A stretch of 64,000 bases of DNA from Paragyromitra xinjiangensis (taxonomy: Eukaryota > Ascomycota > Pezizomycetes > Pezizales > Discinaceae): assembly GCA_038503065.1 (NCBI GenBank), contig JBCAMK010000010.1, positions 248,001 through 312,000 of the forward strand. The letters are read 5' to 3'. The notes under the pieces are model-generated. The model worked only from the letters and a program-made list of their open reading frames with translations, was not told the origin of the DNA and made no database searches. Of the stretch, positions 1 to 64,000 are shown piece by piece (within the stretch, counting starts at the first letter, position 1; each line of letters starts with the position of its first letter). A program made the translations under genes and the position numbers.

Positions 1-981
1 TCTGCTCTAGGAATAACCCACATCGACATGATCTTCGATGACGGAACTTGCCCTCCCCTCAACCTTGTTCGCAAATTCATCAACCTCGCTCACAACACTA
101 TCACCGTTCAGAACAAACACATTGCTGTGCACTGTAAAGCTGGTCTCGGCCGAACGGGTTGTCTAATCGGTGCCTACCTAGTTTACCGATATGGCTTCAC
201 AGCAAATGAGGTGATCGCCTACATGCGGTTCATGCGACCAGGTATGGTTGTTGGGCCACAACAACATTGGCTGCATCTCAACCAGGGTGAATTCCGCCAA
301 TGGTGGTTCGAAGACACGATCCTGCAATCCGCACTCGAGAAGCAAGCGATGCAACTAGCACCCCTACGGACACCAACGAAGGGTAAGCGAATTGTCTCTG
401 GCTCCACCCCAACCAAACGCAACGTCCTCGGCGAAATGGCCGCCAATGAAACCTCCTCGCAAATCCTCCCCGCTCCCACTCCAGGACAGCCGCGTAAGGG
501 ATCTTCGAGAGCATATCCACCCAATACCGGCAGTCGTCGGGAACGACCGGCGTCGCAGGCTCCCCCGCCTGTGCCGGAGGGTGTGGAGATTCATCAGGAT
601 GCTGAGAACGATGTTAATGCGTCTCCGATTCGGAAGAAAAAGTCTGCGCCGACGGTTAAGATGGTTGAAGCAGAGTCGACGGAGGTTGTGGAGGGTGGTG
701 CTACGACTATGAGCGAGGAAGAGTATCTTCTGCGTTTGCATCGACGGACTACCTCGCGGAGCCCCGCTGGGAAGAGGAGCGTGAGTTATACTACTACTAC
801 CACAACTACCGTGAGCCATACTGTTACCCCGCCGAGTACGGCCGATAAGAGCGTGAGGGAGCGAAGCGGCAGTGGTATTGGTGTGAAGGTTAGGAGTAGT
901 CCGAGGAGGGGAACTGCCACGGGAGGTGTAAGGAAAGTGTCGGGTAGAGTTGTGAGCGGGGGTCCACCGAAGGGAACGTAG
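1..981 (+). CDS. cdc14: Cdc14-type dual-specificity phosphatase, 3' part (5' end outside window)
   Basis: The reading frame is open from base 1, so the window starts inside the gene; the ATG at 28 is an internal methionine. The catalytic signature HCKAGLGRTG lies about 45 residues in (HCx5R: Cys nucleophile and phosphate-binding Arg). It is followed by the Cdc14 block with YRYGFTANEVIAYMRFMRPGMVVGPQQHW. Known family role: dephosphorylation of CDK sites at mitotic exit, cytokinesis and septation, moving between nucleolus and cytoplasm. After about residue 105 the chain becomes a long low-complexity tail rich in Ser, Pro, Thr and basic residues, as is usual for the regulatory C-terminus of fungal Cdc14. 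The stop is at 979-981. No intron is seen in this part. The identity is firm; the missing N-terminal pseudo-phosphatase half cannot be judged. Confidence 0.93.
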   Translation, partial: SALGITHIDMIFDDGTCPPLNLVRKFINLAHNTITVQNKHIAVHCKAGLGRTGCLIGAYLVYRYGFTANEVIAYMRFMRPGMVVGPQQHWLHLNQGEFRQWWFEDTILQSALEKQAMQLAPLRTPTKGKRIVSGSTPTKRNVLGEMAANETSSQILPAPTPGQPRKGSSRAYPPNTGSRRERPASQAPPPVPEGVEIHQDAENDVNASPIRKKKSAPTVKMVEAESTEVVEGGATTMSEEEYLLRLHRRTTSRSPAGKRSVSYTTTTTTTVSHTVTPPSTADKSVRERSGSGIGVKVRSSPRRGTATGGVRKVSGRVVSGGPPKGT

Positions 982-2817
982 TGTAGAAGCTTGAAAATTG
1001 GGATTAGGCGTGTGTATCTTTTTCTTCTTTTTTTGTTTTAACGAGGGTTACTTTGGTTCTTTAACGGCTACCTGTGCGGTTTTTTTCCTTTAACTTCGTT
1101 TCTTGTATTTGGTAGTTTTTTTTGTTTGCGTTTTTTCCATCTTATTACCCCGTTTGCTTTGCTTTTATGATGAATTTTGTTATGATTGCGTGGTTACGAG
1201 TTCATTGCTTTTTCTCTCTTTCCTTTTTTTGTAACTTTGGTTGTTGTCTCTTTTCTCTCCCCACCACTGATCAATACTGATGCTACTACTGCTTCTTGGT
1301 ATATGTTCATTTTAACTTTTTTTCTCTCCTTTTTATTTCTATTCTTTTATTCTTCTTCTTACAGAGAACAGATACAGATTATTACATTTGGTACCTTTTT
1401 TGTTTTTTGCTTTTCCGGCGGCGGGAGTTTTTGTCTTTTTTGCTGTGAATGAATGTGAAACCTTTCCGGAATTTTTTTCGTAGAGCCTTGACTCGTGTTT
1501 TGGGCAAGGATTCGATATGAGGGGGTTTTGTGTAATTTGTTTAGTTGGGAGGGGGGTGAGAATTGATGTTTTGATTGTGGATGATTAAACTCGTATAGTT
1601 GGACCCTGCTGTAATGAATCTCGTCTAGGGGGTGTTTGATATTACGAACCGAATCTTTAACGTATCTGCTGTGCCGAATGCGTAGTAACGGACTTGGCGT
1701 TCGTCATAGCGGATGTGACTGTAATTCAGATGAGATGAGGGCGGGTAGATGGGATGGTGGCGGGAATGGTCGGATACGCGGGATGGGATGTTTGCTCGCG
1801 TGGGTAAGCGATTGGGTGATTTTTGGTGATGCGGTTGGTCTTGGCGGTGGTGGAGGGGGAGGTTGAAGGTGGGATGGGATGGTCGGGTAGAGAGTTGTCC
1901 CTGGGTGTGATGGGGCTAGGGTGTGATCTTTAAGAAATTGGGGGCGGGGGTTAGTAAAACTGGGTTTCTAGTTCCTTTCGAGGGTTCTTCATATTATTCA
2001 TAGGATTTATCCGGCTTGCCCTCGGTTTCGTCGTACTCCTAGCTTCGCCATACCCAGATGACCCCATCGTCGTGGTGGTGCTTGGGGTACTTTAATGCGG
2101 GATTTTATGAGGCTGTTCTTTTCGGGGATTTACAGATGGGACAGAATATACAGCTCAAAGAGGTTGTGGGTAGGAAGCGATCGCGGTGTTTTCTAGCAAG
2201 GAGGGTATACTGTGTATGTATCTGTGTAATAAGTTAGAAGTTCTTGTTTTGGGATCACTAAAAATCACTCGGTCCTTCTTGTAGTATTTGTCTTGGATAT
2301 CCCATAATCCGGTAGGAAATGCTGCCCCCCCTGAAGTAGCGGTGGCTAGAAACAGGATCATAGTTTAGTTAATTGAAAACTAGCCTATCAAAATCTAGCC
2401 CTCTAAAAGGGGGGCAGCTTTACCGGACTATGAGATAAGCTCCCCATAAATCAGTTTTCTCATCTAGGTACTGTTGAAATTTGTGTAACGATTAGTAAGT
2501 AGAAATATGAAGAAGCGTGTGGGGGGTTGATACACCCTATAATTGTGGGGTTTCTGTCCTCTAGATAGAAGAACGTATTCTCTGCAGCTCAAGCTTGTTT
2601 CTTCTTGAAGATAGCCGTCTGGGGTCATGGTGGATTACTATGTTCGATGCCATATAGAGAACGATCTGAGGGGAGGGATGAGACACCGCACTGACCTTCT
2701 ATTAGATAACTCAACCGGTGTTACCCTCCCTACCTACGAATACTAGCCCTGGAGCTACGTCCTCCCCTTTCTTCCATTATCCCTTACGACACTTCAGGGC
2801 CCCAACAGCATGCAGCC
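982..2817. other. Intergenic region, T-rich 3' flank of cdc14
   Basis: The first 500 bases are strongly T-rich on the plus strand and probably hold the cdc14 3' UTR and polyadenylation region. The rest is unique-looking sequence with only short open frames of poor composition. I see no supported gene, inverted repeat or RNA here. Confidence 0.4.
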
Positions 2818-3366
2818 ATGTCCAGTAAAGTTAGAGCAATGCGTACTCGAGGCCCAGCGCGTGGAGTCAGTAGGGAGGAAGCTAGGCGGATTTCTTTAGA
2901 AAAAGGTGCTCTTTCGAAGCGAAGATATCGTCAACGGAAGAAACAACAGGACTTGTGGGATTCATTAGCGGCATCTCAAATACAACAAGAATATTCTCAA
3001 TCGGAATGGAGTTCCGCAGCCCCTGATGTTCATTCTGCAGCTCACTTGACTCGTTCACCTTCCCCCTCGCGAGCCCGGCCACTCGTGATCCCTGAACATG
3101 AGTCATCGAGCTTGAAATATCCCCAGCTTTCTGAAAGTCAGTTATCGTCACCTTCGGAAGCTCTATCACCCTCTTGCCTTCGTCTATATTCGCTTGCAGA
3201 ATCACCGGTGCATGAATCCGAGTCCTTCCAAGGAGATATTAGCGATATCAGTAATGAAATCGAGTCGATACAACATGGAGGCTTGGGGTTTAAAGCTAGG
3301 CTAGGGTTTGGGTTTTTTCTAGGATTAGTCTCGTTGGGTCTTTTTCTGGTTGGAATAGAGTTTTAA
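2818..3366 (+). CDS. Hypothetical 182-aa protein, bZIP-like basic N-terminus and C-terminal hydrophobic segment
   Basis: Single open frame from the ATG at 2818 to the stop at 3364-3366. Residues 19-45 are strongly basic (SKRRYRQRKKQQ) and resemble the basic region of a bZIP factor, but no clear leucine heptad follows. The middle is Ser/Pro-rich (SPSPSRARP, SSPSEALSPS). The last 25 residues include a hydrophobic stretch (FFLGLVSLGLFLVG) ending a few residues before the stop, as in tail-anchored proteins. The combination of a DNA-binding-like basic patch and a terminal membrane segment is unusual. I do not recognise a family. The frame could also be a relic of a transcription factor or a chance ORF; the low-complexity composition argues mildly for real coding. 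Confidence 0.35.
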   Translation: MSSKVRAMRTRGPARGVSREEARRISLEKGALSKRRYRQRKKQQDLWDSLAASQIQQEYSQSEWSSAAPDVHSAAHLTRSPSPSRARPLVIPEHESSSLKYPQLSESQLSSPSEALSPSCLRLYSLAESPVHESESFQGDISDISNEIESIQHGGLGFKARLGFGFFLGLVSLGLFLVGIEF

Positions 3367-4046
3367 CTCTGTATATCATCATAATCATCTGGTACGAGTG
3401 GTTGCGGGTACAGGGGGTCACTACCTCCGTGGAGTTAGCAGGGTTTTGCTTTCACTCATGTTTCTCCTTTGTGGTGTGGGATGTTACCTTGAGGTGGGAT
3501 TATCGATGGAGTGGAGTATCCATATTAGAGCTGAAGACGGGTCTAGGGAGACTGTAGCCTAGGACGCTATAGTAATTGATCTTAATAAGGTATTTTATTT
3601 TTTGCTGGGTTTGGGGGCTTGAGGCGAGCCTGGGTTTATATATTCCTATGTATACAATGATCCAATTTAGGGGTGGGGTGACTAGGAGCAATATGGGGGT
3701 GTTTTTTTTCAAACGAATGTATTTCTAGTAGATACTGTTTCCGAAGCTAGGTTTCGCTTTTGGTTTTGGTTTTAGCTTGACATGCACGATATCTTGTGCA
3801 ACACGATTGTCACTAGTGGAGGGCTAGTGTTAGGTGCGTTTAGTCCACTTACGGTAGTAACAGCTAAATGGGAAGTATACTCAAACAGGTTAGGATACAA
3901 TAACTCACAGAGATCAAGCATCGAGCCACGGTAGGTATAAAGAAACACGATATCCTTCGATCATGGAGTATCACTACTGGCGCATAGCTACTATTAATTT
4001 TGCTATCTTGATGTAAACAGTACTCCTATCTATCTGATAAGTATGA
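3367..4046. other. Intergenic, no feature seen
   Basis: Unique-looking A+T-rich sequence between the small ORF and the 5S rRNA region. Only short open frames without family resemblance are present. Confidence 0.3.
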
Positions 4047-4214
4047 AATTATAAAATCCCTGTTATTGTATATGCATTGTACTCTTGAAGGCCGAACCCC
4101 GCCAATCCCAATTATTTTGACCAGGAGAATCATATTAGATGCTACTTAGGGGTAGGGAAGGGCTGCCAAGGCCCGGTTGCCTCCCATCAATCTTTCCAAC
4201 TATTTAGTAAAAAA
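4047..4214. repeat. Direct repeat copy 1, 3' flank of the 5S gene
   Basis: The stretch TATAAAATCC..TTGTATATGC followed by GTACTCTTGAAGGC recurs in diverged form at 4448-4495 (TATAAAATCCTTGTCGTTGC, then GTACTCTTAAGGC). Together with the 5S-like sequence at 4590-4690 this shows that a unit of 5S gene plus 3' flank was duplicated about 400 bp away. Confidence 0.6.
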
Positions 4215-4338
4215 CATGAGTTCGGTACCTGGGATTCCCACATGGTCACCCACTGCAGTACTAGCCAGGCGATACGATGCTTGGATATGCCAGAGCGAAC
4301 GGGATGGCTCATTCTCATCGTTCTATGACCGAACACGT
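4215..4338 (-). rRNA. 5S rRNA: 5S ribosomal RNA gene
   Basis: Read on the minus strand, this is a full-length 5S rRNA of about 120 nt. Landmarks in order are a GGTCATAG-type 5' block, the CATCCCGTTCGCTC loop region, AAGC..GTATCGCCTGG, then CTAGTACTGCAGTGGG and TGACCATGTGGGAATCCC, which correspond to the internal control region and helix IV/V of fungal 5S RNA. The 5' TTCGGT and 3' ACCGAA can pair to close helix I. A run of six T directly after the 3' end (4209-4214) is a proper Pol III terminator. It stands alone, as dispersed 5S genes do in many Pezizomycotina. The exact ends are uncertain by 1-3 nt. An intact control region and terminator suggest it is functional. Confidence 0.85.
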
Positions 4339-4447
4339 CAAATAAAACTGAGAAAATCTCATAACTTGTTGATGTACTGGAAGCAAGCGGATAACCTTAT
4401 TCCCGATGAGGAATGAAAAACGGTCGCAGCACCTTGTAAAGAGTGTA

Positions 4448-4690
4448 AAATATAAAATCCTTGTCGTTGCATATGCGTGGTACTCTTAAGGCAAAGCTGT
4501 TGGTCGAGTTCCGGAGAATGAAACTAATTCGATTTTTTTTGGCCCGGGAAATTATATGAGATGCGGCTAGGGCTTAATTCAGCTACTCAAGGAAGAGTGG
4601 GTTCACAGTACTACTGGTAACCAGGCGATACGATGTTTGTACGTTGGTGTGTCGAGATTGATACCTTCTTACCGGAGAAGGTAATTCCCA
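4448..4690 (-). pseudogene. Decayed duplicate of the 5S rRNA gene with its flank
   Basis: The flank repeat at 4448-4495 is followed at about 4590-4690 by a minus-strand 5S-like segment. It keeps CATCGTATCGCCTGG and AGTACTG but has lost the TGACC..GGGAATCCC block and carries a small insertion (GTTACCAGTAGTACTG where the intact gene has GCTAGTACTG). No T-run terminator is present at the expected place. It is therefore a dead copy of the gene at 4215-4338. Confidence 0.6.
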
Positions 4691-5637
4691 CTAGACGTTA
4701 TCTACTCGCTTCAGGACGTGGAGCAAACCACGCGCTGATGGCCCGATATTAGTCATCACGGAGGCTTTCGAGGACTTGAAGCACCGTTTGTGTTGTAGTT
4801 TTGTTTGGAATATGGCTTCCCAATCCAGTTGGGCCTTGGCGAGACCAACCCGAGTGATAATGGGTGACGTCCAATAAATCCCTCGCGTTTCCTTGGAGGG
4901 GGGTTTATTCGTTGAATATATACAACCCTAAGGATGTTGATGAAGGATGTTTGTCTGCACACCGCTATCAAGCATTTGCAAAATTACTATCATTAGGTTT
5001 TGATGTAAGGATATTGTTTTTGACGCTAAACTAGTAAAACCGCAGTCCATCCAAGCATCTGCCCACATTAAGTCTGTTCCCCTCTATCCCTTTATTCGCT
5101 TCTAGGTATATGACTCCTCCAGTCTCTCTCGCCTTCCTTTAACCTTCTCTTGTTCCGCTCGCAACTAACGTAGTCCCCCGTCTTCTTCCCCCTCTACTAG
5201 GGTTCACGAAGTGAGTAGGATATTCGAAGGAGATATCATGCAAGGAGGGATTGACATGACTTGCCTTTGACCTCGTGAGCTAGATTCTTAATGCGTGTCC
5301 GCCTCCAATCTACGTTTCAGATCTAGAGGTGTGTTGATTTCAATAACATGGGCAGCTCAGACATCCAATCTGGTGGATATCACTTACTTTTCACTTCTTT
5401 GAGAATGGGGCCTAATATGAACATGAACATGTCATGGCGGTAGCGGCGCTGCAGAACCCCTAACCCTCACGCTAGTCACATAGATGCCATATGTAGATAC
5501 ACAGAATGATAGGATATTCCGTTCTATAGGGTCACCTAGGAAGATTATAAGAGCTGACTCATCTCTACATTTTTAAGCTACATATAAGCACTTGCTCTAC
5601 AGTTTTCGGCGGGTTATTTTTATTGTGTCTTACCATA
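4691..5637. other. Intergenic, no gene seen
   Basis: Unique-looking sequence with short frames only. A single CCCTAACCCT-like string near 5457 is too short to be a telomere relic. Confidence 0.3.
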
Positions 5638-5936
5638 CCGCATTTACTGGGTTATAAGCAACTCCCATTTGAGGGTAGAAATAGAGTTTGAGACAAAGTC
5701 CGTGCTCGGTGGATGTAAAAGCACAGGCTTTTCCGCTAATTCTTGCCCAAAGGGGTCTCCTGAGGAGGCCAAAGTCCCAAAATGAACTCCTTGAGCCCGA
5801 GGGAGAGTTTGTGAATCTCTGATTTCGACTCTGATATCTATCTGAACATGCTCTCGGACCCCTGAGGAAAGGTGGCCGAAACAAAAACCTTATTTGGACT
5901 CTAAAATTCGAGTTACGTATAACCCAGTAAATACGG
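5638..5936. mobile_element. MITE of 299 bp, TA-flanked (Tc1/mariner type)
   Basis: The left end CCGCATTTACTGGGTTATA followed by AGCAACTC is matched by the reverse complement of the right end (CCGTATTTACTGGGTTATA, then CGTAACTC). This gives imperfect terminal inverted repeats of about 27 bp. TA dinucleotides flank both ends (5636-5637 and 5937-5938), the target duplication expected of Tc1/mariner transposition. There is no transposase gene, so it is a non-autonomous element. Its ends do not match either Tc1 element in this window. Confidence 0.7.
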
Positions 5937-6892
5937 TACTTAGATGTTCATTAAATACTGTGAAATTTTGCAACAAGCTGTGCGCGCGTCTCACCCCTAA
6001 AGTAATCAAATCAACTATAACGGCGAAGAAATGCTGGTAGCTAGGTATAACTAAATATATTTGGCTATTGAGTAGAGATTGGCTCATGTTATGACTGATC
6101 CTATTTCTTTGTGGTTGTGTTTGGCGGGGTGTGGCTCGCTGTCACATTCCCTAGTATTTAATGAACGTTGAAGTAAGCACTAAAAAAAAGCGTTGAAACT
6201 GGACATGGAGTCTTTGGGGTTGTCCGTAACGGGTCCGTAACGGGTCTGTGTAACCGTTACCGTTAGTGTAGTATAATATAGTCAATGATTGCTGTGGAAT
6301 AACCGGGCCTGGACCACTGAGCTAGCGATATTACACGTGAAAAAGTGTAATAAAGTCTAGAGACAAGAGTGAGAGAGCTTGACCCTAAGACCCTATTTAG
6401 AGCGGATAGGCGTCGATTGCGAGACCAAGAAATACCGTGCCTAGAACTGATTAATAACGAAATGAAAGAAAAGGGCAAACAGCTCTAGGACCGAAAAATA
6501 TCGGAAGGTCTGATACCAGCGAGAAAGGACAGTAAGAAAAAAATAGACAAAAACTATCACGAACTATAGTAGGCAAACTACCATTGTAGTTTAGATTATT
6601 TTGGGACTAGCCGGACTTGAATATCAACGAGTATAGCACCATAACCCAAGTGGTTGGATGGGCTTAATGAATTCGTCATCGCCATCGTCATTGTCGTCAT
6701 CATCATGAATGTCAACGAGTACCAATATAAAAAGACTGAAACAGGGGAGGAGAATATACCTTTTATCACACCCCACCAGCTATGCTCCAATTGAACACAG
6801 TAGAAGCCCCTTGATAAGTGATACGCACGAGAAAGAAGCCCCAGAGCAGTGCTCCAGCATCTTAATGAATACTTTAACTATCATATCGCATA
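5937..6892. other. Intergenic, no gene seen
   Basis: Contains a short iteration of CGTAACGGGTC near 6225-6247 and otherwise unique-looking sequence. No supported coding region. Confidence 0.3.
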
Positions 6893-7628
6893 TCAACCCT
6901 CGCTAGGCACGAAATCAATCACCATCTCAGAACAGCTATTCATAAACGCCTGCTTCCGCTTCCCTATGTCATCAACCGCATCAGAATTTTCCCTTGACAG
7001 CGAAGACGCAATCTCTCTTACATGTGTGATTTGCAGAAGGCCATAGTCCGTAGGTGTCTGCAGTTTCGCCACGCGAAGCAGTGTGACCGCGTCCTGTGGT
7101 AAAACCCAGTAGTCACGGCAGGGCAGATGATGGTAGAGGAGCAGTGGGTCCACCTTTAACTGTCGACCGAAGTCGTAGAAGGTCTCGAGAATGTATGCGA
7201 TAGCGGTGTGATGGTTGCCATCATAGTATGCCTGTGCTGCTCGGATCCAGAATGCGGTGATGGCAATCTGGTTAGGGATCTCAGCCACAATGCGTTTCGG
7301 GATAGATGGGATGGGATTTGGGCTAATATGTCGAGAGTTCCGAATGGATGTGGGGAAGTTTTGTAGCAGCTGACAGTGTCGTAGAGGTAGCCGTCGAGGA
7401 TTTATTCGTTGAGGGTAGCGAATCGCTCCACGGCGGGTAGGTGCGGTGAGTAGATGGGGAATGGGAGAGCCTTGCGGGCCATGGCATCATAGTAGCGGAG
7501 GGATATGGATGATGGATCGTAGGAGAATTGACTGGTGAGGAGAAGTAGGAACCGTTTCGTCCGTTTGGATCGCATGATGCCGCTGAGAGACGAAGAGGCA
7601 CGAATATTAGTGAGCGAGTAAATATCAT
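6893..7628 (-). pseudogene. Broken protein-coding gene of unknown family
   Basis: On the minus strand a frame runs from about 7590 (MRSKRTKRFLLLL..) through ALPFPIYSPHLPAVERF and DTVSCYKTSPHPFGTLDILAQIP. It is interrupted by an in-frame TAA at 7402-7404. Around 7285 the plausible coding continues in another frame as AEIPNQIAITAFWIRAAQAY and runs to the stop at 6893. The two parts join naturally near LSRNAL/VAEIPNQ, so the simplest reading is one gene of about 240 residues carrying one nonsense change and one frameshift. I do not recognise the family. The TAA could be a C-to-T change at CAA, the context favoured by RIP, but this is inference. A short unrecognised intron cannot be excluded for the frame change. 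Confidence 0.45.
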
Positions 7629-9206
7629 GTAGACAGAAGGCCTGCCGAGCGGTAGTCCCTAAGGTAGGTCAGTTTTAGTCTAGTTGGGCCTACGAACTGT
7701 GAGGGAAAGGAACTTGCCTTGAAACTCAAAATGTGCATTCAGATGCATCGTGAATGGAGTTGTGTGACTGCGTGGAAGGAGTAATATAAAATTTGGAGAA
7801 TTCTCTATGGTCCTTCTATACTACTGGTTCAGAAACACAGCGACACCCTTATGAAAATTATACGGAGTTCAAAGCTGGAAAGAAGACGCAGGTACTTCGA
7901 CGTTGAATTGCACAGATGGGGCTTAGGGTTCAAAGCTGTTTTTCGGTGAACGCGGGCGTGATAAGGAATTCACGCACCATCACTTTATAGTAAACCTCTG
8001 CACGTGAATTTCTGTAGAAACGCATTTCGTGCTCTATTGCTCCACAGCCTATCACTCGTTGCGTAACCGACGGCGACTGTTGTAATATTGGGAGCACGTA
8101 GGGAGGAATAGAAGACTTGATTGCTTGCTTGCTAGGTGGGCATACGGCCCCTATCTAAATATTCGTGTAGTAGCTCTCTCGGGTGCCCGAGTGCCCGTGT
8201 GCTCGGGTACCTGTCTCTCAATCATTTCCGACCCCGAAGCCACGCCCGAGAGGTCACCCGTATTAGGAAGCATCTCCAACAACGACCCTAGTGCTAAGTG
8301 AGTTACCATCAAGGCAGCTGATCGTTGCTTCCATGCAGGAACACGCTTATCACGAATACCTGCACGAAGCTGGAAACGGTGGTCCTAACTTGGCCCTCGT
8401 CACATTTCCTTTTATCGCTCGGATCTTTCACTCCTCTCATCAGAGGTATAAGGGAAAGAAGTTGTAGTTTTGATAAAAAAAATTTCGGTCTTGGAACACC
8501 GGAGCCTTTCTCTTCCAGCCATATCTCTAGTTTTCCGGTCCAGTCCAGTTGTGTTCGTTACGGTATCACCAAAGCAAAGATCTTTAGACCGCGAAACGAG
8601 CCCTTCCGTCTATAAGCCCTATCTTTCATTTCCTACAATAGAAGCCACTAGAAACCATAACATTACCCCACCCCAACCAGAAATGATCGTCCTTTTTATC
8701 CAAGAGATAGAATATTAGTGTGAAAAGAAACGACGTGTCAAGTAATCCTCTATTACTACCTTCCACTCAGAAGAGCGTAGCTATTTTCTTTTTATTTCAC
8801 AAAGGAGGATGATCAGTTAAGAAAGCTTTCCGCCGGCGAGGAAGGAGGAAAAACGAGAACCACCTCACGTGTAGAACCCATAGATGACGAATTACTTCTA
8901 CCCACTCGCTTGAACGTGTTAGGTATAGGGTGTGTGTGCCCATGCAGGTCAGAAGAAAAATTTGGCTACATGATATCACGCACCGCACCCAACGGGGGAG
9001 AATCAATATTATCTGGTACATGCAGCTTACTTGCTCAGCCGTGGGCTCTACGATTAATGAAAGCACGGAACCTGCTACACCGCAAGTTAGTAAGCTCGAT
9101 AAATCAAAATAAGCGGAAAAAAGCCACATTAAAAGTCATCCCAGCACACCCAACCCAACAGCCGAGTGACAACACATGACCGCCAAGAACAGAAGTCAAA
9201 AGCTTC
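7629..9206. other. Intergenic, no gene seen
   Basis: Left flank of the Tc1/copia nest. There is a short self-complementary CTCGGG/CCCGAG cluster near 8180-8215. Open frames here lack coding character and I recognise none. Confidence 0.3.
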
Positions 9207-9622
9207 TACAAGGCTCAGGCATGAAGTGACCGAACGGCCAGGGTCGGCATGCAGGATAGGGTGGTGTATGAATGACCGATAATAGTGAACAGAGATCTAA
9301 AAAACTTGAAAACCTCACCTACTAGTATGGTACGGGCTAGGCACAAGACCATCAAAACTCCGTTGCAACGCCATCGTGAACATCACTACGTACACTTGGG
9401 GTTCACATGGATACAAGAAATACACGAGTGAAAATCATTTTAAGAGGTATTAGAGAATGCCCACGAGAATTAAAAGCACTTTGTGAGAAATTGAGATTGG
9501 TATTTCAAATCTATAAAAGAAGCATGTTTCCGCCCGATAAAATTTATTTCTCAAGCCAGAAAAACCCAAATATCCTACAAGATGAATCGCACTCATAACA
9601 TCACATTTATTTGCGACCATGT

Positions 9623-9847
9623 TGTGAATATTGTAAGAAGTGATTTTATTCAGAAACACTGGGGATCTACCCCATTTATATACCCCTCAGTTCTTCTTCC
9701 CCTCATATAATATTGTTCCGACAATCATTCTCTATCTTATCTTCAACCCCTCTTCTACGGGTCTTTTCCCTCCGATACTATATTTCTCTTCCGATACATT
9801 CTCTTATGTGGTTCCACCACATAGTACATAATTGCCTCAAATCGACA
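9623..9847 (-). repeat. 3' LTR of the copia element
   Basis: 225 bp, begins TGTGAATATTG and ends AAATCGACA on the plus strand. It differs from the other LTR at only two positions, both C here and T in the other copy: CCTCAG versus CCTTAG, and CTACGG versus CTATGG. Confidence 0.93.
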
Positions 9848-9856
9848 CTTCCCCTC
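9848..9856 (-). other. Polypurine tract (PPT) of the copia element
   Basis: On the minus strand GAGGGGAAG sits immediately before the 3' LTR and overlaps the end of the pol stop codon (TGA at 9855-9857). This is the expected plus-strand primer position. Confidence 0.8.
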
Positions 9857-11816
9857 AATTATGACATCCCATCTTATTACAAAGGAAAACATGCTTATTT
9901 CTTTCCAAACCCTTTGTGAATAGATCCGCCACATTTTCTCCTGTTTCCACGTATTCGAGTTCGAATAATCCTTCACTCAGCTTTTCTCGGACGTAGTGGT
10001 AATGTACGTCAATGTGTTTTGATCGTTTATGGAAGGTGGGATTTTCTGATAATGAAATTGCTCCTCCATTATCTTCTCGTATTCGATATCGTGGTTGTCC
10101 TTCTGTTAATGTTTTTAATTCTCCGATTGCTCGCTGTATCCAGACCATTTGTCGACTTGCTTCCGATAACGCTTTGTATTCGGCTTCGACTGTTGATACA
10201 GAAACTGATTTCTGTTTTTGGGACTGCCAGGTAACGAGGCATCCGTTTATGATGAAGCAGTTTCCGGAATATGACCTTCTGTCGTTTATGTCGTAGGCAT
10301 AGTCGGCATCTGCGTATCCTTCGATTGTCGTTATTCCTTTGGTTTTTCTATTGTATACTATCTTGAAGTCTAGGGTTCCTTTAATATATCGTAAAACTCG
10401 TTTTGCTGCGTTGAGGTGTTCCATGGTTGGTCCAGAATTGTATTGTGAAAGCATTGTTACCGTAAATGCTAAGTCTGGTCTGCTGGCAATGACAGCATAC
10501 ATGAGTGATCCGATGATGACTTGATAATCGCGTGGTTCATCAATTAACTCGTCTGTTTCCGGATCGTATTTTCTCAGGCTGACGTTCTTTGGATCCATTG
10601 GGGTCGCAACTGGTCGACAATCTGTCATTCCGAATCTCTCGAGTACTCGTTCTAGGTATGCTTTTTGGGATAAGGTGATGGCGTTTGGTTTAAATTCGAG
10701 AAATATGCCTAAGCCCCATTCTGCAGTGGTGAGTTCGGTCATCGCGAAGGTGTTGTTTAGTTGTTTTCGTACTTCTTTCGATCGTGTGTCGGAGCAATGG
10801 AAGGCGAACATGTCGTCTACATAAACTGCCATGATGATTTCTCCGGATTCGTGAATGAAGACACAGGGGTCAAATGTGCTGGGGGTGAATCCTTCTTTTC
10901 TCATTGTTTTGACCAATTTCTCATACCATTCTCTTGACGCTTGCTTGAGTCCATAAAGACATTTCTTTAGTTTGCAGACGAGTCCTTTAGTTTCTATTCC
11001 TTCCGGAGCTTCCATATATATTTCTTCCTTGAGCTCTCCGTTGAGGAATGCGTTTTTGACATCTCCTTGTTCCATTCTCCAGTTTTTTGGATGTGTGGCA
11101 ATAAGGGCGATGAGTATGCGGAGTGACTCGTATCGACATACCGGGGAAAAGGTTTGGTCGTAGTCTTGTCCCTGTATTTGTGAAAAGCCTTTGGCGACAA
11201 GTCGGGCTTTATAGCGAATGATTTCCCCTCCCGGCCCAAGTTTGTGTTTCAATACCCATTTGCTTTTCACGATTTTTCTTCCCGGGGGTGGCACTACTAG
11301 TTCCCATGTCTGATTTCGTTGAAGGGCGTCTATTTCTTCTTGGATTGCTTCTTTCCATTTTTGTCCGTCTTTTCCGCCGATCGCTTCATTGTAGGATTGT
11401 GGTTCTCCCATGGAAATTGATGTTGATGCGACATATGTTGACTCGTCTGTGGGATCAAATTTTCGTGGTGCATTTCTTGTTCTTCCGGAACGTCTTGGTT
11501 CTTCTTTGGGTGGTTCCGCTGGTGGAATAGGTTCGAGGAGAGGTGATTCTGGCGGTGAGCTGAGGATTCCTTCTGGGGGAGGTTCGCATGCTTCTCGCAT
11601 AAGTCTTTGGAATCGGTCATCATCTATTTCTGAATCTTCGTCATTGTCTCCTATTTCCGCTGATCCTTGATCATCGTCACTGAGTAATTGTTCCTCGTTA
11701 TATGTGAAGGTTCCTTCATCGTCAGTGAGAAGTTGTGAATCTTCTTCGATAAATCCTCCTGGGATGCTTGCCGGGTATTGTGTACTAAGTGTATCGGGAC
11801 TTAATGGAATGATCAT
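9855..11816 (-). CDS. Copia pol, reverse transcriptase-RNase H part
   Basis: Open frame of 653 codons directly continuing the integrase frame after an in-frame TAA. A linker rich in acidic residues and prolines is followed by the copia-type RT (Pfam RVT_2) starting near WELVVPPPGRKIVKSKWV. The polymerase box is AVYVDDM (YVDD catalytic Asp pair). The RNase H domain begins near GYADADYA and includes STVEAEYKAL and KHIDVHYH. The frame is otherwise intact to the stop beside the polypurine tract. The first ATG is only the next methionine after the TAA, so separate initiation is unlikely; the part was probably made as a gag-pol polyprotein before the nonsense change. Confidence 0.93.
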   Translation of the reverse strand: MIIPLSPDTLSTQYPASIPGGFIEEDSQLLTDDEGTFTYNEEQLLSDDDQGSAEIGDNDEDSEIDDDRFQRLMREACEPPPEGILSSPPESPLLEPIPPAEPPKEEPRRSGRTRNAPRKFDPTDESTYVASTSISMGEPQSYNEAIGGKDGQKWKEAIQEEIDALQRNQTWELVVPPPGRKIVKSKWVLKHKLGPGGEIIRYKARLVAKGFSQIQGQDYDQTFSPVCRYESLRILIALIATHPKNWRMEQGDVKNAFLNGELKEEIYMEAPEGIETKGLVCKLKKCLYGLKQASREWYEKLVKTMRKEGFTPSTFDPCVFIHESGEIIMAVYVDDMFAFHCSDTRSKEVRKQLNNTFAMTELTTAEWGLGIFLEFKPNAITLSQKAYLERVLERFGMTDCRPVATPMDPKNVSLRKYDPETDELIDEPRDYQVIIGSLMYAVIASRPDLAFTVTMLSQYNSGPTMEHLNAAKRVLRYIKGTLDFKIVYNRKTKGITTIEGYADADYAYDINDRRSYSGNCFIINGCLVTWQSQKQKSVSVSTVEAEYKALSEASRQMVWIQRAIGELKTLTEGQPRYRIREDNGGAISLSENPTFHKRSKHIDVHYHYVREKLSEGLFELEYVETGENVADLFTKGLERNKHVFLCNKMGCHN

Positions 11817-12909
11817 TTAATACTTTGCTGCTAATTCGGTTCGAGTAGGTATTTTGAATGGAGATGGTTTATCGGTTTGTTCTTTCTCAGTGATTTCTGT
11901 CTGGGTGTTATCTTCGGTTTTTTCGATGTTTTCGGTATCCGTTTGAATTGGTTTCCAGGTATCGAAAGTGATCTCTCGTACTTCCCCTGCTTTCGGTCCT
12001 GGGAATTTTACGTCTCGTGATAGTAATATTTGCCTTCGTCCTTCAACATAAATGCGATACATGCCTGTTCCTTGACCATATCCTACAAACTTCCCCTCGA
12101 TTGCTCTTGCTTCATTTTTGGCTCCTTGTTTCTCAATGGGGATATGTGCGAATGCTCTTTCTCCAAAGGCTTTGAGGTGGCTGATGTCTGGGTTCTTTTG
12201 TAGGAATCGTTTTATTGGTATTTCGTTTGTGGTGGAATGAGGAGTTCTATTTTTTACGTAGTTTGCCGTGGAAATGGCTTCTTCCCATAGGAACGGAGGC
12301 AGTTTGCTGTCGATGAGGGAAGTTCTTGCAATCATTGCGACCGTTCCGTTTAATCGTTCCGATGCTCCATTGGATTGATGTGAGTATGGTGTGGTTGGTT
12401 CGTCTATGATGCCTCTTTTCATCATTACTTCTTTGGCTTCTTCATATTCTCCTCCATTATCTCGTCTAATTCTTTTGACTTTATTTTCGGTTAGATTTTC
12501 GATCATATCTAGCCAGGCAGTTATTGCCGTGGTCGCATCGGATTTCCTTTTAAGGAAGTATACGAATCCCATTCGAGAGAAGTCATCGATGATGAGTATG
12601 TAGTACTCCGCCCCACTTATGGATTTCGTGCTGAACCTTCCCGATAGGTCAGTGTGGATTAGTTGTAGGATTTTTGTGCTTTTTATTTCAGTGCGTGGTC
12701 GCGGTTGCCTTACGGCTTTCCCAAGTAAGCAGGCATCGCATGGATTTTCCAAATGGGGTGGTAATTTCGGGAATTGTTTCCTAATTTGATCGTAGGTTTT
12801 GGCGGAGGGATGTCCGAGGCGCTTATGCCATTCCAGGCTGGTTCCGAATAGGGCTGTATAGGCGAATTCGTTGGTTTCTTGTTCTAGGATAAAGCCTCCG
12901 CTTTCGTTG
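11817..12909 (-). CDS. Copia pol, integrase part (frame interrupted upstream by repeat)
   Basis: The native sequence starts at 12909 (LNESGGFILE..), just after the 426-bp insertion; the open frame reaches 12956 only because the insertion is open there. The gag-pre-integrase zinc motif is WHKRLGHPS..CDACLLGK. The integrase core has the DDE residues in LIHTDLSG, RRDNGGEY and NGASERLN. The C-terminal part includes the copia GKFVGYGQG and DVKF boxes. The frame ends at a TAA (11817-11819) in phase with the RT frame, so this is a single nonsense change or a readthrough point. A CAA-to-TAA change is the simplest explanation. Confidence 0.92.
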
Positions 12910-12914
12910 AGCTG

Positions 12915-13340
12915 TCTCATAGAGCGAAGTCTCGTCAAGCCCTTTGGTATCCCCAAAGGTGAGCAGTGCTACTCGAAAGAGGTTTCGCTACAATGATAGT
13001 ACAATGTTTTCCACAGGCCTCACGTAGGGTAAGAATCGAGGTGATTCTGGGGGGGGGGGGTGACAGTGACAGCGACGACGATGTTTCTGAGGTAGAAACA
13101 GAGATGGTATTTGGATAACAGTACAGTAGAAGTAAAGTAAGAAACGTTGCTTAAGGAAAAGAAAGAAAGAACAATCACAACCGCGGAAATCCATCGCTTA
13201 TATACCCAATCTTCCTCTTTCTATGACTCATCCCTGACTCAACCATTCGAGGCAACCCAACCGAATCACAAAGGAACACAACGAAATAATACAATAACTA
13301 ATCCTTAACACCCCACATGTGCCTGACCTTTATCCATGAA
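12915..13340 (-). repeat. 426-bp insertion in the copia gag-pol frame (copy A of a shared repeat)
   Basis: This segment interrupts the copia frame between protease and integrase (VGKCQ / LNESGG). It is flanked by the 5-bp direct repeat AGCTG (12910-12914, 13341-13345). Removing it with one AGCTG copy restores the reading frame exactly. A clearly homologous 408-bp segment at 54672-55079 interrupts an unrelated Tc1 transposase. On the minus strand it contains a TATATAAGCG box and a 68-codon open frame. Candidates are a solo LTR with non-canonical ends (the duplication size fits) or a small non-autonomous element of unknown class. No clear terminal inverted repeats are visible. Confidence 0.8.
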
Positions 13341-13345
13341 AGCTG

Positions 13346-14878
13346 GCATTTCCCAACTATCGCATCCTTCTCGTCATATAACACCACCCTTTTTCCTTTC
13401 ATCAACGCACTGTATCCTTTTTCTGCAAGGGATCTCCAAGAGAGCAGCTTCATTTTTCCGAGTTCGGGCACCAGATATACGTTTTCTAGGGTCATTCCTT
13501 TATTCTTGTTGCAGTTTGGTATCGTGAGGGTCAGCGTCCCCGTTATCTGGAGTATCCTTCCTCCCGCTACTGAAACTGTTCCTGAGTGAGGTGTGATTTC
13601 TGAATGTTCGTTTTTTCCTATCATGTGTGACGTGGCGCCGGTATCGAAGAGCCATTCTGATGTTTCTAGTGTAGAATAGGTGGATTCTTTTATCGATAGC
13701 AGCGATACGGCTGCCTCTCCTTGCTTTCTTATTTCTTCGAGTGCTTCAGCTGCTTCTCTTGTTTCCATTTGTTCGAAAGCTGCTAGGTCTCTGAAATAGT
13801 TGAGGTCTTCGATCCAGGTACTTTCCTCAAATTCCGTCGTTTCCAGTCTGGTTTGGTAGGTGGGTCCTTGTGCGATCCATGCTCCTAGGTTTACCTCTGT
13901 TATGGTTTGCGCGGCTTGTCCTTGATTTTTCGCTAACCCTGGTTCGTTCTTTTTGTGTTCTTGGTCTCTCTTGTACCTTCTGCACACAGAGAAGTCATGA
14001 GTGGCCGGTTTGCTTCTTGCTGCACAATATCCGCATGGTTTCCTTGCTTGGGCGGCAAAGGCTATAGGAGGGTTACTTGTTTGACGAGTGTCACCGACGT
14101 TTGCAAGTTTTTCATATACTTCGGCGAAGGAGATGTTGTCCTTGGCTTCGAGTACTTCGATTATGTTGGAAAAGGATGGGTGTTGGAGAGAGTGAAGGAG
14201 GTATGCTGCTTTTGCTTCTTCGCTTGTGCACGTAATGTATATGACTGATCCGAAGCTAGGGTCCACAGTAAGTCCTTCTTTGGCGAAGCTTTGAGTTTTT
14301 TCAAGTAACGCGCTCCATAGCTTAGTGAATTCCGCAAGATGTGTGGTTAATCCGTTGGCGGTGGTGCATTGGAGGCTAAGGAGTTTGCGATGCATTTTGT
14401 GGAGGGAGCTGGGAGATTTGCGGTCGAACCTGGTGACAATGTGTTGCCATATTTCCTTCGAGGTATGGCATACCGGTATTTCTCTTGCAAGCTCTGTTTT
14501 GATGTTTTGGTGGATGTAGACTTTGGCTATGGTGTCCTTTTTGGTCCAGTCTTTTGCTGCTTTGATGGCTTCTTCTTGCTTCTTTTTTGTGTCTTCGATT
14601 TCTTTTTCGTTTCGTTTGCCTGCGGATTCGGTTGACTCAGCTTCGGGGGGTTCGGTTTTGGTTTCTTTGACTAGGGTGCTTGGTTTCTCTTCGGTTCCGT
14701 CAACGATTTCCATGAGGTCGTTGATGATCAACATGTCCTGCATGTGTTGTCTCCATGTTGGGAAATCGTTGGCTCCTGAGAGCTTGGTTTCGAGGGACGG
14801 GATTCTTATTCCGGTAGTCATTTTTGATGATACTGTCGTGTAGCTATTTGATAGCGGTATACGGACTTCTGTGTTCAA
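13346..14878 (-). CDS. Copia gag and protease
   Basis: Starts at the ATG at 14878; genuine coding ends near 13346, and the open frame runs on to a stop at 13298 inside the inserted repeat. Residues 25-260 match copia-type gag (UBN2-like: FPTWRQHMQDML, EIWQHIVTRFD, LAEFTKLWSALL). A zinc-knuckle-like cluster lies at residues 282-299 (CGYC..H..C) but with eight rather than four residues before the His. The aspartic protease motif FDTGATSHM is at residues 411-419. Function: capsid, RNA packaging and polyprotein cleavage. The frame is intact up to the insertion. Confidence 0.92.
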
Positions 14879-14934
14879 GATTCTTCGTGGAGGTGGATAA
14901 AGATATTTTTTGCGCAGTGGAAGGATTTTTTAAT

Positions 14935-14948
14935 CCGGGCTCATAACC
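14935..14948 (-). other. Primer binding site, initiator tRNA-Met anticodon arm
   Basis: Directly inside the 5' LTR the minus strand reads GGTTATGAGCCCGG. Its complement contains GGGCTCATAACC, which matches the anticodon stem-loop of fungal initiator tRNA-Met rather than a tRNA 3' end. This is the half-tRNA priming arrangement known from Drosophila copia. Confidence 0.8.
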
Positions 14949-15173
14949 TGTGAATATTGTAAGAAGTGATTTTATTCAGAAACACTGGGGATCTACCCCA
15001 TTTATATACCCCTTAGTTCTTCTTCCCCTCATATAATATTGTTCCGACAATCATTCTCTATCTTATCTTCAACCCCTCTTCTATGGGTCTTTTCCCTCCG
15101 ATACTATATTTCTCTTCCGATACATTCTCTTATGTGGTTCCACCACATAGTACATAATTGCCTCAAATCGACA
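14949..15173 (-). repeat. 5' LTR of the copia element
   Basis: 225 bp, the partner of the LTR at 9623-9847 with two C/T differences. In the element's direction it holds an ATATAAAT box that could serve as promoter. The target duplication CATGT follows at 15174-15178. Confidence 0.93.
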
Positions 15174-16766
15174 CATGTCGCTCTCCCAAATTCTCCTATA
15201 TCTTCTCAGGTATCCCATCACCAAGAACCTTCTATCAACTCAGATACTGAAGTTGATACATCCGAGCCTCAGCCCCCAGTAAAATCCTCCCTCCGTACTG
15301 AGATTTCCGATAGTGTTCGCTCAAAAATCAGAGCACTTCGTACAATAGCTCTGTGGCCATTTCGAAAAATTGGTAGCGAGTTAAATATTCCTCTTACGAC
15401 TGTTTACACAATCTGCCAGCAGCCTTCAACTCCAAACAGATCCCGTGTTGGGCGTCCTAGACTTCTTACTGCATCTATCAGGGAGCGACTTATTCGTCAT
15501 GCAACATCATCACAAGAAAACCGTCGCAAATCTCTTCTACAGATTTCTCATGAGTTAGGAATTATCGTAAACGAACGAACCTTACGGCAAGCATTTGCTG
15601 ACCATGGTTACCATCGACGTGTTGCTCGTGTCAAGCCCTTTTTATCGGTAGAGGCCAAAGTTAAACGTTTCCAATGGGCACAATTGGTGCAAGACTGGTC
15701 TGCTTCTGATTTTCGCAAAGTTATTTGGACTGATGAGAGTGCCTTTAATGTTGGCGGTTTTGCAGGTCATTCTTGGGTGACAAGACGACCAGGTGAAGAG
15801 TATCTTGAAGCCTGTTTGGTTCCAAAGTTTCGAAAACTTGAAACAGTTATGGTCTGGGGCTGTATTTATGGCAACACTAAGGGTCCTCTTGTTTTTTGGG
15901 ATAAAAAAGCATGGGGTACAACTATTAATGGCCCTCGGTATTGTGAGCATATTGTTCGTCCTCACTTGTTCCCATTTTGGCAACTACAGTCTCGGCGCAC
16001 TTTAGATTATATTTATCTTATGCAAGATGGCGCACCTGCACATCGTGCAAAATATACTGCAAATGTGCTTCGGGAATTGGGAATTTTAGGTTATTTTTTC
16101 GCATGGCCAGGTAAACACTTCATCCACCATTAAAGACATACTTCATTATTATATGTTTTTACTAATTTTAAGTCAGGCAATTCACCAGATTGCAATCCTA
16201 TCGAGAATGTGTGGCGGATCATGAAAGACAAAATTGGGCGCCGAGTACCCCGTCCCACAACAAACCCCACCTTGCGCATTGCTATCCAGGAAGAGTGGGA
16301 CGCAATCACAAATGAGGAGATTGCCTCTATGGTTGACTCCATGCCTGAACATGTTGCAGCTGTTGTAGCTATTGAAGGTGGACACACTCGCTATTGAGAT
16401 TTAATTTGACTTTGTACCGGGAGGAAATGATTGTAGTTGGAATATTGCAGTTGGAAATTGAACTCAGGTCTCTTATTTCTTTTCTTTTCTCATATCGCAT
16501 GTCACTCTTTTATTTCCATTTTACTGGCAGAACTTGAAAGGTCATGGTCCGGGTGGAGAGTAAAGCAATCTTGTACTCTTAGGAATTTTCCACGATGTTT
16601 AGCTATAACACAAATTTTCACTCGCTAATCTCATATGCCGACCTATGTCCGTTCGGTCACTTCATGCCTGAGCCTTGTATATCCATCCGAAAACCTTGGC
16701 AAACATCGCCACCTTACCACCTCACCCAAGCTCCAACTCCCAAACAACACAACCAAAACCGCAATC

Positions 16767-17645
16767 ATGGCACCACAAACAATCAACGCCCTCATCACGA
16801 CCTTCCCCGGTCTCCCAAACTACACACTCCCCCTCCCATCTAACACCTCCATCTCAACCCTCCACTCCGAAATCCTCTCCCTCCTCCCCTCACCACCCAC
16901 CAACCGTCGTCTCCTCCTCTCCACCACATCTGGTCACATCCTCCCCTCTACCGACTCCACTCCAATCTCCTCACTCGCTGACGGCCATGACTTCCTCACC
17001 CTCCGTCTACACCCAACCCTCTGCGGTGGTAAGGGAGGTTTCGGATCTCAGCTGCGTGCTGCCGGTGGCCGCATGAGTAGTCGCAAGAAGCGCGGCCAGC
17101 AAGAAAATAACGACTCGTGCCGTAATCTCGACGGGCGACGCATGCGCACCGTGAAGGAGGCGAAAGCTCTCGCTGCTTATCTGGAGATCAAACCAGATAT
17201 GGAGCGACAGGAGAGAGAGAAGCGGAGGGAGAGGGCGATGAAGATTATTGAAGCCGCAGAACGTAAAGAGGATGGAAAAGGGAAGAGGTTCGAGGATGTG
17301 AAGTGGTTGGAGGAAACCGAAGAGGAGAGGGAGAGGACTAGGGAGGCTGTATTGAGGGCTATGAAGGAGGGTTTTACGGATCGGACTTTTACAGGAGAGG
17401 GGGATGGGGGGAGTAGCGGGAGTGGAAGTGATGAAGAGGAAGGTGAAGGGAGTGAAGGGAGTGGGAAGAAGGTTGTTGCGCCGAGGTTCTCTGGGTGGGA
17501 TGATGAGGACGATGAGTTTATGAGCTCAGACGAAGAAGATGAGGATGCAGAGGGCGAGGAGGAAGACCGGGGGATGGCTGATATCCAGGAAGAAGACGAG
17601 GGAGAAGAATTTGAAGGAAAGGGGAAAGGGAAAGCAAATGCTTGA
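16767..17645 (+). CDS. sde2: SDE2-like ubiquitin-fold splicing/genome-maintenance factor
   Basis: 292 residues, single exon. The start is the ATG at 16767 (MAPQTINALITTF); upstream in-frame methionines lie in transposon TIR sequence and are not native. Residues 1-86 form a ubiquitin-like fold. The conserved GG/KGG processing site is CGGKGGFGSQLRAAGGRMSSRKK (GG at 87-88, Lys89 as the new N-terminus after cleavage). A charged coiled-coil SDE2 domain (LDGRRMRTVKEAKALAAYL..) and a long acidic C-terminal tail follow. Known role in fission yeast: the Ubp5/Ubp15-processed C-terminal fragment, exposing an N-terminal Lys, joins the spliceosome and promotes excision of selected introns. The Tc1 right end lies 89 bp upstream, so its promoter or 5' UTR may be partly displaced. 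Confidence 0.92.
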   Translation: MAPQTINALITTFPGLPNYTLPLPSNTSISTLHSEILSLLPSPPTNRRLLLSTTSGHILPSTDSTPISSLADGHDFLTLRLHPTLCGGKGGFGSQLRAAGGRMSSRKKRGQQENNDSCRNLDGRRMRTVKEAKALAAYLEIKPDMERQEREKRRERAMKIIEAAERKEDGKGKRFEDVKWLEETEEERERTREAVLRAMKEGFTDRTFTGEGDGGSSGSGSDEEEGEGSEGSGKKVVAPRFSGWDDEDDEFMSSDEEDEDAEGEEEDRGMADIQEEDEGEEFEGKGKGKANA

Positions 17646-17835
17646 TCTGTAAATGGCTTTGGGAATTGGTATTGCTGGCGTTAAGTATGGATGGGAAGCT
17701 TAAGGCAAATTTGTATAACAATTAGATAGTAACAAAAGACATGAAGTATCCATGTCATAATATCACGATATTTTCTTTCTACTCCACACTGACCTCAAAT
17801 CACCCAAACCACTCAAACTACAAACCACACTATGA

Positions 17836-18229
17836 CTAACCCCTACATGCTCCCTTCAACCTCTCCAAAACACCACTCACAACCTCACCCCTCTCCTTCT
17901 CCCCCACACCCTTCCCAACAACCCCCTCTACAGCCACAACCTTATCCCTACTCTTCTCCCCCGCCACAATCGCCACATCACTCTTACGATACCCTAACAC
18001 CTTCACCCATTTAGCCCCAACCCCAACACACGGAAAGTAAACAAACCTGACAAACGAACCCAACAACCCCTTTATTCGCTTCCCCATCACGCGCAGGCTT
18101 TGAAATCGCGATATCAACGCGGTCGGACGAGACTGCGATTACGCGGGAGACGGAGGCGTTGGGTTTCACGTGGACTCGGATGCGAAGGGTGGAGGCGAAT
18201 AGTGATACTGCTGCGGGGAGGCGGGACAT
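17836..18229 (-). CDS. DUF167 (YggU-type) small protein
   Basis: Two exons: 18229-18047 (61 codons from MSRLPAAVSLF) and 18000-17836, with a 46-bp intron (18001-18046, GTTTGT..AAG, branch-like CTAAAT). The product is 115 residues. It shows the DUF167 landmarks RIRVHVKPNASVSRV, ISKPARDGEANKGV and LGYRKSDVAIVAGEKSRDKVV, the last matching the family's G-K-S-R-dK motif. The function of the family is unknown; the fold is a small alpha/beta domain. An upstream in-frame ATG at 18397 would add 56 residues of non-conserved sequence and is less likely. The stop lies about 190 bp from the SDE2 stop, so the two genes are convergent. Confidence 0.85.
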
Positions 18230-19051
18230 TGTTCTTTTTTTAGGGTTTTGGTTGCGATGCGGGAATAGGCTATAGGTCTTGGTAATGGCTCCGAGGAGAT
18301 TACAAAAACCGAACTTGTGTGCCGAGTGAGAGATGATGAAGGCATCCACTATGAAGTGGGTGGTGGTAATCTGTGCCGCTAAGGCACAGCGTGGCATGCA
18401 TGTAAACCTCTAAACTGAAACATGAGCCAAGGAGTGCGAAGGAGAATGCATAGAAGCCTATGATATGGAAGCACAAAATCGTTCCGTGCTCTCACAAGTA
18501 AGGAGGGCCAAGTATTTATAGAGCAGTGCCAACAGCAATTTCAGCAATTTCCACTTCTTACCACCATCCTTACGCTTCATCAATTTCTGTTCTCAACCTC
18601 CTCCACGACTGCCTTAACTCTCACAACTATCTCAACCCTCAAGCATTCTTGTCCCCATACTCACTTCCTATCATCCCCTCGCCTCAACCTTCTCGTCTGC
18701 CACCTCAATCACCCAATGAGAAAAAAGATTCTGCCAAAGCCAAGTATCGAGCAAAATCAAACAAAGAATCAAAAAAACAAATCAATTTTGCCCTCCTCAA
18801 ACGCCGTAAGTAAAAAAAAACCCCCCCCCCCACCCAGGGAAATAGAACGTAAGAAATAGAAAGATTTTTTTGTTCGAATATGTGCAATCCACCCCTCAGA
18901 AACATCCCACGATCACCGTAAAAGACCTCTAAAGGAGAAAAAGAAACAGACTATGTACTAGTTATATGGCGGACTAAAACGACCACCCCGACCTCCTAAA
19001 ATCTCAAGGAACAAAATAATAAGCGGGGGAAAAAAGGCCGAAGCCCCACAA
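18230..19051. other. Intergenic region, promoter of DUF167 gene and 3' side of homeobox gene
   Basis: Includes a short plus-strand frame (18526-18813) with low-complexity composition and a following A/C homopolymer run (18812-18834). I found no family resemblance and do not call it a gene. Confidence 0.3.
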
Positions 19052-21008
19052 TCATCTCCAAGTTCCACCTCTCAAACTCAACAAATTCTCTACACACTCC
19101 ATCTCGTCTATCCTTGCCGGGGGCAATCTACTGACAATTGAATCTTGGCTCGAATCCATGTAGAAACTCTGTTGGCTACTCCCAGCAGCCTCGTCTTCTT
19201 CGATGGGTTCGTGATCTATTTCCTCAAGGTACTGCGATGAGCTTGGAAGATCGTAAAACACGCTAGCGCTCATACTATGACTCGGGATGATCCTGTTGTC
19301 TCCTAGGATCTTTCGAGTATCTCCAATGTGTCGCTTCTTCTTCCGGTGTGACCTTTCTGGGTTCTTCTTTGCACCGCCAACTTCACCCTTTCCAGAAACC
19401 CCAATACGTCTTCTCGGCTCGGGTGGTGGTGATACTGGGGCACCAGGTGGTCGATTTTCCTTATCGCTTTCTTGACTGAGCTCCATCGGGAAAGAGTCGT
19501 GATCAATCATTTTCTTGGAAGAGACATGTGACTTCTTAGGAGTAGCCGACACAGGTTTTGGACGGGAAGATTTTTGGGAGATAATTTTCCTGTTTTTCTT
19601 AGCCTTCGTTGGAGAAGAATGAATTAGTTTGCGGTGGCTGTTCTCGATCTTCTTTTGGGTGATGGGGCTGTCAATGGTTTCGTGGCTTGGAAGTTTCAAG
19701 TTTGCGCTGCTCTTTTTTCGGACCAAGCCGAGGGCTTGCTTAGCTTCGGCTGGTTGCATCTTCGGTTGACCCGGTGAGCGGATCATCGCTTGGTTATCAC
19801 AGTAAAACTCCCAAATCTTACTATCGACGATCCTTCGCTTCGGCCCGCTACTAAGGGTCACGGAACTTGGAATTGCTTTTGGGGTTGGCAATGACTGGGA
19901 TGGTGGGGGAGACGAAGGTTCTTCATCGAGGACTACAGTGGCTTTGCCCTCAAGGGAAGTGGACAACCGGATAGACGATGAGCGTTTTAGCAGCCGGGGT
20001 GGTTGGTGAGGAGTAGTTGGGTTAGTCCGTCGGGACGATGTGAATTTAGTCGGCTGGGAGGGTGTGGAGGAGAGCACATCCTGGAGACGTTGGTGGGCTG
20101 AAGTAGTCATCACGGGTTCAGGAAGGTCGTAGTTGCCGGTAAGCGAAACCTGGCTTTTCTGCGAACTGCCGTTTTCCTGTCTTGGTGAGGAAGTAGGTGA
20201 GGACTGTGGAAGGTTACGTGATAGCTTCTGACGCTTGCTCTGCGATGAAGGTTCGTAACGTTGGTGGTGAGCGTCGTCAATTTCCTCGTCATCCGCGTCG
20301 CTAAGGCCAAGATATGCCCCACTTCCTTGGGACGCAGACACGTCGCTACTGAATGAACCGACCAGTGGCAGGCTAGGACAGTCGATCTCAGATGACACGC
20401 TAGCACGACGGTGAACGTCAGAGTTGAAAGATGTCTGTACTTGGCTCTGCGAGCTCGAGAACGATTGAGAGTTATCAAACGACGAATACTGCGACGACGA
20501 GACCGCCTGGCCCGAGTATTGGCTGTTGTTGGGAATTATCTCGTGAGGGAGCAACGGCTTGGCCTTCCGGCGCGCCGATTGTCGCTTGTTTTGGAACCAG
20601 ATCTGAAGACGCGTTCACGTTAGCTAGCGTGCTTCTAATCTAGCCAGAGACACCCGGCCAGGCGCGTCTTCAACCGATGGGCTCCACGACGATCGACTCT
20701 GCGCGTTCGAAACACAACGGATGACGCGCAGCTAGAAACTTTCCAACGCTTACCTGCACTTCTTTCTCGCCCATCTGGACTCTATCGGTAATTTCTTTAC
20801 GCTTTGCTTTGTCTGGTCGATCACATTTGCGATACTCCTCCTCGAGAATAGCCTGATCGTGGGCTGATGTACGTCTTCGCCGGCGCCGAGCGAGGGTCGC
20901 GTTATCTATTGAGGGGGGGAGATTTCGAGGAAGGGTTTCCTGCGAATGTGTGATGAAGGCGTAATTCGAGTTACTGGAACTCGGGTGGGGCTCTGTAATA
21001 GGCTCCAT
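19052..21008 (-). CDS. Homeodomain transcription factor, Yox1-like
   Basis: Two exons: 21008-20754 (85 codons) and 20602-19052, separated by a 151-bp intron inside the homeodomain (20603-20753, GTAAGC..CAG). The product is 601 residues. The homeodomain spans about residues 41-101, from RRRRTSAHDQAILEEEYRKC through KEVQ and, after the intron, IWFQNKRQSARRK. It has the canonical WFQNxR recognition helix. The rest is Ser/Gln-rich and disordered, with SSQSQ tracts typical of activation or phospho-regulated regions, plus a basic patch RRKKRHIGDTRKILGDNRI. Known relatives (Yox1/Yhp1) repress cell-cycle genes; the exact orthology is inference. The 5' flank (21009-21450) is GC-rich and purine-rich, promoter-like. 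Confidence 0.9.
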
Positions 21009-22537
21009 GGTGGTCGTAGTGGCAGTATGGGAGGGAATAGTGGGGGAGATGTGAACTGGGTAAAATGTTCAACGACTAACCCAACGACTGCTGCGAGTGA
21101 TAAATCAGAAGTATATTGAGGTGGGAGAAAGAAATGGGGGGAGAAGAAAAAGAAGAAAGTACACGGGAGACGCGTACAGTCCAGATTAACGGGGGCTGGG
21201 AGGAAGGGAGGAGAAGGGTGGAGCGCGTGTGGGATGCAAGACCCAAAGGCGCGTGGGTGGGTGAGTCTAAATGGCGGGTGGTTGGCGGCCAGGTTGGCGC
21301 GGTCCACCCCGCCCTACTGATCTACGCCGGCGGAGACGCGGGCGCGTCACGTCCTGCGCGTATTATCGCCTGCCAAGATGTCGTGATCACACTCATAAAG
21401 CCTATCACGCACGGCCCGTCGCGATAGCCCCGAGCTACTAGGGTTCACCTTGCAAATCAGGGTCTTGCCCGTTGACGCTATCCTACACATGTACATCGAG
21501 TCATTGTCTTGAAATGCAGATATGTTCTCTCTGAGTTATTATGACCGAGATTTCGCACGCGTTTAGAGACAGGAAATCTTGTTGTCTTTCTGAAACTATT
21601 TTGGGAGGTTGATTTCCGAGAACCGTAAATTACCGAGTATATGCCAAGACGCCAAACCCTAAAAACCATGCCGCAAACACGTTCTCCCCCAACCACCAGC
21701 CGCAGGAAGTCCAAAGCATTAACCCCCATCGAGATTCGACGCGACCCGTAGTGTTACATAGCCGGCTAGACCCATTTATTCACAACGCGTCTAGTTATTC
21801 ATATTATGATTCGCTAAAATCCCATTTGTTATCTGTATCTTTTTCGTTCGCCTTGTGTGCTGCGGCTGGGACCCTTATCGTACTACAGACCATCTAAACT
21901 ACAATATAAATATGTGTAGTACTATGGTTGACTGCATGGATCATGAGCCACAAGTAGACAGGTAGGCAGGCAAGGTTCAGCAGACAGAGCATTTCTTTGT
22001 ATTCTTTATACTATCTTCTATTAGTCTATATAAATACATATTAGATTGGGTTGGCCCTGGTGCGCAGCAAGTTGTGCAGTATGGACTGGCCACGAGGCCA
22101 GGCTGGTTCTCAAAAGTTAGATACCAGCGCGCCCTCAACCGACTAACACAATACCAGGCTGCTTAGGTTACAATGGTTCATGCAAGTGTTTCGACCTGAG
22201 GAAAATTTGAGAATACATTAAACCCTAAAGTAGGGTAGGCATAAAAAGCAAAGATCGAGTGACAATCGGTGCGATAGAACGATCAAATAAGATAACGTAA
22301 GATTAGGCCGGGGTAGGAAAGTATGAGATAATGAGATTATGTCAGTACTCTTCGCCACAAGTAACCCCCGAAAAGACAGCAACGACCCTCTATCGAATAG
22401 GTAACCTAAATGTCCCTGGATCATGGTGGCTTTGTCACGCGAACATAATACTCCCTCCCTAAACTGTAACTCGCCTCAAAGCTAACTGGTTACTCAAAAA
22501 TCTATGACACCGGAACAAACCCATACTTGTCCTCTAG
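21009..22537. other. Intergenic, promoter side of the homeobox gene
   Basis: The first 450 bp are GC-rich, with repeated GGCGCG/CGCGTG strings compatible with a promoter. The rest is A+T-rich and unique-looking, with no supported gene. Confidence 0.35.
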
Positions 22538-22641
22538 CATAAAAATCGGAAAGCAGAGGGTGTGTGGCTTTGTCTGCTACGGGATTATGCTTAGACTTCT
22601 CAGTATAAAGCCACCCCCCTGTTTCCCGGGTTTGGCGTATG
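22538..22641. mobile_element. Foldback MITE, about 104 bp (copy 1)
   Basis: The left arm ATCGGAAAGCAGAGGGTGTG followed by TGGCTTT faces a right arm AAAGCCACCCCCCTGTTTCC, forming a long imperfect hairpin around a short loop. The same arms recur at 55727-55829, which shows an interspersed family. Outer bases CATAAA/GCGTATG are weaker than in copy 2. Confidence 0.65.
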
Positions 22642-24520
22642 ATACCAGCTTAATTGTGGGTTACGTGTGGTAAGACCTAAGGTTACTAATCATGATAAGA
22701 GCCATGGCAAATGATATCATAAACCCTAGAAAGACACTTGGTTGGCCTTTCAGGTTTTTTTGGCGAGGCAACAAAGATTTCTTGATTGAGGCGTTGCGAT
22801 CACTCTTATACAAATTATAAAATTTAAGCTAGTCACATATCTGCATACGGGGAGGTTCCAAGGAAGAGACTAGGTTTGATTAAGTAACCCGAGTACATGT
22901 AGATATAAGGAACTCGCTATTAGTGAGTGTGGGTGAGGTCTGGAACGTGTGAGGGTGCGAACTGTTAGCGATGTAATCGTATATTAGTATTATCTGTTTT
23001 TAACTATGGTAATAATTTCAATTGGTAGGGATGGTACGAAAACCCCAACCAGTTAAAGTTAGGTTGAGTCTTGCTTACCCACTGCCTTCCAATGATATTC
23101 TTGCTTTCATCGGAATCCCTGTTATCTTGGGTACCCCATAGTGTCAAAAGTAAGTAAGTTATTGCTTATGTGTTATTAACCATCCGCTTGGCTAGGGTCA
23201 CCCTGCTTGCGATAAATACGGGATCACACTACATCACTCGGCTTTGAGGATGCCGTTCTTGCGGGTTTCCAGAAGTGGATTCAGCCAGAACACTCTCTCC
23301 TACATCGGTGTTATGCGAAGTCTGTTCTAATTACCTGGTGGGGCGGGGTACCGGGTGGCGGCGACTAGGTAGATGTACATATGAGTACTTTATGTTACTT
23401 ATACGACAAGGTTTCTCTCAAGTTTACGTATGATTTATTTATTATTAAACCCTCGAAGACGAATCGATAACGTTATCCCCGATTATCTGACGATTTTTCA
23501 GACTGGCTTCATCTCGCTCTGCAGATTGTTTCTGCACGATTGATTGCCATTTGAAAAACAAGAAATCAATTGGTCATAGTGAGATTGGTTGCACAGAAAT
23601 ACGGGTTTGCAAAAGGGCTGGGGGAACATGAGGGCCGCTGCAGGTTCGCGAACGCGCCGGCTATCCGCGATATGACTCGCAGCTGTCAAAAGCCCTAACC
23701 CATAGTGCGCCAAGCCCAATTGTCATGTCACGGGAATGGTGAACTTCAGCCCCAAACGCGTTGACCAGGTCAAGTTAGGAAACGACCACGTCCTCTCGAG
23801 TCATCGCAGCGGGGACAGCTTGTCAAAGTGGACCATGTATCTCGTCACTGTCTCCAAATTCGGCGGTATTCTTACTAGGGACCTGGAGACGACGCAGTAC
23901 CTCCACGTACTGCTATTTGCAGTGTGCGTATTCTAATGTTTGTGGGGTCGAGATTGTGACTCGAGAGTCGAAAGCAGCAGTGCCTCTAGGGGATTGCTTG
24001 CTTTTTGACGGAAATAGGAATCTCCGTGATGCTTCGGTCACCTTGAAGTGTTGTTTCAACTTGTTAGGGGATAGGGTATGTGTGACTCATGATTTATTAT
24101 ATTGTAATAGTGGAGCAAGTCACTGATGGTACAAGGCGAAAAGGACTTAGGACAATTACTTTGTGCCAAAATGCTTTGATATTCTGCCTGCAGCTCTGCG
24201 GCAAAAACTCTAGAAACACACCCAAGGAACTAGGCGTAGTTACTCATCCTCGTAATCCGGATTTTTTTCGTCAAGGCAATCTGTCTTTCGTCATTCGAAC
24301 ATTCATCACCATATACCATTTTGCCAAAAACTCAATATGGATTGGATCCCAACCTTCTCAATAATTTTCTGCTCAGGGAGCTCTGGCCAGGTCTGGGCTT
24401 TACTATGGTCAGGTTAGATGAGGGGGTTTTTGGCGTTTATATTTTGTGCATTTTCTTGTTAGCAGGGTTCAAAGACCGACATATTTGGGTTATCTATTCT
24501 TTAAAAGCTGAAGCTGCCCA
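22642..24520. other. Intergenic, no gene seen
   Basis: A+T-rich, unique-looking sequence with scattered short frames. No transposon ends or RNA genes recognised. Confidence 0.3.
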
Positions 24521-25245
24521 CTAGGTAGCTTTTCGTTTGTTGAGTATTTTATCGAATATCTGTTTTCCATCACTCGGGGTCACGCAACTTTCACGAGTCT
24601 TTGCTATTCGGTGTTCTTCAGCCTTACGACATTTCAGCCGGGGATATTTTGCACGTTTACTGGGTCGATCTTTCAGCCACACCTTATTCGGTTCTTTCGG
24701 TTCTCTGGTAGTTCGCACAATTGTACTGTGCTCAACTTGGACTTTTTGACCTTTGCTCTCTGCAGGTCCATCTGCAGGTCCGGCGAGATTTATCCCAAGG
24801 CTTTTTATTCTGCCTTACCCAGCTACAGTCCACTGGTCGGGAGTTATTTCCCCTGTGTCCTGAAGAATAAATTCTCTTCGGCTGCAGTAAATAATTTTGG
24901 TGAAATTTCTATCCACCTTTCTAGTTTTTCATCATCTGCCGCTTCAAAAATAACTTGGTCACACATCTTACCTGCATACATACGAAGCACGTTTGGCCCG
25001 CCAATCTGGTGTAGCTGTCCTGTGTTGCTCCCCTGGTCTTGAAACTGACGGTGGTGGGGTTCCCGAGGACACAAGCTTTGTGTGGCCTTCATCGGCCTCC
25101 TGTGAACCGCGAAAATAAGGGTTAAGAGGGAATACACTGTTATCACCAAAATTAAAATTTTTGGATCCAGGGGTTCACAGAGATCGTTTGGGAGAAAAAT
25201 TAATAGGTAATCACCTCATCCACATCCTTGATCAGTTTCCCATTT
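24521..25245 (-). CDS. Unrecognised spliced coding region, possibly a decayed gene
   Basis: Several minus-strand blocks look like exons. Block 1, about 25245-25207, reads RIGNGKLIKDVDE between a TTTAG acceptor and a GTGATT donor. Block 2 starts after TTCACAG near 25100 and reads EADEGHTKLVSSGTPPPS through PDWRAKRASYVC. After a likely intron GTAAGATGTG..TACTGCAG it continues as RREFILQDTGEITPDQWTVAG. A last open block (24800-24521) reads GPAESKGQKVQVEHSTIV through KQIFDKILNKRKAT and is basic. The first junctions keep frame, but I could not join the last block in phase, so there may be a frameshift or a missed exon. An earlier open frame at 25623-25390 could be a further exon. No family is recognised. 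Confidence 0.35.
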
Positions 25246-27124
25246 CCTATTCTCTAAAGCCGACCCCCTCAAATCCAGCATGCATACTTTATATCCCATA
25301 ACTAATAGGCCATTAATAATGGTCCACGCAAGAGGATCCTAACTCAAAAGAGAATCAGACGGGAACGTTGCCCAAGGGTTTTAAACGCCTTATCTGGGTT
25401 TCATTTTTATCCATTGCTCCGGGTCTTTGCCACACCCAACGAAATCATAGCAAAATTTAATAGGACCTGCAGAGGCCAAGACATCATTAAGGGCTGATCC
25501 GTTTTCTTCCAGGTTTTGATTGCAGCTGCAGCTACAACCCCCACAGTGTTCCACCCGATAGAGGCCAGCCTTCTCGTGGAAAGCGGTACTTTTCGAGTCC
25601 GAGGTCAGGCTAGCCGGAAGCAAAAATATACCTCAGATCACCTTCACACAAACAGCCGAAGCTGTGAAGACTCTCCCGGACCAGCAAGAGGAAAGGAAAA
25701 AGGAAACTCGGAATTTTTGTTGCCTGAAATCTGTATCACTCCCTCCTCCGGTGAACCCACCACCACGGATAGGGTTGCGTGACTACCATTCTGTCAGATC
25801 GGCGGGAATTCAACGAGTGGGAGAAGGTGTGAACGGAACAGGGGGTAACAAGTTGCCTTGTTCCTTGGGGAAATACGGGTCTGGGTACTGATACGGGTCT
25901 GGGTGCTGTTGGAGAAAGGGAAAAAGGTTTGTAAATTCCCCTTTGGCCTTTTTGTCGGTTTTGAGATGATTTTGTTGTAATTTATTTTCTTTCTCCACAC
26001 CACTATTTTTTCGGATTTCTTTTCTTTTTCGTCCAGGTCAACAACCGAGACCTTAAGCTGGGGGGCCACGAGAAGCACACGGGATATCATTCGCTTCTGG
26101 AATGCCCTGTTAAACGGCTAAGTAAAGGGTTTGCAAAAATAACGTGTTCGGAGAGATTGGAGTCTAAATTTTCTACGGTACACAGCTGAGTGGAAAAAGG
26201 AAAGGAACGATCCAGTTTTGTGGGATCCTAGAAAGAACAGGAGTTGCAGTCTGATCGGTATTTGAAATGGACATGAGAAGGAAAGTAGCAAGGAGGGACA
26301 GGTGTTCTTTCTCGATCCATGACCTACACCAGTTCCCCGCACACCACTTCTTCGCCCTCTCACATCCACCCCCTTGCAGTTACGGTACCTTTCTTATTTT
26401 TTCTTGGAAGTTTTTCTACAGGGCGGGGATTGATAGTGAGGAGCACTGGGCGACCATACCACGCGTCGAACGGAGGGATGCATTATTCTAGAAAGGCTAA
26501 CCAAGAACCAAGCTCTCGCGAAATCCTCGGGAATATCCGCTCTATCTCATCAGCGGCTCCCCGGGGCCCCTCTATGCAGTCTGCGGAATTACCGTATAGG
26601 GAGCTCAGTCGATTTCAATCTCGCATTGGAGGATCTCGAGCTTTCGTATAGGGTTCTAGAGAAAGTGGAGGAAGAAAGTTTTCCGGCATCTTTTTCCACC
26701 AGAAGAGTACGTGGAGGGTTTCAACAAGTCAAAGTGAGAAGCGGTATAAAACCTCACCAATCCCGACCCCTTATCCGGGAACAACTGCTTCCAACTCCTT
26801 TCCGAGCCCATACGCGTCTAAAATCATCCATCACTCACTATTTGATTATCAACGATTTCCATCACTCGTTGATTTTGTTCTGAGTTATATACTCTATCAC
26901 TTTCGTTCTTTTTGTCTTTAGCTTCTTTGCTGCTGAGGCTTCGCGAAGGTGTTCTCTGACTCTTATGTAGGTGGTAACTTCTGAACCTAACATATTTAAC
27001 AAGCATCAGGATTTAGAGTAGGCGCCTTGCTGTCAACAAAATATCACCGTTTGCGGGACGACGACTTTGAATTATCCTTATTGTTTCCTAGAAATTTGCT
27101 TAGGTTGAGTGGAGACCTACGATC
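25246..27124. other. Region upstream of the NmrA-like gene, possible 5' exons of the minus-strand gene
   Basis: Open minus-strand stretches exist at 25390-25623 (with a cluster CGGCSCSC) and 25794-26090, but their connection to the exons downstream is unclear. The rest, up to the NmrA-like gene start, is unannotated; I see no repeat. Confidence 0.25.
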
Positions 27125-28184
27125 ATGAAGGTTGCTGTCGCCGGTACGGGAGGGCTGGCTCAATATATTGCGAAGGCGATTACGAACCAGAGGCATGAGG
27201 TTATCATGTTATCTCGATTTGTAACTCCCCCACTACCATTAACTGATTAAAGGAGTATAGTTGACAATAGGATTTTGTAAGCAGGAGCGGCCAGAGTTGA
27301 CGTCGAAAGGTTTGGTAGTTGTTCGGGTCGATTACGGCTGTCCTAACTCCCTACACATGGCGTTAGTGGGTGTGGATACTGTTATATCAACTGTTTCCAA
27401 TGAGCCTCAGCTTGCACTTATCGATTCCTGTCTCACCGCCCGTGTCAGGCGGTTCGCGCCTGCCGAATTCGAGGGCGTTCCTTACGAACGTCCCATGATC
27501 GAGCAGTCTCGAGATAAAATCAGTACGCTGAATCGGCTTCGCGAGGTGCGGCATAGGTTACAGTCGACGGTATTCTGTTGTGGTGTATTTTATGAGTGGT
27601 TTTTCCCTGGGGGATTGCTCAAATCTAAAATTAGCACTGGGAGTGTTATTCAAGAGCCTGGGTTTGGGGCTGAGGGAGCATTCTTGGTGGATATAAAAAA
27701 GGCAAAGGCAAAGATACCTGCGTTTAATGAAGGGGGGGGTGAGGTTTATGCTTGTTTTACCGCAGCGGAGGATGCAGGTAGATTTGTGGCCAGGTGTTTG
27801 GAGATCGAAAATTGGCCGGAGCAACTGAGGATGTGTGGAGAACGGCTAAGGCTGGTGGATATTGTTGACATTGTTGAAAGTGTTATAGGTTCGCGATTTT
27901 TCTGTCTATTTTAGTAGTATTTTATGCTAATTCTTGGTGTAGGACGCAGCTTCGACGTGTCATACACGACTAGCGAAGAGCTCCATGACCAACTTCTGGA
28001 CGCCGAAGAGGCTGAAGAGTCATCTGAGGTATTCAGGCTCGAAGCGTTGATAGCGGCGCAAAGAGGAGAATTTGATTTCTGTGTTCCGAACGTGAATGAG
28101 ATTTTTCCTGATGTAAAGCCAGTGACGTTGAAAAATTGGCTGCATAATGTTTGGAAGGGCAAGCAGAAACAAAGGCAGATATAG
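27125..28184 (+). CDS. NmrA-like / isoflavone-reductase-type NAD(P)-binding protein
   Basis: Three exons: 27125-27220, 27285-27888 and 27943-28184 (introns 64 and 54 bp), giving 313 residues. The N-terminus MKVAVAGTGGLAQYIAKAI carries the Rossmann GxGGxxx dinucleotide motif (GTGGLA). Further family landmarks are VDYGCPNSLHMALVGVDTVISTVS and RFAPAEFEG near residues 98-106, as in NmrA-like and phenylcoumaran benzylic ether reductase-like proteins. The second donor GTTCGC is unusual but gives ESVIGRSFDVSYTT, the conserved C-terminal family string; the alternative donor GTGTTA at 27880 would drop VIG. The likely role is redox-sensing or a reductase; the substrate cannot be told. Confidence 0.85.
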
Positions 28185-30357
28185 ATCATGGTTGAGTTTG
28201 GGAGGATGGTTTTTTTGTTTTGGGTTTTTTTGGCGTCGAAGGATGTAACACTGTGCGGTGGGCTTTCGGGTTCCTTTGGGGTTCGAGTTGGGTTATATAC
28301 CTATTGGCTAAAGGCACAGATCACATATATGTGGTCAGTATTCTGGGTCAGAGGGTTATCGTTACCATCTGTATACCTTCTTTATTTTGTTCTCTTTGCT
28401 ATGTTTAGTATGGCTTTGTTCTCTCTCCTCGATACTTCTTTTGTTTTAGTATGGTGTTGGTGTGAGTGGGTACATGTGTGATCAGAATTTAGAGAGGATC
28501 CTAAAATCTCGCGGCTGCGTTTCTTATTAAAATATGGTCCTGCTCTGGTAGCATATTCATACTACTCGGGCCAGGCGGGGTCATAGGGTAAAGTAAGTTG
28601 ACTGGTCGCAGGGAACTGCAAACTATCGGCTCGCTTTGATGCAATTTGCCACATGTAAGACATCCACAGAGCGAAATTGCAAGGCAAAAAGCTAGTGTTT
28701 GTGTGAAAATCTCGGGATGAGGGCGTTGTGCATACATGTACGTGCACCGCTCACTAGGGATGACACATTGTACTGGTGTGGTGTAACCTAGATCTGATCT
28801 GTCTAGGTTTACTGCACGCTTATGCATTGTGAATGAGTCAATGGCTCATTAAGGCGATTATGTCGTATCTTCTTCTCCACATCCTTTCGATTAGCCTTCG
28901 TATCTGGACTACCAAGCTCGTACCGGATTATGGCCTGAGAATTATAGTGCATGGATCATTTTCAGGTCTTGCGAGTGATAGGTGATGACGTTTTGTTTCA
29001 CGACCACGTTTCATTTAGCCGGTTTTTGTTTATTTATGGTTTGGTGATAAAAGGTAATGCTCTTAAGTTCCTGTACGTGGATTTTATCAAGGTTCCCCCT
29101 TAAAGGTGATTGTTTTTAGAAATTAACTGTCTTGTTTGGTCTTAGCTAATTTTTTCCGTGGCTATTGTTGAACGTGTAGTACTCGTGGCTATGGTTTATG
29201 GCAGGTGCCTAAAACGTAGGATGAATACCCGTTAAGGGCCCTACCCTTTTGTTATAGGCAATAAACTGATTGTATATAAAAAAAAATCTTGGGGCAAGGG
29301 TATGAGTTTGGCGAACCAGGTTGTGAAGCGTTTCTGCCGGGCGAAGCAGAAACTGTTACCAAAACGTATTTTCAAGTACTTATCGTAGACTACGAGTAGA
29401 GATAGTTGGATGACATCATATATGATTTCTTTGAACTAATAGGTATGTTTATAGGTGTTTGGAAGGCGTTAAAGATCTTTATGCTTGAAATGTAAATCTG
29501 GTGACGTTGGGGCGGCGGGCTAAAGGGAGGCTTAAGAAAAGGGTTTAGTAGCATATACCGAGTGATATACTGTGATTGATATTGTCGCTACACTGCTTCG
29601 TTCTAGGCGACAGCAAATTTTATCCAAATAAAACTAGTGTGGGAGGTTTTGGGAGGCTAATTTGTGGTTTCGGATAAGAGCTGCGAATATCAACATTATC
29701 TAGCTCTCACTAGACAAGTTATCTTATGTGTGGGATTTCGGAGATTATTGTGGCAGCTGGCCTGGGCCTGTAACCGTTGTTACCCGGCGTGGGGTGTTGA
29801 TGGTGTCACATCCAATAGTGGCTCACCTTTGTGGAAGGGTTTGGGGTTTCGAGGAAAAGAGAAAATTTCCAATTGTACTCATTACAAAGATTGGGATGTA
29901 AGCTTTGTATGTTGATTGATATTGCTGTTGGTGGATTTAGTGGTAAAGCAATATGGGGAGGATTATAGTGTATCACTCGCAACTAAACCTGTGAGAGCTA
30001 GGGGTTGAAGATCACGTTTGGTAATTACATGTAGTATAGTTTAAATCAAGGATGCTGGTTGGCAAGGGTTGGCTAAAACTGTGGGGCCATGCTGTTGCGA
30101 TTGACGTGCTGGGGGTTTTTTGTGTGAGGAATTTGACTATTGAATTAAATAAGTGACATGGTTTGTTCTCAACGCTGCTTCCGAATGCCCGTGCTTTCCC
30201 TTCTTTTCTCAGTGGTTATGAGGTTAGTATCTCAGTTTTCGTAACTTTTTCATGAGTCCCCGTTCAATATTCCATTGAAATGTTTCTCTAGACGTTGCAA
30301 TCTGGCTTGGCCAAAAGCCATTAGAACTAGGCATTGTGGTAAATAGGGAATGGCTTA
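28185..30357. other. Intergenic, no gene seen
   Basis: About 2.2 kb between the NmrA-like and HeLo genes. T-rich at the start, which fits a 3' flank. Only short frames without coding character. Confidence 0.3.
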
Positions 30358-32130
30358 TTACTTCTCTACGATGGTACGGTGGAATGCTTCGTCAATATTA
30401 CTCGCGGAGCTGGCGCACATTCTGCCTGACAGGCACTCTTTGACGAGTTCTTTGTATGGTTTACTATAACCAAGATCGATTTTTTCGATTTCGTCGAATA
30501 GGCGATCTTTTAGGTCCTGTTGATTCGGAGTATGATCTTGCCTTGCCTGTTCTGGGTCGAGGAGAAGCGATTCCACAGAAGTACCACGGCCTATCTCAAA
30601 AAGCACAATCCCCAAATGGTGGAAAATATTACTTAAACGTATGTCTGAGCGCATGGAATCCAAGAAGTTTGAAGATCCTGGATCTCGGAGGCAATCAAAC
30701 AAGGAGATTTTTTCGTTTTTCTGCTTCGGGGTAGATTCCACCGATAGAAACGGGGAGACATGCTTTGAGGCACATTGGCTGTCTGCAGGGCCGTAGAAGT
30801 GAATGTCATCGGCGTGTAGGGTTTGCCGAATCCACCCCGTCTCATATAGGTGCAAAACGGAAATTGAGATTGTGCAAGCTAATTGAAGGCGCTTCCAGCT
30901 TGATATGAATGGGTCCACCTTCTTGTGAGCTTCTAGAAACTCATGTAGGGAGCATTGCATTGTTTGGGTCCCTGCATTGCTTGTGGATGGTGTCGGGTCA
31001 GGGATACGATGGACCACAATGAGTCCGATATCATCCACTTGTAAGACCTCCAGGCAATTTTCTCCACCCAGGCTTAGTTCGACCAAGCAGCTGACAATTT
31101 CACTAAAAGACTTTGCGTTGCGGACACTTGGGTCTGCCACTAGTTGCGGTATCACATTGAACTCCCTTGCTTCCGCCAACACGAAAAAGTTACTCGCTTT
31201 GGTGCCGGCGTTTCTCACGTATAATGGAAATTTAATGGACTCGTCAGTATCTTTTAGGGACGGAATTGCGCCAAACAAATTGATGTAGTAAGAGAAGTCG
31301 GCTCGCTCTCGTTCGAGCTTGAAATCGATAACATGGGTAGCAGGTAAACTGCTTATTTGCATAGGTGTTTGGATAGCAGCATATAGATTCTTGGCCGCAG
31401 CTCGAACTCGCGGAGCTATCTCGTATGGCTTTGTCGAGCGATTTCTTAGCGAAGTCTCCTCGGCAGAACTTTTCGATAAGGCGTTCAATTGTCGCAACCA
31501 TTCGTCGACTTCCGAGAGAAGAGCCATAAGCTCTTCCTTCACAGCTAATGACCACCTGATCTTTGCTCCGGGGCCGATATTTTCTTTGATCTCATTGGCT
31601 GCTAGGGTAGCTTGTAGTTCTGCTGGGGTTGATGTGGGGGTTGAAGGTTGCTTGCTAGCAACCTTTAGGAATGGCACGAATGATTGCAGGCGAGCGGTCC
31701 AGGATCCTAAAGAGATCGATATTTTTGGGGCCTTCGTTGTCTTGTTGGACGAGGGGGGAGGGATTCGGAGCTTTGGGTCTAGGTTTGCATGACTTGCAAA
31801 GGAATCTGGGTCAATATCTGATAAGAGTTTCTGGCTTTGCCCAAATCGGTTTTCCAGTTGGCCCAAGCACTCCAAAATAGCATAGTGATTATTAGCTCCC
31901 CAAATCCTTCTGTAGCCTTCCTCCCCCGGAGCTAGGAACAAGGCTTTCGTTTCCCAAATCCTACCCCATCGCTCCACAGTTAACTTTTGATGCCTGAGCC
32001 GTATGTATGCACTGACTAAGGAGTTGCCGGCATCCTGGTAGTCTTGCGCAAGCCGTGCGAGAGCCGTGCCTGTCTTAATGGCTAAATCGACAAAACCGAT
32101 GGTAGATAGAACTAGGCCTGTAACGTCCAT
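30358..32130 (-). CDS. HeLo-like domain protein with C-terminal DUF7580-type region
   Basis: 590 residues, single exon, ATG at 32130. The N-terminus MDVTGLVLSTIGFVDLAIKT is the typical start of fungal HeLo-like (prion-inhibition and propagation) domains: an alpha-helical membrane-active bundle over about residues 1-130, with a central LRHQKLTVERWGRIW helix. The C-terminal half (about 280-590) resembles the DUF7580/kinase-like region of such proteins: LHEFL, WKRLQLACTISISVLHLYETGWI, SNIFHHLGIVLFEIGRG. Canonical kinase catalytic residues are not evident. Relatives act in heterokaryon incompatibility and programmed cell death (HET-S, NLR partners); the role here is inferred. It is divergently arranged with the Ras-like fusion gene, sharing 359 bp of 5' sequence that holds a GGA repeat. 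Confidence 0.8.
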   Translation of the reverse strand: MDVTGLVLSTIGFVDLAIKTGTALARLAQDYQDAGNSLVSAYIRLRHQKLTVERWGRIWETKALFLAPGEEGYRRIWGANNHYAILECLGQLENRFGQSQKLLSDIDPDSFASHANLDPKLRIPPPSSNKTTKAPKISISLGSWTARLQSFVPFLKVASKQPSTPTSTPAELQATLAANEIKENIGPGAKIRWSLAVKEELMALLSEVDEWLRQLNALSKSSAEETSLRNRSTKPYEIAPRVRAAAKNLYAAIQTPMQISSLPATHVIDFKLERERADFSYYINLFGAIPSLKDTDESIKFPLYVRNAGTKASNFFVLAEAREFNVIPQLVADPSVRNAKSFSEIVSCLVELSLGGENCLEVLQVDDIGLIVVHRIPDPTPSTSNAGTQTMQCSLHEFLEAHKKVDPFISSWKRLQLACTISISVLHLYETGWIRQTLHADDIHFYGPADSQCASKHVSPFLSVESTPKQKNEKISLFDCLRDPGSSNFLDSMRSDIRLSNIFHHLGIVLFEIGRGTSVESLLLDPEQARQDHTPNQQDLKDRLFDEIEKIDLGYSKPYKELVKECLSGRMCASSASNIDEAFHRTIVEK

Positions 32131-32163
32131 TTGTGTTGTTTGCTTCTCTCAAAGGCTTGTTTT

Positions 32164-32190
32164 GGGAGGAGGAGGAGGAGGAGGAGGAGT
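32164..32190. repeat. GGA/GAG trinucleotide microsatellite
   Basis: About eight GGA units in the shared upstream region of the two divergent genes. It reads as a polypyrimidine tract toward the HeLo gene, common in fungal promoters and 5' UTRs. Confidence 0.7.
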
Positions 32191-32489
32191 AGATTAGATA
32201 CCGCACAGGAATATCTTTGGGCTTTCAATCTCATATTTACGTGTGCACGCAGCTACCAATTTGTGGCTTTTGTCTCCCGGAGCCACAATCCGTCTCATAT
32301 AGGTGGCTGTGGAGAGCGGGGTAACAAGTTTGGCTGGCATAGTCCGAGATCCGCTATCTACTCTATTTTACAAAATGCAAGCCACCACGAAAACATATTA
32401 CTTCGGGTTTTATTTGTATAGAGCTAGGTTTTCCGCATCAGCCTGCCTCAGCGCTCTGTTCCAGCATTGGTGTCCAATTCCAAGAAGAC

Positions 32490-34640
32490 ATGGATAAAAG
32501 GGAATCTTCTAACTTGATCCAACTTCTAGCACTGCGCTGCCTCCGAGCATTGGAGGGATTGCGGGATTCGAATGATCTAGCTTGGAATTCGCAAGAGTTT
32601 GGCTTGCCTCTTGACGCTATGCTAGGAATCACGTATGAAGCCTCGCGCTTTCGAGACTGGGTTCAACGCTCTGGTGCAGAGGACAAAAGATTTGTCGATA
32701 TTATATCTCGCGAAGATGAGTTACATGAACTTCTTCAGCTCTCTCTGGTTGGGATAGCTGCAGTTGTTCAGATGCTTGGGGGTAAGTAGCGATATCAGTA
32801 ACTTAAGATTGTTGCCCAAGTTGCGTTAGTCTAAAGATGCTGACTGAGTGATAGGGCGTGATCTTGAAATCACAGATGCAGGGTGGATGAAGAGTGACGA
32901 TTTGATGGCAGAAATTGCGTCGAAAACTAAAAATAAGTGGCTAAACCCGCCTGAATCTCACGGCCCTGCAGCGATAAAATTAGTGGAACGATTGGGATCG
33001 GTAGTCGATGACCTTGAATCCTCTATCACAACGTTCGACATGGAGATCGGTTTGGAAAAAGCCGCCCCACAACTTCTTGTAGCTGGAATAGACGAAATAC
33101 CTGGTGGAAAATATGCCCCCAAACAAGCCCTTAAACATATTGCACTGGGGGGAATTACGCCTACAAAGGGTGTTGTGCCTAAAAACCAAGATAGTACAGA
33201 TCCGAGGCGAATTGGAATTGTTAGAGGTGGTGGTGTCAGGGGGCCAGTTTCGCCTCGAGGTATTTTCGTTGAGGTTTACGATCCAGCGGTAAAGGTAGGT
33301 TCTGGAGCACTTGAGTCTTGAAAGTGGGTAGATTTTCTGATCTTAGTTCTCTATTGGTAGTCCTATCGGAAATTTGGGTTGAAACACTCTGGCCAGCTAG
33401 CATATTACAGAAATATCGATATAGGTGGAAACGAACAATGTTCGGCAGTGCCAGAGGTTTGGATTGACAGATTAGATTTTATCTATTTGTGTTACTCCGT
33501 CACATCTCGAGGTAGCTACAGCTTGATTCCGGGAGTAGGATAGCCCACAATCGCGGTCTTGGTGGTTTACTGGCTTACGGTGTCTTGAAACAGACTTATC
33601 GCCAAATTTGCATGATTTATCGCGCGAGAAGTCTCAAGGGCTATAGAGATAAACCTGTGGTTAGATTGGTTGGCACATGGATTGACAAGAAAGGGGTGCG
33701 GCAGATCACAACTGGAGAAGGCCAGGCGTTGTCGGAATCACTCGGGATTTCTTTCATGGAATGCTTTGAAGAAAGCCAGCTATGGGCAATAGAACCAATC
33801 CACATGCCCGCTACCAGGAATACGGAACAGCAGGGGGTTGAGGGTTCTCTGGATGTGCGCTCTCTTATCATTAGCTCTCACTTACCTCTACCAAACCAAC
33901 CATTCCGGTTAATATCTATAATATCTACCTTAATAACTTTGGTCCTTCTACCCTTGGTGTTTTCTTCAAGTTCTGTTCCTGGTTGTTTTTCTTTCTATGT
34001 TTTCGGAACTTATAGTTATCTCCTTGGTGCTTTCTCTTTGGTAATCGCTCTCCGTGCTTGTATTCCCCTTCGTCGTTCCGGGAGCAGCGAGCTAGATGCG
34101 TGTTTGCTTATCATCAACTCTATACCTCTACTAAACCGATCATTCCAGTTAATATTTGCCTTGATAACTTTGGCCCTTCTACCCTTGGTGTTTTCCTCAA
34201 GCTATATTTCTATTCCTGATGGTTTTTGTTTCTATGTTCTTTTCGAAGCTTATAGTTATCTCCTTGGCGCTTTGTCTTTGGTAATCGCTCTCCGTGTTTG
34301 TATTCCCCTTCGTCGTTCCGGGAGCAGCGAGCCAGATGCGTGTTTGCTTATCATCAACTCTATACCTTTACTAAACCGATCATTCCGGTCAATATTTGCC
34401 TTAATAACTTTGGCCCTTCTACCCTTGGTGTTTTCCTCAAGCTATATTTCTATTCCTGATGGTTTTTGTTTCTATATTTCCTCCGAAGCTTATATTTGTC
34501 TCTTTGGCGCTTTGTCTTTGGTAATCTCCCTCATACCTGTACCTCCTACCACGTTCGAGGGCAGCGGAAAGCTAGTGTTTCATAATCATTTGGCGGACAC
34601 AGGCCACCTCTCAGCTAACGAGAAGATTCGATCAGTGTAA
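32490..34640 (+). CDS. Helical N-terminus / Ras-like pseudo-GTPase / tandem membrane-repeat fusion protein
   Basis: Four exons: 32490-32781, 32855-33294, 33361-33534 and 33594-34640 (introns 73, 66 and 59 bp), all in phase, 650 residues. Residues 1-210 are mostly helical, with GITYEASRFRDWVQRSG reminiscent of HeLo-type helices (weak). Residues 215-363 align with Ras: EVYDPAVKSYRK for DEYDPTIEDSYRK, IDIGGNEQCSA for DTAGQEEYSA, LCYSVTSRGSY, TYRQI, then PVVRLVGTWIDKKGVRQ and TGEGQALSESLGISFMEC. The P-loop is lost (RGGGVRGP, no GKS) and NKxD has become TWID, so nucleotide binding is unlikely. Residues 393-630 are three tandem repeats of about 80 residues, each with two hydrophobic helices. Divergent neighbour of a HeLo protein. 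Confidence 0.75.
33864..34586 (+). repeat. Three tandem coding repeats of about 240 bp
   Basis: Units start at 33864, 34107 and 34347, each with CTTATCATyA. Units 2 and 3 are nearly identical at DNA level, including the synonymous positions of CCTTGGTGTTTTCCTCAAGC. Unit 1 is more diverged. The unit length is a multiple of three, so copy number can change without breaking the frame. The last unit diverges after about 190 bp. Confidence 0.9.
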
Positions 34641-35276
34641 ACTTATGGTTACATTCATGAATTCACTTAAGTCCATAGCCAATAGAAAATACACTATAGT
34701 AAGAGTGGTCTTCTTTCTTTGTAACCTCTAGATACCTGTATCCTAGTTAGAATGGTGTTGATCCTGATTCTACTAATTGCCATATCTATAAGTGATTTAT
34801 ACGCAGCTCTGTTTGCATTGACATATTAGTTCATCCCCTGTCCGCCAACTCACCAAGCGCGCCATCAGGCCGGAGCGACTAAGGATCCCCACCGCGAACT
34901 CTGATATTTATTTGATAGTTAATCTGAGGATTTAAAGCAATTAAAGCAGTAGGAAAAGAAATAAAGAGATTCTCACTATTATAACATGCCGATCTAGCTA
35001 ACCACATAGCAAAAACCATGGATGCATACCGCATGTTGATCATAAAATCTAGCGCGTTATAACAACTTAAAGAAACCATGCAAAAGTATCTAACTACATG
35101 TAACCATCCAAAGCCAAAGGAACAGATCAATCTTAAGAACGAGGTACAGTGTATTTGTATAGCACAAAACATCTGCCTCGGATATTTACCCACTATATGT
35201 TCAGCGCCCTACTTCCCATACTTAAACTATCTTCTTCTAGACATCTTGCTTCGGGCTCCTCTACACCTTCTCTAGC
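34641..35276. other. Intergenic, no gene seen
   Basis: 3' flank of the Ras-like fusion gene. The open frames here are short and A+T-rich with no family resemblance. Confidence 0.3.
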
Positions 35277-36950
35277 CCCTAAACCTCCGTAGCTTAACAG
35301 AACCTCCTACAGAACCTCCCCGGAGAACCGCATCTGCAAACTCTGACAACCTCCTCGCCTCTCCACTGCCGCCGCGTAGTTTCGTCGTCCCGGCCCTTCT
35401 AGTCTCCCCTGAAAAACTGGGGCTGGAGCCTGGAACATGAGGTGAGAAAATCTGTAGGTTTCTATATCCTATGCTTACCTCCGAAGGCTTAAGGATAGGG
35501 CTAGCGCGTATACAATAGGGAGATGCGGGGTGTGTAGGCGGCGTGCTAACGACGGGATTGTGCTTGAATAGAAGCGACGAGAAGGTCTCAAGGGCGAGTG
35601 AATTATGGTTGATAGAATTTGCATCGATGTCTCCAAGAGGAGGGATAAAGGGCGGGGCTGAGAAAGGATGACAGCAAGTAGTTTTACTGCTCTTATATTA
35701 ATGGCTACTATCCGAGAGGCTAGAAATATGGCTATGGCGGATTAGGTGTGTGCAGATGTCGAGACGTTTGAGATTTCTGCACGTGTGGTGAGCGATGCTG
35801 CAAGGGTGATCATCGGAGCTGGATTGAGTTGAGTAGATGGATTGGCATGGCCTGGCTGCCTGATGGTGGTCGTGATATCTTCCAGGGAACGGGTGACTAG
35901 GAGCATAGTATACAGAGCTGAGATCATCACCTTCATCACCTATTCCTGTAGTCCCTCATTATCCGATGACCACCAATCTACTGGCCTCGCAGCTAAACTT
36001 TTCTTTGCCAGCAGGGACCCTAAAATTCTCCCATCCTGGGTAACCGCAACATTCAACCCTCCAAACCCCTCCTTCACGCTTTCTAGAACTTTGTCAACCT
36101 CATCCCTTGTTAAGTTTGGGTTAGACTCTAGTCTTAACACACGTTTTCCTCTCAGTATATCAGCTGACCACATTCGCTCCCTACTCAACACCTAGCCTAG
36201 ACAGCTCTTGTGAAACCCTGAAAGTTTTCTTACATCTAGTTTCCGCAATTTCTGGAGCTTCTCGGAGTGATAAAAAATCCTCACTCCTGGAATATGAAGC
36301 TCACCAAAGGGAATGCATGATTATCTGTGCCCAAATTCTCATGAGTAGAGCAGCCACCATCAATCGTCAGCTCTTCGAGGCTACGTGCACAAAGAGCAGA
36401 GATAGAGCAGAGGAAGAAGGTCGGAGGTGTGGATAAGAGTGGAGGCCACCGCTGATATGGAGAATTTTCAATTTCATATGCTGATGTGCAAAGAAACCCT
36501 AGCCGTGAAGTATGGTGGTTTGGAAATATATACCCGCCTTTAGAAAGTCGAGAGTTAATTCTTCTAGCGAGGCTGTACGGGTTTGGAGAAGGATATGTAT
36601 GTTGATGGCTATTTTTTGTGAGCTGATATGGCGGGAGAAGGAATTTGAGGGGGAGAATTGATCATCTGAAAGATGCACTTCGGGGGACCAGCGGAGAGTT
36701 AGGCATTTGATCGCTGTCTGTTGGCCAGGCCAGGTATGTGCGCTAAGGTGGACTCGGCTAGAGATTTAGGAGAGGCGATTGTGACCGCAAAGTAGACGCG
36801 GAAGAAGCAGTATGCCAGAGTGAGAACAAGACTTTTTTCGTGAGGCGCTCAGGACGGAGTGTAGAATATAGGAAGTGTGAAGCGATCCCGAAAAATATCT
36901 TGGCCGGGATTCCTGGCCTGAGGCACCTGAGACAGGAAACCATGGATTAA
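35277..36950 (-). pseudogene. Leucine-rich-repeat-like gene remnants
   Basis: Minus-strand blocks in three frames carry the cadence of fungal F-box/LRR proteins: TASLEELTLDFLKAGI (about 36580-36540), MKLKILHISGGLHSYPHLRP (about 36478-36410) and ARSLEELTIDGGCSTHENLG (about 36390-36330). A block GKRVLRLESNPNLTRDEVDK through GGLNVAVTQDGRILGSLLAKK ends at 35940. An open block down to 35277 (TPPTHPASPYCIRASPILKP..SVKLRRFRG) could be the last exon. Stops and frame changes separate the blocks. Some could be introns, but I could not build a continuous model, so a decayed gene is more likely. No N-terminal F-box is clearly visible. Confidence 0.35.
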
Positions 36951-39310
36951 CGACTAGAGGGGATTTGGGAGAAAAACAATGGGTTAACGCCTAAAACGGA
37001 GAAATTAGGATCCATTGCTACTTCAAAACGCATTTAGAAATATCAGAGAAATTAATTGATGTCAAGAATGACAAGGGCTAGTAGTATATGACGATCATGC
37101 AATGGAGGCTTATGCACAGAGGAGACGCAAACGACAGAAAACTCGCACCAGTGGGAATAGGATGGACTACAGGGAGATAGGACTAACTATAAGACTTAGG
37201 AGGGAAGTATGGGAGATTTTGGGGAACCACGTCGACCCTGAAGCAACGACGACGTAACGGGCCGAGTGAGATACTGTGACTAGGCATACAAGTTTAGACA
37301 GTTGGCCTGGTGAGCACACAATACATGTAGGTACATGGCAACGGAGGGATATCAAAATCGCATCACAAATTTAAACCATCTAGCAAAATATAAGAAGCTG
37401 GATCAAGGCATATGAAGTATTTGAGTGCTAACCGGTTTTATATTGTAATATTTACAGCTCGTCAATGTTTGCGGTATAACACTTTGGTGCTAGTGTTATG
37501 TATCCACCTCGTACCTATAACACTGCCTAAAAGTGTCGATTGATACGATAGCCGTAAATTGGGCTACCTAGTCCCTGAAAGTCCTAGGGCTACATGTGGT
37601 CGATTCTCCTCGCTCTTTTTCTTTTAGGGGATATGTCGCTGGGTCACCATTCGGGTTAATTATCACGCTAGCCGGCCCGGCCCGCGCTTGCGCTTACAAG
37701 TAGCCAGTCAACAAGCGTGCAAGCAAAGCCTACCGGAGAGCTGCATATGGTCTTACAATCCCGAGCGGTGAAGAGTAGTGTGCACACAATCAGCGGTAGC
37801 CAATCATACCAGCACCAAATCATGCAACTACCCACGGCTGCTGCATAATGTGTAACCTGTAGGACAACCTCAAGTCTAGAATTCAGCCATCACCAGCTCC
37901 AGTCGAAGTATCCAAATACCTATGGGAGTTTCCGTGAAGATTAGCACAGCTCGCTTGTGCAGGGCCCCTGCAGACCAGCCCCGAGTTTTTTTCTTGTCTA
38001 TTGAAAATAAGCGTAAGCCCTCGGTGTCGCTTTCTGGGGCTAAAGTTTCGGGCGAGTGAAGCATCGTGAAGTTGTTGAACCACGTACCCACAACATCCTT
38101 CCCGCCAATTGATTTCGAAAAAAATCTCTAAAGTAAGTACAGGAATTTAATACCGTGCGAGCTTACGCCTCGATACATCTGGATACGAATATACCTGTGA
38201 TAGGCCAAATGAGCTAGAGATAGCCTTTTTAGGCATGGTTTTTAATTGGCCTCAACCTGGCTCCACTAAACGTATTGATTCAGTTCCTAGCCCCCCCTTC
38301 CTGTCATGAGGACATATTTGGTGGAGAAGTGGATTTTGACTCAACTGCACATACTTTTCAATGATTGAGGTCAAGGATATCGCTGCAGCCTATTATCTTG
38401 GGTGCCTCCTAATCTTCTCCTCTCTGTAGTTGCCGAACGCTAGCGGTGACTGTCCCGCATGCCAAAACCCAGAGGGAGGCACACGTGCTACGCAACGCAC
38501 ACCATTTTTTATATTGCCCACAGGCACGCATACAGACGTCATGATTTCCGATATCATCCCATTGATTTGACGAGAAAATTTTCACCCAGGACTCAGGAAC
38601 AAACCCCTCTCTTATCGCCGCTTATCGAGATGTTTCGTACTAGGATGTTCACGCAGTGTAACGTCCAGGTCATAAGGTACAGGTCTGTGGCGTATAAGCG
38701 CCACAGTAAGTGGCGGTATGATAAGTTGCGAGTGGGCTAGCCTAACGTCGTTGCTGGGAAACATAGGAACATGGCCGAATCCAGCCCGCCCATGCCCCAC
38801 AGAAGCCATGGCTGTCTCTAGTTAAGCCATGATACCCTGCCATGCTTGAAGGCTAGCAAGACGCTACACCTGGCTGCCGGATGTAAATAAAACTTAACTA
38901 GGGCCTTTTGTTCATTTTCTTGTTCTCGATCCTCCTTGGTCTAAGTCCTCCACTCCCCCAATCTTTACCCTCTCCCTTTTCTATTTATCCTGCCTTCCGC
39001 TCCTCATATTCCATTTATATAGCTCCACGATTATTTCCCCGGCCACCAGGACTTGCCCAAACCCCTTTTTTACTATCCCATCCACTCACTTCTCCTGTTG
39101 CTCGACATACATAGCTTTGCTGTCCTCTTCATTTCAAATACCTCCCAGGTGCCTTCATTTATCTCCCATACTTCGCCTGCCCGTCTCGCTGCTCCTGCTC
39201 ACAGAGCTCCTCCGCCACGTGCATAGCAACATTTGTCACCCTTTGAAACTCTGAATATCTCCTAACGGCTCTCCTACAAAATAACCCAACCACTCCCCTC
39301 GTGTCCAGTG
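36951..39310. other. Intergenic; promoter of the amine oxidase gene at its 3' end
   Basis: No supported gene. From about 38930 the plus strand is rich in C/T tracts, as in fungal promoters and 5' UTRs, leading to the start codon at 39311. Confidence 0.35.
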
Positions 39311-41389
39311 ATGAGTCCCATCGCCACTAGTTCATGCTCAACGCCGTTAAATTCCTCAACAAGTACTAACCTTACCCTCAGCTATGAAGACAGCTCTGAA
39401 TCAACGCTCCCAGACGATGTGAATGGTAATGCAGTTGAGGAGAGATTTCCGAAAGGGATTAAACCCACTATTGCCGTCATCGGAGCTGGTGTAGCAGGAC
39501 TCAGAGCCGCTGAGGTGTTGCTGGAGAAAGGCTACGGCGTTGTAATATACGAAGCTCGAGACAGAATTGGTGGGCGGGTATGTACAAGTGATCGTTTGGG
39601 AAAGGAGGTCGACCTGTAAGACCTCTCCTCCCGGCATTCGCATGTCATGTCCTTTTAGAAACCCTTACTTGATGTCTCATGATCTTTTCATCCAGTGGCC
39701 CAAATTGGATCCATGGCACATCCAACAATCCCATAGTCCCACTTTCTCTACTCTCGAACTCTACATTGCATCAGTACTCCGATATATGTCCCATCTACAC
39801 CCCAGAAGGCGGGCTCATGGATCAGGCTGAAGCAGACGAGCTGCAAGATCTGCTATGGAAGGTCATTGAGAGAGCCGTCGAATACTCTAAATGCTGCTAT
39901 ACCGCGATCCCCGTGGAAAAATCATTCTATGACTATTGCGTTGAGAAGGCAGAGGAGCTCTTTGGGTCGGACCCGGACACTGAGGATGATCGTGCTCAGG
40001 AGAGAGCTGGGGTTATTAACGGTGGTGGAAAGGGCGGAGTGAAGAGAAGTGAAGAAGAGCATATAAGGTGGAAGGGACAAGAAGAGCGAAGAAAGGGGAT
40101 TTGGCTAGCTATGGCACAGATGTGGGGAACATTTATTGGGAGTAGTGTTACGAGGCAGAGCTTGAAGTTTTTCTTTCTCGAGGAGCCTTTGGAAGGACGT
40201 AAGTGACTGGATTACTTGCTCGTTTTGTGGGTGTTATTAATGTCTTCCTGACTCATAGCAAACCTCTTCGTTGCCAGTACCTATAAATCCATGATCAAAA
40301 CCCTATCAAAACCCTCAATTGACGCCAAAATTATCAAGCTCGACACACCTATCGACGAGATCACCACTGTTACTGAAGATGGCCGAAAACGAGTTTTCCT
40401 CAACAGTTCACGCAAGCCCCAGGAAAATCGCATTGTTGACGGTGTTATCGTCACTGCGCCCCTAGGATGCCTTAAACGCGACATGATCAGATTCGAGCCA
40501 AGAATCCCCAAACGAATACAGGACAGCATAACCTCATTGAGTTATGGGAACCTCGAAAAGGTTAGGAAAGGCGTTCTCCAACACTCACGGAATAGCTATT
40601 AGGGAAGATGGAGACTGATACGATGAGCTTAAACAGGTCTACATCAAGTTCCCACGCGCCTTTTGGGGAACCGACGGTCCTGATTTCTTCACATTCCTCA
40701 CCCCTAATTATGCTCCGAAAACAAATCCCGAAAACTGGCATATGTGTTGCTTTTCATTAGCTCATTTGCCAGAAAAGTGTGCACAGCCAACACTACTTTT
40801 CTACGTCTTCGGGCCTATATCAGCTCATTTCACTGGAAACTTCTCGCCTGCTACAACAAAACTAGGGCGGTCACAATATTTGAATTTCTTCAAACCGTAC
40901 TTCTCGAAGCTCCCCGGCTACGATGAGAAAGACGCGGACTGTACACCTGCGGATCTCATAGCAACGGATTGGAGCAGGGAAAAATGGTCAGGCTATGGAA
41001 GTTACTCGAATTTCCAAGTTGGTTTAACCGCAGGCCATGAGGACATTGAAGCCCTGAGAAGTGGTATCCCTGAGCAAAATATCTGGTTTGGTGGCGAACA
41101 TACTGCGCCAATATTAGGACTGGGTAGCGTATCTGGCGCGTATTGGTCTGGCGGGGACGCTGCAGAAAAGCTGATCGAGAGCCTTGAGGGTACGGGAACA
41201 GCGGGTTCAAATTTTGGTGTTAATGGAGTGAAAGTTAATGATGACGCGAGGAACGGGGCGAAGGCCGGAACTAAAAAGGGGAACGGAGTGACAAATTGGT
41301 ATGGGAAGGCAATGGAGGTTAATAATGATGGAATGAAAGTTAACGGGAGGGCTAAAACCCTTGCTAGAAATAGTCTTCTGACTGGGTAA
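39311..41389 (+). CDS. FAD-dependent amine oxidase (polyamine oxidase / LSD1-like family)
   Basis: Four exons: 39311-39615, 39696-40198, 40259-40560 and 40637-41389 (introns 80, 60 and 76 bp), all phases consistent, 620 residues. The FAD-binding Rossmann motif TIAVIGAGVAGLRAAEVL (GAGVAG at 58-63) is followed by YEARDRIGGRV, the amine oxidase signature. After intron 1 comes DLGPNWIHGTSNNP, the usual substrate-side block. The C-terminal FAD-contact region is GGEHTAPILGLGSVSGAYWSGGDAAEKL. Known relatives (Fms1, fungal PAOs) oxidise spermine or acetylated polyamines, producing hydrogen peroxide. An insert rich in Glu/Lys/Arg in exon 2 and a low-complexity tail make it longer than Fms1. No SKL-type peroxisomal signal is seen at the end (SLLTG). 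Confidence 0.9.
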
Positions 41390-42092
41390 GACGGCACGCA
41401 CCGAAGTAGGGGTAAGGACGGAAACGAGGGGTGCAGTACGCCCCCCTACGGAAGCGGCATTAAGGTAATGGACGTTGAGGGCGGGATAATGTATTAAATG
41501 GACCGGTGTTTGTCTTTTGCTTAGGGATAACAGGTGTCTATGGTCCGAATTGTTTATTAGAAGAGTTTCTCTCCAAACCCTCACCCGTTCCACTCCCTAC
41601 CTTTGTACGTACGTTCATGCGAAGAACTTAAACGTAATGGTAAACTCCAAGCATCACCGATCATTTCGTTACTACTATTGGTACAAATATCGACGTCCGC
41701 CTTCAAAGTTGATTTTTGAAGAATCTTGCGTAAGTTGAGTGACGAGTGAGAGCTTGTGAACAACCGATAAGCCCCTTTGCGAGGGTATCACTAACCCCCA
41801 AAGCGAGCGCTACCAGTCACTATAGGTTAAAGCGGTTGAAGTAAACTCTCGCTACGAGCTATCCAGGCTACGCTACAACTATGTAAAAGCAGGGCGTTTC
41901 AACGGCAATGAACGTAACACCACTTATCACTCGCTCACAGATAAGCTCTTACAAGAGAATCTACAAATATCTGCCAATGAACGCGTTACACTTCAGGATA
42001 CTCAAGTTACTCCAGGCGAAAAAATACCTCGCTAAAGAAAGGTTCCGTAGTGTGATGCGGACGCCTCTTTCCGGGAGAATACCAAATGGCAC
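41390..42092. other. Intergenic, 3' flank of the amine oxidase gene
   Basis: Nothing gene-like seen; open frames on either strand are shadows or chance. Confidence 0.3.
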
Positions 42093-42333
42093 ATGTATAT
42101 AACTTAAGAGGGCGTGGCTTATAATTCCACCAACGCAGCCGGCCAAGATCATACATAGAAACTAGCATCATCGCCACACAGTCCACACCATCTTTATACT
42201 TTTTGCTTTCTTGACATCTGCTGCCACCCACCTTCACTTCACTTCACTTCATCCCATCCACCCCCACTACACGCCCGGATCTTGCATCGCCAACAAGCAA
42301 TCAAAACTCCCACCATCTCCGTAGCAAGTGAAG
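42093..42333 (+). promoter_or_regulatory. Promoter/5' UTR-like region
   Basis: TGTATATAACTTAAGAGG (TATA-like) is followed by pyrimidine-rich leader sequence with tandem TTCACTTCACTTCACTTCAT, then an A/C-rich stretch just before the ATG at 42334. This arrangement is typical of expressed fungal genes, although the gene that follows is not recognised. Confidence 0.35.
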
Positions 42334-42540
42334 ATGAATCAAGGCTGCGAGAGAGCGTGGCTCGAGGGCGAATTTAAGGGTTTTGCAAGCGAATTCCAAG
42401 AAATGACCATTGCCGGCAACGATGACCTCAGACGTCTGATCTTACATGACCCTATAGTCCCTACGTATTTATCTCCCTGGCTAGATCATTCTACCCCTAC
42501 TGTTAACTGTCTATATTGCTACAGAACTACGACAAGGTAA
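42334..42540 (+). CDS. Hypothetical short protein or first exon
   Basis: 68 codons from MNQGCERAWLEGEFKGF to RTTTR. The 5' region looks like a real promoter and leader, and the first 35 residues have coding-like composition. A GTAACG directly at the stop (CAAG/GTAACG at 42537) could be a splice donor, so this may be the first exon of a longer gene whose remaining exons I cannot identify. The open frame at 43415-43675 is one weak candidate for a later exon. No family resemblance. Confidence 0.25.
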   Translation: MNQGCERAWLEGEFKGFASEFQEMTIAGNDDLRRLILHDPIVPTYLSPWLDHSTPTVNCLYCYRTTTR

Positions 42541-43892
42541 CGCATCTCGAGTACATGAATACGTACATCCAGCCATTTCCAGTACGGTATACGATAACGC
42601 GGGACCTGATTTATTGATTTATTGACAACCCACACATGCATCCAACCCTTTGGGTTATGGCGGCGCATTTCCTACTGTGCATGTGCTGGATATATGCGAA
42701 CCTCTTTGAGGCTTTAGAGCCCTTGATCATCTCCTCAAGGTAGTGGATCATCTTCATTTATTGCTTTGCTGGATACTGATTACAGGCGCAACGGTTTAAG
42801 CACAAACTGCCCAGATCCCCATGTGGACGGCCGTATTATTGAGAGGCAATAGATTGCCGCCGAAAACGGAGAAGATAGTACGCCACCTCGATACTAATTC
42901 TTGCATAAAGTAGTTAGCATCCATGATCCAGGTCGTACATGGAGTAATACGTCTTCCGGGATTCCCTTTGAATTATGTTGGAATCCGCTCTTACCACTTC
43001 TTATCCCTACAACGAAAGGTAGGGCCCTCCTTGAACAAGTCAATTAGTTATCAATCTGATAGGATCTGCACATATCGACGCAGTACTCTCGATATATGAC
43101 GACAGAACCCAATTAATTAGAAGGAACCCCTCTACGTAGATCCCAGTGTATGTGAAAGCCCATCACTCCCCCAGATGATGTCTGACTTGTCCAAAGTACA
43201 GGGAGAACTATTCAACTAAGGTTTATCACCAAAGCCACCAATGTAAATGGTCGCCGATCCCCCTAAGAGAGCAGGCAATGAGAGGCGGTAGTGAAGGTAT
43301 GCTAGGACCACATGAAAGGAAGTTCAAAATCGCAAATAACGCTTTGGCCCAAAGACTAACCGCCCGAACCAGGGAACATCCTGTGCTCTGTCTCTTGGTA
43401 AGGAATCGCAAAGTATGACAGAAGATTCTTTGCTGGGCATGCAGAAGCTAGTGATGAAAAATTCTTGCTTGGTCGCCGAAAGAGGAACCGTCACATTAGC
43501 CCGGAAAGGTAATTTCAGGAAGGTGAACGTCGAGGCAGGGCATGTTAGTTCAGATGGAAAGCAGAGTGTAGTACTGCTCACGTTTAGAGGTAGAGAACGA
43601 ATTGAACAAGCCTTTCGGCACCTATCAGGTAAGCACATTTTTGCTTCCCCATCCCTGTTGAACACTCGTATCTAACATATATCACGCAAGAATATACTGC
43701 GAAATACAAGGGTGACGCTTGTATAATGCTGACTGTGGTGGTGTGGTTCCACGCACACCCATCCATCCCTTCTAGGTCCGTTAATAGCTCCCTATGAACC
43801 AGTCCCTTTTAAACCAATGCGCTCGATCCCTGCTTTTGTCGTATGTCTCATTCAATCTGCTATTTTATGTGTTCGGGTGTCGTGTGCACGAT
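42541..43892. other. Intergenic, no firm gene
   Basis: Contains an 86-codon frame at 43415-43675 (TEDSLLGMQKLV..) with moderate coding character but no recognised motif, and no other structure. Confidence 0.3.
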
Positions 43893-44364
43893 TAGTGATG
43901 TCGACGAGACGAGACAAGACCTATATCGGGTGGATCTTGACTTGTTTTGTCTCGTGGGCCTTCAATCTTGTGGGTCCCGAGATATTGAACCGGTCTTGAG
44001 CTTCAGCTCGAGATTTATCAAGTGGGTCTCCTCAAAACTCGAGGGGCTGCTGTCTCATCATTTTCAGGAGGAAGTATACTATTAGGGGTGGTTGAGGGTC
44101 TTGTGATACTGGCATCGGGAATTGGTGATCGTAAGAAGAATCTGAGTGGATGTGAATGACAGAAGCACAACAGAGCTGTCAACTCGCGTGATTTAGGGGG
44201 AGATGGGATGCCCATCGCTTGAACCTATCGCTAATCCCGATCATTTAATATCACTCGGAAATTCCTCCCGAAATATCTCGTCCTGTAGAGGCTCTGTCTT
44301 GTCTAGTCTCGAGACTATGTCTCGAGCTCTGATCCCGAGATTTTTTGTCTCGTCGACATCACTA
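43893..44364. mobile_element. MITE of 472 bp, hAT-like ends
   Basis: The left end TAGTGATGTCGACGAGAC is repeated inverted at the right end (GTCTCGTCGACATCACTA). The flanking sequence GCACGAT occurs on both sides (43886-43892 and 44365-44371): a 7-bp perfect duplication, or 8 bp with one mismatch if the right boundary is moved by one base. TAGTG.. termini and about 8-bp duplications are typical of the hAT superfamily. The interior is rich in CTCGAG/GTCTCG subterminal motifs, likely transposase-binding repeats. No transposase gene is inside. Confidence 0.75.
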
Positions 44365-45864
44365 GCACGATTGCCTTGGTAAATAAAAAGCCACGCAAGA
44401 TAACTACACTGCTTACCACAGAGACTAGTAGGCTCTACTTTTCCTTATGAATTCTATCCTAGCTGCGTTCATTGATGTAAAGATCGAAGCCTGCTTTCAC
44501 CACCACGCCTCTGACAGTAAAATATATCAACCAGTCAAACTTTGAGTTCACTTTCTTACCAAGGCCCTTAGTGTCCCTGCTGAGGTCCTTGATGGCTGGG
44601 CTGCTTGAACTATGTCTGTCTTGATGCCCAGAATCCCCACGTCCTAAAAACTCGTTAAAATCTCATATCCTAGTGATAGACTATAAGTTAACCTTGCCGA
44701 GCTGACAAAACACCTTTGACAAAACGCATGATGCATTACTAGTAATCTTGGAGCCCTCATTCTTCGGCTCGTTTGCGGGTGGTTCAAGGCAGCCTTCCTC
44801 GCAGTTTCGCTACCAAACTACGTGAGTAACTTAAAGATAGCCGCCGAACTTCGAATAACTTGTGGTATGGTTTGAAATGCTATCAGCCTCCCCATAGCGG
44901 AGCCCATGATGGAGCCCATGACGCAACCCCTGATCCGAGAGGCCAACAAACAGCCGACTCCAAAGTGCCCGTTCGAATGTGTAGAAATACAAGAGCACAG
45001 TGGAACCTCCCTATGAGAATATGAACTTGGAGTAACCTCGTATCTTTATGGGTAGATATTCTTATACGAAAAGCCTACTGCACGCAAAATGATCCCTGTC
45101 AAAACTGGTAATCATATCTTTATAGAGGAGATATCTCTACTATCCTCGATCAGCTAAACGCCAGGACGGGCCAAATACCAGAACACAAATTCTGCCGGGA
45201 AAACTTGCTTCCACCAGTAGGGTAACCGATTTTCGCCCAATTAGAAACAGGATCGGGCATTCCTGGTATTTGGTTGATGAAAGATAGTATAAGCTGAACC
45301 CTTATAGGAAGAGTTGGCTGTAGCTGTGTAAGTGCATGTCGAAGAAGCCCTTTCGTCGTGGCTAAACGTCGTGTGAGTCTGGTTAGGAGGGGAGGGTAAC
45401 CCCGCTATAGGTAGGGTAACCATAGGTCGGGGTTCAAACTTCGAGAAATCTCCAAGTCCCCAGGGTCAGGGTTGTCCTGCACGCCTGGAGTAGAGGAGCC
45501 GAAAGCAAAGCCTCTGGGTGGCCTGGCAGAGGGAGCGTACCAGGCGACTCCAAATGCGTGGGGCAGAATATGGCCCTTCTAGAAGAGCGTGCGTCCGGGC
45601 GACTTTTTTTGTTGATGAGGGCTAAGCGTGAAGCCCCGGTGGGGAGCCTCATGGTCAGTGGCACTAGCATCTCCTCACCATATGGCCTCGATTCAGGCTC
45701 CGGATATAGTTCGTATGGGGGAAGGTTAAAACGCTAGTGTAGAGCCCTGTTAGAACTCTAGTGCGTGCCTTCAGAAGACAGCGTCGAGGTGAGAACTGCC
45801 CCCAGAAAACGGGGATCTAGGAACAGGCTTTCCGCAACTGGTTTAAGGTGGGATCGATCCCGAC
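44365..45864. other. Intergenic, no gene seen
   Basis: Unique-looking sequence, no coding region supported on either strand. Confidence 0.3.
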
Positions 45865-45912
45865 ACTGTTGATCCAAGTATAGTATCGCCTAGTTAGTAC
45901 CATGCTGCACGC
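45865..45912 (+). pseudogene. Fragment of a 5S rRNA gene
   Basis: GATCCAAGTATAGTATCGCC followed by TAGTTAGTACCATGC matches the middle of the 5S gene at 4215-4338 (ATCCAAGCATCGTATCGCCT, then GGCTAGTAC). The similarity stops before the TGACC block and no T-run follows. It is an isolated relic on the plus strand. Confidence 0.55.
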
Positions 45913-46765
45913 AACGATAAAAAATCAACCGCAAAGCAGCAGGTAGCCTCGGAGCCCGAATCGTATCTCGCAAGCCCGAGACCCTTCAGTCCCTAAACTA
46001 TAAGATAGTTAGCCTTGAGTGAAGCAGTAGCACCTTCTTCAGCTTTGATGGTAGACAGCGAGAGCTCTTACCCAAGGAGTTTGGTGGAGAGCAAGGCTGA
46101 CATTAACTGCCATGGGTCTTTATCCATTTGAACAGTATCATAACCCAGGCCAGACAATTCGCTCATGCGTTCAGAGCCTATCCGTGGGGCTCATCTATTT
46201 ATGTACATTTTGCGCAGTCAGTCAACTAGACCAGAGAGCTGAGAAAGAAAAGGGGAGAAAGAGTGACCACCCACAGTGCTATTTTTCTTCACGATCTTCG
46301 GCTCGAAGATTTTTTTCAGTAGCACACGTACCATCTCATTCCTCAATTCCGAGTCACTATCCACCAACCCTGCTAGACACATCACCAATCATTTTGTACT
46401 CACCCTCTTTGCTTGAGACGAAGTTGAGTTTCGCTTTATAAGCGGAGATTTCAAGAAAAGAGACTTCACCAACTGGCTTGATGGCTGATATGATGGATGG
46501 AAGGGATGATCTCAAGAAGGGATGCAATTGATCACAAGACAAGAGACATCACTCCACTCCTAAACCAAATGTCTTAGCGTGCTTTAGTATACTCTATACC
46601 CAGTAAAGATAGAACTTACTCTTGATTACTACAGTACATCCTTAAGTTTGGGCGATTTCGTACGAGATATGCTACATGTAATATTTAAGTTAGTTCCCAT
46701 TTCCACTTACCCAGAGGTTGCGATGCCAAGAAACTGTGCTCCAAGCATTGGCATCTACCGTTGTA
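45913..46765. other. Intergenic, no gene seen
   Basis: No supported feature between the 5S fragment and the next MITE. Confidence 0.3.
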
Positions 46766-47063
46766 CTCATGCCGCCGTTTTGAAGTCACGCTGCCTAGAT
46801 AGGGAACTTTCTATTTCCCAACTAAAAATTTGCGAAGCTATCTGAATTTAAGGGTTTTATATCCGAAATGCCAGAAGACAGTGGTATCTTGTTCAGAATT
46901 AATACCCTAAAGGTGTTGTGGAGGAAAGAGCAGTGTCAAAAGGCACCAAAAAGATACCAAGAGAGGTGCAAGAGACTGCCGAGACTGCCTCTAACCAATA
47001 GAAATGGCTTTCTCACCAGATCTTGCCAGCTTAGGCAACGCGACTTCAAAACGGCCACATGAG
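46766..47063. mobile_element. MITE of 298 bp, TA-flanked
   Basis: The left end CTCATGCCGCCGTTTTGAAG followed by TCACGCTGCCTA is matched by the reverse complement of the right end (CTCATGTGGCCGTTTTGAAG, then TCGCGTTGCCTA): TIRs of about 32 bp with four mismatches. TA occurs on both sides (46764-46765, 47064-47065). It is Tc1/mariner type, non-autonomous, and its ends differ from the other elements here. Confidence 0.72.
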
Positions 47064-47065
47064 TA

Positions 47066-47960
47066 AGTTCGTTATGGCGATCGAACTGATTGGGTCTAGT
47101 ACCCCCGAGTGGTTTGCTGTAGCTAGATGTGTCAATAAGAACAGCTTCATATGTAGTCTCGTGCCCAGCCCCACTGCGCAGCTTGCTACCCACGGTGCGC
47201 AGCAGCCATAAGCAGTAGGGGAGGTGAACGAGCCTACTTCATATGATACATTCAATGTTGCTATATTCCACTAGAATGCGTGTTAATGCAATATGATGTC
47301 TCATAAGGTTGCCGAGATCTCATCGAAAACCCTGCCACCTTAGCCCCGTTGTTGTGCTAGGAACAGGTCTCACTTTTTGTATGGTGACCTCGCAGAACGG
47401 AAAATTCTGGTGTTCCATCTCCACTACCCTGACTCGAGTATATAACACACCACTTGATTCGATATCGCCCTTAGACGCAGTCCTGTCTGTTAATCTATCA
47501 TTGCTTCCAGATCGGTACTCCACGGGTGATTTCTGCTAGGATGCGATCCCGTTAGTTTAAATTGTGCTAATGTGGCTGCGTAGAACAAATAATGGAGTGT
47601 CTCCGCCACAACCCACCCGCCACACAAAAACTGCCGGACCAAGCAACAGCTTGTCATACGAGGGAAAATATCCATTTTTGCTCACGTATCCGATAGCGAT
47701 GCTCAAACTGAACAGCTATACAGACATACGTGCAGTCGCGTTCGGTGATTGTGACAGATGGGTAGATTTATTCCACAGATCAGATTGAATAAACTTCCCC
47801 AAAATAAAGCTGGAGCGAAGGTTGCAAGTCCTGCGGGCAACCCGCCAACCCGTAAAGGCTCGCCCTGGAATTTTGAACTTCTCACAAGAACGACACGCCA
47901 GGCTTCCCTAAAATCCCGCCAGACAGGAACACAATTATATCCCTCAATTACAACCAACGA
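47066..47960. other. Intergenic, upstream of the first methyltransferase gene
   Basis: No gene supported. The last 100 bp are A/C-rich, leader-like sequence before the ATG at 47961. Confidence 0.35.
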
Positions 47961-49150
47961 ATGGCGATGAATGGCGACTATTCCTACTATGGAGACGAAC
48001 TTGACTGGCAGGTGGCGCCCATGCTAGCGTCGATGGTTGATCACGATTTCGACGATGATTCGGATTACGCTTCAGGGTTTGACAGTTATCCATCGTCGGT
48101 TTTATCGAGCGATTATAGCTACAAGTACGAGAATGGTCGACGATATTTTGCGAGGCGACAAGTATGGATCTCCTTGTTGTCCTCCCGCGCATTTTCTAGC
48201 TGGAATTGAGGGGCTTGTTTGTGTTGTTGACAGGTGTTACGGATGGTAGGTTAGGTACCCTTTGCCGCACGACGACGAGGAACGAAATCGTTTAGATTTG
48301 ATGCATCACATCTGGTCCCTTATCCTAGATGGAAAATTGTTCAAGTCTCCAGTCAGCCCCCCAGCTAGCCCTGAGCCATTACGCGTACTCGATGTCGCAA
48401 CAGGGACTGGAATATGGGCGATTGATTTCGCTGAGTGAGTTCTGAACCTTTTATTCCCAGAGTTTATTGACTCTCCCTAACAAAATCAGTCAATTCCCTC
48501 GATCGCAAGTAATAGGCACGGATATCGCACCCGTGAATCCACCTTGGATGCCCTCGAATCTCGAATTCCAAGTTGAGGACATCGAAGACAACTGGACCTT
48601 TCCCGAAAACACCTTTGACTTGATTCACGTGCGTGGGATGGCTGGATTCGTAAATGACTGGCCACGGCTCTTCACACAATGTCTGACTACGCTAAAGCCA
48701 GGCGGGTACATCGAGATACACGACTTCTCCGTGTTTTTCATATCCGATGACGGTTCACTCAGTGACGATAGTGTTTTACATCAGTGGACACAATTATGGG
48801 AAGCAGGCACAGTACGATCTGGGCGCCAGTGGCTTGCAATACCGCCGAATTTTAAAAACTTCGCTGCGGCTACAGGATTCGTCGATGTTGTTGAGACTAA
48901 GTATAAGACACCAGTGGGTAAATGGCCCAAGGAGGAGAAACTCAAGGAAATCGGGGTGTGTATGTCGAAACACCTCGTTGAAGGGGTTGAGGGAATCACG
49001 ATGGACCTCTTCACTAGGGTGCTCTTGTGGGATAAGGCGCAAGTTGATGGGTTAACAGATAAAGTTAGAAAGGAGGTTATGAATCCGAAGATTCACTGCT
49101 ATATGACGGGATATGTCGTTTATGCCAGGAAACCAGCCGCATCATCGTAG
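47961..49150 (+). CDS. LaeA/TAM-type SAM-dependent methyltransferase, copy 1
   Basis: Three exons: 47961-48161, 48250-48434 and 48490-49150 (introns 88 and 55 bp), 348 residues. An acidic, Tyr/Ser-rich N-terminus ends in YENGRRY, the usual leader of this fungal family. Then come YPLPHDDEERNRLDLMHH, motif I VLDVATGTGIWAIDFAD (SAM-binding GTGTG-type loop), VIGTDIAPVNP and FDLIHVRGMAGFVNDWPRL (post-motif region). Family members include LaeA-like regulators and many orphan methyltransferases; the substrate is unknown. The first acceptor (GGTAG/GTTAGG) is chosen because the alternative AG at 48232-48233 leads to a stop. A methionine two codons further in (47967) is an equally possible start. Convergent with a paralogue. 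Confidence 0.87.
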
Positions 49151-49727
49151 TCGGGTAAATGTGATTCGTTGGCAAGAAACTATTGCTCTTTATTTCCATT
49201 AGTTTCTCATAGTCATATCATTCTGGGTTTCGGGTTTTGGTTGGAGTTCGTTTTTGGAATAAGACCATCCTCACGGTACCGAAAGATCGTAAAATCAGAA
49301 ACGTTACAAAAATGCAATTGGAAGTTCATAGAGCTTGTAAGGTCATTTTAAACTACTGCATTGAATTTAGTTGTATTTCTGCTCTTACGAATTCCCTTTT
49401 CACTCACATTCCCCTTTTTTGTAAAATCATGTTTCTATAGCGGCCGCGCGGCCCGCTAAAACACATGTATAGATCTACTAAAACATAGATCAAACTAAAT
49501 TCAAAAACCACATTATAGGGCAAAGTAACCAACCCCTCTAATGCTAATCCATACGATTAAGTCCGAGTCCTACTATACAGAAGTCCATGAAAATTCACCA
49601 AAATTGCACGCAAAGTGACAACACGTAAAACATTAAGCTCGCCCTTTTCCGCCTTGTATACTTTACACTAATTACAAACTCCTTGAAAAACGCCGTATAT
49701 CTCACCCAATGCCCTCCCCTAATTTTA
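49151..49727. other. Shared 3' intergenic region of the methyltransferase pair
   Basis: A+T-rich sequence between two convergent genes, containing both 3' UTRs. A NotI-like GCGGCCGC at 49440-49447 is the only striking string. Confidence 0.4.
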
Positions 49728-50826
49728 TTAACAATCCAGCGGTTTCCTCCCATATATCTCATGAATTTTCGAATAAGAGTGAAATTTAGGATTCCTAAAG
49801 TCACCGCGAACCTCCGACAGAAACACACTTATATCCTCCATCTTCCAGCTCAACACCCTCGTGAAGAGCCCTATTGAGATGCTTTCGCACCCTTCTATCA
49901 AATGCTGACGTTGACGCAACCCAAGCTCTTTTTGAAACACATCTTTCGGCCACGTACCGACAGGAACCTTAACAAGATTGTAACTTACATCTTCGAACCC
50001 AGCTTTAGCCAATCCAGCAGCGTGTCCCTCCCGTGGAATTTCTCGTCCAAGTTCTCGTATCCCTTCTCTCCACAAATCAACCCACCTAATCATAGCACAA
50101 CCCTCCGGAACAGTACGATCATCGCACCCGATATCCAGAGTGTCTTTGATTTCGAGGATTCCACCAGGTTTCAGTATTCGCAAAGCTTGCTTGTATAGCT
50201 TCGGCCAGTCGTTAACGAACCCACTGAGTTGACGAACATGCACCAAGTCGAAAGAATTTTTCTTATATGTCCAGACATCTTCGATGTCGTCCACTTCAAA
50301 AGAAACGTTTTCCGGGACCCATCTTGGCTGGATTGGACTAAGGTCGACACCGATTATTTCAGCTTCTGGATGAAACCTAGAAATAGGTCAGTAATGAAAG
50401 AGTTTTCGGTCCCCGCAATTAATACTGAACCACGTACTCTCCGCAGTCTATAGCCCAAGCACCAGTTCCTGTCCCAAGGTCTAGAATCTTTGATGGGTTT
50501 TTCAGAATTGGAGCTCTGTATAGTTTACCCCTCAAAGCTAAGAGGAAGATATAATGATGTAGATCCATTCTGTCCTGTTCTGCTTCATCGTTTGGTGCGT
50601 CATATTTGCCCTAACCACCGATGAAAATCATTAAAAGCTGAAATATATTTTTGCGAGGAACAGAGATCCTTACCTCAAGCCACCCATGATAACCTCTCCC
50701 ATTCTCGTATACGCTATTCATAACAAGTGAATTCAGAGATGTTGTATCACTATCAAACTCAGAGCTATCATCCGAAAAGTCCCCCCCAAACCCAGTATCA
50801 ATCTCAACCGCGTGCGATTCGGCCAT
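49728..50826 (-). CDS. LaeA/TAM-type SAM-dependent methyltransferase, copy 2
   Basis: Three exons: 50826-50674, 50610-50438 and 50376-49728 (introns 63 and 61 bp), 324 residues. Same layout as copy 1: acidic leader with SDDSSEFDSDTTSLNS, VYENGRGYHGWLE, then YDAPNDEAEQDRMDLHHYIF. Motif I is ILDLGTGTGAWAIDC, followed by IIGVDLSPIQP, FDLVHVRQLSGFVNDWPKLY and a C-terminal IHEIYGRKPL. Intron positions match those of copy 1, which supports common descent by duplication. An in-frame ATG 69 bp upstream gives a non-conserved extension and is rejected. Function as for copy 1: probably methylation of an unknown small molecule or protein. Confidence 0.87.
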
Positions 50827-53020
50827 CAGGATGTAAATAAAAATTCCGTCGATCTTGAGTCGCGTAGATAAAGCCAGTGCAGTTCCGAAGCCCAAAGATT
50901 TCGTCGCACTAAAAAGCTTCGAAGGCTTATATACCCCAGGCCCCTGAACAGAGTGTGTGGCTTTCTAACCCACCTCTGACTACCCCCCCCCATCGCGAAG
51001 GAAAGAACCGAGACAGCCGTGTGTTCAACGCACAGGGACACGATTATGGCGTGCATAGACGATCGCTTATTATACGGTGACAATAGGGATTCGTCCAATT
51101 CGCAAGAGAAGAAGAAAAGAAAAAATGCACCTTAAACACCTAGCCTGCAACGCTGGGGTCTGGGGTATGGAGATGGTACAGGTCTCAAATTATTTCTATT
51201 GCAACCCCATAAATCGGAGAAGCCTGCTATCCCATCTTCACACCCCAACACCTAGTATATCCACTAACTAGTTTTCGAGCTCTGTAGCCGGTTGATGAGG
51301 TTGTTTCGTAGACAGCGTCATCCCCGGCCTTGCATCCGCAAAAGAAAAAACGTTCAGGTAACCGAAGCAGAGGGTTTGTACTACACACCAGCGTCCAACG
51401 GCCGGAGCTCTTGGCAATAGATCCGAACAGTTCATCTCGTTACTCGCGAATAGGCACACGCTATGCATAATACCGCTAGGAAAATTAAGCTTGCTGTAAC
51501 AAAATTCTAAGCTTGATGCAAACCCATCTGCACATGATCCAAAATGTGGAAATCGGGTCGTGATCAGTAGCGCTGAACATTAATTCTACACTTCTTGTAT
51601 GAGAATTGAGAAGCCACGCCCAAGCCATGCAGGTCTGACACTGTCTCTGAAAAATCTGCATAGCAAGGAAGTAGGCGAGAATTGAAATCGCCAAGAATTA
51701 CCCAAAGCAGTGTGCTACGCAAAAAAGGGTCTCTTGAAGCCTTGGAAACAGGAAACTATCGTGTCCTAAGGCTTGGGGTATGTGCTGGGATCAGGGCACG
51801 AAGTTTATACAGTCGTATTTGTTATTTCCGGCACCAAACTTCGGTGAATCTCACATGAGATAGCAGGCCTGTTTTGAAGGGAAAAGATTATGGTACCGGT
51901 AGAAGAATCCGTACGAAATAGCAAGGATCCGATAGAGCAACACAGCAAGGTACGACTCCACATTCGAGCCTCACACGATTTGTGTAGCAATCCCAGATAA
52001 TTCCCCACCAGGAGGCCAAGCGCCGTTTTCTCAAAACGAACATGTATCTCCAATCTAGTTAATCCAGCTTAACTGCAGCCAAAACACAGATTAGCATCCG
52101 GTACCGTCATTTCTTGGCCGAGTCACGCTTCCAGGATAGATGTGAATGTAAAACATAGTGACAAACAGATGGGCTCCTATAATGGATTAATTGAGTGTCG
52201 GATCCGCCAGCCACTATCTCTCCCCAAACCTAAGACTTGCCTACCGCAGAGGCTGAAAGGGGGCTGCCAACCATATTCCGCTGATACACCCCCGATAAAC
52301 CTCGGCTGGAAATCATTTCTTGTCATGGCCGACTCGGCAGCGACAAGTGCCAGCCCTGTCTCGTAATTTCAATGACAAACATTCCTTCCTATACGACATG
52401 TGGGGATTGCAAATTTAGAGAGCCCACCCTTTCTAGGGCTTAACATTCTCGTTTGGCTCGGCTCCAAAAACCGCCTCTGATTTGTAGACCAAACGCGGCT
52501 GATGTATGGGTGATTAGGCTGTATGCTCTAGGCGCAGATCTAGAGGAAATGCTTCTCTCCTTTTTTAGCTTTTGAATTGGAGGGTTGATGCAAGTGGATA
52601 GTTGACAACAAGCATATGCTAGGGTCCCCAATATTGAAGGAAGTTTGCTATAGTCCACATAGTGAAACTATTTACCGATAACAAGAAGCCTTAAAGGTTA
52701 GTTCTCCTAGATAAGTTATATCAGAAGTAGGCTATCGAGTGACATCCAATGATGCCTCCTTGTGCAGGTGTACGTAGATACACTACAGGTCACATAACTG
52801 TATGAGCCAGTGCCCCCCACCAAGGGCTCCCATAGATATCCATTTTCCCAAAAGGAAGAACGACCGTGCGTTACCAAAAAGCCAATGACCCCTGTTCAAG
52901 CCTGGTAATCCTTCTTAAAAAGTAAGCAAGCCTGCGTGCCAAGCATCTGAAATCTGCAACAAAAAAAACAATTCATGAAAATCTACACACTCCCCTTAAT
53001 CGGTAGATCATGAGGCTGTC
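50827..53020. other. Intergenic, no gene seen
   Basis: The first 200 bp are the presumed promoter of the minus-strand methyltransferase. The rest is unique-looking with only short frames. Confidence 0.3.
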
Positions 53021-53084
53021 ACCACATCTCACTGGTTGGGTCGTTTAGTATTCCAGGTTCGCGGGTCCGATCCCTGTATGGGGT
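53021..53084 (+). pseudogene. tRNA-like relic
   Basis: ACCACAT and ATGGGGT can pair as an acceptor stem (six of seven). GCGGGTCCGATCCCTGT resembles a T-arm with a near-consensus Pol III B box. The span is too short for a tRNA, and the D and anticodon arms cannot be drawn. It is either a decayed tRNA gene or the head of a tRNA-derived SINE. Confidence 0.25.
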
Positions 53085-53705
53085 TCCTATTGTACGACAT
53101 ATAAGCTGTCTCTCTTTCTTCAGAGTCGCTTAGTGAGTCAAAAACCCGCCTACATTAGAATGGTGGTATTCAGCTGCGAATGAGTAACCTGGGATCGCCA
53201 TAGGCTATCATTCGGCCCGCAGTTTACGGCATTGCCAACATTAGGACCGAGCTGATCAGCCTTTAGTTCCCGCCCCGATTTCGGGTGGCTTTTGTGTCTG
53301 TTCACCAACTTAACCCAATCATCAGGGATTTACAGCACACGGTAAAAAGATCGAGAAATTGAGGGGTTTTGTGGTCAATCTTACTGCTAGAATCTTCTAA
53401 AGAAGCAACAGCAACTCTAAATTCCAAATCTCGCCTTTCTCGATCTTCTTCGTCGCATGCTGTAGTCCTTGAGGTGGAATTGACTATTATTGGTGGCTTT
53501 GTTACACCGCCATATGAATCAGGCGTGTTCCATGGCCAACATAAGTCTCATCAAGTAAAATGGCGGTCGTTTGGTTACGGGACACAAGGCTTGGCACGCC
53601 TCGAACAACTCCCGAGTGAACGGAAAAACTGCTATTTCTCAACGAACAAGATAAGAAAAATAGAAACTAAAGGTACATCATAAGAAATTAAACATTAAAA
53701 TATTT

Positions 53706-55214
53706 CTACCATTTAGTATGACCCCCATGGCGCCTTATAACAGTAGTAATCCTCCTGGGCATGCTATCTATATATCTATACAACATCCTCCACGGCATTT
53801 TTTCCCACACATCCTGAGCAAATGAAATTAATTCCTTTTCATTCCCAGGGATCTTTCTAGCATCTAACATTGCCTCCCGAAGCCTTCTTTTAAAATATGC
53901 CCAAACATTTTCAATGCAATTGAGATCTGGAGAGTAGCCGGGCCAATCCATGCGCCAGATACCATTGAGGAGCCGATATTTTTTTGCATAGTTTGAAGTA
54001 TGCACTCTGGACCCATCCTCTATTGTCTGAACCCCACTTTCGATACCGCCGCGTGCTTCGTAAATAGGTAAAAGGTAGGGACCAAGAAGTTCATGGCAGT
54101 ATTGGGGTGCATTCATGCCGAGACGGTCTTTTTTGCTGACACGCTCTTTTTCAGTGCGTTTTCGAATGACGACTAAGGGAGTATGATAGCCGTATGTGAA
54201 AGCCGCCCAGAACATTACTGAAAGCTTGTCGTTGGCAAAAGAAGGTTCTAGATATCGATCTTCGAGTGATGTACCAGGTGGTCTTCGGACTTTTATTCGA
54301 CCCCCACCACGTCCCAACTCAACCTTAATCTCATCTGTATATATATGCTCGCGCCATGCATATTTTGACCAGTGCCGATGTGCTCATGCAAAAGAGAGTC
54401 TATCCCGCTTGTGTACTCGATCAAGCCATGGTTTTTTCCGTGCAAAATGAATGTAGAAGTCATCCTGTCGCAGGGCGTTACCAACTGTTCTTGCAGAAAG
54501 CCCCAAATTCAAATCAACTGCAATTTCGTGTAACGAAGCACGTGGGTTATTGTTACTTATGCGTCGCAATCGTCTGTGACCCCTTTCGTCAAGTGCAGGC
54601 TTCTTTCCGGGTCGCTTGGGTGGATTGATGGTCCGGAATGTCTTCCATCGTGACACGACACGCTGAGCCTCTCTCAGGGAGCGAGGTTTCGTCAAGCCCT
54701 TTGGTATCCCCAAAGGTGAGCAGTGCTACTTGAGAGAGACTTCGCTACAATGATAATACAATGTTTTCCACAGGCCTCACGTGAGGTAAGAATCGAAGTG
54801 ATTCTGGGGTGCGACAGCGGCAGCGACAATGATGTTTCTGAGGTAGAAACAGAGATTGTATTTTTATAACAGTACGGTAGAAGTAAAGTAAGAGACGTTG
54901 CTTAAGGAAAGAAAGAAAAGAACAATCACAACCGCGGAAATCCATCGCTTATATACCCAATCTTCCCCTTTCCATGACTCATCCATTCGAAGCAACCCAA
55001 CCGAATCACAAAGAAACACAACGAAATAATACAATGACTAATCCTTAACACCGCACATGTACTTGACCCTATCCATGAAAGCCTCAGACTTCGAAAGTGG
55101 AGTCTCTTCAGCGATCTCGCGGTAATTTATGCCTTCGGCATGCTTTTCTATTACCTCTACCCGCTCCTCTGTGGTGGCCTGGCGTCGCTTTTTAGTAACG
55201 GGGTCGATAGGCAT
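53706..55214 (-). pseudogene. Tc1-type transposase (DD34E), interrupted
   Basis: The start is at 55214 (MPIDPVTKKRRQATTEERVE). The first helix-turn-helix runs through NYREIAEETPLSKSEA, where the 408-bp repeat enters. Coding resumes at 54665 as QRVVSRWK in the same frame once one copy of the 6-bp duplication is ignored, totalling 365 codons including the stop. One in-frame TGA lies after DRLSFA (54382-54384), a likely CGA-to-TGA change. The catalytic core is IYTDEIKV (Asp), IEDGSRVHTS (Asp) and SPDLNCIENVW (Glu), with 34 residues between the last two. The usual NPIE is NCIE here. It is inactive in this copy. Confidence 0.87.
54672..55079 (-). repeat. 408-bp insertion in the Tc1 transposase (copy B of the shared repeat)
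   Basis: Homologous along its length to 12915-13340: same TATATAAGCG-type box, same TGTTAAGGATTAG block, same GGGATACCAAAGGGC end region. It is flanked by the 6-bp direct repeat AGCCTC (54666-54671, 55080-55085), which differs from the duplication around copy A. The two are therefore independent insertions. The 12-G homopolymer of copy A is GGGG here. Confidence 0.8.
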
Positions 55215-55301
55215 TTTGCGTGGGTGTCGTTGTGCTGGAGGAGTGTGTTTTTAGCGAGGCTCAATTTTGGCGTGTCCCGTTACCAAGCGACCGCCATTTT
55301 A

Positions 55302-55726
55302 TTTATCTTAATCTCAAGACAATAACTGGATAAATTCCTTTATAGCCAGCACAGAAACATGAGAATAAAGTAATCCTACTAGTGTGGTGATGACGTTAGC
55401 AGGATATGATCATGGTATATTATGTCAAGACTACTCTAAGCCGAGTGATATATCACTAAGCGAACTAGTAGTTTCCTGCGTTAGGCATACAATAGCACCC
55501 CACTCCAACGGACCGAAAACCATTACCAAGCCGACCCATTCTATGCCCGAATGAGCCACTATAACGATATCAACCTATAAGCGAGGTGATTGCCCCGGAT
55601 TCTCGTGGCATCCGTTCCGTTGCCGTTAGGTTTCTGGGAACTTTCTGAGATCTATAGGCGCTCGGTCCTGTTTTGGTCTGGCTTACAAGACGAGTCCCTC
55701 CTGATCGATATTATTTGCCCTCCGCT
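55302..55726. other. Intergenic, no gene seen
   Basis: Short unique-looking stretch between the Tc1 element and the foldback MITE. Confidence 0.3.
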
Positions 55727-55829
55727 GTAAGAACCGGAAAGCAGGGGGTGTGTGGCTTTTTATGTCACAGAGTCTGAGCACGATGCCGTAGCATACAGGG
55801 CCACACCACCCCTGTTTTCCGATTCTTAC
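55727..55829. mobile_element. Foldback MITE, 103 bp (copy 2)
   Basis: Arms GTAAGAACCGGAAAGCAGGG and, inverted, GTAAGAATCGGAAAACAGGG form a long hairpin; the left arm continues GTGTGTGGC and the right arm GTGGTGTGGC. The core matches copy 1 at 22538-22641 (CGGAAAGCAG.GGGTGTGTGGC). No coding capacity. Confidence 0.7.
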
Positions 55830-58800
55830 GATGGATGACAAGTAGTTTAACTACCTATACTTCTGCCGTAGGCCCATAGACGTTTGAAGTGCTAGGATAC
55901 CCAGGGAAAAGACGTTGGTTTCTGCTAAGCCCTACGCGGAGGTCGGACCCGCAGCCCTAAGATGTCTAAATGACCTGGTGGACAGCCAATTATCTCTTAG
56001 GGATCAGAGCCAGCCCGGGGCAAAACCTGTTTCGAAGACTGAGTATTTTCACTAGAAGTGTCTCCTAGTTCAGCCCTAGGATTTTCTTTTTACTCTACTT
56101 TAGCCCCGCAAGAATGAGTAATGATGGTGCCTGGAAATCTATATCATTTTAAGAGTGGCTATCTGCAGGGAAATTCAACGTATATACAGTGGCGAAATTA
56201 TTTGATCATGATATAATACTACATGGATATTATCTTAGGATCAGTAATGAGCATTGAGAGCTTGTTTAGCCTTACTTTTTTTTTTGGATATCTATGCTAA
56301 GCATCAGCTGCTCGTGGGAAATGCGTATGATCCAATAACCAAATACTCATGGGTCTAAACACAAGATCAATCCACCACTGACCCGCAGGAGCTCACCTGT
56401 GCATGAGTTCACTGTGATTTCCCTACCAATGAACGATCTAGGCCCAACGGTAATCGGCCTGTGCGCGTGGGAACTGGGCAGTATAATTCTGCAATGTGGC
56501 GAAGATTTCGTTAAATGAAGGCGGCTGGTGATAGACGCAGGTGACCTGGGTATGTTATTTCTTCCGCGTCTCCCTGGCAGCTAACATCCTGGGATTAGAT
56601 CTGGTTTGATCGGTGAACCCTGTACCTCTCGTTTAAGTGTAATTGATGTCTACTGTCTAATACCAAGCTGTCTTGGTGCTAAGCTTTCCCCCTGTAGATC
56701 TAGATTGTGTGGCGGTGAGTTCTTAAAACGTAGTATCTATCTAGTAGCATTTATCCACCGATGAATCTATCAATACTAAGACGTTTGCCTAGCAAGCACA
56801 CAATCTAGGTGGTCCCATGTATCCAACAAAATGAACTAACAGTAGATGAATACATCTCCAACTTCTCTACACACGCAAACAAGCACTCCAGCAACAGCCA
56901 AACATACTTAGGTCATGGTTGTGGGGATGGGACATCGAGATTTCCCGCTCTGTTGGGTCACCATAGAAAAATTGTGAGACCCGTTCCACCTCAATATGCT
57001 TGACCTGAGCACCTGTCAACCTGCGGCACGGTAGATACACAACCAATAATCGAACCATCCCTAAAACCGTTGAATGAACTGCGACACCCTCTGAACGGGT
57101 GATTACCCTAACTAGGTAGATCTTGCGAGTGAAAAACTAATTATAACCAGTAATGAAGTCCTCTGATAGCGGTAGTTCCGGCCACCGACCATGGATTAGG
57201 GTAGGTTCCCTGTAACGTGAATCATCTCCGGCATCGCGTTTTCAAATAGCCGAGATTAATGGTATCCCCGGATTTTGCGGACCGGATTGTGGAGACGAAG
57301 CGTCAGAGGTTGGAGGGGGGTTTGTATGGTGGATTGACTCTAGAACCGACACCTGGAAAGCAGCTTACCCCGAGTTCGTATAGTTAAACTCAACAGAAAT
57401 TAACACAAAAAAGGTGTGCCTTCTCAAATGCTGTCTCGCCCAGGTTTTATTTCCCTCAAAAGTGATGTTGATGATAAGTAATAGCAGCGATAAAATGCGC
57501 TCTTTTGGTGAGAGCGAAACTAGTGCTCAGGTGTACATAGGGTCATGATGAAAAAAACACGCTATTTGCCACAATCGATCACAGTTTCCCTAATTCCCCA
57601 ATTTCATAACGCTATATCGCTAAATTAATATGCGGGATTATCCCCCTAGGATAATAGTAATAGTTTTAAAGTTGAGCGACCATCTAAATTGTACTTTTCT
57701 TTGAATTGGCGTTTTGGTTGAGTTGCTGGTTTCACGCTGGTGCAGGTTGTAGAGTTAATTCACTATACAGTACCACACCTAGATAAGCAGCTCTGCCAAC
57801 ACAAGCGAGAACCTGTTAGGCGAATGAAAGTACGAATCAGAATACTACTCAATTCAACATCCTTGAATAAATTGTTGATTATATTGAGAAAAGCTATCGT
57901 TCGCCTAATAGCAGTTGAATCCCGTGGTGATGAACTCTTACCCATCCGCACACCTGCCATGATACAATCGACCATTCAATTTTACGGGAACCCTAACCAA
58001 TCAAGGTATTGGTGGGTATGGCGAGGGACAGCATCAACAGTTCGAAACCCCTACAAATGGCTCGATCAATGTAGTGGTGGTATTCATCACCTGTCATTAG
58101 AAACCTGTATCATTGAACAACCGATTGCATTACGAGTATAAAAAAACCTGATAAATATATACATTTACCAACTAGTATCCTGGTTAAGTTCAGGAACAAA
58201 AAGCTAGGAACAGGGCATCTATGTAGTGCGATCGTAGCAGAAAAGGATCATCGTGGGGTCTATCCTTGGCAGTTGCCCCAAGGAGGATCGATTTTCGATG
58301 GTCCTGACTTATTGTCGGTTCTTGCCTGATTAACATGGTTTCTAGGACCTTGGTTCTTGTATCTTGTGATTCTTTGGGTAGGGGTTTGACCTACGAGGGA
58401 GGTAAAAGAAAAGCGCGTTATTATCATTGACAGCTGGCGAAATATCCACCCAACCATTTGACCAATCAATAATCGGCATTGACCATCCCTTGTACCATGA
58501 AATACAATTCATACCCTCAAATTTCTCTGAGCTCACTAAGCCTAGGCTGCGGACAGAAAAATCTCTTAGCCAAAGGGTGGGGTGTCAAGCAAATTATCAA
58601 TTCATGTGATTTTGTATACAAACGCTCAGCTCCCTGTAAAAACAATCGTATAGAAGCGGTTTGAAAACACTGTATTAAAATAAACAAAGAAACATCTCCT
58701 GCCTTGGGGAACAATAGGATATAATAAAAGCAACAAGCTTCCTCCTGGGTTTGCGGCGAGTAAGCAAGTAAAAAAAAACCATATACTTGCGAACAAGAAA

Positions 58801-59056
58801 TATACGCCTGCTCCACGCCTTAAACAAAGGAATCTCGCTCGTAAAGAGAAGCAATAAAACGGTAAAAGGATGATATCCTACGTCTATATTCAAGCTCAAC
58901 TGAGCCAGTCTGGTAAAAATAAAATAAAAACAGAATTCTTACAGTCTTATTTATCGGAGACTGAAGATCCCTGAGGTAAAATAAGACAATCAAAAAGCAA
59001 AAACCCACCTGTGTAAAGTCTATACAAACCTACGCTCAGTGCTAATAAACGGAAGC
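55830..59056. other. Intergenic, no firm gene
   Basis: About 3.2 kb with one longer plus-strand frame (57740-58141, 133 codons) of ambiguous composition and no recognised motif. I do not call it a gene. No further repeat ends found. Confidence 0.3.
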
Positions 59057-60887
59057 TCAAACGACAAACGCCTCATTTAGCCAATGTCCTATAACCACTT
59101 TCCCTTCCTGCAACCTCTTCGACCACGGCTTCCTCACAATAATTGCCGCATGTGAACGCCTATCGTTATGAATATGCACCGGAAACTTTTTGAACCCCAA
59201 TTTATCCAAGCTAGCGATCATCTCAAACTGATGCGGTGTAAGAGCTAATGTCGGAAACTCCATCTGCCTCTGCTGCCTAGGAGGTTCTTCTACTTCATTG
59301 CTCTTGCTTCCTTTGGTATCTCGTGTTATTGATTCTGGAGTTGGTGGAGCTTGGGATTCAGTTGTGGGCCGAGCAGGACGCTTTGTGCTATCATGCTGGC
59401 TTTTAATATACGGACACTCGCGCCCCTCCGTTTGTTTTTCCTGGTTCCCTTTATCATTTCTAGTGTGGGGTACTGCCTCCTGATTTCCAGAAGCCAACGA
59501 AATTGTAGAAACTGGCGAAAGACTGATGCTCTCCTCTGAACCAGCAGGTAAATGTTGTGGACTCATCTCATGATGAATATCTTCGATGATCCCCTCAGCC
59601 GCTTCTTGCATCTCCTCAACCAATAGTGGCAGCCTGTGATAATCCAAGCTCTCATCGCTAGAATGTAGTTTGATCCTCCGCCTGCTCGAAAATGTTTGAA
59701 TAATGGCATTGAGCAAAAACACAACCACCCCAATCGGAATAACAAGAGAATAAATCAGTACCATGGGTAACCTAGTCGCGACCCCGGTTGTAGTCTTTGC
59801 GACACGGTGGGTCACTGGGAGCTTCTCGTCCTCCTTTGTAGGCGGCAAAACTGGGCTATCGGGATCGACGACATTCTGGGAGTATCCTGGAATGTAGTTA
59901 ATCGAAATGGATGATAGATCAGCAAAAGGATCGAATCGGGATATCCCGGAAGTATAAAAAGTTGTCGAGCGATCGTTGACGATATTTGCATAAAGGACCT
60001 TGTTAGGGAATAATGAGAGTCCTTTGTAGAATATTGAGTCCTTATCAGCAAGGATAGAAAGCAATGGACGATCGTTATTCCGAAAATTGTCGATTGTAAA
60101 GAGCTGGCGGCCGGAAGAAGAGAGTGTACGAGCTCCGAGGACATTCCTGATAAACCCCTGATTAGAAAAGATCAAAACGAGCAAAGAATCTTGAGCCAAC
60201 CAAATATGATTATGCCACCCCAGCAATGGTGTTCTAACCCCGAGATGTGGAGTTGCAAATGTACAAAAGTTCTGCCTCTTGTAAGCCTAATCTCCCAAAA
60301 TCAAATCTCCTGCAAAGGAAAAAGGGACCAACATACCACTGGCTGAATCTTCTCAAAATACCCTTTCGAAAATAGCAGTCCAATAGCATACCTCGAAACG
60401 AGCCCCCCTAAGAAGTAAAGAAAACCCTAGTCAGCCTCATCGAATCTCACCTGATTTCTATCTCGTTTTATCTGTCCTCCATCCCGAAAACTCCAAATCC
60501 ATCTATAGAACTATGAGTCTATCCCCGCAAAGAGTTCCAAGTAACCCACCTAATGAGTACCCAACGATACTAAGCTTCTTTATCTGGACGCCATCCCTGG
60601 CATACTCTTCTATCGCATCTTCGATTTCCCTAGCGACTCTCTCACCACCCGTTTCTATACCGTCATAGGTGAAGGTTCCAGAGTTGCGTTTGGCGATGAG
60701 GATTTGCAGGACGGATTGGTCGTAGCGATCTCGAATCGCCGAGGCGAGGTATTGGAAGTGGTTTGGGTTGCCCCATAGCCTAATATCTATCAGGGATAGC
60801 TCGTTGGTAGCAAAATAGCTCTTAAACAGTGACTTACCCATGCACGAGGACACAGAGGTGGTCACCCTTTCCACTGGGAGCTTCCAT
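59057..60887 (-). CDS. DUF676-type serine lipase/esterase, Lpl1/Rog1-like
   Basis: Four exons: 60887-60838, 60779-60550, 60407-60337 and 60271-59057 (introns 58, 142 and 65 bp), 521 residues. The start MEAPSGKGDHLCVLVHGLWGNPNHF carries the oxyanion-hole block HGLWGNP. The nucleophile elbow is VGYSLGGLVSRYAIGLL, with Ser92. ANIVNDRSTTFYTSGISRFDPF holds the likely acid residue, and RRSHAAIIVRKPW the likely catalytic His near the C-terminus. A single membrane-like stretch (LPMVLIYSLVIPIGVVVFLLNAII) sits mid-protein, before a charged disordered region. Yeast Lpl1 is a lipid-droplet phospholipase of this family. The donor GTGGGT for intron 2 is chosen because it gives SLGGLV; the alternative GTTACT would add a glycine. 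Confidence 0.86.
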
Positions 60888-62569
60888 AGCTTCTAAGTCT
60901 GGCAAGGGAAAGTGGCGTACGATAGTCTAAGAGAAACGAGCAAGGTGGAGAGAGAATAATAAAAAGAAGAAACAGTTGTCTAGAGGGGCTGATGAAGTAG
61001 TAGCAAAGGGGGTGATAGCGATAGTGATAACGATAGCGATAGCTGCGGTCTTGGGTCAGCTGGGTGGGTGGATGGTTGGGCTGGAGAGATGCGGTAGGGT
61101 AAAGGAACAGAAAGCAGAGCAGGTGAGCAAAGAGATGAAGATGACGAGAGAAAGAATGAGGGATGTAAGATCTTGAAAACCGGCACGAGACGAGGCCGAA
61201 GAAGCGCAGATAGCTGCCCATCCTAGCGGGTGGAACCGCAGCCGTGACAGGGTCATTTTTCACATACAATAGAGTACGTACGCTCCGTGTTTCCCATATG
61301 GTCCCCCGACTACGACATCATTCCATTGAAACAAACCCGGCGAACCAGTATCTCCGTGCAGGGGCTTATATCCGGCACTAAATTATCGAAGAGAATTCCT
61401 GAGGCTCAAACCGATCTCTTTAGCTCTCCTGAGTATGTATCTAACTTCAACAGCATCTAGGCTAATTCCCATGTCAAATATTTAATTTTTCGAGTTCCTA
61501 CGTACGGAGTTCGTCGCCAACCAACTCACTCTACTACCGCCTTGCAGTACTATTTCTACAAGTCGCTACTGATGTTGCGTGGCGAGGGCTGTTGTCACAC
61601 AAGACGAAACAATCTTGGTGCACGCGACTCATAACCTGAGATGACGCTTTGGTGGGCGAACTGCAGCCCAGACCTAACCCTAGTTTTGAAAAGATAAACC
61701 TGACCTTATGAATTTAGAGATAAGAACACTAGCAGCTGCACTTTTCCGACTTCCTAAGATATCGGTTTTGGGAGGGTAAACCTTTACTTTGTCTATGATT
61801 ACAGCCAGCGCCACGACTTCTCAACGCTTGTGCTTGACCTCTTGGGGTTGTGATAATATACGAATTCTTGTCAATACTTAGCTAGCAGCTTCAGTACTAG
61901 ATCAAATGCATAACTTCCTGACAGTCTATCTTTAGTACCGAGAAACGGCAAATCAACACGAGGAAACAAAACAGAAGACACCACGAAAGCATTTCACATG
62001 TCAACGAAAAAGGGGAGGATGGGACAAGCCAGCCTCAGACTGTTCCCTGGCTCATTTAAAATTCTACCCTAGATTTTTCGAACTCTAGGCGAAGCTCGTT
62101 CTTCAATTTGGTGTGTATATAAATACTGATAACTGTCCTAGTCTTATTCACAATCAAACTAGCCAGCTCTGTGGTACCTAAAACAGTATTCCGACGGATT
62201 TCTCCAGCTATCCTGCACATTTACGGGGGATTCCAGTGCAATTAGCGATAATGTGGGGAAACGAAAGCCGAGAGAGCATCCGCTCTTTGCGCTGTAATTT
62301 TGATGATACCGTGCAGTGAAGTGCCGGAAACATTAATTGTTGCAATAGGAACTGATAGGTGCATTGCATGTGGCAGATATCGTGGAAAGGTTTAGCCAGG
62401 GGTTGTTCCGCGCGGGGTGGCTCGTGCGTAACAAAGTTGCCCCTCAAATCCCGTGACTAGCCGGTGATCATATTCACCATCTCAACCTAACCTCCAGCTT
62501 CCAGATATCTAGCATTAGCAAATAATTCAGCTTCAGTTCGCCTTATCCTAACTATTATCGCCTACTACA
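60888..62569. other. Intergenic between divergent lipase and PTPA genes
   Basis: The lipase side (60888-61270) is rich in purine runs and GATAGCGATA-type iterations on the plus strand, i.e. pyrimidine-rich toward the lipase gene, as in a 5' UTR. The rest holds both promoters. No other gene supported. Confidence 0.4.
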
Positions 62570-63786
62570 ATGCCAGCCTCCCTTAACAGACCCCCCAAAC
62601 CCCCTCAAGACACAGCACCTACCGCGCCTCCCCCACCTCCAATCTCATCCTTCACCTTTGCTACCCCGGAAAAGCGCCTCATAACCGTCAATGACCTCGC
62701 CCTCTACCGTGATTCCCCTACCCACAATCTCATATTATCTTTCATAACCGACCTTAAGAACTCCGTCCTCAACATTCCCAATTCGCACCCGTGCGAGGTG
62801 TCTCTCTTTGTACAAAAGCTCTTAAACATCCTTGAGGAAGTTCAAAAGCTTGTTGACGAGCACCCAGCCGAAGAGGCTGCAGGGAGATTTGGGAATAAAG
62901 CCTTCGTGGGGTTCTATGATGCTGTATCAAAGCAGGCAGGAAGACTGCATCAGGACCTAGGATTGCCGTCTGAAGCTGCCGTAGATGAGGTGAAGAGATA
63001 CTTTATCGAAAGTTTCGGGAACCGGACAAGAATCGACTATGGCTCTGGACACGAGCTGAATTTTATTTCTTGGCTGTAAGGCCTTCCCACGCCCGTCTAC
63101 CCCACCACCTACTAACATGCTGCAGCCTTTGCTTCCGCCAACTTTCTCTCCTCTCACCTCCTGATTACACTGCCCTCATTCTTCGCCTCTTTAGCCGCTA
63201 CATTTCCTTAATGCGTCACATCCAAACAACCTACCTTCTAGAACCTGCTGGCTCCCATGGTGTCTGGGGGCTAGACGACTACCAATATCTTCCATTCTAC
63301 TTCGGTGCCTCACAACTCTACAGCCATCCCCACCTACGCCCCAAGTGTATCCATGACGCAGAGATCCTCGAGGAGTTCAGCTCAGAATACATCTACCTCG
63401 GCTGCATCTCGTTCATCAACTCCATCAAGACGACCGCAAAGCTACGATGGCACAGCCCCATGCTAGATGATATTTCCAATGCACGCAATTGGGCCAAAAT
63501 CACAGACGGCATGGGGAAGATGTATGAAACGGAAGTTCTAGGGAAGCTACCCGTGATGCAACATTTCATGTTTGGTGGGATACTAGCAGCAGCTGAAGGA
63601 ATGGGGGCGGAAGAGGACGTAGGCGATCAGAGGGAGGGGAGGGTGGTGGTTGATAGTGATGGGATGACACATGTGCATAGCGGGTGGGGTGAGTGTTGTG
63701 GGATTAAGGTTCCTAGTGCGATTGGTGCGAGGAAAGAGGAGGAGAAAATGCGGTTGAGAAGTGTACCGAGGATTCCGTTTGACTAG
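62570..63786 (+). CDS. PTPA: serine/threonine phosphatase 2A activator (peptidyl-prolyl isomerase, Rrd family)
   Basis: Two exons: 62570-63075 and 63126-63786 (intron 50 bp, GTAAGG..CTGCAG), 388 residues. A Pro-rich N-terminus is followed by the PTPA fold: FGNKAFVGFYDAVS, then IDYGSGHELNFISWL, LLEPAGSHGVWGLDDYQYLP and FYFGASQLYSHPHLRPK. The block EPAGSHGVWGLDDYQ is the nucleotide/substrate-binding signature of the family. Known role: activates PP2A by promoting correct metal loading and a prolyl-isomerase-like conformational change; yeast has Rrd1 and Rrd2. Which paralogue this is cannot be decided by eye. The Gly/Glu/Val-rich part near residues 325-345 is an insertion relative to yeast. The gene is complete in the window. 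Confidence 0.93.
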
Positions 63787-64000
63787 TAGGATGGGGAGCT
63801 TGCATAAAATTTTAGGAATTGGGACTCGTAATGATGTAGTGTAGAGATCATGTGGCTCTACACTGGTGGGTGGCATAATATCAAGATGTGAATTCACCAG
63901 GCCAAAAATAAAATAATTATTACATACTTGAGGTCTTCCCTATGGCTATACCGAAGACCCTTTCGGGGTCTAGTGAGAATTTCTCACGTGGATAACTAAC
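63787..64000. other. 3' flank of PTPA to window end
   Basis: A+T-rich downstream sequence. GGTCTTC..GAAGACC near 63931-63959 is a short palindrome-like pair. No gene seen. Confidence 0.3.

Follow-up and report, generated by a model that had tools for sequence, protein, structure and literature searches.

The 64,000-nucleotide stretch analysed here, called the window throughout, corresponds to C10:248001-312000 of a 48.2-Mb assembly of 22 contigs, and positions given below are counted from its first letter. Its fungal character is indicated by introns, by Copia-type and Tc1-type elements and by the presence of SDE2 and PTPA genes. The Copia-type element, named by eye and with split reading frames, occupies 9855-14929 on the minus strand and is adjoined by a Tc1-type transposase frame at 14970-16133 (+) carrying HTH_Tnp_Tc3_2. 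Another frame that resembles a transposase is found at 53706-54383 (-), and two methyltransferase genes at 48446-49150 (+) and 49728-50387 (-) are a related pair in opposite orientation.

The gene of interest, a fusion gene on the plus strand at 32490-34640, is described by a model of four exons and 650 codons uninterrupted by stops.

32490..32781, + strand: exon 1, from the ATG at 32490 to the donor GTAAGT at 32782; residues 1-97 plus one base
32782..32854, + strand: intron 1, 73 bp, GTAAGT..TAG, with CTGAC at 32840
32855..33294, + strand: exon 2, residues 98-244; predicted helical N-terminus to about 215, strand 1 and P-loop remnant, switch I to YDPAVK
33295..33360, + strand: intron 2, 66 bp, AAG|GTAGGT..TAG|TCC, at the site of an intron in the Ras-1 gene of the same genome
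33361..33534, + strand: exon 3, residues 245-302; SYRK, DxxG (DIGGNE) and strand YSVTSR, with alignment to Ras
33535..33593, + strand: intron 3, 59 bp, GTAGGA..CAG; its removal restores the frame and a gapless Ras alignment
33594..34640, + strand: exon 4, residues 303-650 with the stop codon; latter half of the Ras-like part (to about 372), then the hydrophobic tail

All three introns have GT..AG borders. Reading frame and homology guided their choice, and we infer from the sequence that the four exons are spliced together. For intron 3 the donor must be GTAGGA at 33535; the alternative at 33512 disrupts the frame. With donor 33535 in use the junction SVTSRGSYSLIPG|TYRQI aligns to Ras with no gap. 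The four exons proposed in an earlier, sequence-only reading of this DNA thus agree with the coordinates, the intron borders and the 650 open codons. Coding composition is uneven along the model. The N-terminal part scores above 107 of 117 reference windows, the G part above 10 of 145 and the tail above none of 84. On synonymous choice alone the G part exceeds 101 of 145 windows and the tail 10 of 84, the low overall scores of these two parts being due to their amino-acid make-up.

The order of parts put forward in that reading, a predicted helical stretch followed by a Ras-like module and then a hydrophobic repeat tail, is upheld at the sequence level. The central part is the best defined.

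33208..33803, + strand: Ras-like pseudoGTPase region, residues 216-372, split by introns 2 and 3; Pfam PF00071 match, with motif losses

Judged by sequence similarity, the Ras-like domain is real. The Pfam Ras profile (PF00071, gathering cut-off 21.6 bits) matches residues 235-359 over profile positions 24-141 of 162; the score is 35.2 bits (E 1.1e-8) when the full protein is counted and 39.4 for the domain. This bears out the Ras similarity claimed earlier. The PDB agrees, with 258 distinct sequences at E<=1e-3; the best 60 of the 258 are Ras-family proteins, led by Rap2A (E 3.5e-11), R-Ras2 and Rit1. The exon-4 piece alone (33561-33764) gives 21.1 bits, below the cut-off, and ranks last of the 52 rows of a Ras-family search of the same genome; the Ras match therefore depends on the spliced model. 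When open frames at the own-genome loci L001-L048 were compared, the best non-self match was Ras-2 (E 1.7e-13, 48.6 bits) and the next reached 17.2 bits. BLAST against four small GTPases of this genome placed Ras-2 at 63.5 bits (31.5% over 146) and Ras-1 at 47.8, with lower scores for Rheb (34.7 bits) and a Rab (16.9). Of the same-genome paralogues compared, Ras-2 and then Ras-1 are the closest by sequence; both genes (C3:2615451 and C18:809424, respectively) are named by similarity.

A small-GTPase module with lost nucleotide-binding motifs had been inferred earlier, and alignment supports this, with assignment to the Ras subfamily. The P-loop remnant IVRGGGVRGPVS aligns with VVGGGGVGKSC of Ras-1, and the G1 motif GxxxxGK[ST] is absent (GGGVRGPVS compared with GGGVGKSC). 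The stretch before YDP has a net loss of four residues, leaving helix 1 shortened or broken. In G2, Thr35 is replaced by Ala (YDPAVK as opposed to YDPTIE). G3 reads DIGGN, keeping the Asp and Gly of DxxG with Gln61 changed to Asn. G4 has gone from NKxD to TWID, and G5 is lost, SAK being replaced by CFE (CFEE). The claimed loss of the P-loop Lys/Ser and of NKxD is accordingly right for the Lys/Ser and for the N and K, the D of NKxD having been kept. The DxxG of G3 is, by alignment, the sole nucleotide-binding motif to survive, with the Asp alone remaining from G4. Beyond the Ras-like core the counterpart of helix 5 is missing and there is no C-terminal CaaX; the protein ends NEKIRSV, where Ras-1 and Ras-2 of the same genome end CVIL.

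By sequence the GTPase function is dead, and the domain is predicted to be a nucleotide-free, class (i) pseudoGTPase under the published scheme (PMC5593906), whose examples p190RhoGAP pG1/pG2, CENP-M and fungal dynein LIC do not bind nucleotide. Switch I is altered as well, with E37 changed to Lys; D38 is either substituted or missing, according to how the sequences are aligned. Residues 31-42 are reported as invariant in a published survey of the Ras family (PMC9882654). With the contact residues T35, E37 and D38 lost, the usual Ras effectors are unlikely to meet the face of active Ras, and simple mimicry of active Ras toward them is unlikely on the same sequence grounds.

The position of intron 2 carries information on origin. 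In the same-genome Ras-1 gene the Asp38 codon is split by an intron behind its first base (GAAG|GTAGGC..AAG|ACTCC); intron 2 of the fusion gene comes directly after codon 37, so that in an ungapped alignment the two sites are one base apart. In Ras-2, the top-scoring match, the intron is at a different place (after TIQ), and nothing corresponding to intron 3 was seen in the Ras-1 or Ras-2 sequences of this genome that were inspected. The coincidence at the Ras-1 site links the domain with a Ras gene that contained an intron, and it speaks for the splice between exons 2 and 3. In vertebrate Ras genes the first intron also follows codon 37. The intron phases of those genes are given as 0, 2 and 0 in PMC9882654.

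The N-terminal part looks helical in structural models. Single-sequence AlphaFold2 places helices in the exon 1 part at residues 3-26, 30-37, 41-61, 66-73 and 75-96 (mean pLDDT 54.9, low confidence), and residues 99-215, modelled alone, are also helical (mean pLDDT 49.4, low confidence); the two pieces were modelled as separate, low-confidence halves. Four of the predicted helices in the N-terminal part span 21 to 24 residues. In the earlier description of this part as helical and vaguely HeLo-like, the word helical agrees with these low-confidence models. For residues 1-204 a Pfam search at E<=10 returned no family, and the best PDB hit (E 0.32) was unconvincing. An own-genome HeLo profile was made of 18 HeLo rows, out of 25 in this genome, and the divergent neighbour described below. 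Residues 1-215 score -0.6 bits against it, a value exceeded by 9 of 200 shuffles, and hhalign gives a probability of 0.6%. There is local resemblance between YEASRFRDW and the HeLo E..L..W motif. Kinship of the N-terminus with HeLo (PF14479) is not shown by these comparisons.

The tail is built from a tandem repeat detected at 33919-34526, with a 240-bp unit present in 2.6 copies.

33858..34097, + strand: tail repeat A, residues 391-470
34098..34337, + strand: tail repeat B, residues 471-550
34338..34577, + strand: tail repeat C, residues 551-630, end diverged

The three units give six hydrophobic segments. Unit B, 41% T, has two, and two or more occur in 27.4% of 5000 shuffles of it; another of its reading frames likewise gives two. 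On these figures, taken from one unit, the segments do not exceed what composition provides, as would be expected of a multi-pass membrane protein. No amino-acid constraint on the repeats was found when dN/dS was compared with simulation. B versus C gives dS 0.119, dN 0.128 and dN/dS 1.08 (simulated no-selection P 0.56), and A versus B gives 0.192, 0.176 and 0.92 (P 0.46). In favour of a kept reading frame, the repeat unit is open in 2.7% of shuffles, the diverged copies had chances of 0.42 and 0.31 of acquiring no stop, and each of the six internal gaps in the DNA alignment is a multiple of three (3, 9, 6 and 3 bases for A-B; 3 and 3 for C). We read this as a tail that is translated, at least until recently, its sequence being free apart from the frame. 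Of the membrane repeats claimed earlier, the 240-bp repeats and six segments stand and their membrane nature is weakened, the hydrophobicity of a repeat unit lying within the range that shuffles of its T-rich DNA give. The further suggestion of a membrane-targeting or membrane-disrupting tail is doubtful because composition accounts for the hydrophobicity of the repeat unit (27% of shuffles) and the repeats are without amino-acid constraint, with dN/dS of about 1.

Upstream lies a divergently transcribed gene, head-to-head with the fusion gene, the two start codons being 359 bp apart.

30358..32148, - strand: divergent neighbour, ATG at 32130, intronless; HeLo-type N-terminus and DUF7580

The neighbour scores 44.5 bits for DUF7580 (cut-off 27) and 16.4 for HeLo, below the cut-off of 23.2. 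It reaches 134.7 bits against the own-genome HeLo profile, but is itself within the training set. It is possible that the neighbour is a partner of the fusion gene. The shared intergenic stretch holds a (GGA)8 run at 32165-32189, a short way upstream of where the HeLo-DUF7580 gene starts. By eye, the C-terminal half of the neighbour is kinase-like. Such a half joined to a HeLo-type N-terminus would presumably resemble the layout of MLKL, a 4HB domain plus pseudokinase. DUF7580 is a sizeable family, found at 21 places in this genome, several of which adjoin HeLo rows (e.g. on C8, C15 and C21). Six of the 25 HeLo rows (L049, L050, L053, L054, L055 and L058) cluster within about 40 kb at C11:1940455-1980566. 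No paper on DUF7580 was found in the literature searched.

In its own genome the fusion gene is single-copy; matches to the Ras part, the N-terminal part and the tail fall on the gene's own exons only. The Ras-part query was approximate at the junction of exons 3 and 4 (one residue added, eight missing), for which the Ras-family search with its 52 rows is the better check. Protein searches drew on candidates of 0.55-1.75 x 650 amino acids, a range with ordinary Ras proteins and single-exon pieces outside it. Within it, residues 1-390 gave 7,996 scored candidates and none at E<=1e-3, whereas at E<=10 there was none among 3,685 for residues 1-215 or among 207 for residues 216-375. Prokaryote genome contigs gave 23 pattern matches and viral contigs six, with no relatives in either. 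The collections searched for relatives are prokaryotic, viral or of uncertain fungal content, and orphan status among fungi is not implied. No paper was found in the literature search on an architecture of helical part, dead Ras domain and hydrophobic repeats. In the portions available, both 'Ras' matches in PMC9815663 are RasMol, and PMC4986451, PMC12881547 and PMC10197012 hold no match for Ras or GTPase. The claim that there is no described family with this architecture holds to the extent that none was found in the literature; the proteins searched are of uncertain fungal content and absence elsewhere is not implied.

What kind of gene is this? Has a Ras domain been put to a new use, is a chimera falling apart, or have unrelated pieces been joined by the model? 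We tentatively prefer the explanation that the product of the locus is a class (i) pseudoGTPase, lineage-specific and derived from Ras, which serves as a fixed binding module held at a membrane by its tail. A Ras-subfamily G domain with an intron in switch I would have been placed behind a helical N-terminal domain. Nucleotide binding, and with it switching, would have been lost, leaving a fixed surface for protein binding on the switch II side and the central sheet. In place of a prenylated CaaX end, as in Ras-1 and Ras-2, there would be the hydrophobic tail, possibly membrane-holding. Folding, membrane attachment and a scaffold role are properties that we infer for the fusion protein. This explanation is supported by the Pfam Ras score of 35.2 bits, the best PDB hits, the BLAST matches to Ras-2 and Ras-1 and the site of intron 2. 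It is supported also by a frame kept for 650 codons, by repeat gaps in multiples of three and by the N-terminal coding composition. The published class (i) pseudoGTPases bind no nucleotide and pseudoGTPases such as CENP-M act as scaffolds (PMC5593906), which lends further support. It is weakened by the tail (dN/dS of about 1, hydrophobicity explained by composition), by the low coding composition of the G part and tail, and by the lack of any relative in the collections searched, which leaves conservation of the domain unsupported. With a shortened helix 1 and no helix 5, the G fold may not form.

The same features suit a decaying gene or recent chimera with no selected function, in which an old helical-plus-Ras gene lost the ends and active site of its Ras part and had its frame extended into T-rich tandem DNA. 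This is only somewhat less likely, and is a serious contender given that the G domain lacks its ends and that the repeats are free of amino-acid constraint. Helix 1 is shortened, helix 5 and CaaX are gone, the dN/dS values of 1.08 (B-C) and 0.92 (A-B) are as expected without selection, 27% of shuffles of a repeat unit yield at least as many hydrophobic segments, and the gene is single-copy with no relatives found in the collections searched. Against decay stand 650 codons with neither stop nor frameshift and the good N-terminal coding composition, together with a repeat frame that is open in few shuffles (2.7%), has no-stop chances of 0.42 and 0.31 and has six of six gaps in multiples of three; tested in this way, through the keeping of the frame, decay is not clearly supported. 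That the N-terminal part, Ras part and tail belong to different transcripts, or that the tail is spliced out or untranslated, is unlikely. The tail does look less like coding sequence than any other part, outscoring none of 84 reference windows, and the three short introns were picked by frame and homology, but the Ras similarity crosses two junctions, intron 2 sits at the Ras-1 site, removal of intron 3 restores a gapless Ras alignment and a single open frame in exon 4 spans the Ras end and the tail.

Bolder proposals centre on the N-terminus and the neighbour. A new architecture may be imagined in which a helical, possibly bundle-type effector is under the control of the dead Ras domain, a self-duplicating six-segment membrane tail serves as anchor, and the gene, paired head-to-head with the HeLo-DUF7580 gene, has a part in regulated cell death or the recognition of non-self, where it would be a latch or sensor; we give this a slim chance. 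Slimmer still is that of a membrane killer of HeLo/4HB type, with an N-terminal four-helix bundle and the dead Ras domain as trigger or latch, perhaps together with the HeLo-DUF7580 neighbour. The four predicted helices of 21 to 24 residues, the YEASRFRDW resemblance and the HeLo-type domain of the head-to-head neighbour would fit a killer, but Pfam yields no HeLo match at E<=10, the own-genome HeLo profile gives -0.6 bits (9 of 200 shuffles do better), the hhalign probability stays at 0.6% and both N-terminal models are low-confidence halves.

The sequence-only reading distinguished three parts: the first is confirmed, another cannot be shown, and the remaining one may simply reflect base composition. 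If the preferred explanation, a Ras-derived pseudoGTPase serving as a fixed binding module, is true, a Ras domain that has given up nucleotide and prenyl anchor within a fusion would represent a further route from switch to fixed part. Should relatives share the losses, the family would directly test the usefulness of the Ras fold without GTP; if not, the locus would be a clear case of a Ras paralogue decaying within a chimeric gene. To our knowledge, pseudoGTPases are far less catalogued than pseudokinases.

Several known systems invite comparison. In the Miro/Gem1-type GTPases a hydrophobic C-terminus, with no lipid, holds a GTPase domain at the membrane, as the tail putatively does here. 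Miro differs in having two GTPase domains, EF hands and one transmembrane segment. The fungal proteins of cell death that carry HeLo or HeLo-like domains (PMC9815663, PMC12881547) have a helical N-terminal region of about 200 residues ahead of other modules, as is predicted for the fusion gene, and differ in lacking profile similarity to its N-terminus. With the class (i) pseudoGTPases the likeness lies in degraded G motifs in a GTPase-like domain within a larger protein, nucleotide binding not being expected. The difference is that p190RhoGAP pG1/pG2, CENP-M and dynein LIC have been assayed or solved whereas the present domain is a prediction; they are compared here by description, the sequence check being the PDB search with its best 60 of 258 in the Ras family. 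The nearest comparison is with the fungal Ras-2 and Ras-1 themselves. The fusion gene shares with them the Ras-subfamily core from YDP to strand 6, and intron 2 at the Ras-1 site. It differs in lacking G1, G2, G5, most of G4, helix 5 and CaaX, in its shortened helix 1, and in an extra N-terminal domain and a tail that are absent from both.
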